Positions 1 to 64,000 of a stretch of 64,000 nucleotides of DNA are shown here, in pieces. Below the pieces are notes generated by a model that was given only the letters and a program-made list of their open reading frames with translations, was not told the DNA's origin and ran no database searches. How positions within the stretch are numbered: the stretch's first letter is position 1; each line of letters starts with the position of its first letter. The stretch lies in NCBI RefSeq assembly GCF_028823615.1, contig NZ_JAPEHT010000002.1, forward strand, positions 1-64,000. Direction: 5' to 3'. Both the position numbers and the translations under genes were made by a program. This DNA is from Planococcus sp. A6 (GTDB taxonomy: Bacteria > Bacillota > Bacilli > Bacillales_A > Planococcaceae).

Positions 1-643
1 TTGACTTCACGCTCTGTTTTTAGAATCGTTTTGATCGTATTCAAGCTCACCCTTGGAGAGAAGGTTAGTGACTTTTCGCAAGCCACTTCGAGTTCACGTT
101 CGCTATACTGCGCAACGAGTTTAGACAGCCCTTGGCACAGTTTTAATGCCTGCTTTTCATTGGTGCCATTGGCTAAAATCGTGCGGACTGCTTTTTCCGT
201 AGAGGGTCCGACGGACTCTCCCCATTCAATAAAATGCTTTGGCGTAAACAGAAGAAATTGCTGATGCTTAGCGGGCAGATGTTCGAACATCGTAGACGTT
301 TGCCCATCCTTTCCAAACAATCGCTTGTGGGAGGCAATCCGGAAGTTGTTGAAGAATACTTCCATCATCGTTCGGGTGATACGGATTTCCACCACATGCT
401 TAATGTATTCATAAGGCACGGAATAATACATTTTATCTTCTACGATATGATAATCTGGTTGTACGGTGGCTTTCTTCCAGTGAGCCATTTCGTATCGGGA
501 AGCAGGCAGGGGCAGAAGCGCAAACTTCTCCTCTTCCAAGAAGGCAGAGAGCCGGCTTCCCTTTTTCTTTTGAAATTCTTTTTGATTGAATTCATCCAAT
601 TTAAGCCGAACGGCTTCGTTCAGTTCTTGTAATGAAAAAAATA
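1..643 (-). pseudogene. IS21-family transposase IstA, C-terminal fragment
   Basis: Reading leftward from about 641, an open frame of more than 210 codons gives FFSLQELNEAV, then an FNQKEFQKKKGSR segment, LPLPASRYEMAHWKKA and YYSVPYEYIKHVVEIR. These are hallmarks of the region after the DDE core in IS21 IstA transposases. The catalytic core and the N-terminal helix-turn-helix are missing: the reading frame loses its transposase character at about 641-645, where phage-like DNA begins. The C-terminus runs off the window. No IstB partner is visible. In normal use the protein acts on IS ends together with the AAA protein IstB; this copy lacks the DDE domain inside the window and should be inactive. 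Confidence 0.8.
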
Positions 644-793
644 CTTGGCTCCTTAATGAAGGGGAGAAAAGAGAGGGAATGCATTCGAGAGAATAGGCCC
701 TCCTAATAGCCCCATTATTTTCGAGTAGTTTTTATTGGATATAAAGGATTTGACCTCTTCACTATAGAAATTTGTTTCAGAGGAGGTGAAAAA

Positions 794-1060
794 GTGGAAC
801 ATAAAATTTTTCATGACACAACTACCAAGTTGGTGGAGATTGAAAAAACAAAACCGTTTAACGGAGGTACCTGGACCGATATTTGGAATTGGGATATCTC
901 TATCGCTGTCTATAAGGGTGAAACAGAAGATACATTTAAAGGCAGAGCTATTGAAGCTAAAAGAGGAGTAGTTATACCTTGGATGGAAATATCGTCTGAT
1001 GGTGATTATTCATTGTCCGAAATGATTGAAGAGTGTAAAAAATATATGGGGAAACACTAA
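794..1060 (+). CDS. Small hypothetical phage protein (moron remnant)
   Basis: GTG start preceded by AGAGGAGGTG at good spacing; 88 residues, open throughout despite the decay on both sides. The protein is acidic and rich in Trp (WTDIWNWD near residue 30), without a membrane segment, and I do not recognise the family. It sits where the intact prophage has an unrelated 99-residue gene (21568-21867), upstream of the small terminase. It ends in a UUCG-loop terminator, so it has the layout of a cargo (moron) gene. It may still be expressed, since the start, ribosome site and terminator are all intact. Confidence 0.5.
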   Translation: MEHKIFHDTTTKLVEIEKTKPFNGGTWTDIWNWDISIAVYKGETEDTFKGRAIEAKRGVVIPWMEISSDGDYSLSEMIEECKKYMGKH

Positions 1061-1090
1061 AAAACAGCAGCTCTTCGGAGGTGCTGTTTT
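1061..1090 (+). terminator. Intrinsic terminator with TTCG loop
   Basis: The arms AAAACAGCAGCTC and GAGGTGCTGTTTT pair at 12 of 13 positions around a TTCG tetraloop and end in a T run. It directly follows the 794-1060 gene. Confidence 0.7.
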
Positions 1091-1149
1091 CTATGTCTAT
1101 TAATAAATTGAATGTTTCTGCCGATAAAAATTTTGAGGAGGAGTGAAGA

Positions 1150-1368
1150 ATGGTAGAGAGGTAATTGTTCGATTTACCATATTTATGGGAAGTTATAAAA
1201 CCATTTGCAATACCAGTGATAATTTGGTTTATATTTATGATGGTAATGGCGGTTTTTATTACTGTCATGTGACCGGGTGTATTAAAGCAGTTGATTTCCG
1301 GATTAGTAATAATCACTATACCAGCAAGCATAATCTTATTTATATTAGTTGGATTAGGGACAATATGA
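1150..1368 (+). pseudogene. Small membrane protein, broken by stop codons
   Basis: After the ribosome site GAGGAGGAG an ATG at 1150 opens a frame with TAA at codon 5 and a second in-frame stop (TGA) after VFITVM. Ignoring the stops, the frame reads as two strongly hydrophobic segments (KPFAIPVIIWFIFMMVMAV, then LISGLVIITIPASIILFIL), which is hard to get by chance. The overlapping open frame starting at 1143 has no such character and is probably a shadow. I infer a decayed moron encoding a two-helix membrane protein. Confidence 0.5.
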
Positions 1369-1376
1369 TTAATTCG

Positions 1377-1398
1377 AGCATCCTTCGGGGTGCTTTTT
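1377..1398 (+). terminator. Intrinsic terminator with TTCG loop before the terS relic
   Basis: AGCATCC-TTCG-GGGTGCT (one G-T pair) followed by five T. It ends four bases before the ATG of the small terminase pseudogene; a weaker hairpin plus T run occupies the same place before the intact terS at 21904. Confidence 0.65.
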
Positions 1399-1401
1399 GT
1401 T

Positions 1402-1955
1402 ATGTCTACAAAAGCGAATAGCGCAAGAGTTGGGGATAGAAAGATGGTTAAAGGAAAGTAACTTGAATGGGTAACTGAATAGGGGTGGCGCTAATAAGTG
1501 GATGGCTTAGAGATGGCTTAAAGGATGAACAGATAGCTCACAATATCGGAATTGGCCGGTCCGCACTGAACGAGTGGATGAAGCGGTACCTAGACATTTC
1601 GGAAACCTTAAAAAGAGGCAAAGAGGGGGTTGATTGAATTGTAGAAAATGCAATGATGAAGAACGTAACTGGTTACGAATACGAAGAAGTGACTTATGTA
1701 ACCGTGGGAACGGGTCGCGAAGAACACCTCCGCTTTATCGCCTCTATTCCTAAAACAATAGAGGAGGTCGACAAACGTGTGACGAAACATAAATTACCGG
1801 TAAAACTGGCTCAAATCTTCTGGCTGAAGAACGGCATGCCTATTTAGTGGAGGGATAAACAGAAAATCAACCATAGTCAGGATTTAGAAAACAAGTTGGA
1901 CCTCTCGAGCGTGCCAGTCGAGGAGTTGAGGAAACTTGCTCAAACTGACCGGTAA
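1402..1955 (+). pseudogene. Small terminase subunit, degenerate copy
   Basis: Base-by-base relative of the intact gene at 21904-22527: it keeps the start context, the GISRSTLNEW-type helix-turn-helix region as GIGRSALNEW, and the KNVTGYEYEEVTYVTV stretch. It carries in-frame stops (for example TAA after the MVKGK equivalent) and frameshifts. It also lacks 69 bases present in the intact gene, exactly between two copies of GAAGAAC. It is non-functional and serves as a marker of an older related prophage. Confidence 0.85.
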
Positions 1956-2690
1956 GCAGAGAAAGTAGCTGGCATGCGAAGCACAGAGCGGACTGGCTTA
2001 CCGCTCTTATCGTGATTATGTGGTCCATGTTCATTGAGATAATTTAATATATTTAAGACATATTCAGTACCTTCCTAACAGGCTCTAATCGAATTAATCG
2101 TAATAAGCAGAGGTACAAGCTCATCGAAATTCCGCCACAGTCTGGCGGAAATTTGATTGTTTTAGAGAGTTTTATAAGGTAATACATTTAGGAAAGAATC
2201 CAGATTAGCGAGTCATTGTGGCTTCTTATTCAGATGGACTGGTGAGAAGGTTTAGCCAATTGACTGAATGAAGCTAGAAGATTATGGTCCAGAGCTTTTT
2301 GACATGAAGTTGTGACAGATTACTCCTTTCAGGACAGCTGAGATGTGGCCGGTAATGATGGCAGAATGATCTCTGAGGGTAATAATTGTGGCTCTATTAC
2401 TGGACGAGGTGCTGACTGATTATTGATGATCCATTCAAGAATGCCCAGGCAGAAAACTCGCAAGCTATTCACGATATGATTTGGGATGAATGGGAATTCA
2501 CACCGCTCACTCGATTACAAGTGGGTGCATCGTTCATCTTTATGCCTCGCTAGCAGGAAGACGGCATTACTGGCTTCATGTTTGAACGTTCTCCACACGA
2601 TTGGGAGCGGATTCGGATGCCGTTCATTGCAGAAGACGAAGATAATTTGCTCGACATCGAAATTGGTGAGCTGATTTGAACAGCCCTGGA
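1936..2690 (+). pseudogene. Large terminase subunit, degenerate and truncated copy
   Basis: Relative of 22508-23262 in the intact prophage, overlapping the terS relic by the same short interval as in the intact pair. Recognisable pieces are the RSYRDYVVHVH start region, the IDDPFKNAQAEN Walker B neighbourhood, and the RSPHDWERIRMP-type segment near the end. It contains numerous stops and indels. Similarity stops at about 2690, roughly half-way through the gene, so the nuclease domain is absent. A few dozen bases later the brxA-like attachment sequence begins, indicating a deletion from inside terL to the old right attachment site. Confidence 0.8.
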
Positions 2691-2722
2691 CTTTGAATAG
2701 AAGAAAATAAGTTCTAAAAAAC

Positions 2723-2862
2723 AATCACATTTTAAACGGTAAGATATGAAAATCAATGAAACTGCGTTATAGTAAACAGTGAGTAATTCCTTTAAAATAA
2801 GCGAAAATACTAATATATGAAAGTAGGCGATAGCATGAACGCATACGATGAATATATGAGTT
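2723..2862 (+). repeat. Left attachment-site copy: diverged promoter and first codons of brxA
   Basis: Aligns without gaps to 47327-47466 (offset 44604) with about 18 mismatches in 140 bases by eye. The longest exact block is 22 bases at 2809-2830 (47413-47434); a second of 11 bases is at 2841-2851. The copy keeps the brxA reading frame: ATG at 2817 gives MKVGDSMNAYDEYM, then unrelated codons to a stop in the integrase terminator. It therefore marks attL, with the core probably within 2809-2851. The high divergence means this is not a simple duplicated core. Confidence 0.8.
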
Positions 2863-2903
2863 CTATCCTCTTTGAAACCCTGTCATATCAACGTTTAACC
2901 AAT

Positions 2904-2951
2904 AAAAAATGTTAGCGAGAATGAGAAAAATCACATTCTGCTAACATTTTT
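2904..2951. terminator. Bidirectional terminator downstream of integrase
   Basis: The arms AAAAAATGTTAGC..AGAATG and CATTCT-GCTAACATTTTTT form a long hairpin with A and T runs on both sides. It ends integrase transcription (minus strand) and insulates the left attachment site. Confidence 0.8.
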
Positions 2952-2962
2952 TCTTTTTTCCT

Positions 2963-4135
2963 CTATTTTCTCTTCAGTTCCTCTTTAATATCCATTAATT
3001 GATTAAACTCCGCAGCCAAACGCGAAACCGTTCGTTCTCGCATTTCCTTTGTAACGTGCATATATATTTGCGTGGTGGTTTCTGAATTCTTATGACCTAC
3101 ACGCTTCATGATTTCAGGCAACCCTTCACCAGCTCCGGCCAATATACTAATATGCGTATGGCGCAGGATGTAAGTGAACAAATGCTTCTGGATAGTTGTC
3201 TTCTTACCGATACGAGTGATTACTTGCCGGGTCTGATCCACACTAAGAGGAAATCCATCAGGCGTGGTGAAAAGGAAGGGGCTCTTTTTAAAGCCGTGCC
3301 GTTTCTTGTATTCCAGCAAACTATCGATCATCGAAATGATGGTCGGATCCATATCCACTTTTCGGATGCTAGTATCCGTTTTAGGAGGGGTCAGTTCGTA
3401 AATAGCTTTTTGTCGTTCGCGCCGAAACAATGTTTTTGAAACCCATATTTGGTTGTACTGGCGATACACGTCCGTTTCTTGAAGCGCTACAGCTTCACCT
3501 GGCCGCATACCAGAAAAAGCTAGAACGTATATTAGGACTGCATAGACATAATTACTATAATCGTCCGTCTTTTCTAGAAACTCAGCCAGTTCATAGCGTT
3601 CCAGAAATAGTTCTTCGACTTTGGTATTTTCGAGATCTTCAACGGTCACTTTCTTTCGCGGAATACGCGCGGCGGCTGCCGGGCTTTTATTGATAAGATG
3701 ATGGCTCGCAGCATGCTCAAAAATAGAGCGACCTGTGGTATGAATGATTGTCAGTGAACTTCTCGATTTACCCTCCTTAAATAAGTCATCAAGCATAGCT
3801 TGATACAACTTTGGTGTAATGCTCTGCAGCGGTATATTACCGAAGTACTCATTTAGCCATCGCATACCAAATTCACGAGTCATATTGGTATTTTCTTTAT
3901 TCCCTCGGTTACGATAATGCTGGTACCAATCAACAGCAAACTGACTGAAAAGTATTTTCGCATCATAATCCAACAGTTGCTGTGCTTCTCGGATCGCTTG
4001 CTCGACTTTGGTTTTGGCTTCGCCCTTTGTTTTTCCTCGTCGAGAAATTTGTTTCCGTTTTCCCGAACGCGGATCACGCGGTCCTTCAGCGACACACACC
4101 CACTTTTTACCCTTCACTAACTCACGGAAATACAT
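2963..4135 (-). CDS. int: Phage integrase, tyrosine recombinase
   Basis: 390 residues. The N-terminal 45 residues (WVCVAEGPRDPRSGKRKQIS) look like the arm-binding domain of Tn916/ICEBs1-type integrases. A SAM-like core-binding domain follows at about 60-165 and the catalytic domain at about 175-380. Catalytic residues are visible: Arg211 (GMRPGEA), Arg325 (ILRHTH), His348 (VGHKN) and nucleophile Tyr358 (QIYMHV). The usual His of the HxLR box is Tyr322, a substitution tolerated in some integrases. It lies beside attL and catalyses recombination between phage and host sites at the 5' end of brxA. No separate excisionase is certain; the 104-residue HTH protein at 8705 is a candidate. Confidence 0.93.
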   Translation of the reverse strand: MYFRELVKGKKWVCVAEGPRDPRSGKRKQISRRGKTKGEAKTKVEQAIREAQQLLDYDAKILFSQFAVDWYQHYRNRGNKENTNMTREFGMRWLNEYFGNIPLQSITPKLYQAMLDDLFKEGKSRSSLTIIHTTGRSIFEHAASHHLINKSPAAAARIPRKKVTVEDLENTKVEELFLERYELAEFLEKTDDYSNYVYAVLIYVLAFSGMRPGEAVALQETDVYRQYNQIWVSKTLFRRERQKAIYELTPPKTDTSIRKVDMDPTIISMIDSLLEYKKRHGFKKSPFLFTTPDGFPLSVDQTRQVITRIGKKTTIQKHLFTYILRHTHISILAGAGEGLPEIMKRVGHKNSETTTQIYMHVTKEMRERTVSRLAAEFNQLMDIKEELKRK

Positions 4136-4239
4136 AGAACTCCCCCTTCATATCAACATACCATCATGCCAGAGAAGGGAATGGTCATAAAGGCTGTCCC
4201 TGAAACTTGTTATGGTATTCTTTTTTGTCATCGTATACC

Positions 4240-4698
4240 TTAGCGGTACATTAAGTTTTGCAAGTACTGCTGGAGGCGGATAGCTGCAAATTCTTTTTCT
4301 ACTCCAAACGTTTCTTGTAACATCCAGATAGCTTCTTTTTCGTACGAAGGTAATTTCATGTTTTCAATCATAAAAGTAGGAATGCAAAGGTTACGTGCGA
4401 AGTTATCTGCTTTCCATTCTTGATATTCACGCATCATCACGGATATGAGCGCCTGGTCTCCTTCGTGCCAGCAGGAATGCGGCAGCTCATGCGCAAAGTC
4501 TTGCCACTGCTGAACATCTGTTTTTCTGCTGTCTAAGAAAATATGGCCAGCTAGGTACATTGAATCGATTGGGAGGTAATGAACAGACAGGCCAAGACGT
4601 GCAGAGATAACAGTAATATTTAGTTGATGAGGCGAATGTACGTCAATACGATTCAATAGTTTATTTATGTATTCTTCCAAGTGATTATATAGATTCAT
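4240..4698 (-). CDS. ImmA/IrrE-type metallopeptidase
   Basis: 152 residues from the ATG at 4698, chosen because AAAGGAAG lies 7 bases upstream; a longer frame to 4767 would run through a terminator hairpin and a LexA-like box. The zinc site is clear: HELPH at residues 70-74 and the third ligand Glu94 in QEWKADNFA. In ICEBs1 and many prophages such proteins cleave the CI/ImmR repressor after DNA damage or peptide signals. Here the likely target is the repressor at 7182-7535, although the two genes are separated by three others. The LexA-type site just upstream suggests direct SOS control of this protease. Confidence 0.88.
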   Translation of the reverse strand: MNLYNHLEEYINKLLNRIDVHSPHQLNITVISARLGLSVHYLPIDSMYLAGHIFLDSRKTDVQQWQDFAHELPHSCWHEGDQALISVMMREYQEWKADNFARNLCIPTFMIENMKLPSYEKEAIWMLQETFGVEKEFAAIRLQQYLQNLMYR

Positions 4699-4716
4699 GG
4701 AGGCACTTCCTTTATA

Positions 4717-4728
4717 GAACATTTGTTC
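4717..4728. promoter_or_regulatory. LexA (DinR)-type SOS box upstream of immA-like gene
   Basis: GAACATTTGTTC; on the minus strand GAACAAATGTTC fits the Gram-positive GAAC-RNRY-GTTC pattern. It lies 19 bases upstream of the ATG at 4698. A second box with the same pattern is at 46817-46828. Confidence 0.55.
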
Positions 4729-4744
4729 TATTTTAGTATATAAG

Positions 4745-4773
4745 AAATCCTTGCTTTTGAAAAGCAAGGATTT
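4745..4773 (-). terminator. Hairpin terminator between membrane protein gene and immA-like gene
   Basis: Perfect 14-base inverted repeat (AAATCCTTGCTTTT / AAAAGCAAGGATTT) directly after the stop of the 4798-5340 gene. It separates the two-gene module from the protease gene, so the latter needs its own promoter. Confidence 0.65.
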
Positions 4774-4797
4774 AGTGAAATTTATAAATGCTAGTAA

Positions 4798-5340
4798 TTA
4801 CTGTAATTTCAATTGGGCTCTTTGCAATGTTAATCTTATTATTTCTCCAGTCAATCTAACTGTATAAAGTGTTGAATATGTAAAAAGAAAAAAGTTTAAT
4901 GTAAAAAGTACCTCAATTGAGTATTTCAATTTCAATTCTGCAATAACTATAATGATGAGAAGTAAATTCAATAAAATGTTTATTCCCCACATTGAAACAG
5001 CTTTCCAAAATGGAAACAAATACTTATGAAGTAACTTTACTTCTAACAAAGAATAAAGTACGGAAGGATGAAAAAGACTTATACTTACTGCCAAAGCCGC
5101 TAGTACTATACCGAAAATAGTAGCTGCGGCGCCAAGCAATATGGGTGATAAATTTTCAGCCAATTTATAAACAAATAAATAATTTTTTTGAAATATTAAA
5201 GTACCTAGAGCCGCAGTCAATAAAAGAGAATATAACATTGAAAAATTGAAAATAGATTTGAAACCACTTATTTTTAAAAGACCGATAAAGGTTGTTTCTT
5301 CATAACCAAGTTTATATGAAACTTTCTTGTTTGAATCCAT
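4798..5340 (-). CDS. Unknown membrane protein (lysogeny module, partner of 5353-6228)
   Basis: 180 residues with a GAGGTG ribosome site. There are four hydrophobic segments at roughly 33-51, 65-90, 113-136 and 142-161, and a short charged N-terminus (MDSNKKVSYK). No family recognised. It starts 12 bases after the stop of the upstream 291-residue gene, so the two are almost certainly co-translated. The base composition is markedly AT-rich compared with the rest of the phage. Position in the lysogeny block, where it would be expressed from a quiet prophage, suggests a lysogenic conversion role such as superinfection exclusion; that is inference only. Confidence 0.75.
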   Translation of the reverse strand: MDSNKKVSYKLGYEETTFIGLLKISGFKSIFNFSMLYSLLLTAALGTLIFQKNYLFVYKLAENLSPILLGAAATIFGIVLAALAVSISLFHPSVLYSLLEVKLLHKYLFPFWKAVSMWGINILLNLLLIIIVIAELKLKYSIEVLFTLNFFLFTYSTLYTVRLTGEIIRLTLQRAQLKLQ

Positions 5341-5352
5341 TTTTCACCTCGA

Positions 5353-6228
5353 TTATACTTTTTTCGACAAAACATCTTTCATAAAATTGAAAATCTTATC
5401 TACGGTTTTATCTAAATCTAAATCAACAACAACTATAGATCTAACTGAACTGGACGATTTGAATTTTCTGATGTTTTTGACTTTCTTTGGCTTTCTTTTT
5501 CCTTGAATTGTAGTTTCATTGTAACCGTTAATATCAATATCTCCATAACCTTTTTCAACTAAATTTATTCCATCCTCGATAACTTCATTCAAATTTGACT
5601 GTTCAGTACTTTCGTCTTCATAAATGTCAATTCCATCTTTATTTTTCATATCTATGTCTAGCTCTTTCAATTGAACGCCATCGATAATCTGGTTATATAA
5701 ATTGAACTCTTTTTTTCCTGGGTTAGGGTGAATTAAGTGAAAAGCGATTCTTGTAATTTTGTCATAACTTTTAAGCTCGTCTTTGATTTTATAAGGAATA
5801 GGAATCGGATTAATAATTACTTCTCCCACGTATGTGTCTCTACTTAATAGCCTGGTGAAAAAATTTCGGAATTCTGGTGCAGATATAGAAGTGTTTGATT
5901 GATGTACTAGAAGTTCATTTTCAGGGTCATAAACGAAGAAGGCTGTTTCAGCAAGCTCATTTTCAGATACGGATAAGAAAGTTTTTCCACCATCTTTAAA
6001 TTTTTGTTTTTTAAACTTAGATTTAGTTACATTTCCTATGATTAAATTCTTGTCATTAATTACATAATTAGCTACATCTGTAAAAGACCAATTCCAAGTA
6101 TTTATTTTTATTTCTTCAGGGTTCAAAATAACGCGGGGAATATGTACTTTAATAAGCTCGTCCAAATTTTGACTAAAAATATTTCCGTGAATATTAACTT
6201 TTGCAATAAAAAATTTCCTGTTTGCCAA
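5353..6228 (-). CDS. Unknown soluble protein (lysogeny module, partner of 4798-5340)
   Basis: 291 residues from a TTG start with AAAGGTGATG upstream. There is no signal peptide or membrane segment. The N-terminal half is beta-rich looking (KFFIAKVNIHGNIF), the middle carries an acidic stretch (GIDIYEDESTEQ near 200), and a basic patch (KRKPKKVKNIRKFKSSSS) precedes a hydrophobic-acidic C-terminus with VVVDLDLDKTVDKIF. I do not recognise the family. AT-rich like its downstream partner, with which it forms a tight pair. A sensor or effector plus membrane partner architecture is typical of prophage exclusion systems, but nothing catalytic can be pointed to. Confidence 0.75.
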   Translation of the reverse strand: MANRKFFIAKVNIHGNIFSQNLDELIKVHIPRVILNPEEIKINTWNWSFTDVANYVINDKNLIIGNVTKSKFKKQKFKDGGKTFLSVSENELAETAFFVYDPENELLVHQSNTSISAPEFRNFFTRLLSRDTYVGEVIINPIPIPYKIKDELKSYDKITRIAFHLIHPNPGKKEFNLYNQIIDGVQLKELDIDMKNKDGIDIYEDESTEQSNLNEVIEDGINLVEKGYGDIDINGYNETTIQGKRKPKKVKNIRKFKSSSSVRSIVVVDLDLDKTVDKIFNFMKDVLSKKV

Positions 6229-6326
6229 CTGAATTCATCACCTTTAAGATTATAGTATTTTTCTAATAAAACAAGTGTTCCCCTATCGATTAATAAATTA
6301 ATATAAATAATATATTAATTTATTCG

Positions 6327-6354
6327 AAAAAAACCCTGCATTTGGAGAGCAGGG
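6327..6354 (-). terminator. Terminator of PH/SHOCT gene
   Basis: CCCTGC and GCAGGG arms with a T run on the minus strand, directly after the stop of 6367-7095. It separates that gene from the AT-rich pair. Confidence 0.75.
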
Positions 6355-6366
6355 GAAGTATATATT

Positions 6367-7095
6367 TTATTCTGCCAAGATTTTGGCCTTTTCAGATTGG
6401 AACTCTTCTTCAGTTAGAGCACCGATTTCTTTAAGTTTTGCGATCTTTTCAAGTTGATCAAATTTATCGGGCTGAGGTGCAGCAGCTACCACTTGTGAAC
6501 TACTTCCCGACCTTGCAAGAGAAATATGCTTTCTTACACCGGTCAAAAGTTTTTGGAGCTGTTTATCATCTTTAATGTCATCAAACACACGCTTTTCTTT
6601 ACCGGATACGATATGTAGTTCCTTTTTAAGGAAACCATCATTCTCTAAAGAAATACCTGACATACTCGAGTAATCCATAACTTCCAAATATTCTTTAGTC
6701 ATTACATTAGACGAAAAAACTAACTTTTGGTCAGTTGCGACGAGAACACCTTTCACTTCTTTTTTGTCCGACTTATCGTATTCTGCTGGAACTGTAGCTA
6801 GAACTGTCTCGTTTTCTTCAAGTAAGTTATCACGTACCCGTTCTATAGCCCAATTATAGATGCCAATATTCATAGTGTCGTCAAAGCTAGGGTTTGTTCC
6901 GAAGAAACGCTCTAAGTGCGCTTTTTCAGCAGCTTTTTTAGCTTCTTTTTTCTCGGCTCTCGCAGCGCTATCAATCGCATTTTGTTTGTCACGTTCTTCT
7001 TTTTTTATTAGTCTGAGCCGTTCTTTCTCGGCTTTCTCCGCATCACGCTTTTCTTGCTCTTCGGCACTAACTTCTTTCTTCTTAAAGAAACCCAT
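6367..7095 (-). CDS. PH-domain and SHOCT-domain protein
   Basis: 242 residues. A highly charged Lys/Glu/Ala helix (residues 5-65) is followed by a bacterial PH (YokE-like) domain at about 90-195 (GVLVATDQKLVFSS, then MSGISLENDGFLKKELHIVSG). A C-terminal SHOCT motif (KLKEIGALTEEEFQSEKAKIL) ends the protein. The ribosome site AAAGGGGAT supports the start. Proteins of this plan are frequent in the lysogeny region of Gram-positive prophages; their job is not established. SHOCT motifs usually mediate oligomer or membrane association. Confidence 0.8.
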   Translation of the reverse strand: MGFFKKKEVSAEEQEKRDAEKAEKERLRLIKKEERDKQNAIDSAARAEKKEAKKAAEKAHLERFFGTNPSFDDTMNIGIYNWAIERVRDNLLEENETVLATVPAEYDKSDKKEVKGVLVATDQKLVFSSNVMTKEYLEVMDYSSMSGISLENDGFLKKELHIVSGKEKRVFDDIKDDKQLQKLLTGVRKHISLARSGSSSQVVAAAPQPDKFDQLEKIAKLKEIGALTEEEFQSEKAKILAE

Positions 7096-7181
7096 ACAAA
7101 CATCCCCTTTATAAAGATATTTTTGATTAAAAGTTTACACGAAAAAAGTTTAGTATTTTACTATCTGAGATTTTTGTAAAA

Positions 7182-7535
7182 TCACTTTTTATCCAGTGAC
7201 TTCAGGTATTCCCAGGCAGCAAATAATGCTTCTCGGCGCTCTTCTGAACTCTCTTTGTACTCACTATATAATTTAGATATTTTCGGATCATTTAAAAATT
7301 CTTCGAACTCTGGGTTATGGTTCCAGGAGGGACTTTTCTTTTCTTCTCGACCTAAAAGGTAGTCTACACTTACATCGAAATAGTCTGCGATCTTTTGCAG
7401 TGTTACATAATCAGGTTCTCTCTGGCCTTGTTCATACATAGCATATGTCGTTCTTGCAACTCCAAGTATTTTTGCTAATTCTGACTGGGTCATTTTACTT
7501 TTGCTGCGCAGATTCTTCATTCGCTGACTAAGCAA
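7182..7535 (-). CDS. CI-like XRE-family repressor
   Basis: 117 residues from a TTG at 7535, selected because GGAGGTG is six bases upstream; the longer frame would begin inside the operator. A classic HTH lies at about residues 10-65 (MTQSELAKILGVARTTYAMYEQGQREPD, split here by its turn), followed by YFDVSVDYLLGR, a usual ending of the DNA-binding domain. The short C-terminal tail has no LexA-type peptidase, so derepression probably depends on the ImmA-like protease. It is divergent from the Cro-like gene, and the TACACG palindromes between them are its likely operators. Its HTH and that of the Cro-like protein share ARTTYAM. Confidence 0.88.
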   Translation of the reverse strand: MLSQRMKNLRSKSKMTQSELAKILGVARTTYAMYEQGQREPDYVTLQKIADYFDVSVDYLLGREEKKSPSWNHNPEFEEFLNDPKISKLYSEYKESSEERREALFAAWEYLKSLDKK

Positions 7536-7565
7536 AGTAGTCACCTCCATTAATGTAATTATATA

Positions 7566-7670
7566 TACACAAAGCGTGTAAATATACTTATTACACAAAA
7601 TGCGTAGTTATTTATTGACATGTCTCAAAATGTGTAGTAAATTAAAAACAATAAGTACACGAATCGTGTA
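7566..7670. promoter_or_regulatory. Operator cluster of the lysis-lysogeny switch
   Basis: Four related 15-mers: 7566-7580 TACACAAAGCGTGTA, 7592-7606 TACACAAAATGCGTA, 7622-7636 GTCTCAAAATGTGTA (one good half), and 7656-7670 TACACGAATCGTGTA (perfect palindrome around the centre). They lie between the repressor and Cro-like genes; the third sits inside the spacer of the rightward promoter. Confidence 0.8.
7615..7643 (+). promoter_or_regulatory. Early rightward promoter
   Basis: TTGACA at 7615-7620, a 17-base spacer, TAAATT at 7638-7643. The third operator copy fills the spacer and the fourth lies just downstream, so repressor binding should block it. Confidence 0.8.
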
Positions 7671-7688
7671 ATTAAGGGGGTGTTCGTA

Positions 7689-7916
7689 GTGAGGAAATGG
7701 CTAAAAGATCAGCGCATTAACTTAGGATTTACTCAAGAAGAGGTAGCAGAGAAGGCAGGGATTGCACGTACTACTTACGCAATGATTGAACAAGGAGAGC
7801 GATCCCCTAGCGTTATAGTCGCAAAAAAAATCGCACAGTCTCTCGAGTTTCAATGGACTATTTTTTTTGAAAAAGAAGTACACGAATCGCGTAGTGAAAA
7901 GCGAGTTGTAGTATAA
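7689..7916 (+). CDS. Cro-like XRE-family regulator
   Basis: 75 residues from a GTG at 7689, eight bases after AAGGGGG; an earlier GTG at 7680 is too close to that site. It is almost entirely HTH: FTQEEVAEKAGIARTTYAMI then EQGERSPSVIVAKKIAQSL, ending FFEKEVHESRSEKRVVV. It is the first gene of the early operon and divergent from the CI-like gene, and its recognition helix is nearly identical to that of the repressor, so both probably read the same TACACG sites. A fifth such site lies inside its own 3' end. Confidence 0.88.
   Translation: MRKWLKDQRINLGFTQEEVAEKAGIARTTYAMIEQGERSPSVIVAKKIAQSLEFQWTIFFEKEVHESRSEKRVVV
7879..7893. promoter_or_regulatory. Fifth operator copy inside the cro-like gene
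   Basis: TACACGAATCGCGTA differs by one base from the perfect palindrome at 7656-7670. It lies within the last codons of the Cro-like gene, about 220 bases downstream of the main cluster, a spacing compatible with repressor looping. Confidence 0.65.
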
Positions 7917-7998
7917 GAAAGGGGGACCGTAGAAGTCTTGCTCTGAGAGCGAGGCCGTGCTCCTGAGGAAATATTAAACAATGAAAAGAGGCGGGATG

Positions 7999-8667
7999 AT
8001 GAATAATCTGAAAGTTGTTTCCAAAGATGGACAATTAGTAACTGACAGCAGAGATGTCGCAGCAATGACCGGCAAAGAACACAAAGAATTGATGCGGTCG
8101 ATCAGACAGTATTCAAGTATTTTAACCGGCGCAAAATTGCGCTCGTTAGATTTCTTTGTTCCTCACTACTATGAAGATGCCAAAAAGGAGCAGCGCCCTT
8201 GTTTCTTACTTACCAAAAAGGGATGCGATATGGTCGCCAATAAAATGACCGGCGAGCGTGGGGTTCTATTCACTGCAGAATATGTCACGCGATTTGAAAA
8301 AATGGAAAAATCGATGCAACAACCTAAATTGCTTTCCGAGAGCGAGCAATTAAGAGCTTCGCTGAAACTGACGCTAGAAGCACACGATCAAATTGGGCTG
8401 GTGAAGCAAGAGATCGCAGAAGTTCGGGATATCGCCGAAAACCAAGTGACGTTGGATTACGGTGAACAAAGACGATTGCAAAAAGCGGTGGCCATCAAAG
8501 TCTACGAGCTGGAAACAGACCCTATCGACAAACGAAAGCTATTCAGTGAACTATATCGCGAAATAAAAGATCGCTTCGCGGTCGCCTCGTACAAGGACAT
8601 AAAGCGTAAAGATCTACAAATCGCTATTCGTTATATCGATGGTTGGCTTCCAAGAAAGGTTTCATAA
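7999..8667 (+). CDS. Rha-family regulator with ORF6C domain
   Basis: 222 residues from the ATG at 7999 (AGAGG seven bases upstream); an in-frame ATG at 7981 is also possible. The N-terminal Rha domain at about 5-100 is recognisable from TDSRDVAAMTGKEHKELMRSI and from FLLTKKGCDMVANKMTGERG. A helical linker follows, then an ORF6C domain at about 120-220 (KAVAIKVYELETD, ELYREIKDRF, IRYIDGWLP). Rha proteins are phage regulators that interfere with growth in some host backgrounds; ORF6C domains occur in many Gram-positive phage regulators. Early operon, second gene. Confidence 0.88.
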   Translation: MNNLKVVSKDGQLVTDSRDVAAMTGKEHKELMRSIRQYSSILTGAKLRSLDFFVPHYYEDAKKEQRPCFLLTKKGCDMVANKMTGERGVLFTAEYVTRFEKMEKSMQQPKLLSESEQLRASLKLTLEAHDQIGLVKQEIAEVRDIAENQVTLDYGEQRRLQKAVAIKVYELETDPIDKRKLFSELYREIKDRFAVASYKDIKRKDLQIAIRYIDGWLPRKVS

Positions 8668-8704
8668 AAAAAGGGCCTAGAGGCGCCCGGGAGGAGTGGT
8701 AACC

Positions 8705-9019
8705 GTGGATACAAACATGATCGTTACATTAACTGTTGAGGATTTACGGCAAGTCTTTCGAGAAGAAATTCGTTCAGAAGTGCATGCAGCTGTGAAACAG
8801 TTGGCTCCAAGGGAAGAGCTGCCGCGGTTTCTAACTCGCGAGGAGGCGAAGATTCTGCTGAGGGTCAGCGAAACTAAGATGAGTGAGCTGATGGGCAGGA
8901 CAGACTTTCCAGTTTGCAGAGAGTTCGGCGTCAAAATCAATACAGACGAGCTGTTCAAATGGGTTGAAGCCAATACGCCGGCCCTCCATAAGAGGCATCA
9001 CAGCTTGTCTGTAATTTAA
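8705..9019 (+). CDS. Small helix-turn-helix DNA-binding protein
   Basis: 104 residues from a GTG at 8705 with GGAGG ten bases upstream. The C-terminal half reads FLTREEAKILLRVSETKMSEL then VCREFGVKINTDELFKWVE, the layout of excisionase/MerR-like HTH_17 domains, in which a winged helix is followed by a C-terminal anchoring residue run. The N-terminal 45 residues are an amphipathic helix (VEDLRQVFREEIRSEVHAAV). It could act as excisionase for the integrase or as an early regulator; its position in the early operon rather than next to int leaves this open. Confidence 0.7.
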   Translation: MDTNMIVTLTVEDLRQVFREEIRSEVHAAVKQLAPREELPRFLTREEAKILLRVSETKMSELMGRTDFPVCREFGVKINTDELFKWVEANTPALHKRHHSLSVI

Positions 9020-9107
9020 GTATAGACAAGCTGCACGTAACTGCTGGTAAACAAGAAGACATCTTGTACAAGTAATGTGAATCTATCGAAAGAAAGGAAG
9101 AAAAACT

Positions 9108-9620
9108 ATGAAGAAATCAAGATTAACCGATTCGTTTAAAGAAATGAGAAATGGCCAGACTCAAGAACAGCTGGCCATGGAGCTCAACGTTTCCAGAGAG
9201 TCTATATCTAAATACGAGAACGGCCATGTCCGGTTGCCCCAAGACATCGCACGAAACCTAATGGCCAAGCACGACAATCCACGCTTTGCTCTCGCTGTTC
9301 GAAGCCAGTATACGAAAACAGGGCCTATCTGGTTGGATGGTCCCAATGTAGATTTACATCGTTCGGCAGTAAAGGAGAAGACGCTTGAAGAAATCAAAGA
9401 AGTCTCCGAAGCGATTAAAGCATTCAGTTTTGCTCAGCCATTTACAATCTTATCCTCATGGCAATTACCGCAGGTAGAAAAGCTTTTAGAGGAAACGGCA
9501 GAAGCCATTACAGCACTAGAGCACTTGACTGCAATCGTCTGCGAGGAAGCGAATATCAGTTACAACGGTGTATGGCAAAAGCATCATACTCAAATGCGAG
9601 CAAAAGGATATGTGCAATGA
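9108..9620 (+). CDS. XRE-family protein with helical C-terminal domain
   Basis: 170 residues; ribosome site AAAGGAAG. The N-terminal HTH at about 8-60 is clear (QTQEQLAMELNVSRESISKYE), followed by a longer alpha-helical domain (KTLEEIKEVSEAIKAF, then QVEKLLEETAEAITALEHL). This is a common phage early protein type of unknown target. It is translationally coupled by a 4-base overlap to a 38-residue membrane peptide. Confidence 0.8.
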   Translation: MKKSRLTDSFKEMRNGQTQEQLAMELNVSRESISKYENGHVRLPQDIARNLMAKHDNPRFALAVRSQYTKTGPIWLDGPNVDLHRSAVKEKTLEEIKEVSEAIKAFSFAQPFTILSSWQLPQVEKLLEETAEAITALEHLTAIVCEEANISYNGVWQKHHTQMRAKGYVQ

Positions 9621-9733
9621 TTCAAACTGGCGAAGCATTACACACGCTCATCGCTACTGGTCTTGTGGGATTTCTTTGCTTCTTAGTTGGAACGCAGTTC
9701 GGTTCTATAAATGCACAAAAAAATGACGACTGA
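9617..9733 (+). CDS. 38-residue single-helix membrane protein
   Basis: ATG overlaps the stop of the upstream gene (ATGA). The peptide MIQTGEALHTLIATGLVGFL continues as CFLVGTQFGS and ends in a charged QKNDD tail: one transmembrane helix with a short cytoplasmic end. It is one of several tiny membrane proteins spread through the early operon. Function unknown. Confidence 0.6.
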   Translation: MIQTGEALHTLIATGLVGFLCFLVGTQFGSINAQKNDD

Positions 9734-9782
9734 GTTAGAGCTCAGCCGCCAAGAAAACTACAAAAGGTTATTTCGATTATAC

Positions 9783-9848
9783 CGAGAGCTTTGGCTCTCG
9801 TCAATCAGCCCAGGAATGTTCCCCCGTTTCCGTTCCTGGTCTGATTGA
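9783..9848 (+). other. Two stacked hairpins in early-operon leader
   Basis: The first hairpin is perfect: CGAGAGC-TTTG-GCTCTCG (9783-9800). It is followed without a gap by arms 9801-9816 and 9833-9848 that pair at 15 of 16 bases around a 16-base loop. No T run follows, so neither is a simple terminator. The structure sits between the 38-residue peptide gene and the 49-residue gene at 9883. Confidence 0.65.
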
Positions 9849-9882
9849 TGGGATTCAACCATCAGAAAGTAGGTGAGCACAG

Positions 9883-10032
9883 ATGTCAAAAGAGCTTGTT
9901 CGTCTTCTGAAAGAAGAAATCGAAGAAACTGCAGACTACAATCCAGTAGTTACTGTTTCTCGGAAAAACCTCAAGGCGCTAATTGCCGATCATAAAGCGC
10001 TATTGAAGAAAGTTGAATCTGAAAGGCGGTAA
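9883..10032 (+). CDS. 49-residue hypothetical phage protein
   Basis: AGGTGAG ribosome site; MSKELVRLLKEEIEETADYN, ending LKKVESERR. It is predicted to be wholly helical and charged; family not recognised. It lies just downstream of the double hairpin and five bases before the next gene start, so it is part of the early operon. Confidence 0.6.
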   Translation: MSKELVRLLKEEIEETADYNPVVTVSRKNLKALIADHKALLKKVESERR

Positions 10033-10036
10033 GGAA

Positions 10037-10270
10037 ATGACAGCAGAAGGGCTTGCAGCTGCACAGCTTGCAACATTCAAAAGCTCCCAGAAGATGCAGG
10101 AAATCGTTAAAAGTATTCAACTCGCAACAAATGGAGGCGCAAAGTTCGCGTTTATTTTGAACGAAAAACTCGGCTCAACTCGCGATGCTGTTTTAATCGT
10201 CACGCTGTTGCGCATCGACTATCACTATACGGTGACCTTCCACAAAGAAGGCATTGCAGTGAAATTATGA
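10037..10270 (+). CDS. Hypothetical early phage protein
   Basis: 77 residues from the ATG at 10037 (MTAEGLAAAQ); the longer frame from 10013 overlaps the upstream gene. A helical N-terminus is followed by a beta-looking C-terminus (DAVLIVTLLRIDYHYTVTF). No family recognised. Confidence 0.6.
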   Translation: MTAEGLAAAQLATFKSSQKMQEIVKSIQLATNGGAKFAFILNEKLGSTRDAVLIVTLLRIDYHYTVTFHKEGIAVKL

Positions 10271-10283
10271 AGGAGGAATTAGA

Positions 10284-10643
10284 ATGGCCAAAAAAATTGA
10301 AGAACTAATCGAATTTCAAGACAACCAAGAACTGAGTAATCGGTTGCGCAAGCTTCCAAGCAGTGCTCATGAGCGCATCCTAGAAAACATCATCACGCAA
10401 GTTTGCTGGCACGGTCCGGTTGATCGCGAATGGCTCAGCGGCGAAATCAAATGCCAGGAGATCGTCGAAAGACGGGCGGAGAAAGCGGTAGCTGATTTCC
10501 CGATTGAAGATCACTTCGGGTCAGAGATTCGAGTTGGCGATAAGTGGTTCACGGATCAAGCAGGCAGAGTGATTTTGGAAGACAACATGGACGACTACTT
10601 ACTGGAAGTCGCGAACCTTCAAATCTGCCGGGCAATAGAATAA
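10284..10643 (+). CDS. Hypothetical early phage protein
   Basis: 119 residues with GGAGG ribosome site. Acidic, mixed alpha/beta; landmarks are RKLPSSAHERILENIITQV and DKWFTDQAGRVILEDN. No family recognised. It is the last gene before the structured spacer that precedes the recombination cassette. Confidence 0.65.
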   Translation: MAKKIEELIEFQDNQELSNRLRKLPSSAHERILENIITQVCWHGPVDREWLSGEIKCQEIVERRAEKAVADFPIEDHFGSEIRVGDKWFTDQAGRVILEDNMDDYLLEVANLQICRAIE

Positions 10644-10734
10644 GCCGGCTGCAGAAGCAACCGGCTCACGACTTACCGTCCCATTGGCGTGGGTAGACGG
10701 TGCAAAGCTAAATATTATGTGCTTATTGTAGCAC
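10643..10734 (+). other. Spacer with three hairpins before the recombination genes
   Basis: Arms AGCCGG.TGC / GCA.CCGGCT at 10643-10666 close on an AGAA loop. ACCGTC / GACGGT is at 10675-10701 with an inner CCA/TGG pairing. GTGC / GCAC is at 10719-10734. None has a T run. They precede the ribosome site of the ATPase gene and may control its translation or processing. Confidence 0.5.
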
Positions 10735-10752
10735 AAATCAGGAGGAATGGTC

Positions 10753-12726
10753 ATGAAAGAAATCAGAGTCAATTATCTGAAGCTCACCAATTTCAAAGGC
10801 GTAAAATATTTCGATTTACCGGTAAACGGTGAAGATGTCCGAGTTTATGGCGATAACGCAACTGGAAAGACGACCTTGTTCGACGCCTTCCTTTGGCTCC
10901 TGTTCGATAAGGACAGCCAAAACAAAAAAGACTTCGGCATCAAAACGTTAGAGCAAGGCAAAGAAAAACACATGCTGGACCACGAAGTAGAGTGTGGATT
11001 AAGTGTGGACAACCAGCCGATGGTCCTTCGCAAAGTCTTCCGAGAAAAATGGACACAGAAGCGCGGATCCAGTGCATCAGAGTTTACGGGTCATGAAACC
11101 AATTACTTCATAGATGAAACGCCGCTGAAAAAGAGTGAATTCAATAAGCGGATTGAAACCATCGTGGAAGAAGAAATCTTCAAGCTCCTTACATCGCCTT
11201 CTTACTTTAATGAACAAGTGAAATGGCAGGATCGCCGCAAAATTGTTTTAAGCATTTCAGGTGAGATTGAGGACGATGAAGTCTTCCAGTCGCAGGACGA
11301 TATGAAAGGCTTGAAGTTAATCCTTAAAGGCAAGAACTTAGAGGACTTCAAAAAGACCATCAGCTCTCAACGGAAAAAGATCAACGAAGAGTTGGACCGC
11401 ATTCCGATTCGTGTGAACGAGCTTGAATTGTCTATTCCGGAAGGAGAAGCGGACTTGCCGGCATTGAAAGCAAAGGCTAATGAGCTCGATCAGCAAATCG
11501 AAGAGCTTCAGGGACAAATCAGTTCCATTAAGAACGGGAATGCAGTCCTCACGAAAGAAGGGGAACTGCAGAAAGTAGAAATGGAAATCAGCAACTTTAA
11601 GCGTGAGTTCGAGAACGATTCCAAAGAAGAGTTGTATCGCCTGAAAGCGAAGCTCCAGGAAGAACAATCGAACTTGCAGCTGATGACATCCCGCAAAAAC
11701 GAAAAGACTCGAGACATTAGCTACAACGTCGAGCGGATCGAACGCATTGAAAACTCCCTTATCGAACTGAGAGCGAAATGGTCGGAGATCAACAAACAGC
11801 AGCCTAATCACAATGCCGAGTGTGCTTGCCCGACCTGTGGCCAAGAACTTCCGGAAGAGCAAGTAAAAGCGGCGGAAGAAAAAGCGTTGGCTCAATTCAA
11901 CCTTCGAAAGTCTGGTGAGTTGAAAAAGCTCCAGGAAGACGGGGGCCGCGGAGCCGCTGAAAAGAAACGAATTGAAGAAGAAAATAACCGGCACCAAAGC
12001 GAGCTGGACGAACTGGAGACAGCGATTGATGCTAAAGAAAAGGTAATTGCTAAAATCAAAGCCGACTTCGCCACCGCTGAAAGCAGTGTGCAGGATGTTA
12101 CCAAGTCTCCTAAGTTCACAGAGCTCCAAGACGAGGCAGCTCATATCCGATCTGATATCGGCGAGCTGAAATACAAGGCCGACGAAGCAGCAGAAGACAT
12201 TCAGACCGAGATTGCTCAGTTGAAGGTGAAGCGTGATGCGGTAAACGAGGAAATTGCGGTTTACGCGAATGTCGGACCTCTCAAAGCGCGGATTCAAGAA
12301 TACATGGATCAAGAAGAAGCGCTCGCTGCTGAATTCGAAAAGCTAGAACATCACTTATTCCTGGTCGATGAGTTTACTCGAGCGAAAGTGAAAATCATGG
12401 AAGACAAAATCAATTCGAAATTTAAGTATGCTCGCTTCAAATTGTTCGAAAACCAAATCAACGGCGGTTTGCAGGAAGTCTGTGAGACGACGTTTGAGGG
12501 CGTACCTTACGGATCTGGCTTAAACAACGCGGCACGCATCAATGTCGGGCTGGACATCATCAACACGCTTTCCGAGTTCCATGGCATCAAGGCACCGATT
12601 TTCATCGATAATGCCGAAGCCGTAACGAAGCTCATCGACACAGACTCGCAGTTGATCAGCCTGGTCGTTTCAGAAGCTGACAAAAAACTACGCGTCGAAA
12701 ACAACAAATTAGAGGAGGCAATTTAA
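10753..12726 (+). CDS. SMC/SbcC/Rad50-like AAA ATPase
   Basis: 657 residues from the ATG at 10753 (GGAGG seven bases upstream). The order is an N-terminal ABC half with Walker A GDNATGKT (33-40) and a long coiled coil at about 190-550. The coil is broken by a zinc-hook-like CACPTCG around Cys359/Cys362, and the C-terminal ABC half carries a Walker B-like IFIDNAEAV (Asp619). The whole protein is shorter than bacterial SbcC (about 1000 residues). It precedes recT and a metallo-beta-lactamase-fold gene with no gaps. By analogy with SbcCD and phage gp46/47 it probably powers end processing that feeds RecT single strands. Confidence 0.85.
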   Translation: MKEIRVNYLKLTNFKGVKYFDLPVNGEDVRVYGDNATGKTTLFDAFLWLLFDKDSQNKKDFGIKTLEQGKEKHMLDHEVECGLSVDNQPMVLRKVFREKWTQKRGSSASEFTGHETNYFIDETPLKKSEFNKRIETIVEEEIFKLLTSPSYFNEQVKWQDRRKIVLSISGEIEDDEVFQSQDDMKGLKLILKGKNLEDFKKTISSQRKKINEELDRIPIRVNELELSIPEGEADLPALKAKANELDQQIEELQGQISSIKNGNAVLTKEGELQKVEMEISNFKREFENDSKEELYRLKAKLQEEQSNLQLMTSRKNEKTRDISYNVERIERIENSLIELRAKWSEINKQQPNHNAECACPTCGQELPEEQVKAAEEKALAQFNLRKSGELKKLQEDGGRGAAEKKRIEEENNRHQSELDELETAIDAKEKVIAKIKADFATAESSVQDVTKSPKFTELQDEAAHIRSDIGELKYKADEAAEDIQTEIAQLKVKRDAVNEEIAVYANVGPLKARIQEYMDQEEALAAEFEKLEHHLFLVDEFTRAKVKIMEDKINSKFKYARFKLFENQINGGLQEVCETTFEGVPYGSGLNNAARINVGLDIINTLSEFHGIKAPIFIDNAEAVTKLIDTDSQLISLVVSEADKKLRVENNKLEEAI

Positions 12727-12727
12727 T

Positions 12728-13657
12728 ATGACGAATCAAATTCAGCAAAATCCAAACAACCTGCCAGCTGAATCAAACAAACAGAATGCAATGGTGACAA
12801 GGGTCGCCGAAAAGGTTCAAAGCATGGTTGAAAATAATCAAATCAACATCCCGGAAAATTACTCTATTGTCAACGCAGTTCAAGCAGCTTATTTCAAGCT
12901 GACAGAGGTAGATTTCAAGAAGAAGACTGCATTAATCGATAGCGCGACCAAAGAGAGTGTCGCATTCTCCTTACAAGATATGGCTATCCAAGCATTGAGC
13001 GTCGCTAAGAATCAAGGGTACTTTATCGTTTACGGTGACAAGATGCAGTTCATCCGGTCTTACCACGGTACCCAAGCGGTTATTAAGCGCATGCGTGGTG
13101 TTAAAGACATTTGGGCTAACGTTATCTGGAAAGGTGAAAAGTTCGAGGTAGCCTATAACGAGCGTGGCCAATTGGCATTTAAATCACACGAAGTTGATTG
13201 GAAGGCTGCTACCGGCAAGAAAGACGATATCGAAGGTGCTTATTGCATCATCGAACGTGATGATGGAGTACAGTTCCTGACCGTCATGACGATTGCGGAA
13301 ATACAAACTTCTTGGTCTCAATCGAGTATGGCAGCAGTACAAAACAAATATCCACAAGAAATGGCAAAGCGAACTGTAATCAACCGAGCAGCAAAAGCAT
13401 TCATCAACACTTCAGATGACAGTGACTTGTTCATTGGGGCAATTAACCGTACCACGGAAAATGAGTATGACAATGAACGAAAAGAAATTAATCCAGAATT
13501 TGAAATTAAGCAAAATGCGAACACTGAATCGCTGGATATTCAACCAAAGACTATTGAACAACCGAAAGCAGATAAATCCACAGGCGAAACACCACCTGAG
13601 AAAGAAACAGAGCTCGTCGACGCTGCTACGGCTGAAGACGATGCTGCACCGTTCTAA
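12728..13657 (+). CDS. recT: RecT single-strand annealing protein
   Basis: 309 residues. The RecT core spans about residues 20-225: TALIDSATKESVAFSLQDMA, GDKMQFIRSYHGTQAVIKR, then KRTVINRAAKAFINTSDDSD. The remaining 85 residues are low-complexity and acidic and end AEDDAAPF, resembling the DDxxPF tip of bacterial SSB. RecT binds single-stranded DNA and anneals homologous strands during phage recombination. Its stop overlaps the next start (TAATGA), and its start lies two bases after the ATPase stop, so the three genes form one translational unit. Confidence 0.93.
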   Translation: MTNQIQQNPNNLPAESNKQNAMVTRVAEKVQSMVENNQINIPENYSIVNAVQAAYFKLTEVDFKKKTALIDSATKESVAFSLQDMAIQALSVAKNQGYFIVYGDKMQFIRSYHGTQAVIKRMRGVKDIWANVIWKGEKFEVAYNERGQLAFKSHEVDWKAATGKKDDIEGAYCIIERDDGVQFLTVMTIAEIQTSWSQSSMAAVQNKYPQEMAKRTVINRAAKAFINTSDDSDLFIGAINRTTENEYDNERKEINPEFEIKQNANTESLDIQPKTIEQPKADKSTGETPPEKETELVDAATAEDDAAPF

Positions 13658-14358
13658 TGATCGAGATCAAAACACTGGCGACTGGATCGAAGGGGAACTG
13701 CTATTACATCACTGATGGCCACACTCCCCTTCTTCTGGAAGCGGGCATCCGGTTCAAAGACATCCAACGGAAATTGAACTTTCAAACTCGCAGCATCAAA
13801 GGTTGCTTGATCACTCACGAGCACAAGGACCACTGCGCCGGTCTCCCGGAGGTCTTAAAGAGCGGCATCGACTGTTACCTCTCGCCAGGCACCAAAGAAG
13901 CTCTAGGCATCCAGCATCATCGCCTGAAGGCAATCGAAAACAAAAAGCAATTCACTGTCGGCACATGGACTGTTTTGCCGTTTGATGTACAGCACGACGT
14001 CTCTGAACCCTTTGGCTTCCTGTTGGTGAATGAAGCTGGAGACAAGCTATTATTCGCCACTGACACCTATTACATCAAGTACAAGTTCCAGGGGCTCACT
14101 CACCTGATGGTGGAATGCAACTACTCGCAGAAGATACTAGATGAAAACATTCTATCGGGACGCACGCCAAAGGTCCTCAGAAAGCGTCTGATGCATTCTC
14201 ACTTCTCCCTGGAGAACATGAAGGAATTCTTAAAAGCGAACGACCTGAAGCAACTGGAGGAGATTTGGCTGCTCCATTTATCGGACTCGAACAGCAACGA
14301 AGAATTATTCCGAAAAGAAGTCGCAGAGCTCACTGGCAAGATGATCTACATTCCATAA
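13657..14358 (+). CDS. Metallo-beta-lactamase-fold hydrolase, probable nuclease
   Basis: 233 residues. Metal-binding THEHKDH is at 53-59 (HxHxDH), preceded by the typical GSKGNCYYI opening seen in YycJ/WalJ-type exonucleases; later ligands are likely in FATDTYY (Asp) and HLSDSNS (His). In phages this family sits beside RecT/SMC-like ATPases and is thought to supply the exonuclease that makes single strands. Here no YqaJ- or lambda Exo-type nuclease is present, so this is the best candidate. Start overlaps the recT stop. Confidence 0.88.
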   Translation: MIEIKTLATGSKGNCYYITDGHTPLLLEAGIRFKDIQRKLNFQTRSIKGCLITHEHKDHCAGLPEVLKSGIDCYLSPGTKEALGIQHHRLKAIENKKQFTVGTWTVLPFDVQHDVSEPFGFLLVNEAGDKLLFATDTYYIKYKFQGLTHLMVECNYSQKILDENILSGRTPKVLRKRLMHSHFSLENMKEFLKANDLKQLEEIWLLHLSDSNSNEELFRKEVAELTGKMIYIP

Positions 14359-14387
14359 ACAAATTTCGATGGGAAGGGGGTACGAGA

Positions 14388-15359
14388 ATGCAAGGCTGGG
14401 TAAAAATGCACCGGAGAATCGTAGAGCATGATATTTGGAACGATGTGACAACCTTTCGGCTTTTCTCTTTGCTGATCTTCAAGGCATCCCATAAGGATGG
14501 AGTGAAAGTGAGAGGCATAGAAATTAATCGAGGTCAGTACCTCCGTTCCTATTCGAAACTTGCGGAAGACTTGGAATATAAAGAAGGCCGAGGCTATAAA
14601 AAGGTCGCAAAAAGCACAGTTTTACGTTCTGTTAGGAAATTAGTTGAAGAAGGAATGGTGTCGGTTCGCGAAACGGAACACGGAACGCTCTTCACAGTCT
14701 GCAAATACCAAGAGTATCAAGGGTTTGACGGTGATAGCGAAACGCTTAACGAAACGGATAGCGAACCTTTAACAGAACGAACCCAGAACGAACCCAGAAC
14801 GAACACGCAACAAGAACAAGAACTAAAGAACTTAAGAACTAAAGAATCTATATCTACTACATCTACAACAGCAGCACCAGCTCCGCAGGTAGATGGATTT
14901 GCAAAAGCTCTTCAAACCTTTGAAGCGAATATTTGTCGCTTAGGTCCGATTCAAATGGAGAGCCTTGGCAAATGGTTCGATGACTTCGATGAATCTTACG
15001 AAATTATCGAAGAGGCGATCAAGATTGCTGCAGATAGCAATAAAAAGACTTTCAGGTTCGTAGAATACCTGCTTAAAGAATGGGCGAGCAACAAGCTCCA
15101 AACAATTGATCAGGTACGAACTTACGAACGGAATAAGTTTAACAACGCTCCTGCTAAACAGGGCAATAACAATCAGCCGCGGCCGAGCTACCGAAACAAA
15201 CCAATGCGGGAGGAACTCCTCCCTGAATGGTTTGGTAAGCCTGAGGAAGAACCGGCGCGCGAGACGGTACCGCCGAGCAATGAGCACCTGGAAGCCGAAA
15301 AACAGAAGTTGCTAGCCAAGCTGGCAGCGCGGAGAGGAGCAGGTCATGAGGAAGATTAA
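14388..15359 (+). CDS. DnaD-type replication initiator
   Basis: 323 residues from the ATG at 14388 (AAGGGGG seven bases upstream). The N-terminal winged-helix part is WVKMHRRIVEHDIWND at the start plus KSTVLRSVRKLVEEGMVSV near 80-100. A Gln/Thr/Glu-rich linker covers about 120-175, and a DnaD/DnaB_2 domain at about 180-250 ends in the typical FRFVEYLLKEW. A basic tail follows. Such proteins melt or mark the phage origin and recruit the host helicase. Tandem 11-base repeats inside the linker coding region (14773-14805) may be the origin itself. The usual partner, a DnaC/IstB-like helicase loader, is not found next to it. Confidence 0.88.
   Translation: MQGWVKMHRRIVEHDIWNDVTTFRLFSLLIFKASHKDGVKVRGIEINRGQYLRSYSKLAEDLEYKEGRGYKKVAKSTVLRSVRKLVEEGMVSVRETEHGTLFTVCKYQEYQGFDGDSETLNETDSEPLTERTQNEPRTNTQQEQELKNLRTKESISTTSTTAAPAPQVDGFAKALQTFEANICRLGPIQMESLGKWFDDFDESYEIIEEAIKIAADSNKKTFRFVEYLLKEWASNKLQTIDQVRTYERNKFNNAPAKQGNNNQPRPSYRNKPMREELLPEWFGKPEEEPARETVPPSNEHLEAEKQKLLAKLAARRGAGHEED
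14773..14805 (+). repeat. Three tandem 11-bp repeats, candidate phage origin iterons
   Basis: CAGAACGAACC, CAGAACGAACC, CAGAACGAACA lie head to tail inside the initiator gene. Looser copies (GCGAAACG, ACGAAACG, GCGAACC) lie just upstream, and an AT-rich run follows (about 14822-14870). Lambda-type phages place iterons in the same spot. Confidence 0.55.
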
Positions 15360-15783
15360 ATTTCGAGTTTACGACAAAGATTTGAAGAGGATGCATATAT
15401 GCGGAGATAACAGGCATGACTCCATGACATTCTATTCGAATCAAGAAGCTCAATATTACAATCTGCAAAATGGCGAAGGTAGTGGCGAGCATGGATCCTA
15501 TGAATTGATGCAGTACACCGGAATTAAAGTGAAGCATGACGTTGAGCTTTATGAAGGCGATATCGTGCCAGTCCAGGGAATGATTCATCTTGGTTGGAAA
15601 CAAGGGGCATACCGATTTAAAGGAAATGGCAAGGTCGTCTACCTCGCTGATACAATGCGATTTGCTTTTATTGTCAACACGGAAGAGCACGGATATCAGA
15701 TTGTCTGTTATGACAAAGGCGTTCGGCAGCAGTACGAAGTGATCGGCAACATCTACGAAAATCCTGATTTGCTGAACACTTAA
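15346..15783 (+). CDS. YopX-family protein
   Basis: 145 residues. The YopX signature is present: MRKIKFRVYDKDLKRM at the N-terminus, LMQYTGIKVKHDVELYEGD in the middle (tight match to the family's FTGLxDKxGxxIYEGDI), and EVIGNIYENPDLL at the end. The family is common in Gram-positive phages and has no firmly established function. It overlaps the end of the initiator gene by 14 bases. Confidence 0.9.
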   Translation: MRKIKFRVYDKDLKRMHICGDNRHDSMTFYSNQEAQYYNLQNGEGSGEHGSYELMQYTGIKVKHDVELYEGDIVPVQGMIHLGWKQGAYRFKGNGKVVYLADTMRFAFIVNTEEHGYQIVCYDKGVRQQYEVIGNIYENPDLLNT

Positions 15784-15872
15784 TTTTTTATAAATAAGTT
15801 GTCAATATTTTCTTTTAACTCACTGAGCTAAGCATTTCGGGATGTTAAAAATTTGAAAGGGGATGGGACAAG

Positions 15873-16040
15873 ATGGGACGAACAACTCACCAGCCATTAA
15901 CTGAAAAACAAAGATTCATGCTGAACTGGATCCGCGAACTGAAAAGCGCAGGCATTACGAACGGGCCGAACAATCAGCCACTTGAGCAACTTGATTATTA
16001 CGATCTGCGCAGCGTTGTTATGCAGCAGCGAGAAAACTAA
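15873..16040 (+). CDS. 55-residue hypothetical phage protein
   Basis: MGRTTHQPLTEKQRFMLNWI, then RELKSAGITNGPNNQP and a helical end DLRSVVMQQREN. Ribosome site AAAGGGG lies upstream. Basic and soluble; family not recognised. It occupies an otherwise empty 278-base gap and is followed by another gene with its own GGGGG site. Confidence 0.6.
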   Translation: MGRTTHQPLTEKQRFMLNWIRELKSAGITNGPNNQPLEQLDYYDLRSVVMQQREN

Positions 16041-16061
16041 AAATCGACTGGGGGAAATTAA

Positions 16062-16748
16062 ATGAGCTTTAAATTGACGATTACTAAGGTACAGCACACT
16101 GAGCATGGCCGTGATGAAAACAAACTGCAGTTGACGAACGATGAGGCGTTTGTAAACGGCACTGAAGTGATTAATCTGATGCAACGGTTCTTTGGCGGAC
16201 AAGAGGTGGCTCCACCAAAAGAAAACGTGCCTATAAAAGTTCAGAGCCCAAAGATGGCCAATGCTACAGCTCCAACTCCGGAACCGGTGCGAGAATCTAA
16301 ATCATTAGCAGAAGCAGCAATTGAAGCAGCTCAGACAGAATACAAGTTCGACATCGGCAAGCAACCATGTGAAAAGCCAAAAGAGCCTAAAGGTCGGCCG
16401 CGTGCGGTAGAGCTGATCGGCTCAGAGCGCTCGAGCTTCTCGATTGCTGATAAGTACCCAGACTTGAAGATGCCATCAAGTGAGGGGCGTACTGATGGAT
16501 TCGATGACAGACAGAATGTTCAAGTCCTGATTCGTTGCTCAGACTGCGGATATAACGGTACTCACGGGACTTACCTTTCGAACAAGTACACCAAATGCAA
16601 AGGGTGCGATCAAAAGCTTTTCCTCGAATATGCAGCTGAGGAACGTGGCGAAGAAGATTTTGACGGCAATGTGTTCGTTGCTCAGGTCCGATACAAGACA
16701 CGGCAGGAGCTTTGGGAAGAAAAGAACGGCGTAACGGTCGATGCTTAA
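16062..16748 (+). CDS. Hypothetical phage protein with C-terminal zinc ribbon
   Basis: 228 residues. The N-terminal 60 residues are followed by a Pro/Ala/Glu-rich linker, then a zinc ribbon: RCSDCGYNG at about 160-168 and CKGCDQKLF about 20 residues later (two CxxC knuckles). It ends QELWEEKNGVTVDA. The ribbon suggests nucleic acid or protein binding; family not recognised. Confidence 0.7.
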   Translation: MSFKLTITKVQHTEHGRDENKLQLTNDEAFVNGTEVINLMQRFFGGQEVAPPKENVPIKVQSPKMANATAPTPEPVRESKSLAEAAIEAAQTEYKFDIGKQPCEKPKEPKGRPRAVELIGSERSSFSIADKYPDLKMPSSEGRTDGFDDRQNVQVLIRCSDCGYNGTHGTYLSNKYTKCKGCDQKLFLEYAAEERGEEDFDGNVFVAQVRYKTRQELWEEKNGVTVDA

Positions 16749-16812
16749 CGTCATTTGGATTTGCATCGCATTGATCGCTGCCATGACGCTGAGCTGGTTA
16801 TTGCGGAGTTGA
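16741..16812 (+). CDS. Possible 23-residue membrane peptide
   Basis: ATG overlaps the upstream stop; MLNVIWICIALIAAMTLSWL then LRS: one hydrophobic helix with a positive end. The tight coupling resembles the other tiny membrane genes of this operon, but the length allows chance. Confidence 0.35.
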   Translation: MLNVIWICIALIAAMTLSWLLRS

Positions 16813-16830
16813 CGGAAAAGGAGAGATTAT

Positions 16831-17013
16831 ATGCAAGCTAAAGTAATTAAGTCTTTCAAAATAGTAGGGAAAAAAAGAATTGTTGAGGTTGATGAAATCC
16901 TTAGTATCAGTGGCGACAACCAATACGATTGCGACGCTGTATACGTTGATGGGGAATGGTTATGTGATACCGACAGCCCTTTTGCGTCTGAATATCTGGA
17001 AATCATCAAGTAA
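16831..17013 (+). CDS. 60-residue hypothetical phage protein
   Basis: Strong AAAAGGAGAG ribosome site. Small beta-rich protein (KVIKSFKIVGKKRIVEVDE, then YVDGEWLCDTDSPF), possibly an SH3-like barrel. Family not recognised. Confidence 0.65.
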   Translation: MQAKVIKSFKIVGKKRIVEVDEILSISGDNQYDCDAVYVDGEWLCDTDSPFASEYLEIIK

Positions 17014-17056
17014 ATCGTTCGACCAAACAGCGCAATAAAAAAGGGGGCCACACTTC

Positions 17057-17545
17057 ATGTGGATTCTATACGAAGCTTATCTCAACTTGAAGCTGAAGCG
17101 CCGCTGGAAGAAATTCCAGAAGTTATTAAACAAAAACTTCTTTGTTACCGAAGAAGGCGTCCAGGTAGTCAATAAAGAAGATTTGCCAAAAGGAACCCAC
17201 TGGCGTACGACCTTGCCCGTGAGAAAAGAAGCGGCCCATTTCCGAGAATCCGTTCATATCACCATTCCGGATTTGGGTGACGATCAACCGAATGGCCACC
17301 CGTACCAAGTGACGCTCGTTGATCATCGCAACAGAGAGCAACACCCACTACATCACCCGCGACTGAACCGTTTCTTTTACGAGGAAGCAAAGCGGAACGA
17401 GTTCGTCACGGCATTCGAGAAATCGGTGATGGATGCAGGTGGCCGCTTTATAAAAAAACCGCACTTGCAGCATCCCTTATTCAGTTCATTCAACATCCTC
17501 AGTGCTGAAGGCGATACGCACTTCAGCCTGACGGTGTACCACTAA
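17057..17545 (+). CDS. Hypothetical early phage protein
   Basis: 162 residues, start ATG after AAAAAAGGGGG. A basic N-terminus (NLKLKRRWKKFQKLLNKNFF) is followed by a His-rich middle (HRNREQHPLHHPRLNRFF). No family recognised and no membrane segment. It lies between two very small genes in the early operon. Confidence 0.65.
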   Translation: MWILYEAYLNLKLKRRWKKFQKLLNKNFFVTEEGVQVVNKEDLPKGTHWRTTLPVRKEAAHFRESVHITIPDLGDDQPNGHPYQVTLVDHRNREQHPLHHPRLNRFFYEEAKRNEFVTAFEKSVMDAGGRFIKKPHLQHPLFSSFNILSAEGDTHFSLTVYH

Positions 17546-17559
17546 AAGGAGGAATTAGC

Positions 17560-17673
17560 ATGGTAGGTATTCTAATCGGCGGCATGATGGTCGCTCTGAT
17601 CACAGGTATGGTGGCAGGCATGGAAATTCAACAGCTGCGTCAAGAAGAGCAGAAGAAGGGGGCTAATCAATGA
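17560..17673 (+). CDS. 37-residue membrane peptide
   Basis: Ideal AAAGGAGG ribosome site. MVGILIGGMMVALITGMVAG is one glycine-rich transmembrane helix, followed by a charged tail EIQQLRQEEQKKGANQ. The stop overlaps the next start (ATGA). Function unknown. Confidence 0.65.
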   Translation: MVGILIGGMMVALITGMVAGMEIQQLRQEEQKKGANQ

Positions 17674-18269
17674 CTGAAAAACCGGTTTTGACAAAGGAAC
17701 AAGCCGCCGCGCTGGAAGCTGCATTGCGAGAAGATCGACCTGATCAGATATTAAAGCGTGCAGCAAGAGATCACGAAACATGGTTTTTTGATTGCCAGCC
17801 TTTGAATTATTTAGAACTTCCGATTTTAGCGAAAGCTCTGTATGTCGGTTATGAAATAGAAGATGTGGCATATCTCCCTGGGGACATGGTGGTTTATAAA
17901 AATGGTGGACTGTTTGCCAATGGGAAACGAATCGCAACGGTCCACGCTCACGATAGAGAGAACAGAGCGGTAATGTTCGACAGTACATTCAACCATCCTC
18001 TGAACACTATGGGGACCAAACAGCTTAGAAAAGCCATCGAAGAAGAAATCTACTGGCTGCATAAGTTGGGGCGGGATAAGATTGGGGATTTTAAATACAA
18101 CGATGTGTTTATCGATAAAGAGGGAGAATCATATTTGTTGAGAGACGCACATCCTGCTGATGGTTATAGAGGATTGAATGACGCAGACTTTTGGTATGAG
18201 TCAGGCGATTTCAAAGGTATCTACCCAGCCGAATCATTCAAGCCATTCTTTAAAGCGGGGGATGACTGA
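17670..18269 (+). CDS. Hypothetical early phage protein
   Basis: 199 residues. The middle has a GDMVVYKNGGLFANGKRIATV segment (split here), suggesting a beta-barrel; helices flank it. Translationally coupled on both sides (4-base overlap before, one-base overlap after with the dUTPase gene). No family recognised. Confidence 0.7.
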   Translation: MTEKPVLTKEQAAALEAALREDRPDQILKRAARDHETWFFDCQPLNYLELPILAKALYVGYEIEDVAYLPGDMVVYKNGGLFANGKRIATVHAHDRENRAVMFDSTFNHPLNTMGTKQLRKAIEEEIYWLHKLGRDKIGDFKYNDVFIDKEGESYLLRDAHPADGYRGLNDADFWYESGDFKGIYPAESFKPFFKAGDD

Positions 18270-18751
18270 TGGAATTACACGTACTCTTCGAAAAGCAACA
18301 GCAGCTGGAAGCAGAAATCGAGCGCAATCATCCGGTACGGCCAGGCGAGAATCGACTGAAAAAGCAACTTCTCGCCTTGATCGTTGAATTAGCCGAGGCG
18401 GCCAATGACTGGCGCGGCTTTAAATACTGGAGCGTTGACCAGGAAGCGAAAGAAACGCTCCTGGAGGAATATTGCGATGTGCTTCATCTCTTCCTGGCAA
18501 TCGGATTGAGAATCGGCAAGACAGAACTACCGGAAGGATTTGTGATGCTTGCGAGCGAGGACGTTGAGGATTGCTTGCTCGACATCTTTGAAGAGGTGCC
18601 GCAAATCGAATGGAGCAGCTATTGCTGGAACTTTTCGTTTTATCGATTCTTAGAGCTCGGCGATCTGCTCGGCTTCAACTGGGAGCGAATATCAGATGCG
18701 TACATGGCCAAGCACGAAATCAATTGGCAACGACAGGAGGCTGGTTATTGA
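18269..18751 (+). CDS. Dimeric (all-alpha) dUTPase
   Basis: 160 residues. The metal-binding signatures of the dUTPase_2/MazG-like superfamily are visible: ExxE in VELAEAANDW (Glu40, Glu43) and ExxD in LEEYCDVLHL (Glu67, Asp70). It hydrolyses dUTP to dUMP and pyrophosphate, keeping uracil out of phage DNA and supplying dUMP for thymidylate synthesis. Phage dUTPases in Gram-positive hosts can also signal to island repressors; nothing in the sequence decides that. It overlaps neighbours on both sides by one base. Confidence 0.9.
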   Translation: MELHVLFEKQQQLEAEIERNHPVRPGENRLKKQLLALIVELAEAANDWRGFKYWSVDQEAKETLLEEYCDVLHLFLAIGLRIGKTELPEGFVMLASEDVEDCLLDIFEEVPQIEWSSYCWNFSFYRFLELGDLLGFNWERISDAYMAKHEINWQRQEAGY

Positions 18752-18951
18752 TGGGTTGGAAAGTAAAGCCAGGGATTAAAATTGCGGTCACTGCGGAAGT
18801 GCTGAAAGTGAAAAACGAAATGCCCACACTGCTCTTGATCGACGGCGTCTGCTACCGGAAAGATGTGGCGGCGACTGAGAAGGAAAAGAACCGGCATAAG
18901 CTCACGGTTGAGCAGCGGACGCACCGGCTACGTCAGATGGGCCGAATATAA
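18751..18951 (+). CDS. 66-residue hypothetical phage protein
   Basis: ATG overlaps the dUTPase stop (TGATG). MGWKVKPGIKIAVTAEVLKV then LLLIDGVCYRKDVAATEKEK. Small, basic, beta then helix; family not recognised. Confidence 0.6.
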   Translation: MGWKVKPGIKIAVTAEVLKVKNEMPTLLLIDGVCYRKDVAATEKEKNRHKLTVEQRTHRLRQMGRI

Positions 18952-18976
18952 AAAACTAAAGGTGGAGGAAGAACTT

Positions 18977-19105
18977 ATGATTTTGGCAGCATACAAGCTA
19001 ACAATTGCAATCGCCGCACTTATTACACTCTTCACTATCAGAGATACCGATTGGGAAGAGCGGATGGAGGTCGAAGGCGATGCCGATTCACGTAGTGGGC
19101 GCTGA
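18977..19105 (+). CDS. 42-residue membrane peptide
   Basis: Ribosome site GGTGGAGG. MILAAYKLTIAIAALITLFT is one transmembrane helix, then RDTDWEERMEVEGDADSRSG. It overlaps the start of the next gene by 26 bases. Confidence 0.55.
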   Translation: MILAAYKLTIAIAALITLFTIRDTDWEERMEVEGDADSRSGR

Positions 19106-19232
19106 GTTCAAAAGCAAGCTCAAAAGACTATTGAAAGACGCTGAGAAAACCATCTCGGAGGCAAAATTGAATTCGGAACAGAAAGCAGGTGGCAGCCTAT
19201 GTCGGGGTGCAAAAGATGCAATCGAGAGCTGA
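19080..19232 (+). CDS. 50-residue hypothetical phage protein
   Basis: MPIHVVGAEFKSKLKRLLKD then AEKTISEAKLNSEQKAGG; basic helical protein with GGAGG upstream. The end overlaps the next gene by 34 bases. Family not recognised. Confidence 0.5.
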   Translation: MPIHVVGAEFKSKLKRLLKDAEKTISEAKLNSEQKAGGSLCRGAKDAIES

Positions 19233-19369
19233 AAACTCAAAAGAGCATCGCGGCCGGTTATGGGCCGACCTGCAAGAAAAAGCAGGAAGAAGCAGATGCC
19301 GAGTTCTTGAAGATTCAAATCACGATTGACGAAGAACTAGCTTATCAGGAAAAGGTGAAACGTCGATGA
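19199..19369 (+). CDS. DUF6011-like small zinc-binding protein
   Basis: 56 residues: MSGCKRCNRELKTQKSIAAG, then YGPTCKKKQEEADAEF. The CxxC plus GYGPxC pattern is typical of small phage zinc-ribbon proteins grouped as DUF6011. The stop overlaps the rusA start by four bases, so it probably belongs to the same translational unit. Function unknown. Confidence 0.65.
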   Translation: MSGCKRCNRELKTQKSIAAGYGPTCKKKQEEADAEFLKIQITIDEELAYQEKVKRR

Positions 19370-19794
19370 AAATATTATTTGAAATCCCTGGGGATCCAGT
19401 CGCCCAGGGAAGACCAAGAGCCGGTAAGTCTTTTACCGGCAAAACGGTTTTATATGATCCCACGAAATCCCGAGACTTCAAAAGCTATGTCCGGCTGGTA
19501 GCTGCACAGCACGCGCCGGCGAAGTTGATAGAGGGGCCGATTCACTTTAACGTTGATTTTTACCGTTCGGTACCGAAGAAGTTTCAAACCAAACCAAAGC
19601 TTGAGTTGATTGAGAAGGGGCTCCTGCTGCCGACCACCAAGCCCGATGTCGATAATTACATCAAGGGCGTCAAGGATGGTCTGAATAAAGTGATGTGGCA
19701 TGATGACAGCCAAGTAGTCAGCCTGAACGTCCGAAAATTCTATAGCATGACGCCGAGGGTCGTTGTGCATATCACATACTTGGAGGGGGATTAA
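19366..19794 (+). CDS. rusA: RusA-family Holliday junction resolvase
   Basis: 142 residues. The conserved region PTTKPDVDNYIKGVKDGL, then MWHDDSQVV, carries the acidic active site (Asp94, Asp96 and Asp113/114), and the N-terminal PVAQGRPRAG loop matches RusA. It cuts branched DNA made during phage recombination before packaging, consistent with the upstream RecT cassette. Ribosome site AAAGGTG; coupled to the preceding zinc protein gene. Confidence 0.92.
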   Translation: MKILFEIPGDPVAQGRPRAGKSFTGKTVLYDPTKSRDFKSYVRLVAAQHAPAKLIEGPIHFNVDFYRSVPKKFQTKPKLELIEKGLLLPTTKPDVDNYIKGVKDGLNKVMWHDDSQVVSLNVRKFYSMTPRVVVHITYLEGD

Positions 19795-19795
19795 G

Positions 19796-20119
19796 ATGAA
19801 AATCACAGGTGGATACACAAACAGAGGATTTCCTATTATTGAATTTAAAGACCGATACGGAGACGCTTGCGAGATTCAAAAATCTTCGTTGGCTACAGAA
19901 GACGCAATATGGTTTGGAATTGCAGATGCTAATCCACAAATAATGGCATCTAAGACACCGCAAGGCGGGACAGGGTGGGTTCCGTATGAAATACCTAAAG
20001 ATGTATTGCTGAGTACTCGAATGCACCTTACTCAGGATCAGGTGAAGGAGTTGTTGCCAATACTTCAGCATTTTGCGGAAACTGGCGATTTAGTGGATCC
20101 AGAAGGGGTGAGTAAATGA
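19796..20119 (+). CDS. Hypothetical phage protein
   Basis: 107 residues from the ATG at 19796 (AGGGGG upstream). It opens with KITGGYTNRGFPIIEFKDRY and SLATEDAIWFGIADANPQIM, a pattern I have seen in small phage proteins of unknown role. A helical tail (TQDQVKELLPILQHFAETGD) follows. No known domain assigned. Confidence 0.65.
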   Translation: MKITGGYTNRGFPIIEFKDRYGDACEIQKSSLATEDAIWFGIADANPQIMASKTPQGGTGWVPYEIPKDVLLSTRMHLTQDQVKELLPILQHFAETGDLVDPEGVSK

Positions 20120-20268
20120 TTCTTGCATTAAAAATTATCTTAATTTTAATTATGTGCATCAGCTTCATGGGAGCGGTCGCGGAGAAAGATAAAGATTTCC
20201 GGCGCTCGGTAACTGCAGTGTGCATCGCATCGATGTTGGCCACGGTCGCAACATTTATCTGGGTATAA
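20116..20268 (+). CDS. 50-residue two-helix membrane protein
   Basis: Start overlaps the upstream stop. Hydrophobic MILALKIILILIMCISFMGA, a charged turn EKDKDFRRS, then VTAVCIASMLATVATFIWV: a helical hairpin. Function unknown. Confidence 0.6.
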   Translation: MILALKIILILIMCISFMGAVAEKDKDFRRSVTAVCIASMLATVATFIWV

Positions 20269-20298
20269 AATAGATTCCATGCATCAGGAGGGTTGCTT

Positions 20299-20502
20299 GT
20301 GAGCGAGAGAGATAAGGACATGACAGAAGAAATCGACTTGCGGGAAAGTGCGGTATATGTAGTGAAGGACGGCTACTGCACGAAGCTTCTCCCCATGCGA
20401 TCAGGACAAGATCAAGTGATTTGGAAAGAGGGGATTGTGCTCGACGTTGTTAGGTCTCACCGAATCCGTTTGGCAGGGGAAATGGAAATCGGAGAGAATT
20501 AA
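20299..20502 (+). CDS. XtrA-like phage protein
   Basis: 67 residues from a GTG with CAGGAGG six bases upstream. IDLRESAVYVVKDGYCTKLL resembles XtrA of PBSX, which likewise lies just before the late sigma-like gene xpf. This family match is from memory of pattern and position. It is the last early gene before the late-control region. Confidence 0.6.
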   Translation: MSERDKDMTEEIDLRESAVYVVKDGYCTKLLPMRSGQDQVIWKEGIVLDVVRSHRIRLAGEMEIGEN

Positions 20503-20530
20503 GAAAAATAGGAACGTTGAACACAATATA

Positions 20531-20539
20531 TGGTATAAT
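20531..20539 (+). promoter_or_regulatory. Extended -10 promoter of late-control leader
   Basis: TGGTATAAT (TG at 20531, TATAAT at 20534-20539). No good -35 at 17 bases; TTGAAC lies only 11 bases upstream. Transcription would begin near 20546, about 75 bases before a strong terminator. Confidence 0.6.
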
Positions 20540-20619
20540 TAGGCTCATAAACGGGCACAAAATGACAACTACCGAAAATTCATAACTTCATATAGCAGTC
20601 CATTACGGAAGAACCGACT

Positions 20620-20665
20620 GGACACAAATTAGGAGCGTACTAGCTCTTGATTTGTGTCCTTTTTT
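20620..20665 (+). terminator. Strong intrinsic terminator in late-control leader
   Basis: GGACACAAAT and ATTTGTGTCC arms with inner GAGC/GCTC pairing and a run of T. It lies between the extended -10 promoter and the 64-residue gene that precedes the sigma-like regulator. Confidence 0.85.
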
Positions 20666-20690
20666 ATTTGCCAAAAAGGGGGATAGGCCG

Positions 20691-20885
20691 ATGCGAACGA
20701 TTCAAGACCAACTGAGAGAAAAAGGGCTTTCAGCGAGCCTCAGAGACACGGGAACGCCATCGAATACAAATGTCAGCAAGAAGTCTAAAGAACAACTCTC
20801 TGATCGAGAATGGGCGGAAATCATGGGGAGTAATCGCGATACATTCAGACGAGCAAAAGGCGGGGCCATCAGACGCAATCGATAG
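20691..20885 (+). CDS. 64-residue hypothetical protein upstream of late regulator
   Basis: MRTIQDQLREKGLSASLRDT, a Ser/Thr/Asn-rich middle, then EQLSDREWAEIMGSNRDTF and a very basic end RRAKGGAIRRNR. The C-terminal half looks like a small helix-turn-helix. It follows the terminator and lies 11 bases before the sigma-like gene, so it may act in late control. Ribosome site AAGGGGG. Confidence 0.6.
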   Translation: MRTIQDQLREKGLSASLRDTGTPSNTNVSKKSKEQLSDREWAEIMGSNRDTFRRAKGGAIRRNR

Positions 20886-20896
20886 GAGGGGTGAAG

Positions 20897-21388
20897 ATGA
20901 TGATTTGGGCGGATGAACTGATACTACAGTATAAAAAGCACCGGGGCGAACTGATTCAAAAAAGAGCGAAATTGAACAAAGAGGATCCGCAGGACAAACT
21001 CGATTTAACTCAATACAACAGCATGATTGATGAAATGGATTTTGTGCTGCAGTGGCTGGAAACTGGAAGAGATCCGAACAATTACCGCGGCGCGGATAAA
21101 AAGGGAATCTATCAGTCTCAATCCTTCCAGAGCATGGACTTTATTCCGGACATAACCGAGCAGATTGAAGAAGGGCCTAAGCATCTCTATATGTCTGCTG
21201 AAGAGAAAATCATCATGGCCGATATCTTCGCCTCTTTATCGTTCCGGGAGCGGCATTGCTATATCCTGCACATTGGCCGGCAGATCAGTGTAGCGAAAAT
21301 AGCAAAAGGTTTAGGGGTTGGAAAATCAACAGCTCAAAGTTATATTGAACGCGCAAAGCGGAAGATTGCTGTCAGAGTCAGTATTTAG
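20897..21388 (+). CDS. Xpf-like late transcription regulator (sigma region 4 type)
   Basis: 163 residues; ATG at 20897 chosen because AGGAGGGG is five bases upstream (GTG at 20891 is too close). The middle has WLETGRDPNNYRG, usual for this phage family. The C-terminus is a sigma-70 region 4-like HTH: SLSFRERHCYILHIGRQISV, AKIAKGLGVGKSTAQSYIER, AKRKI. In PBSX, Xpf switches on the late operon. Here the gene lies directly upstream of paired TTGCCGTACG repeats and the terminase genes, the expected place for an autologous late promoter. Confidence 0.82.
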   Translation: MMIWADELILQYKKHRGELIQKRAKLNKEDPQDKLDLTQYNSMIDEMDFVLQWLETGRDPNNYRGADKKGIYQSQSFQSMDFIPDITEQIEEGPKHLYMSAEEKIIMADIFASLSFRERHCYILHIGRQISVAKIAKGLGVGKSTAQSYIERAKRKIAVRVSI

Positions 21389-21396
21389 CACAGTCC

Positions 21397-21417
21397 TTGC
21401 CGTACGTTTGCCGTACG
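21397..21417 (+). promoter_or_regulatory. Tandem TTGCCGTACG repeat, candidate late-regulator site
   Basis: TTGCCGTACG at 21397-21406 and again at 21408-21417 (period 11, one helical turn), followed by TATAAA at 21425-21430. It lies 8 bases after the stop of the Xpf-like gene. Confidence 0.6.
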
Positions 21418-21428
21418 ATATCACTATA

Positions 21429-21520
21429 AATGAAGGGGAGAAAAAAAGAGGGGATGCGTTCGAGAGAATAGTCCCTCCCACAGCCCCGTTATTTTCGAGT
21501 GGTTTTTATTGGATATAAAG
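21429..21520 (+). other. Non-coding block conserved with the remnant prophage; candidate packaging site or late leader
   Basis: About 90 bases match 652-745 with few differences, including GAGAGAATAG, GTTATTTTCGAG and TTTTTATTGGATATAAAG. It contains a GAGGG/CCCTC hairpin around TTCGAGAGAATAG. The conservation outlasts the genes beside it, arguing for a cis-acting role next to the terminase genes. Confidence 0.5.
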
Positions 21521-21567
21521 GGTTTTATTCCTTCTCTGATGAATTGTTAGTGGAGGGGGTGAATATA

Positions 21568-21867
21568 ATGAATATGGCTGATCATAAAGAACGGGTATAT
21601 GAGAATTTAAAAAAGCAATATGATGAAAGCGTTCAAGAATTGCGCTTTTATGAAAATGGAGAAAACAAAGTGGTTATGCGCGAAGTACAGTTAAAAGCGT
21701 ATGACGTAGCGCTAGAGCAAAATCTGGATCCTGAAGTTAGAGAGGAAATGGAGCTAGACAGAGAGTCTCTGGTTAGGATGATTGATGATTTCGAACAGAA
21801 CCTTGAAGACCAGAAGTTGAGAGTAAAAGTAAACCAGGCGCTTTTAGAAGCGTTCGATAAATTTTAA
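21568..21867 (+). CDS. Hypothetical protein upstream of terminase
   Basis: 99 residues from the ATG at 21568 with GGAGGGGG eight bases upstream. Highly charged helical protein (HKERVYENLKKQYDESVQEL; LVRMIDDFEQNLEDQKLRV) with coiled-coil character. It is absent from the remnant prophage, where a different small gene (794-1060) takes this slot. Family not recognised. Confidence 0.7.
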   Translation: MNMADHKERVYENLKKQYDESVQELRFYENGENKVVMREVQLKAYDVALEQNLDPEVREEMELDRESLVRMIDDFEQNLEDQKLRVKVNQALLEAFDKF

Positions 21868-21903
21868 GGTATTGACGTCCCCATTATTGGTGGCGTTTTT
21901 TCT

Positions 21904-22527
21904 ATGTCTAAAAAAGCAAATAGCGCGAGAGTGGGTGATAGAAAGATGGCTAAAGGGAAGTATCTTGATTGGGTAACTGAAGAGAGATTAGCACTGCTGA
22001 GTGGTTGGGCTAGAGACGGCCTGACAGATGAACAAATCGCTCATAACATCGGAATTAGCCGGTCCACACTGAATGAGTGGAAGAAGCGGTACCCGGACAT
22101 TTCGGACACCTTAAAAAGAGGCAAAGAAGTTGTTGATCGAATTATAGAGAACGCGATGATTAAGAACGCCACTGGCTACGATTACGAAGAAGTGACCTAT
22201 GTAACTGTGGAGATGGGCCGCGAAGAACATGACGAGCTGGTTGATGCGAAACTGGACGAGTTCGATGAGCAATACCCGGATGCTTCCAGGGAAGAACGCC
22301 TCAGCTTTATCGCCTCCATTCCGAAAACAAAAGAAGTGGTCAGCAAACGTGTGACGAAACACAAATCACCGGAAACGCTGGCTCAAATCTTCTGGCTGAA
22401 GAACCGTATGCCTGATCAGTGGAGGGATAAGCAGGAAATCAACCACAGTGGTGGTTTGGACAACAAGCTAGATCTAACCGGCCTGTCTGTCGAGGAGTTG
22501 AGGAAACTTGCTCAAACTGACGGATAA
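21904..22527 (+). CDS. terS: Terminase small subunit
   Basis: 207 residues, or 193 if the ATG at 21946 (MAKGKYLDWV) is used; the first ATG lies directly after a T-run hairpin and lacks a clear ribosome site. The N-terminal helix-turn-helix (GLTDEQIAHNIGISRSTLNE) binds the packaging site; TLKRGKEVVDRIIENAMIKN then forms the oligomerisation helix, and the C-terminus has SPETLAQIFWLKNRMP typical of this phage family. It overlaps terL by 20 bases. A degenerate paralog lies at 1402-1955. Confidence 0.9.
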   Translation: MSKKANSARVGDRKMAKGKYLDWVTEERLALLSGWARDGLTDEQIAHNIGISRSTLNEWKKRYPDISDTLKRGKEVVDRIIENAMIKNATGYDYEEVTYVTVEMGREEHDELVDAKLDEFDEQYPDASREERLSFIASIPKTKEVVSKRVTKHKSPETLAQIFWLKNRMPDQWRDKQEINHSGGLDNKLDLTGLSVEELRKLAQTDG

Positions 22528-23935
22528 GCAGCGGAAGCAGCTGGCGTGGGAAGCTCAGAGCGAACTGGCTCGCCGCTCATATCGCGATTATGTGGTCCAT
22601 GTTCATCGCGGGAATTATAAACATTTCCGGCACACCGAATACATTGCTGATCGATTAGAGCCAATTGCTCAAGGCAAACAGAAGTATATGTTTATCGAAA
22701 TGCCTCCTCGGCATGGTAAATCAATGACGGTGACTGAGAGCTTCCCAAGTTATTACCTGTCTAAGAACCCGAACAAGCGAGTCATTGCCGCTTCCTATTC
22801 CGATACATTAGCCAAGAAGTTTGGGCGCCTCAACCGGTCAAAGCTGGAAGAGTACGGTCCCGAGCTTTTTGGCGTTTCGTTATCGCAAAGCAATTCGTCT
22901 CAGAGTAACTGGGATGTAGCTGCTGAAGATGGTGGCATGATCTCCACGGGTATCGGCGGCTCTATTACCGGCCAAGGGGCAGACCTGCTGATTATTGATG
23001 ATCCATTCAAGAACGCCCAGGCCGCAAACTCGCAAACGATTCGCGACACGGTATGGGATGAATGGGAATCGACGCTTTCAACTCGTTTGCACAACAATGC
23101 TTCAGTCATTGTCATTATGACGCGGTGGCACGAGGACGATATTATTGGCCGCTTACTCGAGCGCTCTCCTCACGATTGGGAGCGGATCCGTATGCCGGCC
23201 ATTGCTGAGGACGAAGATGATTTACTCGGTCGGAAAATCGGTGAGCCGCTTTGTCCTGAACTGGGATATGACGAAAAGTGGGCAGCAGACAAACAGAAGG
23301 AAGTCGGAACGCGAACATGGAACGCACTCTTCCAACAACGTCCCGCTCCGGCAGGCGGTACCATCTTTAAGCGAGACTGGTGGAAGCATTATAAAGTGGC
23401 TCCCGCTCATTTCGATGAGATCATTCAATCATGGGATTGCACGTTCAAAGATGCTGAGACATCCGACTTTGTTTCCGGTCAAGTATGGGGCCGTATTGGA
23501 GCGGATAAGTATTTGTTGGACCGTGTAAAAGAACGAATGGGCCTGAAAGCAACAATGCAGGCAATCCGAACAATGTCAGCTAAATGGCCTCAAGCTCGGG
23601 CAAAGCTAGTTGAGGATAAGGCGAACGGAACCGCAGTCATTGAATTGCTGACTCAAGAAATACCTGGTCTTATTCCAGTGAATCCGAAAGGCGGTAAGGT
23701 GGTCCGTGCTCAAGCGGTCGCTCCAGAAGTAGAAGCAGGCAATGTATATTTGCCGGACGGCTCGATTGCCCCTTGGATTCATGACTATATTGGCGAATTC
23801 AGTACGTTCCCTTATGGAAAGAACGATGATGACGTCGATGGAATGACGCAAGCATTGTCCCGCTGGCATGAGCCGCCAGCTGAAAAGAAATATGTAGCGC
23901 CGCCGATGATTGGCGGGGTTAAAAGAAGGGGGTGA
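22508..23935 (+). CDS. terL: Terminase large subunit
   Basis: 475 residues from a TTG start inside the terS end. ATPase domain: Walker A MPPRHGKS (Lys71) and Walker B LLIIDDPF (Asp164, with Asp165 in the position usually held by Glu), then the coupling MTRWHEDD. Nuclease domain: SWDCTFKD (Asp310), LVEDKANG (Asp378 region) and DDDVDGMTQAL near the end supply the acidic metal ligands of an RNase H fold. It pumps DNA into proheads through the portal and cuts concatemers. The start MLKLTDKQRK matches the remnant copy at 1936. Confidence 0.94.
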   Translation: MLKLTDKQRKQLAWEAQSELARRSYRDYVVHVHRGNYKHFRHTEYIADRLEPIAQGKQKYMFIEMPPRHGKSMTVTESFPSYYLSKNPNKRVIAASYSDTLAKKFGRLNRSKLEEYGPELFGVSLSQSNSSQSNWDVAAEDGGMISTGIGGSITGQGADLLIIDDPFKNAQAANSQTIRDTVWDEWESTLSTRLHNNASVIVIMTRWHEDDIIGRLLERSPHDWERIRMPAIAEDEDDLLGRKIGEPLCPELGYDEKWAADKQKEVGTRTWNALFQQRPAPAGGTIFKRDWWKHYKVAPAHFDEIIQSWDCTFKDAETSDFVSGQVWGRIGADKYLLDRVKERMGLKATMQAIRTMSAKWPQARAKLVEDKANGTAVIELLTQEIPGLIPVNPKGGKVVRAQAVAPEVEAGNVYLPDGSIAPWIHDYIGEFSTFPYGKNDDDVDGMTQALSRWHEPPAEKKYVAPPMIGGVKRRG

Positions 23936-23939
23936 GTGA

Positions 23940-26156
23940 TTGGGACTCTATGATTGGTTTAATATCAAAAACGCCAAAAGAGATTCTAATTTGAGGAAGC
24001 ATGTAAGAGCGGCAGCGGCTACCACCAAGCAAACAAAGCAAACCGCATTTAAGTGGGAGCAGCAGTGGGGCCTTTATGAAAAGGTGCTCAGTCGAAAATC
24101 GTACAGCTCGAAAGAAGTAATCGATAGCTTGAAAGTGATTCGGGATTTGAACCCGGATGCCAGCATGGCCATCTGGAACTTGATTCGATTAGTCAATAGC
24201 GGCTTCGAAGTCGAGGCGGTACGGGCTGATGGAACACCGGACGATTCAATGACCGAGAAGCTCGAAGACCTGGCGAAGCGGGTCGGCCCTCTCTATGGAG
24301 GCGGCATGGACCAGCTTGTCGGTGTGTGGACGCTATCGGGTTACACGAGCGGCGGCTTTGCTGCAGAAGTCGAACTGAACGAGCAGCTGAACGATGTGGT
24401 GGACATCCATGTTGTAGAAGCGACATCAATCGACTTCATGCGTGATAAAGAGCTGAAAATGAATATGGTACAGCGGCAGTCTGACGGATCACTCAAAGTA
24501 TTGAATCCGGAGACTGTTTTTTATTATCCGCTGGATCCTGATGTTGGAGATCCGCACGGGCGAGCGCCGCTCCTGCCGATTCTGCAGATTGTTTTCTTCC
24601 AGGTGCAAGTTCTCAAAGACCTGCAGCGGGTCATTCATCATCAAGGCTATGAGCGCTTTGACATCTCCATTGTGGAAGAGAGCATCATGGGCGCCTTACC
24701 AGACGAGATTAAGCATGATCCGCAGATGGTATCAGATTTCGTTCAGGGCTTTATCGCAGATATGGAGAAGCATTTCAACGAGCTAGAGCCGGATGCTGAC
24801 TTTATTCATACCGATTCTGTAAAAATCACGACTACAGGCGGAGCGGGTAGTAAATCGATGGATGCTACTCGAGTGATTGAGGTCATCAATCAGCAAATCG
24901 TTTCCGCTCTGAAGATGCTGCCGATTCTACTTGGCCGCAATGAAGGCACGACAGAAACTCATGGGACCGTCCAATGGCAAATCTTTGTTGCGGGTGTGAA
25001 AAGCATCCAGCGAACAATCAAACGCCTAATGGAGCGGTCTTTTAACGTTTACCTGCAGGTGAATGGCTTTCAGGGACGTGCAAGGGTCACGTTCAACGAA
25101 TTGCCTGTCAGAAATGCCATGCAAGAGGCGCAGGCCGAGCAGATCCGGACGACCACGAAGAGAGACCAGGTAAATCAAGGATGGATTGATAATAACGAAG
25201 CGGCAAACGATGTTGTTGGCCATGATGCGGTTGGTCCCGCTCCTTCCGCGAGCAATCCGGTTCTTAATTCGTTCCGGCCGCCGACAAGCGCAGCGCGAAT
25301 GATGGGAAAGACACGAGCTGATGAAGATGATATTGAAGATGGCGCAGAGGCATTCATCAGCGAAACAGAAGAGCCTTGGGCCGAGCAAGTAGCAGAACTG
25401 ACGGATCAAGCGGAAGACGCCTTCGGGCGGTTCTTGGAGTTCCAACGCAAGGCATACATCGAACGGATGCGAGCAGCTGGAACGCCCCTGACTTCTGAGC
25501 AGGAAGCTATTGAAGCTTTCGGCGATTGGGTCCGGGCGAATATCCTTTATGACAGTTCCGAGCAATTGGCACTGTGGGATGAATTGGGCCGCGATTGGAT
25601 CGAGCTCGCTGCTACTGAAGGCGGGATGGCAAACGTGCTCACCTTCGATACTGCAGTCGAGTTCAATCCGCGGGATGAGAAGTTGCTAAGAGCGCTCAGC
25701 GACCGGTCACGCCGCTCCGCTGAGTTCATTCAAGATGCAACTGACGAAGATGTCATTATGGATCTCTGGGACACCGTAGCGGACGACAAGTACACCATTG
25801 ATAAAGCAGCAAAAGCGCTGGAAGAAAGCCAATCATTCAGCAAGTACCGAGCTAAAGTTATCGCTCGAACTGAAATGATTGGAGCGGCCCGCACCGGACA
25901 GAACGATTCAGACCGGCAAAGCGGCTTAGTAATCGGGAAGACTTGGAAATCTGCAAGGCAAGACCGGACGCGCCCAGGGCACCGGAAAGCGAGTGGGCAA
26001 ACGGTTGCTTTTGACGAGCCTTTCCTGATTGAAAACGGAAACGGGGAGTTGGAAGAGATGATGTTCCCGGGCGACTCGTCACGTGGGGCGTCCGCTTCGA
26101 ATGTCATTCAGTGCCGCTGCTGGTATAAACGGATATTAGAAGGAGAAGAATTGTAA
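23940..26156 (+). CDS. Portal protein fused to a MuF-like head morphogenesis domain
   Basis: 738 residues, far longer than a usual portal (about 450-500). Residues 1-480 form the portal (PDASMAIWNLIRLVNSGFEV; TTETHGTVQWQIFVAGVKSI). After an acidic linker, residues 500-735 carry a MuF/SPP1 gp7-like minor head domain: KYRAKVIARTEMIGAARTGQ, then the end VIQCRCWYKR matching the family's NCRC box. The portal forms the dodecameric DNA gate; MuF domains are packaged head proteins that can deliver toxins. The frame is continuous, with no stop or frameshift between the two parts. Confidence 0.85.
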   Translation: MGLYDWFNIKNAKRDSNLRKHVRAAAATTKQTKQTAFKWEQQWGLYEKVLSRKSYSSKEVIDSLKVIRDLNPDASMAIWNLIRLVNSGFEVEAVRADGTPDDSMTEKLEDLAKRVGPLYGGGMDQLVGVWTLSGYTSGGFAAEVELNEQLNDVVDIHVVEATSIDFMRDKELKMNMVQRQSDGSLKVLNPETVFYYPLDPDVGDPHGRAPLLPILQIVFFQVQVLKDLQRVIHHQGYERFDISIVEESIMGALPDEIKHDPQMVSDFVQGFIADMEKHFNELEPDADFIHTDSVKITTTGGAGSKSMDATRVIEVINQQIVSALKMLPILLGRNEGTTETHGTVQWQIFVAGVKSIQRTIKRLMERSFNVYLQVNGFQGRARVTFNELPVRNAMQEAQAEQIRTTTKRDQVNQGWIDNNEAANDVVGHDAVGPAPSASNPVLNSFRPPTSAARMMGKTRADEDDIEDGAEAFISETEEPWAEQVAELTDQAEDAFGRFLEFQRKAYIERMRAAGTPLTSEQEAIEAFGDWVRANILYDSSEQLALWDELGRDWIELAATEGGMANVLTFDTAVEFNPRDEKLLRALSDRSRRSAEFIQDATDEDVIMDLWDTVADDKYTIDKAAKALEESQSFSKYRAKVIARTEMIGAARTGQNDSDRQSGLVIGKTWKSARQDRTRPGHRKASGQTVAFDEPFLIENGNGELEEMMFPGDSSRGASASNVIQCRCWYKRILEGEEL

Positions 26157-26185
26157 AAAGCCGCTAAAAATATTAGCGGCTTTTT
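26155..26185. terminator. Bidirectional terminator between portal fusion and Cas2-like gene
   Basis: AAAAAGCCGCTAA / TTAGCGGCTTTTT arms with A and T runs. It ends the portal transcript on one side and the minus-strand Cas2-like gene on the other. Confidence 0.85.
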
Positions 26186-26186
26186 A

Positions 26187-26462
26187 TTAGGGTTGCAGAC
26201 CTTTTTTAGCTAACCAGTCCCAAAGTTCTGTTGAGGCTTTCCCGTAGTAACCTGAAGTCACCTTAGTAATAAAGACATTATCATTTTTATCCATTACAGG
26301 ATAAACGACATTGTAGATTTCTTTTGCCGACAAGTTTGTATCTACAAACCAGATGGATTCTAAATCATGTCTGTTATCTCCAAGAGACTTGATTGCTTTA
26401 TATAAAGCGGAATAATCTTGTCCTGGAGATTTTAAATCATAAGTAATCAAATAGACTGTCAT
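26187..26462 (-). CDS. Cas2-like small protein, antisense moron in the head operon
   Basis: 91 residues from the ATG at 26462; a longer upstream frame overlaps the protease gene and has no protein character. It opens MTVYLITYDLKSPGQDY, a beta strand followed by Asp9 in the place of the Cas2 catalytic Asp, then LYKAIKSLGDNRHDLESIWF and a final ELWDWLAKKGL. This is the ferredoxin-like pattern of the Cas2/VapD superfamily, often misnamed SinR-like in databases. It runs against all surrounding structural genes and has its own terminator. There is no CRISPR array or other cas gene here, so a role in adaptation is unlikely; a nuclease, toxin or host-takeover role is possible. Confidence 0.75.
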   Translation of the reverse strand: MTVYLITYDLKSPGQDYSALYKAIKSLGDNRHDLESIWFVDTNLSAKEIYNVVYPVMDKNDNVFITKVTSGYYGKASTELWDWLAKKGLQP

Positions 26463-26541
26463 AAATTTCACCACACTTTCTATATTTAGTAAATTCGTTA
26501 AAGCATTAAAAAAATCCTTTTTTTGAGAGGAGGTGAAATAA

Positions 26542-27768
26542 ATGGGAGATAGTACTGTACTGCATTTGCCAGCAAGAATTACGTTATCGACAGAAGAGGC
26601 ACCGAATACCGATATAGATCTCGAAAAGATTAATCGGCATACATTGGAGCCGGTTGAAGTATCTGAAATTTTCACATTCAGCGGGAACTGTTCGAATGAT
26701 CGAATGGACTCGCACTTTACACGAATGGATCCAGTCACCACGCTGCGGAATTACGCAGACGACTTGAAGAACGGCGTCAGCTTGCAGGAAGGCCATAACG
26801 TTTACGTGAATCCTTACGGCCGTTCCTATGACGGAGAGGTCACCACAGTAGGCGACGAGAGCGGGCTATCGAATGCCGTTCGCGGCAGCTGGTACATCAT
26901 GCGCGGGATTACAGCAAACGGCAACAAAACGGATGACACCATCCTGCAAATCAAAGCCGGTATCGTCCGCGATATGTCGGTCGGCTTCGCTGGCGGGTCG
27001 TATCGGTGCGGTAGCTGCGGCAAAGACCTGTGGAATTCTGACTGTCCGCATATTCCTGGACTGGAAGACGAAAATGGACGCGTATCATTCGCGTGGATCG
27101 TGGATGCACGCTTACGAGAAGTCTCGACAGTCTATAAGGGATCTACACCAAACGCGTACATCGACAAAGCGCGAGATTACGTGAAGCAAGGCCAAATGGA
27201 AATGGATAAAGTGCATAAGCTGGAGCAGCGATTCGACGTTCGATTGGACGACGGAAGCCGCTCTTTTTATATTGCGCAAAATAAGAAGGGAGCAGGAGCA
27301 AATATGAATTTGATGGATCAACTACGAAGTGAATTGAAAGATAACAAAATTGAAAAGCGGGCCGTCTACGATCTTTTGACAGCGGAGGGGGAGAAATTCC
27401 GTCAGCCGGATGACATCGCCATTCGCAATGAGCTTGGAGATGCGGCAACTGTTGATGGTGTGAAGAAAATGAAGGAAGAGGCGGAGCAGGGGCGCCAATA
27501 CGTAACTGATCTTGTCGACCAAGCCGTGAAAGCTCGTGTCCGTGCGCAAGGCGAAGGCTTCAAGTCGGAGCCATATAAGAACATGCTGTCTCGCTCTGCA
27601 GATATTGAATACATCAAGTCAGAAATCGAAGCATACGACGCGATGGCAGGGGAGCGGTTCACGCCAGGTCGCCAAACAGAAGCAGAGAAGCTAGCTGGAC
27701 GCCAACAAGCGGCTGGTGGCGATGATGACGTCATCGTATCTGAAACATATAAAGGAGCTGGGAAATAA
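26542..27768 (+). CDS. Prohead protease with C-terminal scaffold region
   Basis: 408 residues with GAGAGGAGGTG upstream. The N-terminal protease-like domain spans about 40-215: GIVRDMSVGFAGG, then AWIVDARLREVSTVYKGSTP, matching the SxGF and LxEVSxV landmarks of phage head-maturation proteases. A CxxC-x(6)-C-x-H cluster (CGSCGKDLWNSDCPH) inserted at about 153-167 looks zinc-binding. The C-terminal 180 residues are helical and charged (LMDQLRSELKDNKIEKRAVY), as expected for a scaffold. The whole is a probable protease-scaffold fusion that shapes the capsid and digests itself. Confidence 0.8.
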   Translation: MGDSTVLHLPARITLSTEEAPNTDIDLEKINRHTLEPVEVSEIFTFSGNCSNDRMDSHFTRMDPVTTLRNYADDLKNGVSLQEGHNVYVNPYGRSYDGEVTTVGDESGLSNAVRGSWYIMRGITANGNKTDDTILQIKAGIVRDMSVGFAGGSYRCGSCGKDLWNSDCPHIPGLEDENGRVSFAWIVDARLREVSTVYKGSTPNAYIDKARDYVKQGQMEMDKVHKLEQRFDVRLDDGSRSFYIAQNKKGAGANMNLMDQLRSELKDNKIEKRAVYDLLTAEGEKFRQPDDIAIRNELGDAATVDGVKKMKEEAEQGRQYVTDLVDQAVKARVRAQGEGFKSEPYKNMLSRSADIEYIKSEIEAYDAMAGERFTPGRQTEAEKLAGRQQAAGGDDDVIVSETYKGAGK

Positions 27769-28157
27769 TGTTGAACAAGCGCGGTGGAATTGTACCTGAT
27801 AGCTATGGTCTATCACTAACAGTATTCGCACAGGAGGCAACGCAGGAAGCGCCGGTCAAAGCCGGGGCACCTTTGAAACTCGCAACAACAGGAGCTTACC
27901 ACGCAGTGAAATGCGCGGATGGAGACGACGTGCAATTGGTGGCCAAGCATACTGTCACGGATTCGGACGCGCCGCTTGGCGTACATGCTTACGGCTTCTC
28001 ACGCAATGCAGAATTTAAGTATTCTGGCGCAATTGCAGTCGGTGATTCAGTAGTAGCAGATGCAACTGGCGGCGTAAAAGTGGCTGCAGCAGCAAACGGA
28101 ACATTTGTGGCATTGGTAAATACAGCGAAAGGCACAGTCGAAGTACTGTTGCCATAA
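27768..28157 (+). CDS. Probable capsid decoration protein
   Basis: 129 residues, start overlapping the protease stop. Beta-rich, low in charge, Ala/Val/Gly-rich (KAGAPLKLATTGAYHAVKCA; GDSVVADATGGVKVAAAANG), the look of small head-decoration or stabilisation proteins that precede the major capsid gene. Assignment rests on composition and position. Confidence 0.65.
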   Translation: MLNKRGGIVPDSYGLSLTVFAQEATQEAPVKAGAPLKLATTGAYHAVKCADGDDVQLVAKHTVTDSDAPLGVHAYGFSRNAEFKYSGAIAVGDSVVADATGGVKVAAAANGTFVALVNTAKGTVEVLLP

Positions 28158-28170
28158 TGGAGGGGAAATA

Positions 28171-29262
28171 ATGGAATTCAAACACAAAATCAAAAACAGT
28201 CGCGGGGAAGTAGTTCAACTTAAAAACGGGACGGACCTCACATCAGCAATCAAAGAAGCAGCACGAGCGGATGGTCGAATTGCAGGACAGGCGCCTGATT
28301 TGATGGGCAAAAACAGCTCGGCAACATTCCGCGCTTACTTGGATCAACAAGGCGTAACGGTTAAAGATGCCATTCGTTCACTCGGCTTTGCGGATGTCGG
28401 GCCGATGCAAGCTCGTGCATTGTATGAGAACGATAATACGAAGCCGCTCTTTAACGCCGTATTGGAAGACGGGTTCCGTGAAGGATATTTGGCTGCAGGC
28501 CGTGCAAGCGAGCTGATTGCTCAGACAATCTCGATGGACCAGATGTCTTACCAGTACTATGAAATCGAAAACAAAGAGAACGATGACCTTGATCTATCTC
28601 TTGTTGGCCAGGGTGCGCCAATTCCGGTCGTCTCCATCAAGCTCGATACGAACCACACGATCTTTGTGTACAAGCGCGGTGGCGGTATTGAAATCACGGA
28701 TGAGGCAAAGTCTATGCGCTTCGATATGTTGGCGCTGCACTTGCGCAAACGCGGCTTGCAAATGGGCCGCACGGATGAAAAGCTGGCCATTCATCGCTTG
28801 TTGAATGGGTACTTCAAAGACGGCACTGATGCCGCTCCGACAGTTGGCGTTAAAACGGCTAGTGACTGGAAGATGTCCGATATTTGGTACGCCGCTCAAT
28901 ACGGGAACCAAGAACACGGATTCACTTACAACCGTGCCGTCATGAACCTGAAAACTGCCGAGAAGTGGGCGACGATGAAAGAGGATAACGGTCAAATGAT
29001 CTTCTTGAACGAGCTGAAGAACGGCGATATGCCGGATATGCTTCGCATGGCTCCATTCATTTCCGAGTCTGTGCCAGATGACCGCATCATGGTTGTCGAT
29101 ACACGCTTCGCGCTTGCTGAGTACCAGTACAAGCCATTCTCAGTTGAAAACGAGCGTAACGCGAAGACGCAGGTTGAAGGTTCATACGCAACCGTCACTT
29201 CTGACTACGTGCCATTCGATAAGAACGCACGTATGATCATCAAACTGGACACAGCACGATAA
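28171..29262 (+). CDS. Major capsid protein
   Basis: 363 residues, strong GGAGG site. It occupies the capsid slot after the protease and decoration genes. Sequence landmarks are SATFRAYLDQQGVTVKDAI, IFVYKRGGGIEITDEAKSMR and the C-terminal YVPFDKNARMIIKLDTAR. The size and the Gly/Glu-rich middle fit an HK97-fold capsid without a long delta domain. Assembles the head around the scaffold. Confidence 0.85.
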   Translation: MEFKHKIKNSRGEVVQLKNGTDLTSAIKEAARADGRIAGQAPDLMGKNSSATFRAYLDQQGVTVKDAIRSLGFADVGPMQARALYENDNTKPLFNAVLEDGFREGYLAAGRASELIAQTISMDQMSYQYYEIENKENDDLDLSLVGQGAPIPVVSIKLDTNHTIFVYKRGGGIEITDEAKSMRFDMLALHLRKRGLQMGRTDEKLAIHRLLNGYFKDGTDAAPTVGVKTASDWKMSDIWYAAQYGNQEHGFTYNRAVMNLKTAEKWATMKEDNGQMIFLNELKNGDMPDMLRMAPFISESVPDDRIMVVDTRFALAEYQYKPFSVENERNAKTQVEGSYATVTSDYVPFDKNARMIIKLDTAR

Positions 29263-29275
29263 GGAGGAGAGCCTA

Positions 29276-29614
29276 ATGGCTAAAATCGATACAGCAGATG
29301 AAATCGTGAACGAGTTCCCTGATAAAGGGTACGAAGCAGAGAAGCTTGCTGAAGAGAATACGCAAGCAGATCTGGATCAGCTGCAGAAAGACTTGCGGGC
29401 GGAGCGGGAGGCGGCCGGGGATGAATCCCCACCGTCTCCTTCTGACGTTCCAGAAGAGAAGGCTGTCAAGAAATATCGGCTAAAAGATCCAAAGACTTCT
29501 TATCAGGAAGTTGGATTCACTCTGGCTGACGATCAGGAGAAGGAGCTTCCAGAGAATCCGTCGTCATTCCTGATGGCTCGTATTAAAGCCGGGTTTATTG
29601 TTGAGGTGAAGTGA
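29276..29614 (+). CDS. Hypothetical head-region protein
   Basis: 112 residues. An acidic helical N-terminal half (EKLAEENTQADLDQLQKDLR; then a Pro/Ser linker) is followed by a C-terminal domain KYRLKDPKTSYQEVGFTLAD that ends LMARIKAGFIVEVK. The C-terminal part resembles small beta modules seen next to capsid genes. Function unknown. Confidence 0.65.
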   Translation: MAKIDTADEIVNEFPDKGYEAEKLAEENTQADLDQLQKDLRAEREAAGDESPPSPSDVPEEKAVKKYRLKDPKTSYQEVGFTLADDQEKELPENPSSFLMARIKAGFIVEVK

Positions 29615-29615
29615 T

Positions 29616-30032
29616 ATGGCATTTGCAACCGTTGAGGAAGTAAGAGAGCGCGTTGCTTTTGAAGAAATAAATGATTTAGCTGATGCAAAGATTACAGACT
29701 TAGTTGAGCGAGCGGAGCGGTGGATCAGACGATTCACCGGCCGCAGCTTTGCTGATGAAAAAGATGCAGATAAAAAAGCAGACCTGAGGCGAGCGACCAT
29801 TCTACTTGTGGAGTTTTTGTGGTTTCAGGATCAGCCAGAAATGAAAGAAGAAGCTTTTGATAATGTGCAGTCTGAAAAGCTGGGCTCGTATTCATATACG
29901 AAAAAAAGCGCAGAACCTGGTGAAGCCACTGGAGTTGTTGAATTGGATCAGATTCTTTACTCTCTGCGGCCGTCTGCAAATCTAAAGCCACTCTTCTTTT
30001 CAACTTTTGGTCCAGGGAGCGGGACGCGATGA
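29616..30032 (+). CDS. Head-tail connector protein (gp6/gp15-like)
   Basis: 138 residues. The helical opening FATVEEVRERVAFEEINDLA, then KITDLVERAERWIRRFTGR, has the typical pattern of adaptor proteins that bind the portal. It directly follows the capsid block and is four bases into overlap with the next connector gene. Probable adaptor ring between portal and stopper. Confidence 0.8.
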   Translation: MAFATVEEVRERVAFEEINDLADAKITDLVERAERWIRRFTGRSFADEKDADKKADLRRATILLVEFLWFQDQPEMKEEAFDNVQSEKLGSYSYTKKSAEPGEATGVVELDQILYSLRPSANLKPLFFSTFGPGSGTR

Positions 30033-30400
30033 ATTTGCGCCGCTTATTGATACACCGCTGCACAGTCATAACACCCGGACTTAAAGTGGGGGAAACGGAA
30101 TACGGGAAGCCCATTTATAAAGACGTGAAGAAAGAAGATGTGCCGTGCCGCGCCGATTCAATTCAGCGCACAATCGCCACAGACGCTTATAGCACGGATA
30201 TCGTCACCAAGAATGTGCTTTTTCTTTCGCCTGATGAGCAGTTCAACGAGAATACAAAGTTTGAAAACATTCGCGATCAGAATGGCCATCCAGTATTGCC
30301 CGGTGCTTATCGATTCCAGGAAAGCAAGCCGGCATACGGAAAACGGAGGCTGCATCATCATGAAGTCTCTCTTGAGAAAGTGAGTGGATCGAATGGCTGA
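30029..30400 (+). CDS. Head closure/stopper protein
   Basis: 123 residues. It starts MNLRRLLIHRCTVITPGL and has GKPIYKDVKKEDVPCRADSI and VLFLSPDEQF, the beta-rich layout of SPP1 gp16-like stoppers. Overlaps both neighbours, as expected in the connector cluster. Closes the portal channel after packaging. Confidence 0.78.
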   Translation: MNLRRLLIHRCTVITPGLKVGETEYGKPIYKDVKKEDVPCRADSIQRTIATDAYSTDIVTKNVLFLSPDEQFNENTKFENIRDQNGHPVLPGAYRFQESKPAYGKRRLHHHEVSLEKVSGSNG

Positions 30401-30815
30401 AGGCGCAATGAACTTTGAATTTAAGATGCCTAAGGAATTGGCGGGGCAATTCTCCGAAAAGAACATGAAGATGGCGAGGCAAAAAGCGGTTGAAGCGGCA
30501 GGGATGGTATGGGCTGATGAAACCAAGGAGATCGTCATGGAAGACGACCATATCGACACTTCCCTTTTTATCAACTCTATCGGCTACGTGACCAACGTCT
30601 CTGGAAAGAAAGACGGTCCGAAGGCGACTGAAGCGGATGTGGTTTATGAAATGGTCGAAGAGAACGAACAAACCACCTTGAAAATCGGCTCATCTGTTCC
30701 ATACGCTCCTTATCTTGAAAAGAAATACAACGTAATGGCTCGCGGGTTGGACCGGGCACAGGACCGGATGAACCGAGTGGGCGATCAGCAAATCAAAAGA
30801 ATCTTAGGTATATGA
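30393..30815 (+). CDS. HK97 gp10-like tail component
   Basis: 140 residues from the ATG at 30393 (GTG at 30384 is an alternative). FEFKMPKELAGQFSEKNMKM, then KIGSSVPYAPYLEKKYNVMA carries the conserved YAPYLE motif of HK97 gp10-family proteins. The family sits between stopper and tail terminator and probably helps join head and tail. Confidence 0.85.
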   Translation: MAEGAMNFEFKMPKELAGQFSEKNMKMARQKAVEAAGMVWADETKEIVMEDDHIDTSLFINSIGYVTNVSGKKDGPKATEADVVYEMVEENEQTTLKIGSSVPYAPYLEKKYNVMARGLDRAQDRMNRVGDQQIKRILGI

Positions 30816-30825
30816 GGTGGGTTAA

Positions 30826-31179
30826 ATGATTGCTTATAAAGATCCGATTCCTCCGGTACGAAGATTCTTTGATGACCGTACCGATTATCATGTCGATGCG
30901 AATACTTTTCAATCCAACATTCAAGAAGGCCTACTCGTCCGCTCTGCGGGCGGTGTAGGCTTTTCTCGTATCCAAATGATCTATCGCTCGCCTGATGAAG
31001 CAGCAGCAATGGCTGGGCTCATTAGAGCGATGGTTTTGTTGGAGAGGGAAGCGGCAAGCATCGATGAGTTGAGGGGCACCTGGTGCGAACGCGAAGGCAA
31101 CCCGATACCATCCAAAGACGGTGAGACCGGTTCGTTTGAAGCGTGGGTCTATATGAGACTCGAACATATTGAAGCATAG
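30826..31179 (+). CDS. Probable tail terminator protein
   Basis: 117 residues, AGGTGGG ribosome site. Position (after gp10-like, before tail tube) and size fit a tail terminator. Landmarks VRSAGGVGFSRIQMIYRSPD and FEAWVYMRLEHIEA. No strong motif; assigned from gene order. Confidence 0.6.
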   Translation: MIAYKDPIPPVRRFFDDRTDYHVDANTFQSNIQEGLLVRSAGGVGFSRIQMIYRSPDEAAAMAGLIRAMVLLEREAASIDELRGTWCEREGNPIPSKDGETGSFEAWVYMRLEHIEA

Positions 31180-31190
31180 GAGGAAATAAG

Positions 31191-31424
31191 ATGGCAGAAA
31201 ATAAGCAGGAAAAGAAAGCACCTGAGCTAAACAAGATCGTTTGCAAAGGCCCGAAGGAAAAGAATACCGGGGTCGCCGCTTTGCGAGTGCAAACTGGCAT
31301 GAAAAAGAACGAAAAGGCGGATATTTACGATGGGCAAACGCTCATTGTAGACCGTGATGTTTCGAAGGAAGTCGCAGATAAATTGTTGCAGATGGATTCT
31401 TGGAAATTTGAGGAGGTTAAATAA
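31191..31424 (+). CDS. 77-residue tail-region protein
   Basis: MAENKQEKKAPELNKIVCKG, then GMKKNEKADIYDGQTLIVDR and a C-terminal helix. Small, basic; overlaps the tail tube gene start by one base. Function unknown, presumably virion or assembly related. Confidence 0.6.
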   Translation: MAENKQEKKAPELNKIVCKGPKEKNTGVAALRVQTGMKKNEKADIYDGQTLIVDRDVSKEVADKLLQMDSWKFEEVK

Positions 31425-32239
31425 TGGCACCAGATATTCATAAAGTTAATTCAGAGAACTTTGTTGGCGGCCCGGGTCGCCTAGTAGTCGCAGATCTTAA
31501 CGTTGCAGCTCCGACGCGCATCAGCGATGTCATGGACACGTCATCGCCTTTCGAATTGAAAGCAGGATGGCGCGATCTTGGCGCGACGAGCGAAGGAATC
31601 GCAATTTCTCGAGGCTTTACCACTGAAGATTTCGAAGTGGATCAAATTATGGGAGCAGCTGACACGGAAGTGACAAGCTACGCACACTCCCTCACGACTA
31701 GCCTGGCGGAGAACACGCTCGTCAATCGTCAGCTCGCATTGGTCGGTGGTGAGATCATTGAAACTACTGCTGAAATCGGCACGACGCAAGTGCTGGCCGG
31801 CGCTCTTGCTGCAGGGGCAAAAATTATTACCCTTACGACTCCTGACGCTGAATTCAAAGTCGGAGGATGGGTCGAGTTTACAGGCGGCGAACTGAAGAAA
31901 ATCGCATCCGTTAACGAAGGCACAGTGGTACTCGAAACGGGCGTTGAAAAAGCCTATGAGATCACTGATTCGGTTTCTCCAGTCCTTGCATTGCCGACTA
32001 AGCGTATTGGTTACGGGACAAAGCGCGATGTGCCCTATCACCGCTATGCATTGATCAGCCAGAAGAAAGACGGCTCGTTGTACATGGCTGTTATCCGCAA
32101 AGTACAAGTCACAGGCGACGACAAGGAGCAAAGCTTCAACAAAAACAAACGCCTATTGCCACTTTCACTTACAGCATTCCCAGAAGACGGTGTTGCTGAT
32201 GATGAAAACGTTTATTACGAAATCGAAGAATCTATTTAA
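31424..32239 (+). CDS. Major tail (tube) protein
   Basis: 271 residues. VNSENFVGGPGRLVVADLNV near the start and SEGIAISRGFTTEDFEVDQI are usual in Gram-positive siphovirus tube proteins, followed by an Ala/Thr-rich beta region and GYGTKRDVPYHRYALISQKK. It lies between the terminator and the chaperone pair, as the tube gene should. The middle segment (about 125-185) looks like an inserted Ig-like beta module. Confidence 0.85.
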   Translation: MAPDIHKVNSENFVGGPGRLVVADLNVAAPTRISDVMDTSSPFELKAGWRDLGATSEGIAISRGFTTEDFEVDQIMGAADTEVTSYAHSLTTSLAENTLVNRQLALVGGEIIETTAEIGTTQVLAGALAAGAKIITLTTPDAEFKVGGWVEFTGGELKKIASVNEGTVVLETGVEKAYEITDSVSPVLALPTKRIGYGTKRDVPYHRYALISQKKDGSLYMAVIRKVQVTGDDKEQSFNKNKRLLPLSLTAFPEDGVADDENVYYEIEESI

Positions 32240-32257
32240 CTGGGAGGAAAATCATTC

Positions 32258-32767
32258 ATGGCTAAGAACAAACTGAAATCGCTCGATATTAATCCAATTA
32301 TCGGAACTGTCAACATCACAGGTGAGGAAACGTCATTCGACGTTCCTCGCCTTGATTTAAAAAAGATTATCGGAATCGTAAAGTTCATTGGTACCGATGG
32401 TGTGCGCATTTACAGTCGCGTTCGAGAAACACTGAAGAACGACGAAATTTCGAGTTTAGAACGCATCGTCGCTGTAGTTGATGAATTAAAAGACGAGCAA
32501 TTGATTCGCGTCATCGCGATCATCCTTGAAGTAGATGACGAAGAGGCATTGAAGCTCGATCTAAACGAAATGCTTGATGTTCTGATTCTATTAGTGGAAA
32601 ACACGAACCTAAGCAAAACTTTTACTCAAGTCCGGCACCTAGCGAACAAGATGTATGGGGTGGAAATTCCGGACATGCAAACAGTGATTCAGCAGTGGAT
32701 GGAAGAGCGGTTCCCAGAAGCGGAGGAGAATCAACCGGAGGAAGTGAGAGCGGAAGTCAGCGATTAA
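32258..32767 (+). CDS. Tail assembly chaperone (G-type)
   Basis: 169 residues. It is acidic and helical (ALKLDLNEMLDVLILLVENT; VIQQWMEERFPEAEENQPEE). It lies between tube and tape-measure genes and overlaps a second frame (32695-33093) by about 70 bases in the -1 register, the hallmark of the G/GT arrangement. Wraps the tape measure protein before tail polymerisation. Confidence 0.82.
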   Translation: MAKNKLKSLDINPIIGTVNITGEETSFDVPRLDLKKIIGIVKFIGTDGVRIYSRVRETLKNDEISSLERIVAVVDELKDEQLIRVIAIILEVDDEEALKLDLNEMLDVLILLVENTNLSKTFTQVRHLANKMYGVEIPDMQTVIQQWMEERFPEAEENQPEEVRAEVSD

Positions 32768-33093
32768 CATACGACGAGCTGATAGATAAAATCATTGATC
32801 AGATTGGCTTTGTTTCTTCGCATTTTGGCTACAAAGAAGAATATGTTTTGGAGCATACCCTCGAATGGCTGAATCGGAAAGCAGAGCAAGCTCATGAAGA
32901 GAAGTATTCTGAGAGCCGGAAGCGGACCATCGAGAATCATAAGGGCTTAATGCTGCTGGTAGATAGTTTGTTCAACCAGGGCAAAAACTTTAATGAATTG
33001 GTTCCTACGTATGAAGAGACACAACAAAAGAAAAAAGCAGAGCCAAAGAAAGAAGAATTTGTTGGCGGAAATTGGTGGAAGTCGGGAGAGTAA
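32695..33093 (+). CDS. Tail assembly chaperone T part (probable -1 frameshift product)
   Basis: The coding character begins around 32765 (LTYDELIDKIIDQIGFVSSH) and continues with WLNRKAEQAHEEKYSESRKR and a basic end. The part upstream within the G overlap (Gly/Ser-rich) is likely not an independent start because no ribosome site is visible. It is in the -1 register to G, as in lambda G/GT. No canonical XXXYYYZ slippery heptamer is seen in the overlap, so the slip site is unknown. Confidence 0.7.
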   Translation: MDGRAVPRSGGESTGGSESGSQRLTYDELIDKIIDQIGFVSSHFGYKEEYVLEHTLEWLNRKAEQAHEEKYSESRKRTIENHKGLMLLVDSLFNQGKNFNELVPTYEETQQKKKAEPKKEEFVGGNWWKSGE

Positions 33094-33132
33094 TTCCGGC
33101 TTTTTTATTTTGCCAAAGAAAGGAGGGAGAAT

Positions 33133-36100
33133 ATGGCCACAGGTGGTAGAAGTAATATCGAAGTTACAGCCAATACGAAGAAGGCTCGTAAGACCATGGG
33201 CGATTTTTTCCGCGATATGGAGAATGTCGGGAAGAAATCACTCCAAGTTCTGAATGCGATTGATCCATTCGACGACTTATCTACTAGCGCAAAGAAAACG
33301 ACTGGCGACATGAAAAAGGTCAGCGATTCAGCTAAGAAGCTTGATGGTGAGCTGGATAAGCTCGGCGATGGAAACAAGCTCGATGAAATGGGTCGAGATG
33401 TAAAGAAAGCGGATAAACACATGGATGAGCTGGAAGACGCGGCTAAAGATGTAGACGATGCGCTGGAAGATGCCACGGGCGAAATGAAGGACTTCGGTGA
33501 TGCAGCTGTCAAAGAAACTGGCGCAGCAGAAGGAAGTGTCGGGAAACTCAGTGGCAAGTTGAAAACATTTGTTGGCGTACTTGCAGCGGGTTTCGCAGTT
33601 GATAAGATAAAAGACTTCGGTTTTGAACTCGCAGCAACTGCAGGCTCAGCCCAGGCAGTAGAAGCGCAATTTTCTACGGTCTTCGGCGATATGCAAGGCG
33701 AAGCTGCGGAGAGTCTATCTGCTATTTCTGGCGAAGCATCCATCCTCGAAAACCGTATGAAAGAAAGCTTCACAAAAATCGCAGCATTCGCCAAAACAGG
33801 CGGAATGGACACTGCAGATTCGTTGAACTTAGCCGACCGCTCGATGAGAGCGATTGCCGATAGTGCGGCGTTTTATGACAGATCACTCGAGGACACGACA
33901 GAAAGCCTGCAGTCATTTTTGAAAGGGAACTATGAGAACGATGCGGCTCTTGGGCTCTCTGCCACTGAAACAAGCCGTAATGCAGCGGCAAATGAGCTTT
34001 ATGGGAAGTCATTTAATGATTTGGACGAAGCTCAGAAGCAATTGACGCTCTTGCAAATGGTTGAAGATGCAAACAAAGTTTCCGGCGCACTTGGACAAGC
34101 GGCCCGCGAATCTGACGGATGGGAAAACGTCATGGGTAACATGAGCCAAGCCTGGGAAGACTTCAAAGCTAAGATTGGAGCGCCAGTGCTTGGAATCGCC
34201 GTTAAAGGCATTCAAGCTGCTACAGGAGCGCTTCAAAAAATCGATGCAGATGCTATTGGCGATAAAATTGGCGCAACGTTTGACTGGGTTAGTGGAGCAA
34301 TAGGTCGCGCAAAAGACGCAATCGAACCATTCCGCAATGCGTTTGGCGCTTTGAAAGATGTGATTAGTGGCGAGGATGAAACTGTCGAAAACATCTTTTG
34401 GGCTTGGGGTCTCGGTCCAGATACTTGGTCTGGAGTCACATCAGCAATCCAATCTATGAAAGATACATTCATCGATTTCAAGAATTCGATCATGCCAATA
34501 CTGAAGCAGGCAGGCGATTATGTTCAGCAGTACTTAATAGATTTATGGCCAAAAGTGCAAACCGGTGTCGGCATAGCGCTTAGCTTTGTCGCCGGCTATA
34601 TTCAAACCTTACGTGATAATTGGGACAAGCATGGACCCGCTATTTTCAATCGAGTAAAGGAAGTCTTAATTGACCTATGGCCGTCAGTGAAGTCTGCGGT
34701 GTCTGGGGTCGTCTCCTTTATAGGCAACATGGTAGGAAAGATAGTGGCTTTTTGGCAGTCAGACGGACAGCAGATTATGGATGCCGTTCGAAACGTTTTT
34801 GATTTTATTCTTAATATAATCGAATTTGTTATGCCGTTTGTGCTTGCGCTCATTAAGTCCGTATGGGGGAATATTCAGGGCGTCATTACCGGGGCGCTAG
34901 ATATCATTATGGGCGTCGTGAAGATTTTCTCTGGTCTTTTCACCGGTGACTTCAAGAAAATGTGGGAGGGTGTGAAGCAGCTATTCTTCGGAGCTGTTAA
35001 TTTCATCTGGAATTTTGTTCAGCTGACTTTCTACGGGAAGATTCTCGGAGGAGCGAAGGCTTTCATCCTATCTTTCCGAACGTTCTTTGCGAGTATGTGG
35101 CAAGCGATAGTCACGCTCTTCAAGGGAAATACAACAGCAGCATTCAACATGGTCAAGTCTGCTTGGTTTCTTATTTACAATACAACAAAAGCAACCTTTA
35201 CGAATGTGATCAATTTCTTTAAGAGTATTTGGTCTACTCTGAAGAGCATTACGAGCGGAACAATCAACTTCCTCAAGACAGCTTTTACTACCGGATTTAG
35301 TGCTATGTTCCGCACGGTAAAAACTGGACTCGGTAATATCAAGTCTTGGTTCACCAATATATTTCGAGATGTTTACGATGCCGTGAAAGGCCGTTTTTCT
35401 GACATTGTGGCTTTGGCAAAAGGACTACCAAAACGTATTGGTGATGGTATAGGGAAGATGGCATCCAAGGTTAGTAACGGTGTCACCAAAGTTGCTAATA
35501 CTTTAGCTTCTAAACTTGGGGATGGAGTAAATGGTGTCATTAGCGGAATCAACGGAGTGCTTGAAAAAATAGGCGTGAAGGAAAAGAATTTCGTGCCATT
35601 GTGGAACGTTCCACAGTATGCTCACGGCACTAAAGACCATCCTGGCGGATTAGCTAAAGTAAATGACGGAAAAGGTGCTAACGCGGGTCCGGAACTTATC
35701 ATAAATCCCGATGGCAGTGCAGGCATGATGAAAGGAAAAGATGTTATAGGTAATTTCGCCAAAGGAACACAGGTGCTTTCGGCGATTAATACGAAGAAAT
35801 TTCTCCAAAGCATACCCGCATATAACAACGGAAAAGGCATCTTAAACTCCTTGCTAAGCAAAGGTAAAGATGTAGCTAGTCATGTTTGGGAAGGTGGAAA
35901 AGACTTCGGAAAGAAAGTCGTAAATACGGCGATAGATGTCTTCGATTACATTAAAAAGCCTGGTAAATTACTAGATCTTGTGCTCGATGGTCTTGGGATT
36001 AAAAAGCCAAGCGGTAGCGGCTTTATAGCAAACATGGCCAAAGGCGCCTGGAACAAAGTGAAATCCGGTGCAGTCGGTTTTGTAAAAGGCAAACTAGACG

Positions 36101-36900
36101 GGTTCGGCGATGATGGTGGTCCAGCTCCTGGCTTCGGTCGTCTCTTCGGGAAATCATCCAGCTATGGTTGGCGGATGCACCCGATCCTCAAGAAACGAAT
36201 CTTCCATAACGGAGCTGACTATCCGGCGCCTGCAGGAGCACTAATCAAGGCACAGGCCGCTGGTAAAGTAATTCAGTCGGCGTTTCATTCTATCCGTGGT
36301 AACTATGTGCGAATTAAATCGGGCATCATGGAGCGGATCTATCAGCATAACCAGCGAAACTTGGTTAATGCTGGCGACATGGTACGTAAGGGGCAAGGAA
36401 TCGGTACTGTCGGTTCAACTGGACGCTCAACCGGTCCCCATTTGCACTATGAGGTGCTACGGAATGGCAAGAACATAAACCCGGAAGGCTTCTTCAAAGG
36501 CGGCATCGTGAAAGCGAAGCAGCTGGCGTGGATTGCTGAGAAGGGCATGGAGGCCATCATCCCATTGGTAACAAACCGTGCTGAAGGGATTGACCTTTGG
36601 AAACGGGTCGGTCAACACTTTGGGTTTGATATGGATTCGATGTTGAATTCAGGAGACTACGATGTAAGTTATGCCGGCAACGGTACCGCAGCACTCGATA
36701 GCGCCTCATCTGTTGGGTCGAGCATCAAGCAGAGCTTTGGCTCAAGTCAGAAGACTGGCTCTAATCAGCCGATTCACCTGACAGTCAGTGTGCCGCTTAA
36801 TGATCGAGTGCTTGTTGAAGAGACATTTGAATTAACGCACGAAATGATTGAACAGAAAAAAGGTATCGAAAAACAAGGGAGAAGGGGGAAAACCTTTTGA
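33133..36900 (+). CDS. Tape measure protein with C-terminal M23 peptidase
   Basis: 1255 residues, AGGAGG upstream. The N-terminal third has coiled coil and Lys/Asp-rich helices, the middle (about 450-740) several hydrophobic helices alternating with amphipathic ones, and a Gly-rich stretch lies near 900-990. Residues about 1005-1125 form an M23/LytM endopeptidase: YGWRMHP, HNGAD (His1025, Asp1029) and GPHLHYEV (His1103, His1105), so all four zinc/catalytic positions are kept. The protein sets tail length; the peptidase probably opens the cell wall during DNA entry. A disordered end precedes the last 40 residues. Confidence 0.93.
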   Translation: MATGGRSNIEVTANTKKARKTMGDFFRDMENVGKKSLQVLNAIDPFDDLSTSAKKTTGDMKKVSDSAKKLDGELDKLGDGNKLDEMGRDVKKADKHMDELEDAAKDVDDALEDATGEMKDFGDAAVKETGAAEGSVGKLSGKLKTFVGVLAAGFAVDKIKDFGFELAATAGSAQAVEAQFSTVFGDMQGEAAESLSAISGEASILENRMKESFTKIAAFAKTGGMDTADSLNLADRSMRAIADSAAFYDRSLEDTTESLQSFLKGNYENDAALGLSATETSRNAAANELYGKSFNDLDEAQKQLTLLQMVEDANKVSGALGQAARESDGWENVMGNMSQAWEDFKAKIGAPVLGIAVKGIQAATGALQKIDADAIGDKIGATFDWVSGAIGRAKDAIEPFRNAFGALKDVISGEDETVENIFWAWGLGPDTWSGVTSAIQSMKDTFIDFKNSIMPILKQAGDYVQQYLIDLWPKVQTGVGIALSFVAGYIQTLRDNWDKHGPAIFNRVKEVLIDLWPSVKSAVSGVVSFIGNMVGKIVAFWQSDGQQIMDAVRNVFDFILNIIEFVMPFVLALIKSVWGNIQGVITGALDIIMGVVKIFSGLFTGDFKKMWEGVKQLFFGAVNFIWNFVQLTFYGKILGGAKAFILSFRTFFASMWQAIVTLFKGNTTAAFNMVKSAWFLIYNTTKATFTNVINFFKSIWSTLKSITSGTINFLKTAFTTGFSAMFRTVKTGLGNIKSWFTNIFRDVYDAVKGRFSDIVALAKGLPKRIGDGIGKMASKVSNGVTKVANTLASKLGDGVNGVISGINGVLEKIGVKEKNFVPLWNVPQYAHGTKDHPGGLAKVNDGKGANAGPELIINPDGSAGMMKGKDVIGNFAKGTQVLSAINTKKFLQSIPAYNNGKGILNSLLSKGKDVASHVWEGGKDFGKKVVNTAIDVFDYIKKPGKLLDLVLDGLGIKKPSGSGFIANMAKGAWNKVKSGAVGFVKGKLDGFGDDGGPAPGFGRLFGKSSSYGWRMHPILKKRIFHNGADYPAPAGALIKAQAAGKVIQSAFHSIRGNYVRIKSGIMERIYQHNQRNLVNAGDMVRKGQGIGTVGSTGRSTGPHLHYEVLRNGKNINPEGFFKGGIVKAKQLAWIAEKGMEAIIPLVTNRAEGIDLWKRVGQHFGFDMDSMLNSGDYDVSYAGNGTAALDSASSVGSSIKQSFGSSQKTGSNQPIHLTVSVPLNDRVLVEETFELTHEMIEQKKGIEKQGRRGKTF

Positions 36901-38333
36901 GTACAATGGAATTCAATCATGTTAGAAAAGATTATTTGTCTATTGCTCGCGATTGGTCTCTCCCGGCTTGGGCTCCTATTAGACGAGAGTACATGGAGAT
37001 ACCTGAAAGGCCAGGCGGGGAACAAACGCAGATGGAAACAGAGATGCGAAGGTTCCCCCTTCCTATCATTATTCATGCAAAGACGTTCGAAGAAAAAGAG
37101 GCGTTCCTGGAGGACATGGCCAGTTGGCTAATCCATAAGGACCCAAAGCCTTTGAAGTTTACCAAGTACCCGAACCGTACGCTGTACGCTCAAATAGAGG
37201 GTGCGCCAGACTTTTCTGAGATGTTGAAGAATGGCAAGGGCACGCTGCAAATTGTTTGTCCGGATCCGTATAAGCACGGACCAACGCAAACTGATCCATT
37301 TAAGAATGGGATGCTTGAAATTACGAATAACGGAACCGTTCCCGTTTATCCGATTATCCGAGCCAAAGTTCTTGAGGACATAACGCACTTGCAGCTATTC
37401 GATAGCAAACGTTATTTTCAATTGGGAGAGCCGGCACCTATTGGAAGTGTAATTAGACCAAAAGAAGAACGGCTACTGAATGACGCGCTCGATTCTTTGG
37501 TGGGGTGGAGCCCCAGCGGCCAAGAGGTTGACGGCGGCGTTATATCCGGAGCGATGGAGACAAACGGCTATTCATTTGGTGCATCCAATTATGGAGAAAA
37601 AGTAGAAGGATGGCATGGACCGTCACTTAAGATAACTGTTCCCCAAGCGCCGATTACAGATTTTAAAGTAAGAACAAAATTCATTTTTAAGAATCCATCT
37701 TCGGCAGCTCGTGGCAGAATGGAGTTTTATCTAAGAGATGATCAATCACAAGATATGGCGAAATTCGCAATGAAACGGACGGGCGGTGGCTCATACGGAA
37801 ATAGCATTGAGGCGAGAGCGGGCGGCGGTACGGATTATAAATACTTCGCAAATTATGCTGGGAAAAAAGGCATTGAGTGGCGAGACTTTGAAGGCATCAT
37901 GGAGTTTTCAAGAGTCGGCAATCTCTGGACTGTCTATACTGCGCTAGTAGATCCTGTCACAAAGACGCACACGGCTAGAGCTACCTTTACACATAGAGAC
38001 ACTCAGAATAAGTATGTGCAGAACTTGGCTCAGATACAGCTTCATGTAGCTCAGAGTGGTGGCACGGAGCCTACAACAATGCGCATAAACCATCTTGAAG
38101 TCTTCCGAATCAATCCAATCACCTTAGAAGAAACCAACGTCATTGCGGTAGCAGACGATGAAATAGAAATCGACTTCAAAAAAGAAAAGATTCGTTTAAA
38201 TGGGGAGTTGCGGCCGGACTTAAAAGCGTTCGGAAGCAACTTCTTTGCTATTCCAACAGGAAAAAACCTCTTTGAAATAGAGCCAGGTACGAGTCTCCAA
38301 GCTACTGCTGAATGGGAAGAGGGATATCTATGA
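36897..38333 (+). CDS. Evolved distal tail protein (Dit) with inserted carbohydrate-binding-like module
   Basis: 478 residues, about twice a classical Dit; TTG start overlapping the tape measure stop, with GAAGGGGG nine bases upstream. N-terminal Dit landmarks are RRFPLPIIIHAKTFEEKEAF (belt domain), PLKFTKYPNRTLYAQIEGAP and ITNNGTVPVYPIIRAK. About residues 190-400 form an extra beta-sandwich (FKVRTKFIFKNPSSAARGRM, DYKYFANYAGKKGIEWRDFE) like those in evolved Dits. The protein then returns to Dit-like sequence (IDFKKEKIRLNGELRPDLKA; FFAIPTGKNLFEIEPG). Dit is the hub of the baseplate; the insert could bind cell-wall sugar. Confidence 0.85.
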   Translation: MSTMEFNHVRKDYLSIARDWSLPAWAPIRREYMEIPERPGGEQTQMETEMRRFPLPIIIHAKTFEEKEAFLEDMASWLIHKDPKPLKFTKYPNRTLYAQIEGAPDFSEMLKNGKGTLQIVCPDPYKHGPTQTDPFKNGMLEITNNGTVPVYPIIRAKVLEDITHLQLFDSKRYFQLGEPAPIGSVIRPKEERLLNDALDSLVGWSPSGQEVDGGVISGAMETNGYSFGASNYGEKVEGWHGPSLKITVPQAPITDFKVRTKFIFKNPSSAARGRMEFYLRDDQSQDMAKFAMKRTGGGSYGNSIEARAGGGTDYKYFANYAGKKGIEWRDFEGIMEFSRVGNLWTVYTALVDPVTKTHTARATFTHRDTQNKYVQNLAQIQLHVAQSGGTEPTTMRINHLEVFRINPITLEETNVIAVADDEIEIDFKKEKIRLNGELRPDLKAFGSNFFAIPTGKNLFEIEPGTSLQATAEWEEGYL

Positions 38334-41089
38334 TTTACATCATGCATCCACAGCAAGACGAAATACTTGGTTATATCACTCCGGACAATTATTGGGAGGA
38401 TGAGCACCATCATGGCTTGGATGGCGTTAATTTTATTCAATTTGGAACTTATGCGGATAGTGAAGAGGCGCAGCACCTGACTGATCGATGCCGCTTAATC
38501 GCACAGGGAAGCTCAGGTGTATGGCAGGAATTTATTGCCCACCAGATTTCCACAAGGACCGGCCGTAAATTGAAGATCGTTGCGACTGGATCGGAAATGG
38601 AACTGGATGGATTGAAAATCATCTATCCTCAAACCTTTACTGGGGCTACCTTAGAATATTGCCTCTCTATTGCGACAAGCGACACCGATTGGCAATCGGG
38701 TATTGTGGATCATGCTAGTTTTCAAACACAAACATTCGAGCAGCACCTCGGCGGCTACGCCTTCTTATTGCGCATTGCAAATTACTATGACCGAGAACTA
38801 CGCTTCAGAATCGAAGTCTCGGGAAATCGGTTCGTCGGAAGATATATCGACATGGTAGAGCGGGTAGGGGCAGACAAGCGAAAAGAGATCGTTGCTGGAA
38901 GTAATTTAATTTCCATCGACAGAACCTTTCACTCGAAAGATGTTATTACAGGATTGATTTGTCGAGGGCCCGAAAGAGAAGATGGCTCTCTGCTTGAAAT
39001 TCGAGTGACAGATGATGAAGCCTTCCAAAGATGGAATCGAAACAACAATCATATTTGGGATTTTTACGAGCCAGAGAGCACAGACGCCGAAATGACAGAA
39101 GAGCGACTTCGCAGCCTGGGCACAACCGAGCTAAAGAAACGAATCAATGCAGTCGTGGAATATGAAATAGAAGCTGCAGTTTTAGAAGATGATGATGTTC
39201 AATTAGGGGACACCTTAAGGATCAAAGATGAAAACTTTGAACCGCCATTGTATGCGGAGTCGCGTGCCATTTTTGTGAAAGAGAGAATAGGGCGCGAAGA
39301 CTTGCAGAAAACCTATACGATTGGCGAGATCACTGAACTGGAAGAAGACGAAGTGCTACGAAATGCGAGAAAGGCTCAGGCTCGCTATGGCACCAAAATA
39401 CTGCGCAGCCCATTGCCTCCACCAATCCAAAAAGCTATTTGGTTTCAAACGAATCCGGAAGAACCGGATAAGTTGGAAATTCCTCACGTTCCGGATATGA
39501 GTAGCCAAACGTGGAAGCCGGCATCAGCAAAAACTGCAGGGGAAATTGGCGGTATCGAACTGAATAAACAATACAATGGCGTTTCCTGGTCAGAGGAAGA
39601 AGGCATCGTTGTTGATCGGACGGACGAGCTCGTTCGTTCCGTAGTAAATGCGACTGAAGGGATTTCGGTTCAAGCACGTAAATTTACAGCCGAAGATTTC
39701 CAAAAGGTCTTCTTCGTTGATGGCGAAGGTAACTTGAACATGGTAGGCATCATGTATGGTTCCAGTATCATTCTCGGAGGCGAGGAGAGCGGCAGCTTAA
39801 CGATTTTAGGCGAAGACGGCGCACCGATTGCACAACTAGACGAGAATGTACGAGATATGCCAGATTTAACGGTTGGTCACTTGGACGCTCCAAACAAGGT
39901 TGAATACATTGATTTTGGTGACACGCCCTTTGTGCAGCACGTAGCAGCGGAAGCTATGAACGGCGTGGCTGAACCGTCAGACGGAAACACCGGTCTGGAT
40001 TGGGGTTCACCCTTACAAACCGTCAGCGAGGCTCTGAGAAGACTTCCGCGCATGTTTGACGGGGTAGCAGAAATAAGCCTGGCTTATGGCCAGACGTACA
40101 ACGAGGAAGTATTCATCAGCGGATTCACAGGCAGAGGAACTTTAATTATTCGAAATTCTGCTGATACAACAAGGGCCGCCGTAAGTGGTAAAGCAGAAAT
40201 CACCAATAACTCGATCTTCGTTGAATGGCGAGACTTGAATTTGAACTCCACGGATCCATACGCGGGGTTCTTTGCGCGTGGTTCGGTAGGGAAATTGGTC
40301 AATTGCCGAATAAATGGTGCTGCCGGCGATACAAGCTTTGGCGTCAATGTAAACTCGGGTGCTTTCTTTGAACTTTATAATTGCTCATATTTCAACTGTG
40401 TAACGGCCGTACGCGCTTCTTATGGCGGCAATGCCTACATGTCGGATAATACCGGCGAAGTGTCAGGAACAGCCATTCAAGCATTTGGAGGAGGAATGGT
40501 TTCTGGCCAAGGAACAGCACCTACCGGAGGCGCTGGAAATACTTCTGAAATTGCTGGCGGGCAAGTGACCGGCACATGGAATTTCCCGACGCCTCCTTCT
40601 GCACCGGCGCCAGTGACCAAGACAACGAAAGAAACTTTCAATTCATCGACATCAGCCAGCGGTACTTGGCGAGCCGATGAAAATAAATGGGATGCCACTT
40701 CGTACTATGGTAGCTATGCTACACAGGGATCCTATTACGGCTACGGTCCATTTACCGGCGCTTGGTTCTTTGGGGCGCTGCCGACTGGCAAGAAGATTAA
40801 ATCCATGCGTTTATACGTCTCCCGTAAAGCAGGCGGCGTGAATGCAAAAGTGAATGTGAGCTTCAGACCGCACACAAACGCTTCTCGCCCTTCGGGGAAT
40901 GTCAGCATGCAATCTACTTGGCATTCAGTTGGCATTGCAGTCGGAGAGAGCAAATGGATCTCATTGCCTTCTAAATTCTTTGCTGGCTTTGAAAGTGGAA
41001 GCTACAAAGGGATGGCAATTGGCGGCAGCGCTTATGCGAAATTGGGCGTGTCAGTGAAGCTAGAAATCACGTATGAGGAGGTCGCGTAA
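38330..41089 (+). CDS. Tail-associated protein (Tal) with beta-helix spike
   Basis: 919 residues from the ATG at 38330, overlapping the Dit stop. Residues 1-370 are the prophage tail (Tal, gp27-like) domain: QFGTYADSEEAQHLTDRCRL, GNRFVGRYIDMVERVGADKR and the usual ILRSPLPPPI end. The remainder is Gly/Ser/Thr-rich with right-handed beta-helix look (DLNLNSTDPYAGFFARGSVG, FELYNCSYFNCVTAV). It finishes with a C-terminal beta domain (NVSFRPHTNASRPSGNVSMQ; KLGVSVKLEITYEEVA) that could be the receptor-binding tip. Confidence 0.85.
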   Translation: MIYIMHPQQDEILGYITPDNYWEDEHHHGLDGVNFIQFGTYADSEEAQHLTDRCRLIAQGSSGVWQEFIAHQISTRTGRKLKIVATGSEMELDGLKIIYPQTFTGATLEYCLSIATSDTDWQSGIVDHASFQTQTFEQHLGGYAFLLRIANYYDRELRFRIEVSGNRFVGRYIDMVERVGADKRKEIVAGSNLISIDRTFHSKDVITGLICRGPEREDGSLLEIRVTDDEAFQRWNRNNNHIWDFYEPESTDAEMTEERLRSLGTTELKKRINAVVEYEIEAAVLEDDDVQLGDTLRIKDENFEPPLYAESRAIFVKERIGREDLQKTYTIGEITELEEDEVLRNARKAQARYGTKILRSPLPPPIQKAIWFQTNPEEPDKLEIPHVPDMSSQTWKPASAKTAGEIGGIELNKQYNGVSWSEEEGIVVDRTDELVRSVVNATEGISVQARKFTAEDFQKVFFVDGEGNLNMVGIMYGSSIILGGEESGSLTILGEDGAPIAQLDENVRDMPDLTVGHLDAPNKVEYIDFGDTPFVQHVAAEAMNGVAEPSDGNTGLDWGSPLQTVSEALRRLPRMFDGVAEISLAYGQTYNEEVFISGFTGRGTLIIRNSADTTRAAVSGKAEITNNSIFVEWRDLNLNSTDPYAGFFARGSVGKLVNCRINGAAGDTSFGVNVNSGAFFELYNCSYFNCVTAVRASYGGNAYMSDNTGEVSGTAIQAFGGGMVSGQGTAPTGGAGNTSEIAGGQVTGTWNFPTPPSAPAPVTKTTKETFNSSTSASGTWRADENKWDATSYYGSYATQGSYYGYGPFTGAWFFGALPTGKKIKSMRLYVSRKAGGVNAKVNVSFRPHTNASRPSGNVSMQSTWHSVGIAVGESKWISLPSKFFAGFESGSYKGMAIGGSAYAKLGVSVKLEITYEEVA

Positions 41090-41349
41090 TGAAGCGAATG
41101 AAACTCTTCGATGAAATCTATACAGCAGAAAGAATCTGCAAAACAGATGAAACGGTAACGGGTCATATTGGATCCGGTACCGTTTTTAAATTTGTGGATG
41201 TGCAAAATTTAAGTCTTTTTGAACTGCTTGATGGTGCCGAGTGGGATGCGCCAGAAGATGACGAGCTCGAGCAATTCAAAAAAAGGCAAGCAGCAAGCGA
41301 GAAAGCTATTTTATCGCTGATGGATATGTCACTAATGGGAGGGATATAA
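41089..41349 (+). CDS. Small tail-region protein
   Basis: 86 residues overlapping the Tal stop by one base. MKRMKLFDEIYTAERICKTD, then a Glu/Asp-rich segment and a helical end. Similar-sized genes often follow tal in these phages; role unknown. Confidence 0.65.
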   Translation: MKRMKLFDEIYTAERICKTDETVTGHIGSGTVFKFVDVQNLSLFELLDGAEWDAPEDDELEQFKKRQAASEKAILSLMDMSLMGGI

Positions 41350-41478
41350 ATGTTGGAATTTCTAGCACTACAATATGTATTGGGGCTCATTGATGCCAAT
41401 AAAGTTCGATCTTATGCTCCGAAATGGATCACTCATGAACAAGCAGACATTATTACGGCTGCATCACAACAGAAGTAA
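41350..41478 (+). CDS. 42-residue XkdX-like peptide
   Basis: MLEFLALQYVLGLIDANKVR then SYAPKWITHEQADIITA. The spacing of hydrophobic residues, GLI, and the late IT..QA..I resemble XkdX-type baseplate peptides. It directly follows the upstream stop. Confidence 0.6.
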   Translation: MLEFLALQYVLGLIDANKVRSYAPKWITHEQADIITAASQQK

Positions 41479-41493
41479 GGGAGGAATAACCGC

Positions 41494-43713
41494 ATGGCCA
41501 TGAAAAAACACACGCGTCTCGATCTGGTGGAGGGTGGGAACATCTTTAAGCAAGGGGACTATGTGACCCTCGGTTTTATTCCCCGTGATTATACAGGTGC
41601 ATCAGTCGATTTAACGAACAAGCAAATTGAAGGCTCTATATTTAATGGCAGTACGGGAGTTATATATGAGGGGCCGGCAAGCTTTGTAGACGGAAAGATA
41701 TTCTTTACGATCAAGCAGGTGCTAAATGACGGGAAGTTCCAGCTGGAGTTTACAGTCACCGACGCAGCCGATCAAGAGTATAGAACGAAATTCCCAACGG
41801 ATGATTACGCATCGGAACTTACCATCAAACCTTCTGCTGATAACTTGGATTATGTCGGTGTAAGCATGACGACGGTCGCACAATTGCGCACTGAGCAGGA
41901 ACAAAAACAGCAGCAGTTTGAGCTGGCTATTGTGCCGCAAGTCGATGAATTGAAGCAGCGCGTTGAGGAAGGAATCGGTGCGTTCACAGAGGACACGGAA
42001 GTAAAAGATGCTCGGATGGACGAGATAAACTTGCGTACTTTTAATCAAAAAGTTGTGGCGCAGTTGGCTGGAACAGAGGCTGAGGCAAGACGGAAAAAAG
42101 ACCCGGAAGATTTATCCGATAGAACACTTGCTCTCGTAACGGGAAACGGAACTATAAACGTTCTTTCCGTACCTCAAGAGAAATCTGTGGAATACAGTAA
42201 ACTCAACCCTTACTTACAGAACAAAACCGTATCCGACAACCTTCTCTATCAGGCAGTTTGGGAGCAAGGGAGTTTTTCGGGGAGTTCCAAAACTGCTACT
42301 ACCGTCAGATTAAGGTCAGCAACTCCCATTCCTGTTGATAAAAATAAACCACTGCATATCAAACTGCATGGGTTTACAGATTATCAAGTCACGTTGAGAG
42401 GGTATAGGGGCAGTGAACTGGCTCCAATTTATTCAACTGCTACCTACATTACCGTGGACACCATCCTCAAATGGAGCGATGTGTCGAACATTGATTTTGT
42501 TGTAAAGCGGATTGATGGTGCAGCTATCCTTCCGGAAGAAGCAAAGGCATTCAACTTTGAAGTTATCCAGAGTGATGACTTAGTGAATACGAATGTGCGA
42601 AAAACATTGAACAAAAAGCCAATCGACTTGTTTCCAACATTATTCGAGAACTGGACATACGGTTCGATTGATGGAGTGAACGGTTCAATTGCTTACGACA
42701 GGTCAATGATCGTTACACCTGACTTTATCCCGGTTAGCGTGACAGGAAATATCCTTGTTGAAATCAGCGGAAGCCGTAATTTGCAGATAGCCACTTTTAG
42801 CGGCGCAAACCAATTGAAACGGATATTTGATGTATCCAGCACTCAGATTATTCATTTTAACGACACCGAAAAGTTTCACAAACTGGAATTGTCCGATCCG
42901 GCTAATACGTCCGTGAAATATATGATGGACTTCCTGAATGAGACCGATATAAAAATGTCGCCAGTCGCATCAAAAGAACCGAAAAAATTACGGGTTGCGA
43001 GCTTCAATCTAGGTTTGTTCAGCAAGGGTACGGGTAGAGGACTTGATAACGCCACAAACGATATTCCTGCCGCCTTAATCGACACAAAAAGATATCTTGC
43101 AAGTATGGGTTGCGATTACATCGGTTCTCAGGAATACACGGAATACTTTGACCGCAATCAGACCATTGTTGCGGATACCGAATTAATGGGTTATCTATAT
43201 CCGTTCATGCTTTACAGTTACAAGCCTTCAGGGAGTAAAATCTTCTCTAAGTACGAATTGTTTGATACGACTCTTAGAGCTTCCTTTGTCAATCAAGCGA
43301 CCGATGATTCGGGTGGCACTCGCTATTATCAGAAAGCGTATATCCGGCTGAACGGTAAAGTTGTGTGCATAATTAACACGCATTTAACCACAGTGGACTA
43401 TCAAGTAAGGGTAGCGCAAATGCAGGAATTAATAGACCTTTTGGCGAATGAAGAATATGCAATAATCACTGGCGATTTTAACGTACTGGGTGACGGAGGA
43501 ACTAATGCACCCGGTTCTGAATACACAGGTTTTTTGAATTCAGGATACAAAATGGCAAATTACGATTACTACGGGGAGTTTGCCACGCATGATACAGGTA
43601 AGAAACTCGACAATATTATAGTGACTGATAATATCCAAATTAGTAATGTCCAAGTCGTGTCTGACGCCTCTGTCTCTGACCACTATCCTATCATTGCTGA
43701 CTTATTAATCTAA
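41494..43713 (+). CDS. Baseplate upper protein (BppU-like) fused to an EEP phosphodiesterase domain
   Basis: 739 residues, GGGAGGAA upstream. Residues 10-125 form a BppU-type N-terminal domain (QGDYVTLGFIPRDYTGASVD; DGKIFFTIKQVLNDGKFQLE) that docks on the baseplate. A coiled coil covers about 130-185 and a beta-rich adhesin-like middle about 220-480. Residues about 495-739 form a complete endonuclease/exonuclease/phosphatase domain: SFN (Asn505), GSQE (Glu547), NTHL (His630), GDFN (Asp661, Asn663), LDN (Asp706) and SDHYPI (Asp729, His730). Every catalytic residue of DNase I-like enzymes is in place. Candidate substrates are wall teichoic or lipoteichoic acid phosphodiesters, phospholipid head groups, or extracellular DNA; the sequence alone does not decide. 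Confidence 0.88.
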   Translation: MAMKKHTRLDLVEGGNIFKQGDYVTLGFIPRDYTGASVDLTNKQIEGSIFNGSTGVIYEGPASFVDGKIFFTIKQVLNDGKFQLEFTVTDAADQEYRTKFPTDDYASELTIKPSADNLDYVGVSMTTVAQLRTEQEQKQQQFELAIVPQVDELKQRVEEGIGAFTEDTEVKDARMDEINLRTFNQKVVAQLAGTEAEARRKKDPEDLSDRTLALVTGNGTINVLSVPQEKSVEYSKLNPYLQNKTVSDNLLYQAVWEQGSFSGSSKTATTVRLRSATPIPVDKNKPLHIKLHGFTDYQVTLRGYRGSELAPIYSTATYITVDTILKWSDVSNIDFVVKRIDGAAILPEEAKAFNFEVIQSDDLVNTNVRKTLNKKPIDLFPTLFENWTYGSIDGVNGSIAYDRSMIVTPDFIPVSVTGNILVEISGSRNLQIATFSGANQLKRIFDVSSTQIIHFNDTEKFHKLELSDPANTSVKYMMDFLNETDIKMSPVASKEPKKLRVASFNLGLFSKGTGRGLDNATNDIPAALIDTKRYLASMGCDYIGSQEYTEYFDRNQTIVADTELMGYLYPFMLYSYKPSGSKIFSKYELFDTTLRASFVNQATDDSGGTRYYQKAYIRLNGKVVCIINTHLTTVDYQVRVAQMQELIDLLANEEYAIITGDFNVLGDGGTNAPGSEYTGFLNSGYKMANYDYYGEFATHDTGKKLDNIIVTDNIQISNVQVVSDASVSDHYPIIADLLI

Positions 43714-43732
43714 GAAGCGAGAGGTGTGCCTA

Positions 43733-43864
43733 TTGCTATACGGAGAAATCTTGTATAAGTGGGTAATGGGTGAAATCACTGTGCAAGAAGTGTATTCATA
43801 CGTGGGAATTACCATAACCCATAAGCAGGCTGAGGATATTATAAGTACGGAACAGAAAGAGTAA
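43733..43864 (+). CDS. XkdX-family small baseplate protein
   Basis: 43 residues from a TTG with AGAGGTG seven bases upstream: MLYGEILYKWVMGEITVQEV then YSYVGITITHKQAEDII. This is the XkdX pattern (short, Trp, GxIT..EV..V......IT..QA..I). It normally follows the receptor-binding or upper baseplate gene. Confidence 0.75.
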   Translation: MLYGEILYKWVMGEITVQEVYSYVGITITHKQAEDIISTEQKE

Positions 43865-43913
43865 CTTAGGAACAAACTGCGCGATAAACAAAACAGCATA
43901 CTCCGCAAAGAAG

Positions 43914-43941
43914 GGTGTCCGTTACCAGCGGGCATCTTTTT
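43914..43941 (+). terminator. Terminator of the tail operon
   Basis: GGTGTCCG and CGGGCATC arms (with G-T pairs) followed by TTTTT. It separates the tail operon from the moron segment. Confidence 0.7.
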
Positions 43942-43999
43942 AAATGCCAAAAAAAAAAAAACGAAAGAAAAATATAAAACACTAAGAGGAGGAATTTTT

Positions 44000-44119
44000 T
44001 TGACACCAAAAAAAGGGGTACTAAACGAAAAAAATAACAAGGAGCTTAAATTTATGAATGGTAATAACTGCATCCTGCAAATTAAGGGGAATAAAGGAAA
44101 TTCAGAAAAGGTTAAATAA
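44000..44119 (+). CDS. Possible 39-residue peptide
   Basis: TTG start after AGAGGAGG; MTPKKGVLNEKNNKELKFMN then NCILQIKGNKGNSEKVK. Very basic and AT-rich, no family. Supported only by its ribosome site. It sits in an otherwise empty 299-base interval (43865-44163), which also holds the tail terminator and an A-rich tract at about 43949. Confidence 0.35.
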   Translation: MTPKKGVLNEKNNKELKFMNGNNCILQIKGNKGNSEKVK

Positions 44120-44128
44120 TTTAGCGAA

Positions 44129-44164
44129 ATAGAATACACTGTATTAAAGGGGAGTGTATTCTAT
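44129..44164 (+). promoter_or_regulatory. Perfect 11-bp inverted repeat enclosing the ribosome site of the moron
   Basis: ATAGAATACAC (44129-44139) and GTGTATTCTAT (44154-44164) flank a 14-base segment containing AAAGGGGA, the ribosome site. The start codon TTG begins at the last base of the right arm. As RNA this puts the Shine-Dalgarno in a hairpin loop; as DNA it could be a repressor operator. Confidence 0.75.
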
Positions 44165-44655
44165 TGGCAAAAATACTCAAAAGCATTGACAGCATAGGCC
44201 CTGGCATACCAGGAAATTTGAAAAGTAAAATACAAATTGTAGCTACGTATGCATTAAATGAGAGAGAAGCAAAAATAATGCATGCTTCTTTAAATGCGGT
44301 ATCAAAACAAATAGTATGTGATAAATTAACAAAAAAAGAATTAAGAAACCTGATTATCTTATTGACGGAAAAAGGATCTTATTGTGTGGAAGATGACTTT
44401 TCAATGGGGAGTCTTGCAACTTACGCTGTTTTCAGCATACAACCTTGGAGAGACAAGGAATGGACTGATTACAATCTCTTAACATGCTTTATAGAAGAAT
44501 TCACTCATCATTTTTGGGGCATTGAGGATGAAGAAGAAGTGAAGTATAAAGTTCTCGAAATCGTAAAAAATCACGTAGACTCTGAGATTTTTTTTGAAGA
44601 CTTGTTTCTAAAGGACTGGAAAAAAGGATACCCCCATTTATATGAAGATGAATAA
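44164..44655 (+). CDS. Unknown AT-rich moron protein before the lysis genes
   Basis: 163 residues from a TTG whose ribosome site lies in a hairpin loop. Soluble, mixed charge; landmarks are GPGIPGNLKSKIQIVATYAL, LTEKGSYCVEDDFSMGSLAT and LLTCFIEEFTHHFWGIEDEE. The EEFTHHFW box resembles a metal-binding helix but is not a true HExxH. No family recognised. It is AT-rich compared with its neighbours and bounded by terminators on both sides, the usual layout of an independently expressed cargo gene. A lysogenic conversion, toxin or defence role is possible but unproven. Confidence 0.75.
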   Translation: MAKILKSIDSIGPGIPGNLKSKIQIVATYALNEREAKIMHASLNAVSKQIVCDKLTKKELRNLIILLTEKGSYCVEDDFSMGSLATYAVFSIQPWRDKEWTDYNLLTCFIEEFTHHFWGIEDEEEVKYKVLEIVKNHVDSEIFFEDLFLKDWKKGYPHLYEDE

Positions 44656-44680
44656 AAAATAGACGATACGCATAAATTAC

Positions 44681-44708
44681 AAGAGCGTCCATTGAGGGCG
44701 CTCTTTTT
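44681..44708 (+). terminator. Terminator after moron
   Basis: AAGAGCGTCC / GGGCGCTCTT arms with one G-T pair around ATTGA, ending in a T run. Confidence 0.8.
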
Positions 44709-44772
44709 ATATACGAAAAACAGATAGAAATGAATTAGGGGGTCCATTTTTAAAATCGAAAGGAAGATCATA

Positions 44773-45261
44773 ATGGACAATTTGTTGTTATTAAATCTCG
44801 GAGGTGCTGATTTGGAACATTTGGAAGTAGCGCGTATGTATTTATTTGGACAGGTCAAGTTTTTGGATTTTCTGATGGTGCTGATGGCATTTGACATCCT
44901 AACGGGAATCTTCAAAGCGATAAAAAACGGAAATTTGTGGTCGAGAAAGAGCTTGTTCGGCTACGCTCGGAAGATTCTTATTTTTGGTGTAATCATTGTC
45001 GCCAATATCATCGATCAGATTTTGGGTCTGAACGGGGCGATCACGTACGCGACTGTTATTTTCTACATCGCAAATGAAGTGTTGTCGATTACAGAGAACC
45101 TAGCAGAGATCGGCGTACTGGTACCGAAAGAGCTTGCCGAGAAGTTGAAGGTGATGCAGCCAGGAGAAAACGGTTCGCTGGGCAGCCAATTGAAAGAAGA
45201 AATGGCCGGTAGCAAAGTAGATGAAGAGCTTCAAAAAGCGAAGAAGAAAGAGGGGGAGTAA
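44773..45261 (+). CDS. Holin, phage_holin_4 / toxin-secretion type
   Basis: 162 residues, AAAGGAAG upstream. Hydrophobic segments lie at about 30-47 (FLDFLMVLMAFDILTGIF), 68-84 and 92-108, with the family landmark FDILTGIFKAIKNG followed by SRKSLFGYARKI. A long charged C-terminus (KAKKKEGE) follows. It forms membrane lesions that release the endolysin. It lies two bases upstream of the lysin gene. Confidence 0.9.
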   Translation: MDNLLLLNLGGADLEHLEVARMYLFGQVKFLDFLMVLMAFDILTGIFKAIKNGNLWSRKSLFGYARKILIFGVIIVANIIDQILGLNGAITYATVIFYIANEVLSITENLAEIGVLVPKELAEKLKVMQPGENGSLGSQLKEEMAGSKVDEELQKAKKKEGE

Positions 45262-45263
45262 TA

Positions 45264-46385
45264 ATGCCGAAAATCATATTCTTTGCAGGACACGACCACG
45301 ATACATGGGAAAAAACCGGGGGCAAAGGAGTTCGGACCAATTTAGAAGCAGATGGCGTTTACGAAGAATTCGACACGAACTTCATCATTGCTAAGGGCGC
45401 TGTAGATTTACTTCGCAAAGAAGGATTCACAGTCCTTTTCCCTCAGCAAGACAAACGCCGAATGACATTAAAGCAACGTGTTGACTATGCGAATGCGCAC
45501 GGCGCCGATCTAATGATTGATGTCCATAGCAATGCCTCAGCCAGCCGGACAGCGACGGGCGCGGCGGCGTTCTATTGGTACAATAGTGCAGCTGGTAGAA
45601 AGGCGGCAGACATCTTCGCTAAGCACATTAAAGCAAACGGATTGCCAACTTGGTCCGGGGGCACATACGCATCACAGGCGATCGGTTGGTCGTCTTTTTA
45701 TATGCTCAAATACTCGGAGATGCCGGCTGTTCTTACGGAAAGCTTTTTCTTCACAACGCGCTCGGATTTGGAGAAATACTTGCTCAATCCAAAGGTTCAA
45801 AAAGTGCTCATGAAGATCCACGCGAACATTGCCCTGGAGTTCTTCGGCAAGAAAGCACTCGATACAGCACTCGATTCCGTCGTGCTTCCTGATGGCCGAG
45901 AAGTCGTGAAAATTGGCAGCCGCGGAGCCGAAGTGAAGTATGCTCAGATTGCACTCGGTAGACACGAGTTTGAGACAGATGTCGACAGCATCTTCGGAAA
46001 AGACACAGATAAGAAGACAAAAGCTTTCCAGGAAGCAAAAGGGCTAGTAGTAGATGGAATTATCGGGGCAGCTACATGGACCGAGCTTGAGAAGAAGCCA
46101 CAGGCAAAACCAGTGGTTAGTAAACCAGCACAAAAGGAGGAAGAAGACATGGAACAAACAGCGGTAGTAATCAACGGGACAGCAGATGCAGGCGCGGCGA
46201 CACTTTTGGCATTTCAACTTGGATGCGGTGTGTTTTTTCGTAAAGATGCCGAGAAGCGTCAAGTTGCCAAAGAAATCTATATCGCCGGTGGTGGCAAAGG
46301 GAAAATCAAAGGTGACAACCTCATTGATCTATCCGGCAAGACGCGCAGCGATACAGCCAAAAATGTGACAGCTAAACTGAAATAA
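45264..46385 (+). CDS. Endolysin: N-acetylmuramoyl-L-alanine amidase with peptidoglycan-binding domains
   Basis: 373 residues. Amidase_3 domain at 1-195: GHDHD (His10), EEFDTN (Glu34/35), DVHSNAS (His88) and LTESFFF (Glu159) give the zinc site and catalytic Glu. A PG_binding_1 domain is at about 212-278 (IGSRGAEVKYAQIALGRHEF; VDGIIGAATWTEL). A Pro/Lys linker follows, then a C-terminal domain of about 78 residues (VINGTADAGAATLLAFQLGC; KNVTAKLK) that looks like a cell-wall binding unit. An ideal ribosome site and ATG lie in frame just before the last domain, so a separate C-terminal subunit may be made from the same gene. Cleaves stem peptides from glycan at lysis. Confidence 0.93.
   Translation: MPKIIFFAGHDHDTWEKTGGKGVRTNLEADGVYEEFDTNFIIAKGAVDLLRKEGFTVLFPQQDKRRMTLKQRVDYANAHGADLMIDVHSNASASRTATGAAAFYWYNSAAGRKAADIFAKHIKANGLPTWSGGTYASQAIGWSSFYMLKYSEMPAVLTESFFFTTRSDLEKYLLNPKVQKVLMKIHANIALEFFGKKALDTALDSVVLPDGREVVKIGSRGAEVKYAQIALGRHEFETDVDSIFGKDTDKKTKAFQEAKGLVVDGIIGAATWTELEKKPQAKPVVSKPAQKEEEDMEQTAVVINGTADAGAATLLAFQLGCGVFFRKDAEKRQVAKEIYIAGGGKGKIKGDNLIDLSGKTRSDTAKNVTAKLK
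46133..46151 (+). promoter_or_regulatory. Internal ribosome site and in-frame start in the endolysin gene
   Basis: AAAGGAGG at 46133-46140, eight bases, then ATG at 46149 in the lysin frame. It would yield a 78-residue protein starting MEQTAVVINGTAD, exactly the C-terminal binding domain. Confidence 0.65.
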
Positions 46386-46424
46386 GAATAGAATAAGAAT
46401 GAAGTAACGCTATATTATTACGCA

Positions 46425-46468
46425 AAAGCCCCGCGGTGAGATTGGAGTCCTCACTTGCGGGGCTTTTT
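46425..46468. terminator. Bidirectional terminator after lysis genes
   Basis: AAAGCCCCGC.GTGAG and CTCAC..GCGGGGCTTT arms with T run; shared by the lysin gene and the convergent YozE-like gene. Confidence 0.85.
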
Positions 46469-46469
46469 T

Positions 46470-46706
46470 TTATTTTTCGAGATAAATGTAAACGTTAGTA
46501 GAATGTCTATAGGTGTCGTAAGCGAATTTAAAACCTGCGATCAACTCGGGACCGGCGCCAGCTGTAAATTTTAAGTAATGGTATACTTTGTCGAACTCTC
46601 TTGTATCAGGAAAATCTGCACCGCAGTACGCGTACCTGGAAAGAGTGCCCACTCGAAAGTCATCGTTTTTAAATTGGTAAAGCCACTCCCTAAATGTAAC
46701 GTCCAT
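46470..46706 (-). CDS. YozE-like SAM-fold protein of the prophage
   Basis: 78 residues from the ATG at 46706 (AAAGGGGAT upstream). VTFREWLYQFKNDDFRVGTL, then CGADFPDTREFDKVYHYL matches the YozE_SAM_like family (short helical bundle, unknown role, perhaps DNA-binding). It is convergent with the lysin gene and divergent from the SOS-controlled YolD gene. A host relative lies at 55466-55681. Confidence 0.78.
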   Translation of the reverse strand: MDVTFREWLYQFKNDDFRVGTLSRYAYCGADFPDTREFDKVYHYLKFTAGAGPELIAGFKFAYDTYRHSTNVYIYLEK

Positions 46707-46808
46707 CAAACTATCCCCTTTGCATGTTATAAAGATAGTATATCAATATCAAGTACTTTTGATACAGTTATTTTTCATTTTATAGGTTATTTTACTCAAG
46801 TGGCATGG

Positions 46809-46828
46809 TATATTAAGAACGAATGTTC
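46809..46828 (+). promoter_or_regulatory. Promoter with LexA-type SOS box upstream of yolD-like gene
   Basis: Extended -10 TGGTATATT (TATATT at 46809-46814) immediately followed by GAACGAATGTTC at 46817-46828, flanked AA..TT. This fits GAAC-RNRY-GTTC. LexA bound there would block the promoter. Confidence 0.7.
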
Positions 46829-46846
46829 TTATAAGGAGTGATGGAA

Positions 46847-47209
46847 GTGAGTATAAACAGAGATCGTAAAATGGTAGGAGACGTCCAGGATAGAGGAGCA
46901 TTGAAGTGGACGGCCCTCATGCTGCCGGAACACATTCGAATGCTCAGGGAGTGGAAGGAAGAAGATAACCGTGTCCCGAAACCCGAACTGGATGAATTTG
47001 ATTTGCATGCGCTTCAAGAGAATATCGAAATTGCGATTGTGCGAACTTGCCAAGCAGAAATTCAAGTTTGGAAGGATAATCAACTTCACTATTACACCGG
47101 CATGATTATTAGTATGGACATTCACACGCGTACTATTGTTTATGATGATTCTTTATCAACCAAAAGATTATCTGTGGATGAGATTACTTCTGTGAGGTTA
47201 ATGGATTAG
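46847..47209 (+). CDS. YolD-like protein
   Basis: 120 residues from a GTG at 46847 with TAAGGAG nine bases upstream. The family signature is clear: DRGALKWTALMLPEHIRMLR near the N-terminus and a beta C-terminus (DNQLHYYTGMIISMDIHTRT; LSVDEITSVRLMD). YolD proteins are thought to be UmuD-like partners of the Y-family polymerase UvrX and are SOS regulated in B. subtilis prophages. Here no uvrX-like gene follows, so it may act with a host polymerase. Last gene before the right attachment site. Confidence 0.88.
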   Translation: MSINRDRKMVGDVQDRGALKWTALMLPEHIRMLREWKEEDNRVPKPELDEFDLHALQENIEIAIVRTCQAEIQVWKDNQLHYYTGMIISMDIHTRTIVYDDSLSTKRLSVDEITSVRLMD

Positions 47210-47326
47210 TTTGTGCATCCTTTGGAAAGATGCACGAAAACTTTATTTATCATTAGCTAATGATAAAATGGGGTATGTAGACAGTCATATAATAGAAGAA
47301 ACCAAATCCTGAAATACTAACAAAAA

Positions 47327-47466
47327 AATCACATTTCAAACGGCAAGATATGAAAGTCGGTGAAACTGCGTTATAGTAAAAAGTGAGTAACCCCTTTAAA
47401 ACAAGCGAGAACACTAATATATGAAAGTAGGCGAAACCATGCAAGCATACGATGAGTACATGAAAG
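47327..47466 (+). repeat. Right attachment-site copy: promoter region and first codons of brxA
   Basis: Gapless relative of 2723-2862, with an exact 22-base block at 47413-47434 and 11 bases at 47445-47455. It contains the expressed brxA start, so after integration the DNA upstream of the core is phage-borne and replaces the original leader. Confidence 0.8.
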
Positions 47467-47873
47467 GCATTGTCGTCCCAATGCGCAAAGAATTAACGGA
47501 ATCCGGATTTACGGAATTGACGACTGCAGAAGACGTCAACGAACATATGAGCAATTCACAAGGAGTAAGTCTTGTAATCATCAACTCGATCTGTGGATGT
47601 GCCGCAGGGCTTGCACGCCCAGCTGTACGTGAAGCGGTGGAATTGGCTGAGCACAAACCGGACCATTTGGTAACAGTATTTGCTGGACAAGACAAGGAAG
47701 CGACAGCGCAGATGCGCCAGTATTTCGAGGAAGTGCCGCCATCGTCTCCTTCGATTGCCGTTGTAAAAGACGGGCAGCTTGCACATTTCATTCCGCGCGA
47801 AGAAATCGAAGGCTTTGAAATGGAACAAGTGCGTGATGCCGTGAAACAAGCGATCGAGGAAGCAGCGCAGTGA
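47439..47873 (+). CDS. brxA: Bacilliredoxin (BrxA/BrxB, YphP/YqiW family)
   Basis: 144 residues from the ATG at 47439 (MQAYDEYMKGIVVPMRKELT), which fits the family's usual start; an in-frame ATG at 47421 adds six residues and neither has a strong ribosome site. The active-site motif CGCAAGLARPAV is intact (CGC, about residues 48-50). The protein removes bacillithiol from oxidised thiols in the cytosol. Its promoter region and first codons lie in the prophage attachment repeat, so the gene is kept whole by phage-supplied sequence. Overlaps the next gene by four bases. In B. subtilis yphP is next to ypiP and ypjP, as here. Confidence 0.92.
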   Translation: MQAYDEYMKGIVVPMRKELTESGFTELTTAEDVNEHMSNSQGVSLVIINSICGCAAGLARPAVREAVELAEHKPDHLVTVFAGQDKEATAQMRQYFEEVPPSSPSIAVVKDGQLAHFIPREEIEGFEMEQVRDAVKQAIEEAAQ

Positions 47874-48650
47874 AGACGATCGTCACGACCGCTTACCGGC
47901 CGACTGAAGTGACCAAGCGCCGTGCACAAGAGACCGCACAGTTCCTTGGCCTGCAGGCAGTCGAGCGCAATAAGCGGCCGATCTACAAACTGCACGAAGA
48001 ACTAGCTGCGGACGTCATTGTCTGCAAAAAAGAACGGCTCGAGCTTTATCCAGTCGGACAAAGCGAGCCGTTTCTTTTTTCATCCCAATTCAGCGGCATT
48101 TCGCTCGAAGCGGCCGTTAGAAAACGATCCGCTCGTTGAAGTGTCAGGACTCGAGCCGGGCGACGCCTATCTGGATTGCACGCTCGGCATGGCGAGTGAT
48201 GCGCTCATTGCTTCGCTTGTCGTTGGGGATAGGGGAAGAGTGGTTGGTTGTGAAAGCGACCCGGTCATCGCTCATGTCATCAGTGAAGGCTTAAAAAATT
48301 ATCAGGACATGCCGAAGCTGCACGAATCGATGAGGCGCATCCAAGTCGTCCCGCAAAATGCGGTCGATTATTTGAAGGGCCTTGATGATGATTCCTTCGA
48401 TGTCGTTTACATGGACCCAATGTTCACAGAACAAATTGCCGAAGCGTCGAACTTTGCGCCGCTCCGGAACAACGCGGATCACGGGCAATTGACGGAGGAA
48501 TGGGTAGAGGAAGCGAAGCGCGTTGCAAGAAAAAGCGTCGTCTTGAAAGCGCATTTCCGCTCGACTGATTTTGAGACGTTCGGCTTCAATCGGCGCGTGC
48601 GCCCGAATACGAAATTCCATTTCGGCGTCATACAAATGAATAAGAGCTAA
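47870..48650 (+). pseudogene. YpiP-like SAM-dependent methyltransferase, split by a +1 frameshift
   Basis: The N-terminal part (MKTIVTTAYRPTEVTKRRAQ to YPVGQSEPFLF) is in one frame; the family sequence continues as FHPNSAAFRSKRPL in the next frame. The switch point is a T6 tract at 48075-48080. After it come LDCTLGMASDALIAS (SAM loop), GCESDPVIAHVI and DVVYMDPMF (catalytic-like D-P-M-F), all intact. A single extra T would explain the split, either as a real mutation, a sequencing error or slippage at the homopolymer. Expected length is about 260 residues. It probably methylates an RNA; the substrate is unknown. Confidence 0.8.
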
Positions 48651-48651
48651 T

Positions 48652-48681
48652 AAAAAATCTCCCAATAAGGGAGATTTTTTT
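48652..48681. terminator. Terminator after methyltransferase gene
   Basis: AAAAAATCTCCC / GGGAGATTTTTTT around AATAA, bidirectional. Nearly the same hairpin recurs at 48988-49018. Confidence 0.85.
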
Positions 48682-48682
48682 A

Positions 48683-48986
48683 GAGTGTTGAAGAAGTCTG
48701 TAGTCCATTATAAATTAAACGAAGATTATCTTTTCCGCATTCAAAAATCAATGTTCTATTTAAGTATTTGAAGAAGCGTTCGCTCGTAAACCCTTTTGCT
48801 CAATAATGCTGAGCATTACTTTCGCAAAGATAATGTCTCCCGTAGGTCGACCTTATCTTTCCTGTGGATTAGTGAGACGGCCTAGACCCCGCAAGACGCA
48901 TAGCGGCTGAGGAGGCTTGGACGCGAGCCCACGGAAAGCGAGCGATAAGCTTCGAAAAATACGTGCCCATGAGTTTCTCGATATCA
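48683..48986. other. Intergenic segment between twin terminators, with a REP-like element
   Basis: No coding frame is supported. The part at about 48866-48960 (GACCCCGCAAGACGCATAGC; GCCCACGGAAAGCGAGCGAT) resembles GC-rich intergenic repeats that I recall in Bacillales genomes, but only one copy is in this window. The rest is AT-rich with no recognised element. Confidence 0.45.
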
Positions 48987-48987
48987 T

Positions 48988-49018
48988 AAAAAAATCTCCC
49001 AAAGCGGGAGATTTTTTT
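48988..49018. terminator. Second copy of the terminator, serving the 25-residue peptide gene
   Basis: AAAAAAATCTCCC / GGGAGATTTTTTT around AAAGC. It overlaps the stop of the minus-strand peptide gene at 49017. Confidence 0.8.
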
Positions 49019-49094
49019 AGTCTGTAAAGGATAGCGAAGTCAAATACACAAGCATAAACAATAGACCCAATCCAATCAATAATGACGCGTCCAT
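49017..49094 (-). CDS. 25-residue membrane peptide
   Basis: On the minus strand, AAAGGAGG lies eight bases before an ATG opening MDASLLIGLGLLFMLVYLTS then LSFTD: one transmembrane helix. A terminator follows directly. The consensus ribosome site and the hydrophobic pattern support a real small protein; function unknown (host gene by position). Confidence 0.6.
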   Translation of the reverse strand: MDASLLIGLGLLFMLVYLTSLSFTD

Positions 49095-49240
49095 GAAAAT
49101 TCCTCCTTTTTGAAAAAAACAAGGCGTACTTACTCGCTTTATTGTACAATGAAATGGAACAAGATGAAACCTTTCCACTTAAAAATCGTTTATTACTATA
49201 ACTATCTTGACAAAATGTTCAAAATTGAGGGTGATGTTTA

Positions 49241-49834
49241 GTGAAGAGTTGGTGGCAGAAGTCCTTGATGGTTGCTGTAACGGTTCTGACGCTAGGAGCC
49301 ATTACGCCAAACCATATGATTTGGGAGTCCTTGCTCGATGAAGAGGATAGCCCAAAAACGCATGCAAGCCAAGGGCAAACGAAACAATATACGATAGAAT
49401 GGATAGACCCGGAAGAATATTATGTGACGACCGATTCGATTTTGGCCGATTTCCGCCAAGCAGCAGAAGAACAGTCCTATATGAAATTCGGATCGCGCAT
49501 CGGACCCGTAATCGACTCGGAATTCCGTACGCGCATTTTGCCGACGATCCAGGACGTCATCGACACGGAACTGGCTGCATACGGCAAAGACAGATTGCGT
49601 AATTTGGCGATTTCCGAAAAACCGTCCGGCGACCACGCAGAGAAAATTTTCCACGTTTATGACAAAGACAGCGGGCAAGATGAAATCCGTTTCCATGTGC
49701 GTACAGAGAAAAAGCCGCTCGAAGGCTATTCATTCAATTTCCATTACCATTTAGCAAGCGATCAGTACCAGCGCCACATCAGCATCGGGGACATCTACTG
49801 GTCCAAAGACACCCCGCCTAAATGGCTTTCTTGA
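49241..49834 (+). CDS. ypjP: YpjP-like exported protein
   Basis: 197 residues from a GTG. It has an N-terminal hydrophobic segment MVAVTVLTLGAI after KSWWQKS (signal or anchor), then a soluble domain (TIEWIDPEEYYVTTDSILAD; FHYHLASDQYQRHISIGDIY). It lies between ypiP-like and thyA genes as in B. subtilis. Function unknown; likely extracytoplasmic. Confidence 0.8.
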   Translation: MKSWWQKSLMVAVTVLTLGAITPNHMIWESLLDEEDSPKTHASQGQTKQYTIEWIDPEEYYVTTDSILADFRQAAEEQSYMKFGSRIGPVIDSEFRTRILPTIQDVIDTELAAYGKDRLRNLAISEKPSGDHAEKIFHVYDKDSGQDEIRFHVRTEKKPLEGYSFNFHYHLASDQYQRHISIGDIYWSKDTPPKWLS

Positions 49835-49863
49835 AACCGTTATCATCATAACGGTTTTTTTTA
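49834..49863 (+). terminator. Terminator after ypjP
   Basis: AAACCGTTAT-CATC-ATAACGGTTT followed by a run of T. Confidence 0.9.
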
Positions 49864-49956
49864 ATGCCCTCATTTTTTCTGAAAACATGGTATTCTTAAA
49901 GTTTTTCTTATTCGAGTTGTTTTTGTTATGATGTTACTAATAATGGAGGGAATTGC

Positions 49957-50898
49957 ATGAAACAATATTTAGCGTTGTGTGAACATATTCTGGAGCAAGG
50001 AGCCAAAAAAGAAGACCGCACGGGAACCGGGACGCTGAGCGTATTCGGCCATCAGATGCGTTTTGACCTGGCAGAGGGCTTCCCGCTCATGACCACCAAG
50101 AAAACGGCGTTCCGGCTGATCGTCTCTGAACTTCTCTGGTTCATCAAAGGCGATACGAATGTCCAGACTTTATTGAAGGATAATAACCACATTTGGGACG
50201 AGTGGGCATTTGCCCAGTGGGTCGAGAGCGATGAATACGACGGGCCGGACATGAGTGATTTCGGCCGGCGGGCACAGCGCGATCCGAAATTTGCGGAACT
50301 GTACAAACAGCAAATGACGCTGTTCCAGGAAAAAGTGCTGGCTGATGACGAGTTTGCGAAAAAATACGGTGATTTGGGGCCGGTTTACGGCAAGCAATGG
50401 CGATCGTGGGCGGCGACTGACGGCAGCCAGATCGACCAGCTGAAAAATGTCGTCGAATCGATCAAGAACAACCCGGACTCGCGCCGCCATTTGGTAACGG
50501 CTTGGAATCCGGAATTCATCGATGATATGGCGCTTCCGCCTTGCCACATCATGTTCCAGTTTTACGTGGCAGACGGCAAATTATCATGCCAGCTATACCA
50601 AAGAAGCGCAGACGTCTTTCTCGGCGTGCCGTTCAATATCGCATCCTACGCACTTTTGACGCATCTGGTCGCCAAGGAATGCGGGCTCGAGCCTGGGGAG
50701 TTCATCCACACGACTGGCGATACGCATCTGTATGTGAACCATTTAGAGCAAGTGCAGGAGCAATTGGGCAGAGAACCCAAAGCCTTGCCATCTTTGAAAT
50801 TGACAGAAGGCAAATCGATGTTCGACATGAGCATGGAAGACATTCAAATCGAGGGCTATGACCCGCATCCGCGGATCAAAGCGCCTGTTGCTGTATAA
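49957..50898 (+). CDS. thyA: Thymidylate synthase ThyA
   Basis: 313 residues; AATGGAGGG upstream. [18 protein letters not shown] at the N-terminus, catalytic Cys196 in [10 protein letters not shown], then [20 protein letters not shown] and [15 protein letters not shown]. It is longer than the 264-residue E. coli type because of an insertion at about 88-137, as in lactobacillar and staphylococcal enzymes. It converts dUMP to dTMP using methylene-tetrahydrofolate, giving dihydrofolate that the next gene product recycles. It starts the cluster after the ypjP terminator. Confidence 0.96.
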
Positions 50899-50917
50899 CG
50901 GCCAAGGAGGAGAACTT

Positions 50918-51415
50918 ATGATTTCATTAATGGTGGCGCACGACCCGGATCACGTAATCGGCAAGGACAATCAATTGCCGTGGCATATTCCGGAAGATTT
51001 GGCCTATTTTAAAAAACACACCTTGGGAAAAGGCATGGTAATGGGGCGCAATACCTTCGAGTCGATTGGCCGGCCTTTGCCAAAGCGACGCAATATCATC
51101 GTGACGCGCAACACGGAATACACAGCACAAGGCGCAGACATCACCCATAACCTGGAAGATGCCATCGAATTGGCCAGAGAGCAGCACGACGAAGTAATGA
51201 TTATCGGCGGCGAGCAGATTTTCCGTGAAGCCTTGCCGATCGCCGATAGGTTGTATATTACACTGGTTCACCAAGCTTTCGAAGGAGACACGTTTTTTCC
51301 TGAATACGGAAGGGAATGGAAGTTAGTATCGGAGTCTGAACGCCAACACTCGAACGGCATCCCGTATTCGTATTTGGTGTACGAACGAAGCGCAGGGGGA
51401 GAATCAGGTGATTAA
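50918..51415 (+). CDS. dfrA: Dihydrofolate reductase
   Basis: 165 residues from the ATG at 50918, AAGGAGG upstream. MISLMVAHDPDHVIGKDNQL then PWHIPEDLAYFKKHT carries the catalytic acidic residue (Glu27 equivalent), with GRNTFESIGRPLPKR and IIGGEQIFREAL for NADPH binding. It regenerates tetrahydrofolate used by ThyA; the two are adjacent and evidently co-transcribed. Confidence 0.95.
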   Translation: MISLMVAHDPDHVIGKDNQLPWHIPEDLAYFKKHTLGKGMVMGRNTFESIGRPLPKRRNIIVTRNTEYTAQGADITHNLEDAIELAREQHDEVMIIGGEQIFREALPIADRLYITLVHQAFEGDTFFPEYGREWKLVSESERQHSNGIPYSYLVYERSAGGESGD

Positions 51416-52127
51416 GTCCGCCCGAACATTTTCCTATCTATTCGGCTATTTACCGATTGCTGCCACCAATTTGGCGAAATTCAAAAAGCGTAAAGCGGGC
51501 ATGAGCCAAGAGGAATACAGCAAGCTGATCCATAGCGAACCCCAGAAATGGGCGTCAGGCATCATGAAGCGGACGGGCAGCCAGGTCGAAGTGAGCGGGC
51601 TCGATTATTTACCGGAAGGGCCCGTGTTGTTTGTCAGCAACCACGAAGGTAATTTCGACATTCCGGTGCTGTTGTCGTCGATCCCGAAACCGTTTGGCTT
51701 TATTTCCAAAGAAGAAGTGAGGAAATTCCCGATCATCCCAACTTATATGGAAGAGATGAATTGCGTATTCCTAGACCGTACCGACCGCCGCAGCGCATTC
51801 AAGTCCATCACCGATACCATCGGAAAGCTTCACGAAGGCCATTCCATTTTGATTTTCCCGGAAGGCACGAGAAGCAAAGGGCAAGGGCTCAAGGAGTTTA
51901 AAGCAGGATTCATGCGCATCGCGAAAGAAGCTGGCGTACCGGTTGTGCCGATCGCCATCGAAGGCACATCGCGCATAATGGAAAACAACAATAACCAAAT
52001 CCGTCCGGCCCGTGTAAGGGTTCAAGTGCTTGAACCCTTAACTCCGCAAGAGCTGGACGCTGCGGGCGTGAAAGCGGCGCAATTGGTCAGAAGCCGCATT
52101 GAACAAGCGCTGGCTGATGTTCAGTAA
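51408..52127 (+). CDS. 1-acyl-glycerol-3-phosphate acyltransferase (PlsC-like)
   Basis: 239 residues from a GTG overlapping the dfrA end. The acyltransferase boxes are present: NHEGNFD (His79-x4-Asp84), FLDRTDRR and FPEGTRSKGQG, then VPIAIEGTSRIM. It adds the second acyl chain to lysophosphatidic acid or a related acceptor at the membrane. The first 25 residues are mildly hydrophobic. The B. subtilis counterpart in this neighbourhood is ypkP. Confidence 0.9.
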   Translation: MIKSARTFSYLFGYLPIAATNLAKFKKRKAGMSQEEYSKLIHSEPQKWASGIMKRTGSQVEVSGLDYLPEGPVLFVSNHEGNFDIPVLLSSIPKPFGFISKEEVRKFPIIPTYMEEMNCVFLDRTDRRSAFKSITDTIGKLHEGHSILIFPEGTRSKGQGLKEFKAGFMRIAKEAGVPVVPIAIEGTSRIMENNNNQIRPARVRVQVLEPLTPQELDAAGVKAAQLVRSRIEQALADVQ

Positions 52128-52190
52128 ATCGTTTGTGTGAAAAGCTAATCCCGTTAACACCCTATAAGTAGATGAAATGGAAGTGATCGA

Positions 52191-53030
52191 ATGTCGAAAA
52201 TTCACATTGTAACGGATTCGACTGCTGATTTGAAAGCAGAAGAAATAGAAGCATACGGGCTACACGTCGTTCCGTTATCGATCCAGATCGGGGGCAAGAC
52301 CTATCTGGACCGTGTCGATTTGGAACCGGAAGCTTTTCTTGAACTGATGAAGAATTCAGATGAATTCCCGAAGAGCTCCCAGCCGGCTCCAGGCGTTTTC
52401 AAAGAGCTCTATGACGAACTCGGCAAGGACGGAAGCCAAATCATTTCCATCCATATGACCGGGGGCATGAGCGGTACCGTGGAATCGGCGCGCACCGCTG
52501 CGGAATTGACGGATTCCGATGTCACCGTCATCGATTCCCGTTATATTTCCCATGCCCTGACGTTCCAGGTATTCGAAGCTGCCACTATGGCAAAGCAAGG
52601 CAAAACCGTCCAGGAAATCGTCGAACGCGTAGAGCAGGTGCGGCGCAATACGAAACTGTATGTCGTAGTCGATACGCTCGATAATTTAGTCAAAGGAGGG
52701 CGCATCGGCAAAGGCCGTGCGATGATCGGATCGTTCTTGAAAATCAAGCCGATTGCTTCCCTTGACGACGGCGAATACACCCCTGTCGCCAAAATGCGCA
52801 GCCATAAGCAAGTGGTGGATTATTTGGTGAAAGATTTCGCTGAACGCACAAAAGGCAAAGTGGTCAAAGGTGTCGGAATCGCCCAGGCAAATGGCCAGTC
52901 GATGGCCGAGCCGCTGCGCGAAAAAATCAAAGAAACCGGCTTTACCGCCGTACGATATGATTTCACGACTCCGGTCATTTCCACGCATACGGGGATTGGC
53001 GCCATCGGGTTCATGTATTACACGGAGTAA
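52191..53030 (+). CDS. degV: DegV-family fatty-acid-binding protein
   Basis: 279 residues. KIHIVTDSTADLKAEEIEAY (family opening), MTGGMSGTVESARTA, and KGGRIGKGRAMIGSFLKIKP match DegV/FakB proteins that bind a fatty acid and present it to the kinase FakA. Located after a lipid acyltransferase gene. The gene has its own GGAAGTGA ribosome site after a 63-base gap. Confidence 0.92.
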   Translation: MSKIHIVTDSTADLKAEEIEAYGLHVVPLSIQIGGKTYLDRVDLEPEAFLELMKNSDEFPKSSQPAPGVFKELYDELGKDGSQIISIHMTGGMSGTVESARTAAELTDSDVTVIDSRYISHALTFQVFEAATMAKQGKTVQEIVERVEQVRRNTKLYVVVDTLDNLVKGGRIGKGRAMIGSFLKIKPIASLDDGEYTPVAKMRSHKQVVDYLVKDFAERTKGKVVKGVGIAQANGQSMAEPLREKIKETGFTAVRYDFTTPVISTHTGIGAIGFMYYTE

Positions 53031-53059
53031 ATTAAAAGAATCATAAAGGAGAGACGGAC

Positions 53060-53857
53060 GTGAAACGCATCCTGTATATTGTCATCGCTTTATCGATTGT
53101 GCTTGCGGGATGTGCTTCAACGTTCAATTTCGGTAAAGAAGAAGCGGCGCCGCGCTTGCCGGTGGAATTCACCCCTTACACCGTCCCGCCGAACTTCATC
53201 CCGCAAACTGTCATCATCACGGCCCTTGGCGATTCTTTGTCACAAGGCGTGGGCGATACGGAGAACCGCGGGGGCTATGCCGGCCGTCTGGCGCTAGAAA
53301 TGGCGGAATGGCCGGGGGTGGAAGGCATCGCCCTTGAAAACACGGCGAAGCGCGGCAGAAGAAGCGACCAATTATTGGCACTGTTCCAGCAAGGCAAGCT
53401 GTCCGGACCGTTGCTCGCTTCGGATTACATTTTCATGACGATCGGCGGCAACGACGTCATGCGCATCGTGAAACGGGATTTGTTTTCGCTGAATATCGAT
53501 GCATTCACCGAAGAGTTAATTCTTTACCAGAACCGCTTCGAGACCATCTACACATCCATCCGCTCGTTAAATCCATCTGCGCCGCTCATCGTCGTCGGCC
53601 TGTACAATCCGTTTTCTCTGGTGACGGATGAAGTGGAGGAATTCGATCAAATCATCGCCTCCTATAATGGAGTCATGCAAGAAACAGTGGAAGACGATCC
53701 GCATGCCTGTTTCGTCCCTGTCAGCGATTTATTCGTCGGCAACGAGAATTTGGTATATCATACCGATTTCTTCCATCCGAACAGCAAAGGCTATGACCTG
53801 ATGGCTGAGCGGGTATCGGAAAGAATGGAGCAATGCGGAATCAGCTTCCAAGGATAG
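53060..53857 (+). CDS. ypmR: SGNH/GDSL-hydrolase lipoprotein (YpmR-like)
   Basis: 265 residues. The lipoprotein signal peptide ends LAGC (Cys18). SGNH blocks: ALGDSLSQG (Ser60), GGNDVM, and a C-terminal HPNSKGYDLMAE with the catalytic Asp/His context (DFFHPN). Anchored outside the membrane, it should be an esterase or lipase; the substrate is unknown. Forms a unit with the following ypmS-like gene (11 bases apart), as in B. subtilis. Confidence 0.88.
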   Translation: MKRILYIVIALSIVLAGCASTFNFGKEEAAPRLPVEFTPYTVPPNFIPQTVIITALGDSLSQGVGDTENRGGYAGRLALEMAEWPGVEGIALENTAKRGRRSDQLLALFQQGKLSGPLLASDYIFMTIGGNDVMRIVKRDLFSLNIDAFTEELILYQNRFETIYTSIRSLNPSAPLIVVGLYNPFSLVTDEVEEFDQIIASYNGVMQETVEDDPHACFVPVSDLFVGNENLVYHTDFFHPNSKGYDLMAERVSERMEQCGISFQG

Positions 53858-53868
53858 GAGGTGGAAAG

Positions 53869-54444
53869 ATGAAGAAATGGCGTTTTGCCTTTTTCGTGCT
53901 ATTGGTGTTGAACCTTATTGCCGTCATTGGATTTTTCCTGTTCATTACAACACCATCCGATAATTTTAAGACCTACCAAGCGGAAAGCAGCCCGCCGCCA
54001 GAAGGCAATACCGTCGTCGTCAATACGACCAAAGCCGATTTTGAAGGCATTGCGAATACCTATATCGCTGATGCGATGGAAGGCCAGCCGATGCCTTTGC
54101 GCCTGTCGGTGACCGATAATGTCAGCTTGTCGACCGAGTTGACGGTCTTTGGGGTGACCTTGCCGATCTTGTTGACATTCGACCCGGTCGTGCTGCCGGA
54201 TGGCAATTTGCTGTTGGAACAGCGTTCGGTCGAAGTCGGACGGCTCGACATACCACCGGAATCAGCGTTAAAATTGCTTCGAGACTCCGTGGATCTTCCA
54301 GAATTTATGGAAGTACTGCCGAAAGAAGAGGAAGTCGTGTTGAATCTCACCGAAATTCCCATCAACGGCGGCGTTTCAGTACGCGCAACATCGTTCGATC
54401 TTGAAGAAGACGACATCCGTCTTTTAGTAACGATTCAGCCATAA
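53869..54444 (+). CDS. ypmS: YpmS-like membrane-anchored protein (DUF2140)
   Basis: 191 residues from the ATG at 53869 with AGGAGGTGG upstream. One N-terminal transmembrane helix ([20 protein letters not shown]), then an extracellular beta-rich domain with [20 protein letters not shown], typical of DUF2140. Function unknown; probable partner of the SGNH lipoprotein. Confidence 0.85.
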
Positions 54445-54460
54445 TGTGAGGAGGAGTAAA

Positions 54461-54991
54461 ATGAAGACTGAAAAAGCGACATTTGCCGGCGGCTGTTTTT
54501 GGTGCATGGTACAGCCTTTTGATTCGCTCGAAGGCATCGAAGCTGTCGTCAGTGGCTATACAGGCGGCGATTTGCCGAATCCGACCTATGAGCAAGTCTG
54601 CACAAACTTGACCGGCCACCGGGAAGCTGTTGAAATCACGTTCCAGCCGGAGCTTTACCCTTATGAGCAACTGCTAGAAGTGTATTGGTCCCAGATCGAC
54701 CCGACCGATGCAGGCGGCCAGTTTTTCGACCGCGGCGATTCTTACAAAACCGCCATTTATTACCATACGGAAGAACAGCGGATCGCTGCTGAAAAATCCA
54801 AACAGCAATTGGAGCAGTCGGGTAAGTTCACTAAACCGATCGCAACGGATATTTTACCGGCGAAGGAATTTTATCCAGCCGAAACGTATCACCAAGATTA
54901 TTACGAGAAAAACCCAACGCATTATAACCGCTATGCGACAGGATCCGGTCGCAAGGCATTTATCCAAAACCATTGGGGGGAATCGAAATGA
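54461..54991 (+). CDS. msrA: Peptide methionine sulfoxide reductase MsrA
   Basis: 176 residues from the ATG at 54461 (GGAGG upstream). [14 protein letters not shown] has the catalytic Cys12 and Cys15, followed by [15 protein letters not shown] and [14 protein letters not shown]-like [13 protein letters not shown]. It reduces S-methionine sulfoxide in proteins. The stop overlaps msrB by four bases. Confidence 0.95.
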
Positions 54992-55413
54992 AAGACGATT
55001 TGAAAGCGAAATTGACGCCGATGCAATACCACGTCACGCAGGAAAACGGTACTGAACCGCCGTTCCAAGGCGAATTCGACCAGCATTTCGAAGAAGGCAT
55101 CTATGTCGACATCGTCTCGGGCAAACCCTTGTTCAGCTCGAAAGACAAATTCGACGCACATTGCGGCTGGCCGAGTTTTGCCAAGCCGATCGAAGGCGAA
55201 GAAGTCAAAGAAAGCTTCGATACGAGCCACGGCATGAGACGGACTGAAGTGCGTTCTGCTTCAGCCGATTCGCATCTCGGCCATTTATTCCCGGACGGGC
55301 CATCTGAACTTGGGGGCTTGCGTTACTGCATCAACTCCGCAGCATTGCGTTTCGTTCCGAAAGATCAATTGGAACAACAGGGCTATAGCGAGTATTTGCA
55401 GCTATTTGAATAA
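54988..55413 (+). CDS. msrB: Peptide methionine sulfoxide reductase MsrB
   Basis: 141 residues from the ATG at 54988. Landmarks [37 protein letters not shown] and the catalytic Cys in [10 protein letters not shown]. It lacks the CxxC zinc knuckles of some MsrBs. It reduces R-methionine sulfoxide, complementing MsrA from the overlapping upstream gene. A hairpin terminator follows. Confidence 0.95.
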
Positions 55414-55419
55414 AAAGGC

Positions 55420-55445
55420 AGCCTGGACTCCGGTCCGGGCTTTTT
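55420..55445 (+). terminator. Terminator after msrAB
   Basis: AGCC.GGAC-TCCG-GTCC.GGCT and T run. Confidence 0.8.
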
Positions 55446-55465
55446 GCTGAAAGGAGGGGCCTCTC

Positions 55466-55681
55466 GTGAATCGCTCGTTTTATCAATTTGCATTGAAATA
55501 CCGCGGCAAGCTTGTACAGGATGAATATTCCCAATTTGCCGAGGCGATGTTTTTGGACCACAGCTTTCCGAAAACGAGTACGGATTTCCAGGAGATTTCG
55601 CAATACGTCGAAGAAAAGGCGCATCCCGTTCTCCAAGCTTCCACATTCGACCGCATGTGGGAAGAATACGAGGCAGGTTGA
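55466..55681 (+). CDS. YozE-family protein (host copy)
   Basis: 71 residues from a GTG with GGAGGGG upstream. RSFYQFALKYRGKLVQDEYS, FLDHSFPKTSTDFQEISQYV and DRMWEEYEAG match the YozE SAM-like family. Small helical protein of unknown role. A distant relative is encoded by the prophage at 46470-46706. Confidence 0.85.
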   Translation: MNRSFYQFALKYRGKLVQDEYSQFAEAMFLDHSFPKTSTDFQEISQYVEEKAHPVLQASTFDRMWEEYEAG

Positions 55682-55747
55682 GGCTCTTCATTGCACTTAG
55701 CTAAAAAAAACAGTATGATTAAATCGACTAAAATAAAGTGAGGTTTT

Positions 55748-56455
55748 ATGATGAGTGTCCACATTAATGCTAAAAAAGGCGATATCGCCGATACAATCCT
55801 GCTTCCTGGAGATCCGCTACGCGCGAAGTACATCGCGGAAACATTCCTTGAAGACGTAACATTGTATAACGAAGTCCGCAATATGTTCGGCTATACGGGT
55901 ACATACAAAGGCAAACGCATTTCCGTTCAAGGAACGGGCATGGGTGTCCCGTCGATCTCGATCTATGTGACGGAATTGATGCAAGAATACGACGTGCAGA
56001 AATTGATCCGCGTCGGCACGTGCGGTTCGATCCACAAAGATGTCAAAGTGCGCGATGTCATTCTTGCACAGGCAGCTTCGACGGATTCGAAAATGAACGA
56101 CATCATCTTCAACGGCATCACGTATGCACCGATCGCCAACTTCGACCTTCTGCAAAAAGCTTATGCAGCCGGGCAGGAAAAAGGCTTGAACTTGCGCGTC
56201 GGGAACGTATTCACAGAAGACGTCTTCTACAACGAACACGCAGAGCACGAAAAATGGGCGCAATACGGAATTCTAGGCCTGGAAATGGAATCTTCCGCAT
56301 TGTACACGCTAGCAGCGAAATTCGGCCGCAAAGCGCTATCGATTCTAACAGTCAGCGACCATCTATTGACTGGTGAAGTAACATCTGCAGAAGAACGCCA
56401 AACAACTTTCAACGATATGATTGTTGTGGCATTGGACGCAGCGATCCAAGACTAA
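55748..56455 (+). CDS. deoD: Purine-nucleoside phosphorylase DeoD
   Basis: 235 residues; the next ATG (55751) is equally possible. [55 protein letters not shown] and VSDHLLTGE match the hexameric DeoD type. It splits purine (deoxy)nucleosides with phosphate in salvage. Monocistronic: a terminator follows closely. Confidence 0.95.
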
Positions 56456-56460
56456 CAGGA

Positions 56461-56486
56461 AAAAAGACTGTCGAGGCAGTCTTTTT
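56461..56486 (+). terminator. Terminator after deoD
   Basis: AAAAAGACTG-TCGAGG-CAGTCTTTTT. Confidence 0.9.
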
Positions 56487-56538
56487 CTTTTAACCCCGCC
56501 AAGTTTCGGAAGAGTGTTTGAAACTTGCTGTCAGGTGA

Positions 56539-58089
56539 ATGAAGAAAGTGGTGAAACATATGGACGAAAAGCGACCGGGCGAAGAACAACAACCCGAAGC
56601 GCAGGCGGCAGAGGAACCGAAGCCGCATTTTATTCGAATGAAAACCTTCTATTTCATTATGCTCGTCTTCTTCTTGATTATCGCGACTGCGGGCATCACC
56701 GTTTTCGCTTTAACTTTCGGAGAAGATAAAGCAGTGGAAGTGAACAGCCCTGAGCGCCAGGAATTCCAGAAGTTATATTCGGCTTATGACCAGATTGAGC
56801 AGGAGTACTTCGAGGAAGTGGAACAGGAAGAATTAATCAATGGGGCCATCAATGGCATGGTGGATGCACTTGGCGACCCGTATTCCGATTATATGGATGA
56901 AAAAGAAGCTGCCCAGTTCATGGAAGGCATTTCCTCCAGCTTTGAAGGAATCGGAGCAGAAGTCCAAGAGCGCAACGGTTATGTGACGGTTGTTTCGCCG
57001 ATCAAAAATTCACCGGCAGAAAAAGCAGGCGTCTTGCCGAATGACCAGATATTGGAAGTTGATGGAGAAAGCATTCAAGGTTTTTCTACGACTGAAGCGG
57101 TCATGTTGATTCGCGGTGAAAAAGGAACCGAAGTGACCTTGACGATCCAGCGCGGCGAGAATGCGGATCCGATCGAAATTACGATTGTTCGTGGTGAGAT
57201 TCCGATCGAAACGGTGTATGCGGAAATGGTCAATGACCAAGTCGCCCACATCAATATCACCAGTTTCTCTGAAAACACATATGATGAACTGCAGAAAGCG
57301 ATCGCTGAAATGGAAGAACAAGGCATGGAAGCAGCAGTCCTTGATGTGCGTCAGAATCCAGGCGGCTTGTTGAATACAGCACTCGATATTTCGAACTTGT
57401 TCATTGAAGAAGGCAAGGAAATGTTCGAAGTGCAGGCAAAAGGCGAAGAGCCGGAAGTGTATTTGGCTACAGGCGGCGATAAATTGGATATCCCGGTCAC
57501 ATTATTGATCGATGGAGGCAGTGCATCGGCTTCTGAGATTTTGGCAGGAGCGATGAGCGAATCCGCGGATGTTACTTTGGTCGGAGAGAAAACCTTCGGG
57601 AAAGGGACCGTTCAAACAGCGAATGACCTTTCGGATGGTTCGAACTTGAAGTTCACAACCGCCAAATGGTTGACTCCGGATGGCAATTGGATCCACGAAG
57701 AAGGCATCGAGCCGGATGAAGTGGTTCCATATCCAGAATATGCATCCTTGCCTTTCCTTGACCCGTCAGTCGAATTAAAAGATGGCAGCATATCCGAACA
57801 AGTACAGACGGCAGAAAAAATGCTGGATGCACTCGGTTATGAAGTCGGCGAAATCGACGGCGTGTTCGAAGAAGAGATGGAGCAGGCAGTTATCGAGTTC
57901 CAGGAAGCGAACGATCTTGAAGGAGACGGTGTATTGACCGAAGACACGACGTATGCGGTCATGGACCAATTGCGCGAAAAGATCAATACGGAAGATCCTC
58001 AGCTCCAGGAAGCAACAGATATCCTGATGGAGCAGGCTGGCTTAGCAACGGAAGAACCGGCGGATGAAGAAGTCGACACAGAAGAATAA
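56539..58089 (+). CDS. Carboxy-terminal processing protease (CtpA/CtpB, S41)
   Basis: 516 residues (an inner ATG at 56560 is possible). A charged N-terminus and one transmembrane helix (YFIMLVFFLIIATAGITVFA) are followed by a PDZ domain at about 125-215 (GYVTVVSPIKNSPAEKAGVL). The S41 catalytic core has DGGSASASEILAGAM (Ser in SASE, near 330) and the general base Lys in FGKGTVQ. A C-terminal peptidoglycan-binding domain at about 425-485 (AEKMLDALGYEVGEIDGVFE) and an acidic tail complete it. It acts at the outer face of the membrane on envelope or regulatory proteins. Confidence 0.93.
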   Translation: MKKVVKHMDEKRPGEEQQPEAQAAEEPKPHFIRMKTFYFIMLVFFLIIATAGITVFALTFGEDKAVEVNSPERQEFQKLYSAYDQIEQEYFEEVEQEELINGAINGMVDALGDPYSDYMDEKEAAQFMEGISSSFEGIGAEVQERNGYVTVVSPIKNSPAEKAGVLPNDQILEVDGESIQGFSTTEAVMLIRGEKGTEVTLTIQRGENADPIEITIVRGEIPIETVYAEMVNDQVAHINITSFSENTYDELQKAIAEMEEQGMEAAVLDVRQNPGGLLNTALDISNLFIEEGKEMFEVQAKGEEPEVYLATGGDKLDIPVTLLIDGGSASASEILAGAMSESADVTLVGEKTFGKGTVQTANDLSDGSNLKFTTAKWLTPDGNWIHEEGIEPDEVVPYPEYASLPFLDPSVELKDGSISEQVQTAEKMLDALGYEVGEIDGVFEEEMEQAVIEFQEANDLEGDGVLTEDTTYAVMDQLREKINTEDPQLQEATDILMEQAGLATEEPADEEVDTEE

Positions 58090-58097
58090 GTTTGTTG

Positions 58098-58124
58098 AAA
58101 AGGCCCGCTTCCGGCGGGCCTTTT
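58098..58124 (+). terminator. Terminator after ctp
   Basis: AAAAGGCCCGC / GCGGGCCTTTT with a TTCCG loop. Confidence 0.9.
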
Positions 58125-58152
58125 CTTGCATAATGAGAGAAAGGGTGAGTTG

Positions 58153-59034
58153 ATGGTTGATGTGTATTTGTTCAGCGGGTTTCTCGGCAGCGGGAAAACG
58201 ACCTTGCTAAAAAAGATGATTATGGAATTTAAAGAAAAAGGCTTAAAGCCGGCAGTGTTCATGAATGAACTCGGAACGATGAATTTCGATTCGGAAGAAG
58301 TCGGGGACGGGGTGCCGCTTAAAGAAATCCTGGATGGCTGCATTTGCTGCAGCGGCTCGGAAAAATCGGAAGCGCAGATCCAGACTTTGCTGGCGGAGTC
58401 TGAATTTGATGTATTATTGATCGAAACGACAGGCGCGGCACATCCCGTCGAAGCACTCGACGCGATTTTCTCGCCTTTGTTTGCGGAGCGCTTGAACTTC
58501 CGCGGCATTGTTACCGTGGCGGACAGCAAACGCTTTTTAGAGCGCCAGCAATTGTCTCCGCAAATCCGCTCGCTGTTCATCGAGCAAATCCGCCACGCAG
58601 ATCTATTATTGGCGAATAAAACGGATTTGCTGAGCGAATCGGAACAAAGCCAAGCCATTTTTGAGATTCAGCAAATCAATCCGACGGCACGAATCGTCCA
58701 GACGGTCCATGCCAAAGTGCCGCTAAAATTGCTTGAATCTGTGAGCCCTGCACAGCGCGGGCCGGTCGAACAAGCACCGGTGTCAAAATTGAATTTGCAG
58801 ACGAAGATCGTGTCATTTGATGAGCCAATCGAGCGCGAAGCATTTGAGGAATGGCTGCGCAATTTGCCGGATACGGTCTACCGCATCAAAGGCTATCTTA
58901 CGCTCTCAGGCCATAGCTATCCGCATTCTTTCCAATACGCTTACGGCATGGTGCAGTGGCTGCCAGAATACATGAAGCTGCGCAACCAGATTGTGCTGAT
59001 CGGTGAAAACCTTGAGGAGCTGTCAATGCCATGA
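58153..59034 (+). CDS. CobW/G3E-family GTPase metallochaperone
   Basis: 293 residues from the ATG at 58153 (GGGTGAG upstream). Walker A GFLGSGKTT (9-17), the metal-binding CICC motif (Cys63, Cys65, Cys66), LLIETTGAAHP switch region, and NKTD base recognition. The C-terminal CobW_C domain runs from about 220. G3E proteins deliver zinc or other metals to client enzymes using GTP. No Zur-like site is evident upstream, so zinc regulation is not supported. Overlaps the next gene. Confidence 0.9.
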   Translation: MVDVYLFSGFLGSGKTTLLKKMIMEFKEKGLKPAVFMNELGTMNFDSEEVGDGVPLKEILDGCICCSGSEKSEAQIQTLLAESEFDVLLIETTGAAHPVEALDAIFSPLFAERLNFRGIVTVADSKRFLERQQLSPQIRSLFIEQIRHADLLLANKTDLLSESEQSQAIFEIQQINPTARIVQTVHAKVPLKLLESVSPAQRGPVEQAPVSKLNLQTKIVSFDEPIEREAFEEWLRNLPDTVYRIKGYLTLSGHSYPHSFQYAYGMVQWLPEYMKLRNQIVLIGENLEELSMP

Positions 59035-59270
59035 TCGAGGCATATAAACGGCTATGGCCGGACCGGAAAGGCGTCCAGCGCATCATGACGCAAGACGAGT
59101 TGGAGACAAGCATACGCGTGGAACTGAACGACGAACTGACCCATCCGCGCGTCCGTAAATCAGTGGAAGAAAAGCTGGAGTTGGCGGTCGAACGGATTGG
59201 GGAGTCGGCGCTTACGGAAGAAGAAAAAATGCAATTGATCCAGCTATACAAAAAACTTGCCGCTCAATGA
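59031..59270 (+). CDS. 79-residue hypothetical protein
   Basis: MIEAYKRLWPDRKGVQRIMT then helices ELNDELTHPRVRKSVEEKLE and LTEEEKMQLIQLYKKLA. Basic and helical; start overlaps the GTPase stop by four bases, so they are co-translated. Family not recognised. A TTGCCGCTC inverted repeat covers its stop codon. Confidence 0.7.
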   Translation: MIEAYKRLWPDRKGVQRIMTQDELETSIRVELNDELTHPRVRKSVEEKLELAVERIGESALTEEEKMQLIQLYKKLAAQ

Positions 59271-59286
59271 GCGGCAAGCTGTTAAG

Positions 59287-59317
59287 GCTACCGGGAATTC
59301 TCCGGTAGCTTTTTTTA
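59287..59317. terminator. Bidirectional terminator between convergent genes
   Basis: GCTACCGG / CCGGTAGC with an eight-T run. A second hairpin without T run (CTTGCCGCTC / GAGCGGCAAG, 59256-59278) precedes it. Confidence 0.85.
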
Positions 59318-59324
59318 TAAATTA

Positions 59325-59885
59325 TTAGTCTCTACTCTCTGTTTTTCTGATTTCCGAGACAAGTCCGCTTATCCCATTTGGGAACAGGTGATCAATTCCG
59401 GGAAGTTTTCTCAATGTCGCATTCGACAGTTTCTCTGAGTATTTTTGTGAATGGCTGAAAGGGACAATGGGGTCTCCAGCGCTATGGAAAAGAACGACTT
59501 CCGGTAAGGGATCAATATGAGAACCAAAATTCTCTTCCAGTAAAAACTCTTCGACTGCCCATTGCGAATTGATTTCCCAATACGGTGCTGCGACAGCGAT
59601 GATTTTAGCAAATGACTTTCGAGGAGCTTGTTCTGATAAAAATTTAAACAAAACAGAACCTCCGAGTGAGTGGGTTACCACAATTGCGCCATCGTTCAAT
59701 GATTCGATTTCTTTTTTTAATACGTGTTTCCAAGGTAAGTAATGCGGGTCTTCAGGGTGAGGCATTTTTGGTGCAATTACCTGGAATTCGGCGTCTAATT
59801 GTTGCTTCAAATACTGCAGCAGCCCCGAACTGCCTTCTTGCTCACCTTGTGGGCCGGCGCTATGGATGAATAAAACTTGTTTCAT
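59325..59885 (-). CDS. Alpha/beta hydrolase (RBBP9/YdeN-like)
   Basis: 186 residues from the ATG at 59885, GGGAGG eight bases upstream. VLFIHSAGPQGEQEGSSG opening, nucleophile Ser in VTHSLGGSV, acid Asp in HSAGDPIVPFSHS, and His in LPGIDHLF complete a serine-hydrolase triad. Family members are small esterases of unknown substrate. Convergent with the preceding operon. Confidence 0.88.
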   Translation of the reverse strand: MKQVLFIHSAGPQGEQEGSSGLLQYLKQQLDAEFQVIAPKMPHPEDPHYLPWKHVLKKEIESLNDGAIVVTHSLGGSVLFKFLSEQAPRKSFAKIIAVAAPYWEINSQWAVEEFLLEENFGSHIDPLPEVVLFHSAGDPIVPFSHSQKYSEKLSNATLRKLPGIDHLFPNGISGLVSEIRKTESRD

Positions 59886-60054
59886 TAGTTGAGCCTCCCG
59901 CCGTTTGATGTCGACTGCATTCAATCGTTAAAAATAGTTTACTTTATTAATTCTCCGATCCAGCGGTTTTAAAACACAGCTATCTGTTCTAACCTTAAGA
60001 AATCCACTCAGTTGTATTTATCTCAACTTCTATCAAATAACTGGCCCATCCGAT

Positions 60055-60120
60055 AAAAAAACACCCTTACACTGAGTTGCAGGTATTTTCATACCCATTT
60101 TTCAGTGAAAGGTGTTTTTT
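60055..60120. terminator. Long hairpin terminator between divergently ending units
   Basis: Nested arms: AAAAAACACC / GGTGTTTTTT, CACTGA / TCAGTG, GGTAT / ATACC around TTTC. It lies in the 320-base gap 59886-60205, in which I see no other feature. It probably terminates the MATE gene on the minus strand. Confidence 0.75.
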
Positions 60121-60205
60121 TATGTTATAGAGATAGGCAGTGACAGAATGATTCGATGGCTTTGATCTGGCCTTGATGCTTCTCACGTTTTGCCACTGCG
60201 GATTA

Positions 60206-61555
60206 TCAGTGGCTAGCCAGTTTTTTCTGGATGATCAACAGCCGGATCGATAAAGTGACGGCGCCTGCCGTGAGTCCGACGATTAGGCCGACCCAATAGC
60301 CGAACGCACCAAGATCGGTAAACGTGGCGAACAAATAGCCGGAAGGCAGCCCGATGACCCAATAGGAAATGAGCGCCATGATGAACGTGATATTGACGTC
60401 CTTATAGCCGCGCAGCGCCCCTTGAACCGGAGCTTGGACGGCGTCCGACACTTGGAATAAAGCGGCGAAGATCAAGAATTGGACAGCGAGCCCGATGACG
60501 GCGGGATCGGATGAATACAACTCGGCGATCGGTTCCCGCAGGAAATAGAGAATGCCCGACGAGATGACACTGAGTGTCACGGCAGCGCCGACGCCAAGCC
60601 AGCTGTATTGCTTAGCGTGTGATGCTCGTTTTGCCCCGACTTCAAAACCGACCAGGATCGTCGCGCCCATCGATATGCTGAGCGGCAGCATATAGAGGAG
60701 CGAGGCGAAGTTCAAGGCGATCTGGTGGGCAGCGATGGTGATTGTCCCGTACACAGACATCATGAACGTGACCGCTGAAAAGATGCTCGTTTCGGCGAAG
60801 ATCGAAATGCCGATCGGCACGCCTATGCCCGTAATTTCTTTCCATCTACTTAAAGAAGGGCGCGCCCATTTGCGGAAAATCCCAAATGACTTGAACGGTT
60901 CATTCGTGTGGATGATGAACGCGGCAATCGCCAGCACGAGCCAATACGTGATCGCCGAAGCCATCCCGGCACCAGGGCCGCCCAGTTCAGGGAAGCCGAA
61001 GTTTCCGAAAATCAGCAAATAATTGAAGAACACATTAATCGGCGCCGACATCAACGTGATGAACATCGTCACGCGCGTGGCACCGAGCGCATCGATATAC
61101 GAGCGCAGCGCATTATAAGCGAACAGCGGCACCAGCCCTAAGCTCATCGCGAAAATATAGCGGCTGGCCACATCGTTGACACCGGGCTCGAGATCCATGA
61201 AGCCGAGTATCCAATCGATGCCGAAGAAAAAGAAGCTGAAGACGATCGCCGCAAGGATGATAGCCAAATAAATCCCTTGCTGCACAGCGTCTTTCACACC
61301 ATCTTTTTTCTTGGCCCCCATCAATTGTGCTACAATTGGAGTAATGGACATGAGGATCCCGGCAAGTCCGATATACACCGGAACCCAAAAAGAGGAACCG
61401 ATCGATACGCCGGCAAGATCCTCGGTCCCGTAGCGGGCGGTCATGTAAATATCGAAAAAAGTCACCATATACATAGCGACTTGGGTGATGAGAATCGGCA
61501 GGACAATTTTCATTAACAATTTGAGTTTTTCTTGAGTCGTTTCTGTTTCGTACAT
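60206..61555 (-). CDS. MATE-family multidrug/sodium efflux transporter
   Basis: 449 residues from the ATG at 61555 (GGGAGG eight bases upstream; the longer frame reads back through the divergent promoter). Twelve hydrophobic segments in two bundles; landmarks LPILITQVAMYMVTFFDIYM near the start, GVPIGISIFAETSIFSAV at the second bundle, and QAPVQGALRGYKD. NorM-like antiporter in the cytoplasmic membrane. Divergent from murG-like gene with about 110 bases between starts. Confidence 0.93.
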   Translation of the reverse strand: MYETETTQEKLKLLMKIVLPILITQVAMYMVTFFDIYMTARYGTEDLAGVSIGSSFWVPVYIGLAGILMSITPIVAQLMGAKKKDGVKDAVQQGIYLAIILAAIVFSFFFFGIDWILGFMDLEPGVNDVASRYIFAMSLGLVPLFAYNALRSYIDALGATRVTMFITLMSAPINVFFNYLLIFGNFGFPELGGPGAGMASAITYWLVLAIAAFIIHTNEPFKSFGIFRKWARPSLSRWKEITGIGVPIGISIFAETSIFSAVTFMMSVYGTITIAAHQIALNFASLLYMLPLSISMGATILVGFEVGAKRASHAKQYSWLGVGAAVTLSVISSGILYFLREPIAELYSSDPAVIGLAVQFLIFAALFQVSDAVQAPVQGALRGYKDVNITFIMALISYWVIGLPSGYLFATFTDLGAFGYWVGLIVGLTAGAVTLSIRLLIIQKKLASH

Positions 61556-61664
61556 ATTCATAGCCTCCCAATACACTTGCAATACCAAATAAAACGAGTA
61601 TATCACACAAACCGTGCAAAGTGATGAAGACACATATGCGCAAAGTAGGAGAGTAGGACAACAG

Positions 61665-62741
61665 ATGGAAAACAAGACAATCATTTTAACGGGCGGCGGG
61701 ACAGCCGGCCATGTTTCATTAAATCAAGCAATCATTCCGGAACTGGAAAAACTCGGGTTCCGTGTTGAATATATCGGCTCAAAAGAAGGAATCGAAAATG
61801 AATTGATTCGCGATTCATATCCAGAGATCACCTATCACGCCATTTCAAGCGGCAAACTGCGCCGTTATTTCTCGACCAAAAACTTTACGGATCCGTTCCG
61901 TGTCGGGGCAGGATTGACACAAGCCTTGAACATCATCCGCAAAGTGAAGCCGGTCGCGATCTTTTCAAAAGGCGGTTTTGTCTCGGTGCCGGTTGCGATG
62001 GCAGGTCGTCTCGCAGGCGTGCCTGTCATCATTCACGAATCCGATGTCACGCCGGGCCTTGCGAATAAATTGGCGATTCCTTTTGCGGACCATATCTTTA
62101 CGGTCTTCAAGGAAACGATGCGCCACGTGCCAAAAGAGAAATCGACTTGCACGGGATCGGTCATCCGCAGCGAATTGCTCGATGGCTCAGCCGCGAGCGG
62201 CAGGGAGTTATGCCATTTCGACAATACCCACAAAGTATTGATGATCATGGGCGGAAGTCAAGGGTCTGCGCTCATCAATGATGCAGTACGCGAAAACTTG
62301 GATACATTGACCAAGCAATTCAACATCATTCATTTATGCGGAAAAGGCAATATCGATGAGCGCCTCGAGGGCCACGAACAGTATTGCCAGTTTGAATATG
62401 TGACGCATGAATTGTCGCATCTTTTACATTTGACGGACCTCGTCGTCTCCCGGGCAGGATCGAATTCGATCTTTGAATTTTTGGCATTGAAAAAGCCGAT
62501 GCTGCTCATTCCTTTATCGAAACAAAAAAGTCGCGGGGACCAGATCTTAAATGCTAATTTGTTCGAAGCGCAAGGCTTTGCCCATGTGCTTGAGGAAGAA
62601 CAAGTGAATGCACAAAGCTTCATGGCAGCGATTGAGCGCCTGGTAGCTGAAGAAGAGCAATTGATCCACGCAATGACAGAAGCAGAACCGCCGAAAACAG
62701 CCTATGAAATGGCAAAATTGGTAGCTGCCCACGCAAAATAA
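61665..62741 (+). CDS. MurG-type UDP-GlcNAc transferase (MurG paralog)
   Basis: 358 residues. TGGGTAGHVSLNQAIIPELE at the N-terminus (usual MurG has HVxPxLA), HESDVTPGLANKLA (usually HEQNxxPGxxN), GGSQGSALIND, and SRAGSNSIFEFLALKKPMLL for UDP-GlcNAc binding. These small departures match the second MurG-like group known in Bacillus and relatives rather than the division-cluster murG, which is normally next to mraY/murD/ftsQ. It would add GlcNAc to lipid I at the membrane; it stands alone beside dapF. Both dapF and MurG serve peptidoglycan precursors. Confidence 0.85.
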   Translation: MENKTIILTGGGTAGHVSLNQAIIPELEKLGFRVEYIGSKEGIENELIRDSYPEITYHAISSGKLRRYFSTKNFTDPFRVGAGLTQALNIIRKVKPVAIFSKGGFVSVPVAMAGRLAGVPVIIHESDVTPGLANKLAIPFADHIFTVFKETMRHVPKEKSTCTGSVIRSELLDGSAASGRELCHFDNTHKVLMIMGGSQGSALINDAVRENLDTLTKQFNIIHLCGKGNIDERLEGHEQYCQFEYVTHELSHLLHLTDLVVSRAGSNSIFEFLALKKPMLLIPLSKQKSRGDQILNANLFEAQGFAHVLEEEQVNAQSFMAAIERLVAEEEQLIHAMTEAEPPKTAYEMAKLVAAHAK

Positions 62742-62764
62742 ATTCGAGCTGAAGAGGTGTCGTT

Positions 62765-63712
62765 ATGGAATTACTGAAAGTGCATGGTTCAATGAATACA
62801 TTTTTCCTATATGAAGGAAACGAGCGCGAAGATTTTCCGCAACTAACTAAGCAAATGGCGGCACTCGATCCAGAAATAGACGGCCTCTTGACGGTTTCCC
62901 CATCCACACACGCTGATGCGAAAATGCGTGTTTTCAATACGGACGGCTCTGAAGCGTCCATGTGCGGCAACGGCTTGCGCTGCGTGGCACGCTTTGTTTG
63001 CGAGCGGGAAGGTATCAATCAGGCAGTGATCGAAACGATGAAAGCGGATTTGGCAGTGCAGAAAGAACCGGAGATTGACGCTGGCGTGAACATGTACGGC
63101 GTGGAAATTTCGCCGGTATCTTTCCAGCTTGCCGATTTGCCGATGACGTTCGAAGCGCATACGGAATGGCGCCAGCAAGCGCTGCCTTTTATCGATGCTG
63201 ACATTCCGTTTACGGCAGTTGCCGTGCCGAACCCTCATTTGATCGGGATCGTCGGCAAGGAATTGCAGAAAGATCCGTCCCATCAGGAGAAATGGGCCGC
63301 TTATTTTAACGGCGATAACCCTTATTTCTCGGATGGCGTCAATTTAAGCTATGTGACACCAATAGAAGAGGGGATTTTTGTCCGGACCTATGAAAGAGGC
63401 GTCGGCTTTACAGACGCCTGCGGTACGGCCATGACGGCTTCCGCCTTGGTCAGCTGTCTTGCGGGACTTATGCCATTCGGGGACGTTTCCGTCTTTAACC
63501 CAGGTGGTATGGTTAACTGTTCGGTAAAATCCGAGGACGGCCATTATCGATTGAAGTTGAGCGGCAATGCAACATATTTGGGTGTTTATCGCTTCTATGC
63601 AGGTGCGGGTTTAGCAACTGGTGAACTGAAACTGGTAAAACAGACGGATGAGCAGCCGGCTTATGAAAAATTCATTGAGAAAATCAGCGGCGCGACAGCA
63701 GAGCTGAGATAA
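62765..63712 (+). CDS. dapF: Diaminopimelate epimerase-type protein DapF
   Basis: 315 residues. The two catalytic cysteines are Cys67 in SMCGNGLRC and Cys219 in DACGTAMTAS; other landmarks are HADAKMRVFNTDGSE and VPNPHLIGIV. It interconverts LL- and meso-diaminopimelate for lysine and peptidoglycan. It is somewhat longer than the 270-285 residues common for DapF. Lies 23 bases after the MurG paralog. Confidence 0.9.
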   Translation: MELLKVHGSMNTFFLYEGNEREDFPQLTKQMAALDPEIDGLLTVSPSTHADAKMRVFNTDGSEASMCGNGLRCVARFVCEREGINQAVIETMKADLAVQKEPEIDAGVNMYGVEISPVSFQLADLPMTFEAHTEWRQQALPFIDADIPFTAVAVPNPHLIGIVGKELQKDPSHQEKWAAYFNGDNPYFSDGVNLSYVTPIEEGIFVRTYERGVGFTDACGTAMTASALVSCLAGLMPFGDVSVFNPGGMVNCSVKSEDGHYRLKLSGNATYLGVYRFYAGAGLATGELKLVKQTDEQPAYEKFIEKISGATAELR

Positions 63713-63730
63713 CAGAAAGCGGTGGATTCG

Positions 63731-64000
63731 ATGTCGGGACCTTTTACGAAAGAGCAAATGGATATGCTGTACGGGAAAGCGGCCGACCCGGTCTATTTCA
63801 TGCAACAGCAGGGCAACCGCTTTGTTTATACTTGGGTTAATCCGGTCTGCCAGGAAATTTTCGGGATTGATTTGACGGGCCGCAGCGTAGAAGAGTGTAT
63901 GCCGAGGGAATTAGCGCTGGAAATCCACAAGCAATACCGGATCGCGATCAAGCGCAACGAACGCCATCTGTACAGGGATTATAGCTTGTTCTCCGACCGC
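63731..64000 (+). CDS. PAS-domain protein, 5' part only
   Basis: 90 codons, cut by the window end. MSGPFTKEQMDMLYGKAADP then VYFMQQQGNRFVYTWVNPVC and QEIFGIDLTGRSVEECMPRE form the first part of a PAS domain; the output domain is not visible. PAS proteins starting like this often carry GGDEF/EAL or histidine kinase domains; which one cannot be told. Confidence 0.75.
   Translation, partial: MSGPFTKEQMDMLYGKAADPVYFMQQQGNRFVYTWVNPVCQEIFGIDLTGRSVEECMPRELALEIHKQYRIAIKRNERHLYRDYSLFSDR

Follow-up and report, generated by a model that had tools for sequence, protein, structure and literature searches.

A tail-module protein of a Planococcus prophage ends in an EEP domain, a candidate phosphodiesterase for host surface polymers

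Introduction

Through their action on surface polymers, phage enzymes contribute to host range, and they serve as tools and antibacterials. Most of the recognized ones are glycosidases, lyases, esterases and peptidases. In proteins of the BppU layout a beta domain is followed by a helix, and the fold of GDPD phosphodiesterases differs from that of EEP enzymes. According to one published study (PMC10194240), GDPD-type phosphodiesterases are also among the recognized phage enzymes, enzymes of this type are able to break the phosphodiester bonds of teichoic acid, and in the enterococcal phage 9183 BppU is fused to one of them. On the evidence of that study, a tail-borne phosphodiesterase is already known in the GDPD form.

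Deposited phages of Gram-negative bacteria carry EEP proteins annotated as tail components, so EEP domains on phage tails are not wholly new. They include gp17 of CR8 and CR44b (phages announced in PMC4038870), as well as proteins of BEK2, Cronobacter phage B1 and Salmonella phage Se-J. Bacterial proteins with the same fold are represented by the Bacteroides structures 3g6s and 4c1r (BT3783), which are not virion proteins. In the literature search, no paper on the EEP domain of a phage tail protein appeared among the matches listed, which is weak evidence of absence, and the papers listed by one of the queries made no mention of PF03372 or Exo_endo_phos.

Here we describe a prophage protein of Planococcus sp. 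A6 which, like the phage 9183 fusion, would be a baseplate-type protein with a C-terminal phosphodiesterase domain, but whose N-terminal part has no BppU_N match. With the Gram-negative tail EEPs it shares the same eight catalytic residues and, in the case of BEK2, CR44b, B1 and Se-J, a C-terminal EEP placed after a virion anchor. The Gram-negative proteins differ in having other anchors, 18–24% identity and a partner gene without a counterpart in the DNA studied here. 3g6s and 4c1r are 21% and 18% identical to the domain over the aligned part.

Results

Gene neighborhood

The analyzed stretch of DNA (64,000 nucleotides, hereafter the window) contains an ORF at 41494..43713 on the forward strand, with no stop inside, whose product, as read from the ORF, Pfam and PHROG data, is a 739-aa tail-module protein made up of a putative N-terminal anchor, a helix, a middle region and a C-terminal EEP domain. 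On the same strand, it is preceded by genes for a tape measure protein with an M23 peptidase (33133..36900, Pfam/PHROG; M23 1.4e-25), the distal tail protein Dit (36897..38333; phrog_202 6.6e-89, SPP1_Dit 7e-11) and a tail-tip protein with a Prophage_tail (Tal-type) domain (38312..41089; PF06605 1.8e-13), the last separated from it by an 86-aa ORF. A 163-aa ORF (44164-44655) follows, which belongs to phrog_33355, a family without a function; next come, again on the forward strand, a holin (44773..45261; PF05105 1.7e-31) and an endolysin with Amidase_3 and PG-binding domains (45264..46385, Pfam). Inspection by eye shows ORFs for an integrase, a repressor, a terminase, a portal and a capsid protein in the left part of the window. 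The EEP gene is part of the tail module of a siphophage-type prophage.

The order Dit, Tal, protein is shared with BppU of TP901-1, the difference being the 86-aa ORF. The M23 peptidase on the tape measure gives this tail a separate candidate cell-wall cutter.

The EEP domain

The EEP (DNase I-fold) domain covers residues 490-739 (42961..43710, forward strand) and was recognized with Pfam, PDB, Foldseek and alignment. Pfam assigns residues 535-730 to PF03372 Exo_endo_phos (1.2e-7, 32.1 bits with a cut-off of 24.5), and the single PDB chain found by phmmer at E<=1 is 3g6s, a Bacteroides EEP protein (1.7e-4, residues 617-737). PHROG searches gave matches to phrog_34101 (3.6e-8) and phrog_22384 (3.9e-7). 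There is also a weak match to the NCBIfam exodeoxyribonuclease III model (18.5 bits vs a cut-off of 99).

The original prediction named eight residues, and we read all of them in the sequence at the positions it gave, with every codon on the forward strand and confirmed by alignment: Asn505 (43006..43008), Glu547 (43132..43134), which we take to be a metal ligand as in EEP enzymes, His630 (43381..43383), Asp661-Phe662-Asn663 of the GDFN motif (43474..43482), Asp706 (43609..43611) and Asp729-His730 of the SDH motif (43678..43683). The eight residues are identical in 15/15 aligned EEPs, a set made up of the window EEP, ten EEPs from phage tails and four from chromosomes, the last hand-picked from 66.

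We modeled residues 490-739 with AlphaFold2 from a six-sequence alignment in which Asp706 is out of line with its counterparts; confidence in the result is low (pLDDT 53, pTM 0.65). Its best Foldseek match is TDP2 (E 3.6e-9), and TDP2 chains dominate the fold matches. In a second-look structural alignment of the same low-confidence model, 3g6s reached Z 16.6 with an rmsd of 3.5 over 202 residues, and the top rows, EEP proteins of unknown substrate and TDP2, are tied (Z 16.6, 16.3 and 16.2). Neutral sphingomyelinase is found at Z 15.1, and 4c1r at rank 16 (Z 15.6). As 4c1r is titled mannosyl-6-phosphatase, there is a recorded case of an EEP fold whose substrate is a glycan phosphate. The top two viral structures, the CR8 tail fibre (4.3e-10) and the CrRp3 EEP protein (5.8e-10), are not independent matches, because relatives of both are in the input alignment of the model. 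Judged from this model, the fold comparison does not choose among glycan phosphate, DNA-end and lipid substrates.

The sequence score, the set of catalytic residues and the DNase I-like fold, the latter seen through a low-confidence model, all place the domain in the EEP superfamily PF03372. Taken together, the Pfam, PDB and fold matches and the eight shared residues mean that the EEP domain is not a chance resemblance. The predicted complete EEP domain at the C-terminus of a tail-module protein was thus borne out, and the structure prediction that it suggested matched EEP structures, though with a low-confidence model.

Relationship to other EEPs

For a tree of EEP domains we used 77 rows from locus ORFs matching an eight-phage profile, with genome matches lacking a locus, seven repeat loci, identical sequences and pieces <150 aa left out. 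The ten phage EEPs group in a single clade (100/100), with the window EEP outside it on a very long branch (89/52). A forced clade of the window and the phage EEPs was not rejected (p-AU 0.684), its fit being 2.6 log units better. Against the eight-phage profile, from which the window had been excluded, the window EEP scores 59.4 bits and chromosomal EEPs reach up to 65.0, so the window EEP resembles the phage tail EEPs in sequence no more than chromosomal EEPs do. Its identity to the EEPs compared is <=28% in the tree columns and up to 32% in local matches.

The window EEP may or may not be a member of the Gram-negative tail group (phrog_34101 / 31166), and we did not adopt this reading: the free tree places it outside, the joint clade fits slightly better, and its 59.4 bits lie within the chromosomal range. 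Nor did we adopt an origin from the host's own chromosomal EEPs, which form a 100/98 group without the window. Going by the sequences, the window and the phage tail EEPs could possibly have one shared origin or come from two separate captures.

The host has two neighboring stand-alone chromosomal EEP genes (L084:7842-8597 and, as the next frame, G000:C27:8961-9470). Neighboring EEP frames occur also in several loci of the same genus.

The N-terminal part and the middle region

Residues 1-127 (41494..41874, forward strand) form a beta-rich domain which falls in phrog_6487 (1.4e-5), a family without annotated function, and which presumably serves as the virion anchor. A single-sequence model (pLDDT 59) has beta strands to residue 127 and then a long helix; its structural matches are only Ig-like or similar beta folds, none of them at E<=0.001. 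The model and the alignments delimit the helix (128-164) and a linker to residue 191, where the alignments with two same-genus relatives, G079 and G098, end (41875..42066, forward strand). The middle region, residues 230-488 (42181..42957, forward strand), has no PHROG or Pfam match and thus no recognized family; we found no second copy of it in its own genome at E<=0.001.

It had been proposed that the protein is of the BppU type, and the sequence does not support this label. BppU_N is absent from the 9 families listed at E<=10 for 7 anchor proteins, the window included; above 0.1, HMMER filters drop most matches. As a positive control, TP901-1 BppU matches BppU_N at 4e-41. When we aligned the anchor with hhalign to single TP901-1 sequences, the probability was 1.3% for BppU and 0.4% for the neck passage structure (NPS) protein. 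Membership of the BppU family PF10651 is therefore not supported by sequence. One trait of that family is present, namely a gene position in the baseplate region, downstream of Tal. The beta domain followed by a helix also resembles the BppU of TP901-1 in layout, with no sequence relation found, and the anchor may share the BppU_N fold without a sequence match.

Streptococcal relatives of the anchor were first listed by tblastn at a non-significant E of 0.3-4 (8 records), and hhalign relates the anchor to both of the streptococcal prophage tail-region proteins tested with it, at 92% and 95%. One of them, from prophage Javan384 (L110:2977-5598), has the related anchor (hhalign 92%) with a GDSL/SGNH domain behind it, a combination seen also in the second tail-gene locus of the window genome. 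The N-termini of both streptococcal proteins match, in addition, a PHROG named 'neck protein', and for this reason the window protein may sit at the baseplate or elsewhere on the tail.

Exchange of C-terminal modules

A search of 261 genomes of the family with the anchor (E<=1e-6) located it at 7 places; the 6 genomes concerned belong to a single genus. The modules after the anchor comprise the EEP of the window (1/7), a GDSL/SGNH hydrolase in the second tail-gene locus of the window genome (1/7), a pectate-lyase-like beta-helix in G079 and a beta-helix in G096 (2/7), and a polysaccharide deacetylase in G123, read to the locus edge (1/7). In the remaining two (2/7), G098, which matches a tail-fibre PHROG at 2.6e-23, and G083, no Pfam domain follows. 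Different C-terminal modules are thus found on one conserved N-terminal part; the same-genus proteins share this part and the slot behind it, and differ in the C-terminal domain. The recognized alternative modules belong to families acting on carbohydrate polymers or their substituents.

The strongest result comes from the comparison with G079. Its anchor is 84% identical to that of the window over residues 4-191, where the similarity ends, and its tail-tip segment is 84% identical to residues 230-510 of the window Tal over 281 aligned columns. In G079, the pectate-lyase-like beta-helix stands in place of the EEP. An anchor and a tail-tip segment this similar, combined with a different C-terminus, suggest that the module was exchanged recently. 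The G098 anchor is 64% identical to that of the window, and its alignment ends at residue 191 as well. No relative was found when viral contigs and genome contigs were searched with the anchor alignment.

EEP domains in other phages and genomes

When 50,697 phage records were searched by tblastn with the window EEP (E<=0.01), two E. coli phages came up in which the EEP belongs to a 'tail fibers protein' (2e-6). With the E. coli phage EEP as the query, 17/50,697 records matched, corresponding to 12 phages, all of Gram-negative bacteria; two further queries again gave 17 records and the same organism counts. In 6/12 of these phages the EEP protein is annotated as a tail fibre or tail protein, in CrRp3 and PM 116 as hypothetical, and in PA28, Se-H, Se-I and Se-N it has no annotation, Se-H, Se-I and Se-N having the same EEP as Se-J. 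GenBank notes on gp17 of CR44b and CR8 read 'matches in mass spectrometry analysis'.

A virion anchor precedes the EEP in 6/9 of the phage EEP proteins scanned with Pfam: Tail_spike_N in five of them, two of which also have a T7 fibre N-terminus in front, and P22 Head_binding in one. CrRp3, PM 116 and PA28 (3/9 scanned) have the EEP alone, with no Pfam anchor. Anchors of the Tail_spike_N and P22 types carry depolymerases elsewhere. The survey suggested by the original prediction did turn up EEP fusions to tail anchors, but behind Tail_spike_N and P22 Head_binding rather than BppU, and its description of the protein as a possible new type of phage tail enzyme was overstated, given that the EEP occurs in 12 Gram-negative phages, six of them with a tail annotation, and that a GDPD fusion has been published.

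A scan of viral contigs revealed five EEP loci, including two further ones, L079 and L080. In the latter (L080:5422-6702), a P22 tailspike head-binding domain (6.7e-66) is joined to an EEP domain; P22 itself has an endorhamnosidase in the tailspike position that the EEP takes there.

After each of seven Gram-negative tail-EEP genes comes a gene whose product has 214-402 aa and is 15-74% identical to that of CR44b (L025:3723-4544, L029:3720-4535, L028:3732-4544, L026:3738-4571, L031:4728-5534, L027:3711-4355 and L004:5638-6846). The CR44b and CR8 copies bear mass-spectrometry notes, and the BEK2 copy a note on O-antigen binding in T5. This product is possibly a receptor-binding partner or a chaperone.

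Other searches added little. At E<=10, 26 phage records were listed, among them entries for Staphylococcus, Listeria, Vibrio, Erwinia and Pseudomonas Y10; the inspection covered two faecal records, which look like bacterial chromosome by eye. Three of 72,556 plasmid records match, two annotated 'EEP family protein' and one without annotation, none as tail proteins. A DNA pattern scan of viral contigs gave 23 loci, 2 of which encode weak EEP matches, and the one inspected is not a tail protein. No relative was found in viral contigs and genome contigs searched with the single EEP domain, nor in viral contigs searched with the BEK2 EEP.

In bacterial genomes, with the window's own genome included, EEP matches occur in 18/261 genomes of the family and 13/398 of the class (both E<=1e-6), and in 50/398 of the phylum (nine-row profile, E<=1e-8). 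Apart from the window, these frames are mostly 230-330 aa long; a further fusion may exist among the longer ones (391 and 422 aa in the class, up to 1041 aa in the phylum). Within the phage, plasmid and genome searches made, the window holds the only tail-protein EEP that we found in a phage judged to be Gram-positive from protein content, such as the streptococcal relatives of the anchor and the PF04464 gene of the host.

Discussion

We propose that the gene product belongs to the adsorption apparatus of a siphophage-type prophage. The beta domain and helix at its N-terminus would attach it to the virion tail, and the C-terminal EEP domain would act as a metal-dependent phosphodiesterase which, during adsorption, hydrolyzes phosphate links in a glycopolymer of the host cell surface. 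The substrate would most likely be teichoic-acid-like or another phosphate-containing wall or capsule polymer. The EEP would then fill the role that in relatives falls to beta-helix enzymes, SGNH hydrolases and polysaccharide deacetylases at this position. We infer from these comparisons that the N-terminal part is the virion anchor and that the protein is present in the virion and active as an enzyme, as well as what it cuts and where on the tail it sits, and regard the reading as a whole, a virion-borne EEP phosphodiesterase that cuts a host surface glycopolymer at adsorption, as moderately probable.

A surface polymer is the best reading of the substrate, given that other glycan-type enzyme domains occupy this position in relatives, and a glycopolymer was chosen in view of this swap series together with the EEPs found on tailspike-type anchors. 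Counting against it, the fold comparison does not single out a glycan, two of the 7 anchor relatives have no recognized enzyme domain, and 3/9 of the phage EEP proteins scanned lack a Pfam anchor. The host genome has one match to PF04464 (CDP-glycerol glycerophosphotransferase), which is consistent with a glycerol-phosphate polymer; by eye, the gene adjoins unrelated genes, outside any teichoic acid cluster. With a single such match beside unrelated genes, teichoic acid is no more than a plausible substrate. A search of the host genome for Stealth capsule genes gave no match, but as no control responded either, it carries no weight. From the list of substrates in the original prediction, the surface polymer thus comes out as the best reading, and DNA and membrane lipid are kept as rivals.

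The domain might instead be a phosphomonoesterase which trims decorations, removing phosphate-linked substituents rather than cutting the polymer backbone. SGNH hydrolases and deacetylases, which typically remove substituents, occupy the same slot, and the mannosyl-6-phosphatase BT3783 appears both among the fold matches (the rank and Z score given above) and in the list of the phage EEP profile (1.2e-5). Its rank, however, is not set apart from those of TDP2 and EEPs of unknown substrate, and we consider such trimming unlikely. A DNase that clears extracellular biofilm DNA or acts on DNA at infection would fit the dominance of TDP2, a DNA-end phosphodiesterase, among the fold matches, as well as the weak exodeoxyribonuclease III match. 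It is at odds with the glycan-type domains in the same slot of relatives, and it can be argued that a DNase on the tail of a DNA virus would need to spare the virus's own genome; we find this distinctly unlikely.

The least probable of the alternatives, in our opinion, is a phospholipase-type phosphodiesterase acting on the membrane at genome entry. Sphingomyelinases do match the phage EEP profile (best 4.9e-6), and the neutral sphingomyelinase is a fold match, but other EEPs match at least as well, the protein with the domain is encoded downstream of Tal and is neither Tal nor the tape measure, and bacteria of the host's type are not known to produce sphingomyelin. Scarcely more probable is binding without cutting, with the EEP fold as a receptor-binding domain, or expression by the prophage for some other purpose. 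That 2/7 anchor relatives carry no recognized enzyme domain in the slot speaks for it; against it, all eight catalytic residues are kept despite the distance from all EEPs compared, and their retention at such low identity suggests selection for catalysis.

Returning to the cutting of a surface glycopolymer, the 84%-identical tail regions of G079 and the window with different C-terminal modules constitute a natural test pair. In a broader sense, we give about even chances to the idea that EEP domains are an undescribed class of receptor-processing enzymes, phosphodiester depolymerases placed behind at least three anchors (P22 head-binding, phrog_6487, and Tail_spike_N, which in some phages follows a T7-type fibre N-terminus) and exchangeable with beta-helix, SGNH and deacetylase modules. 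If the EEP is indeed a further solution for phosphate-linked polymers, the hypothetical proteins of CrRp3 and PM 116 would gain a testable function.
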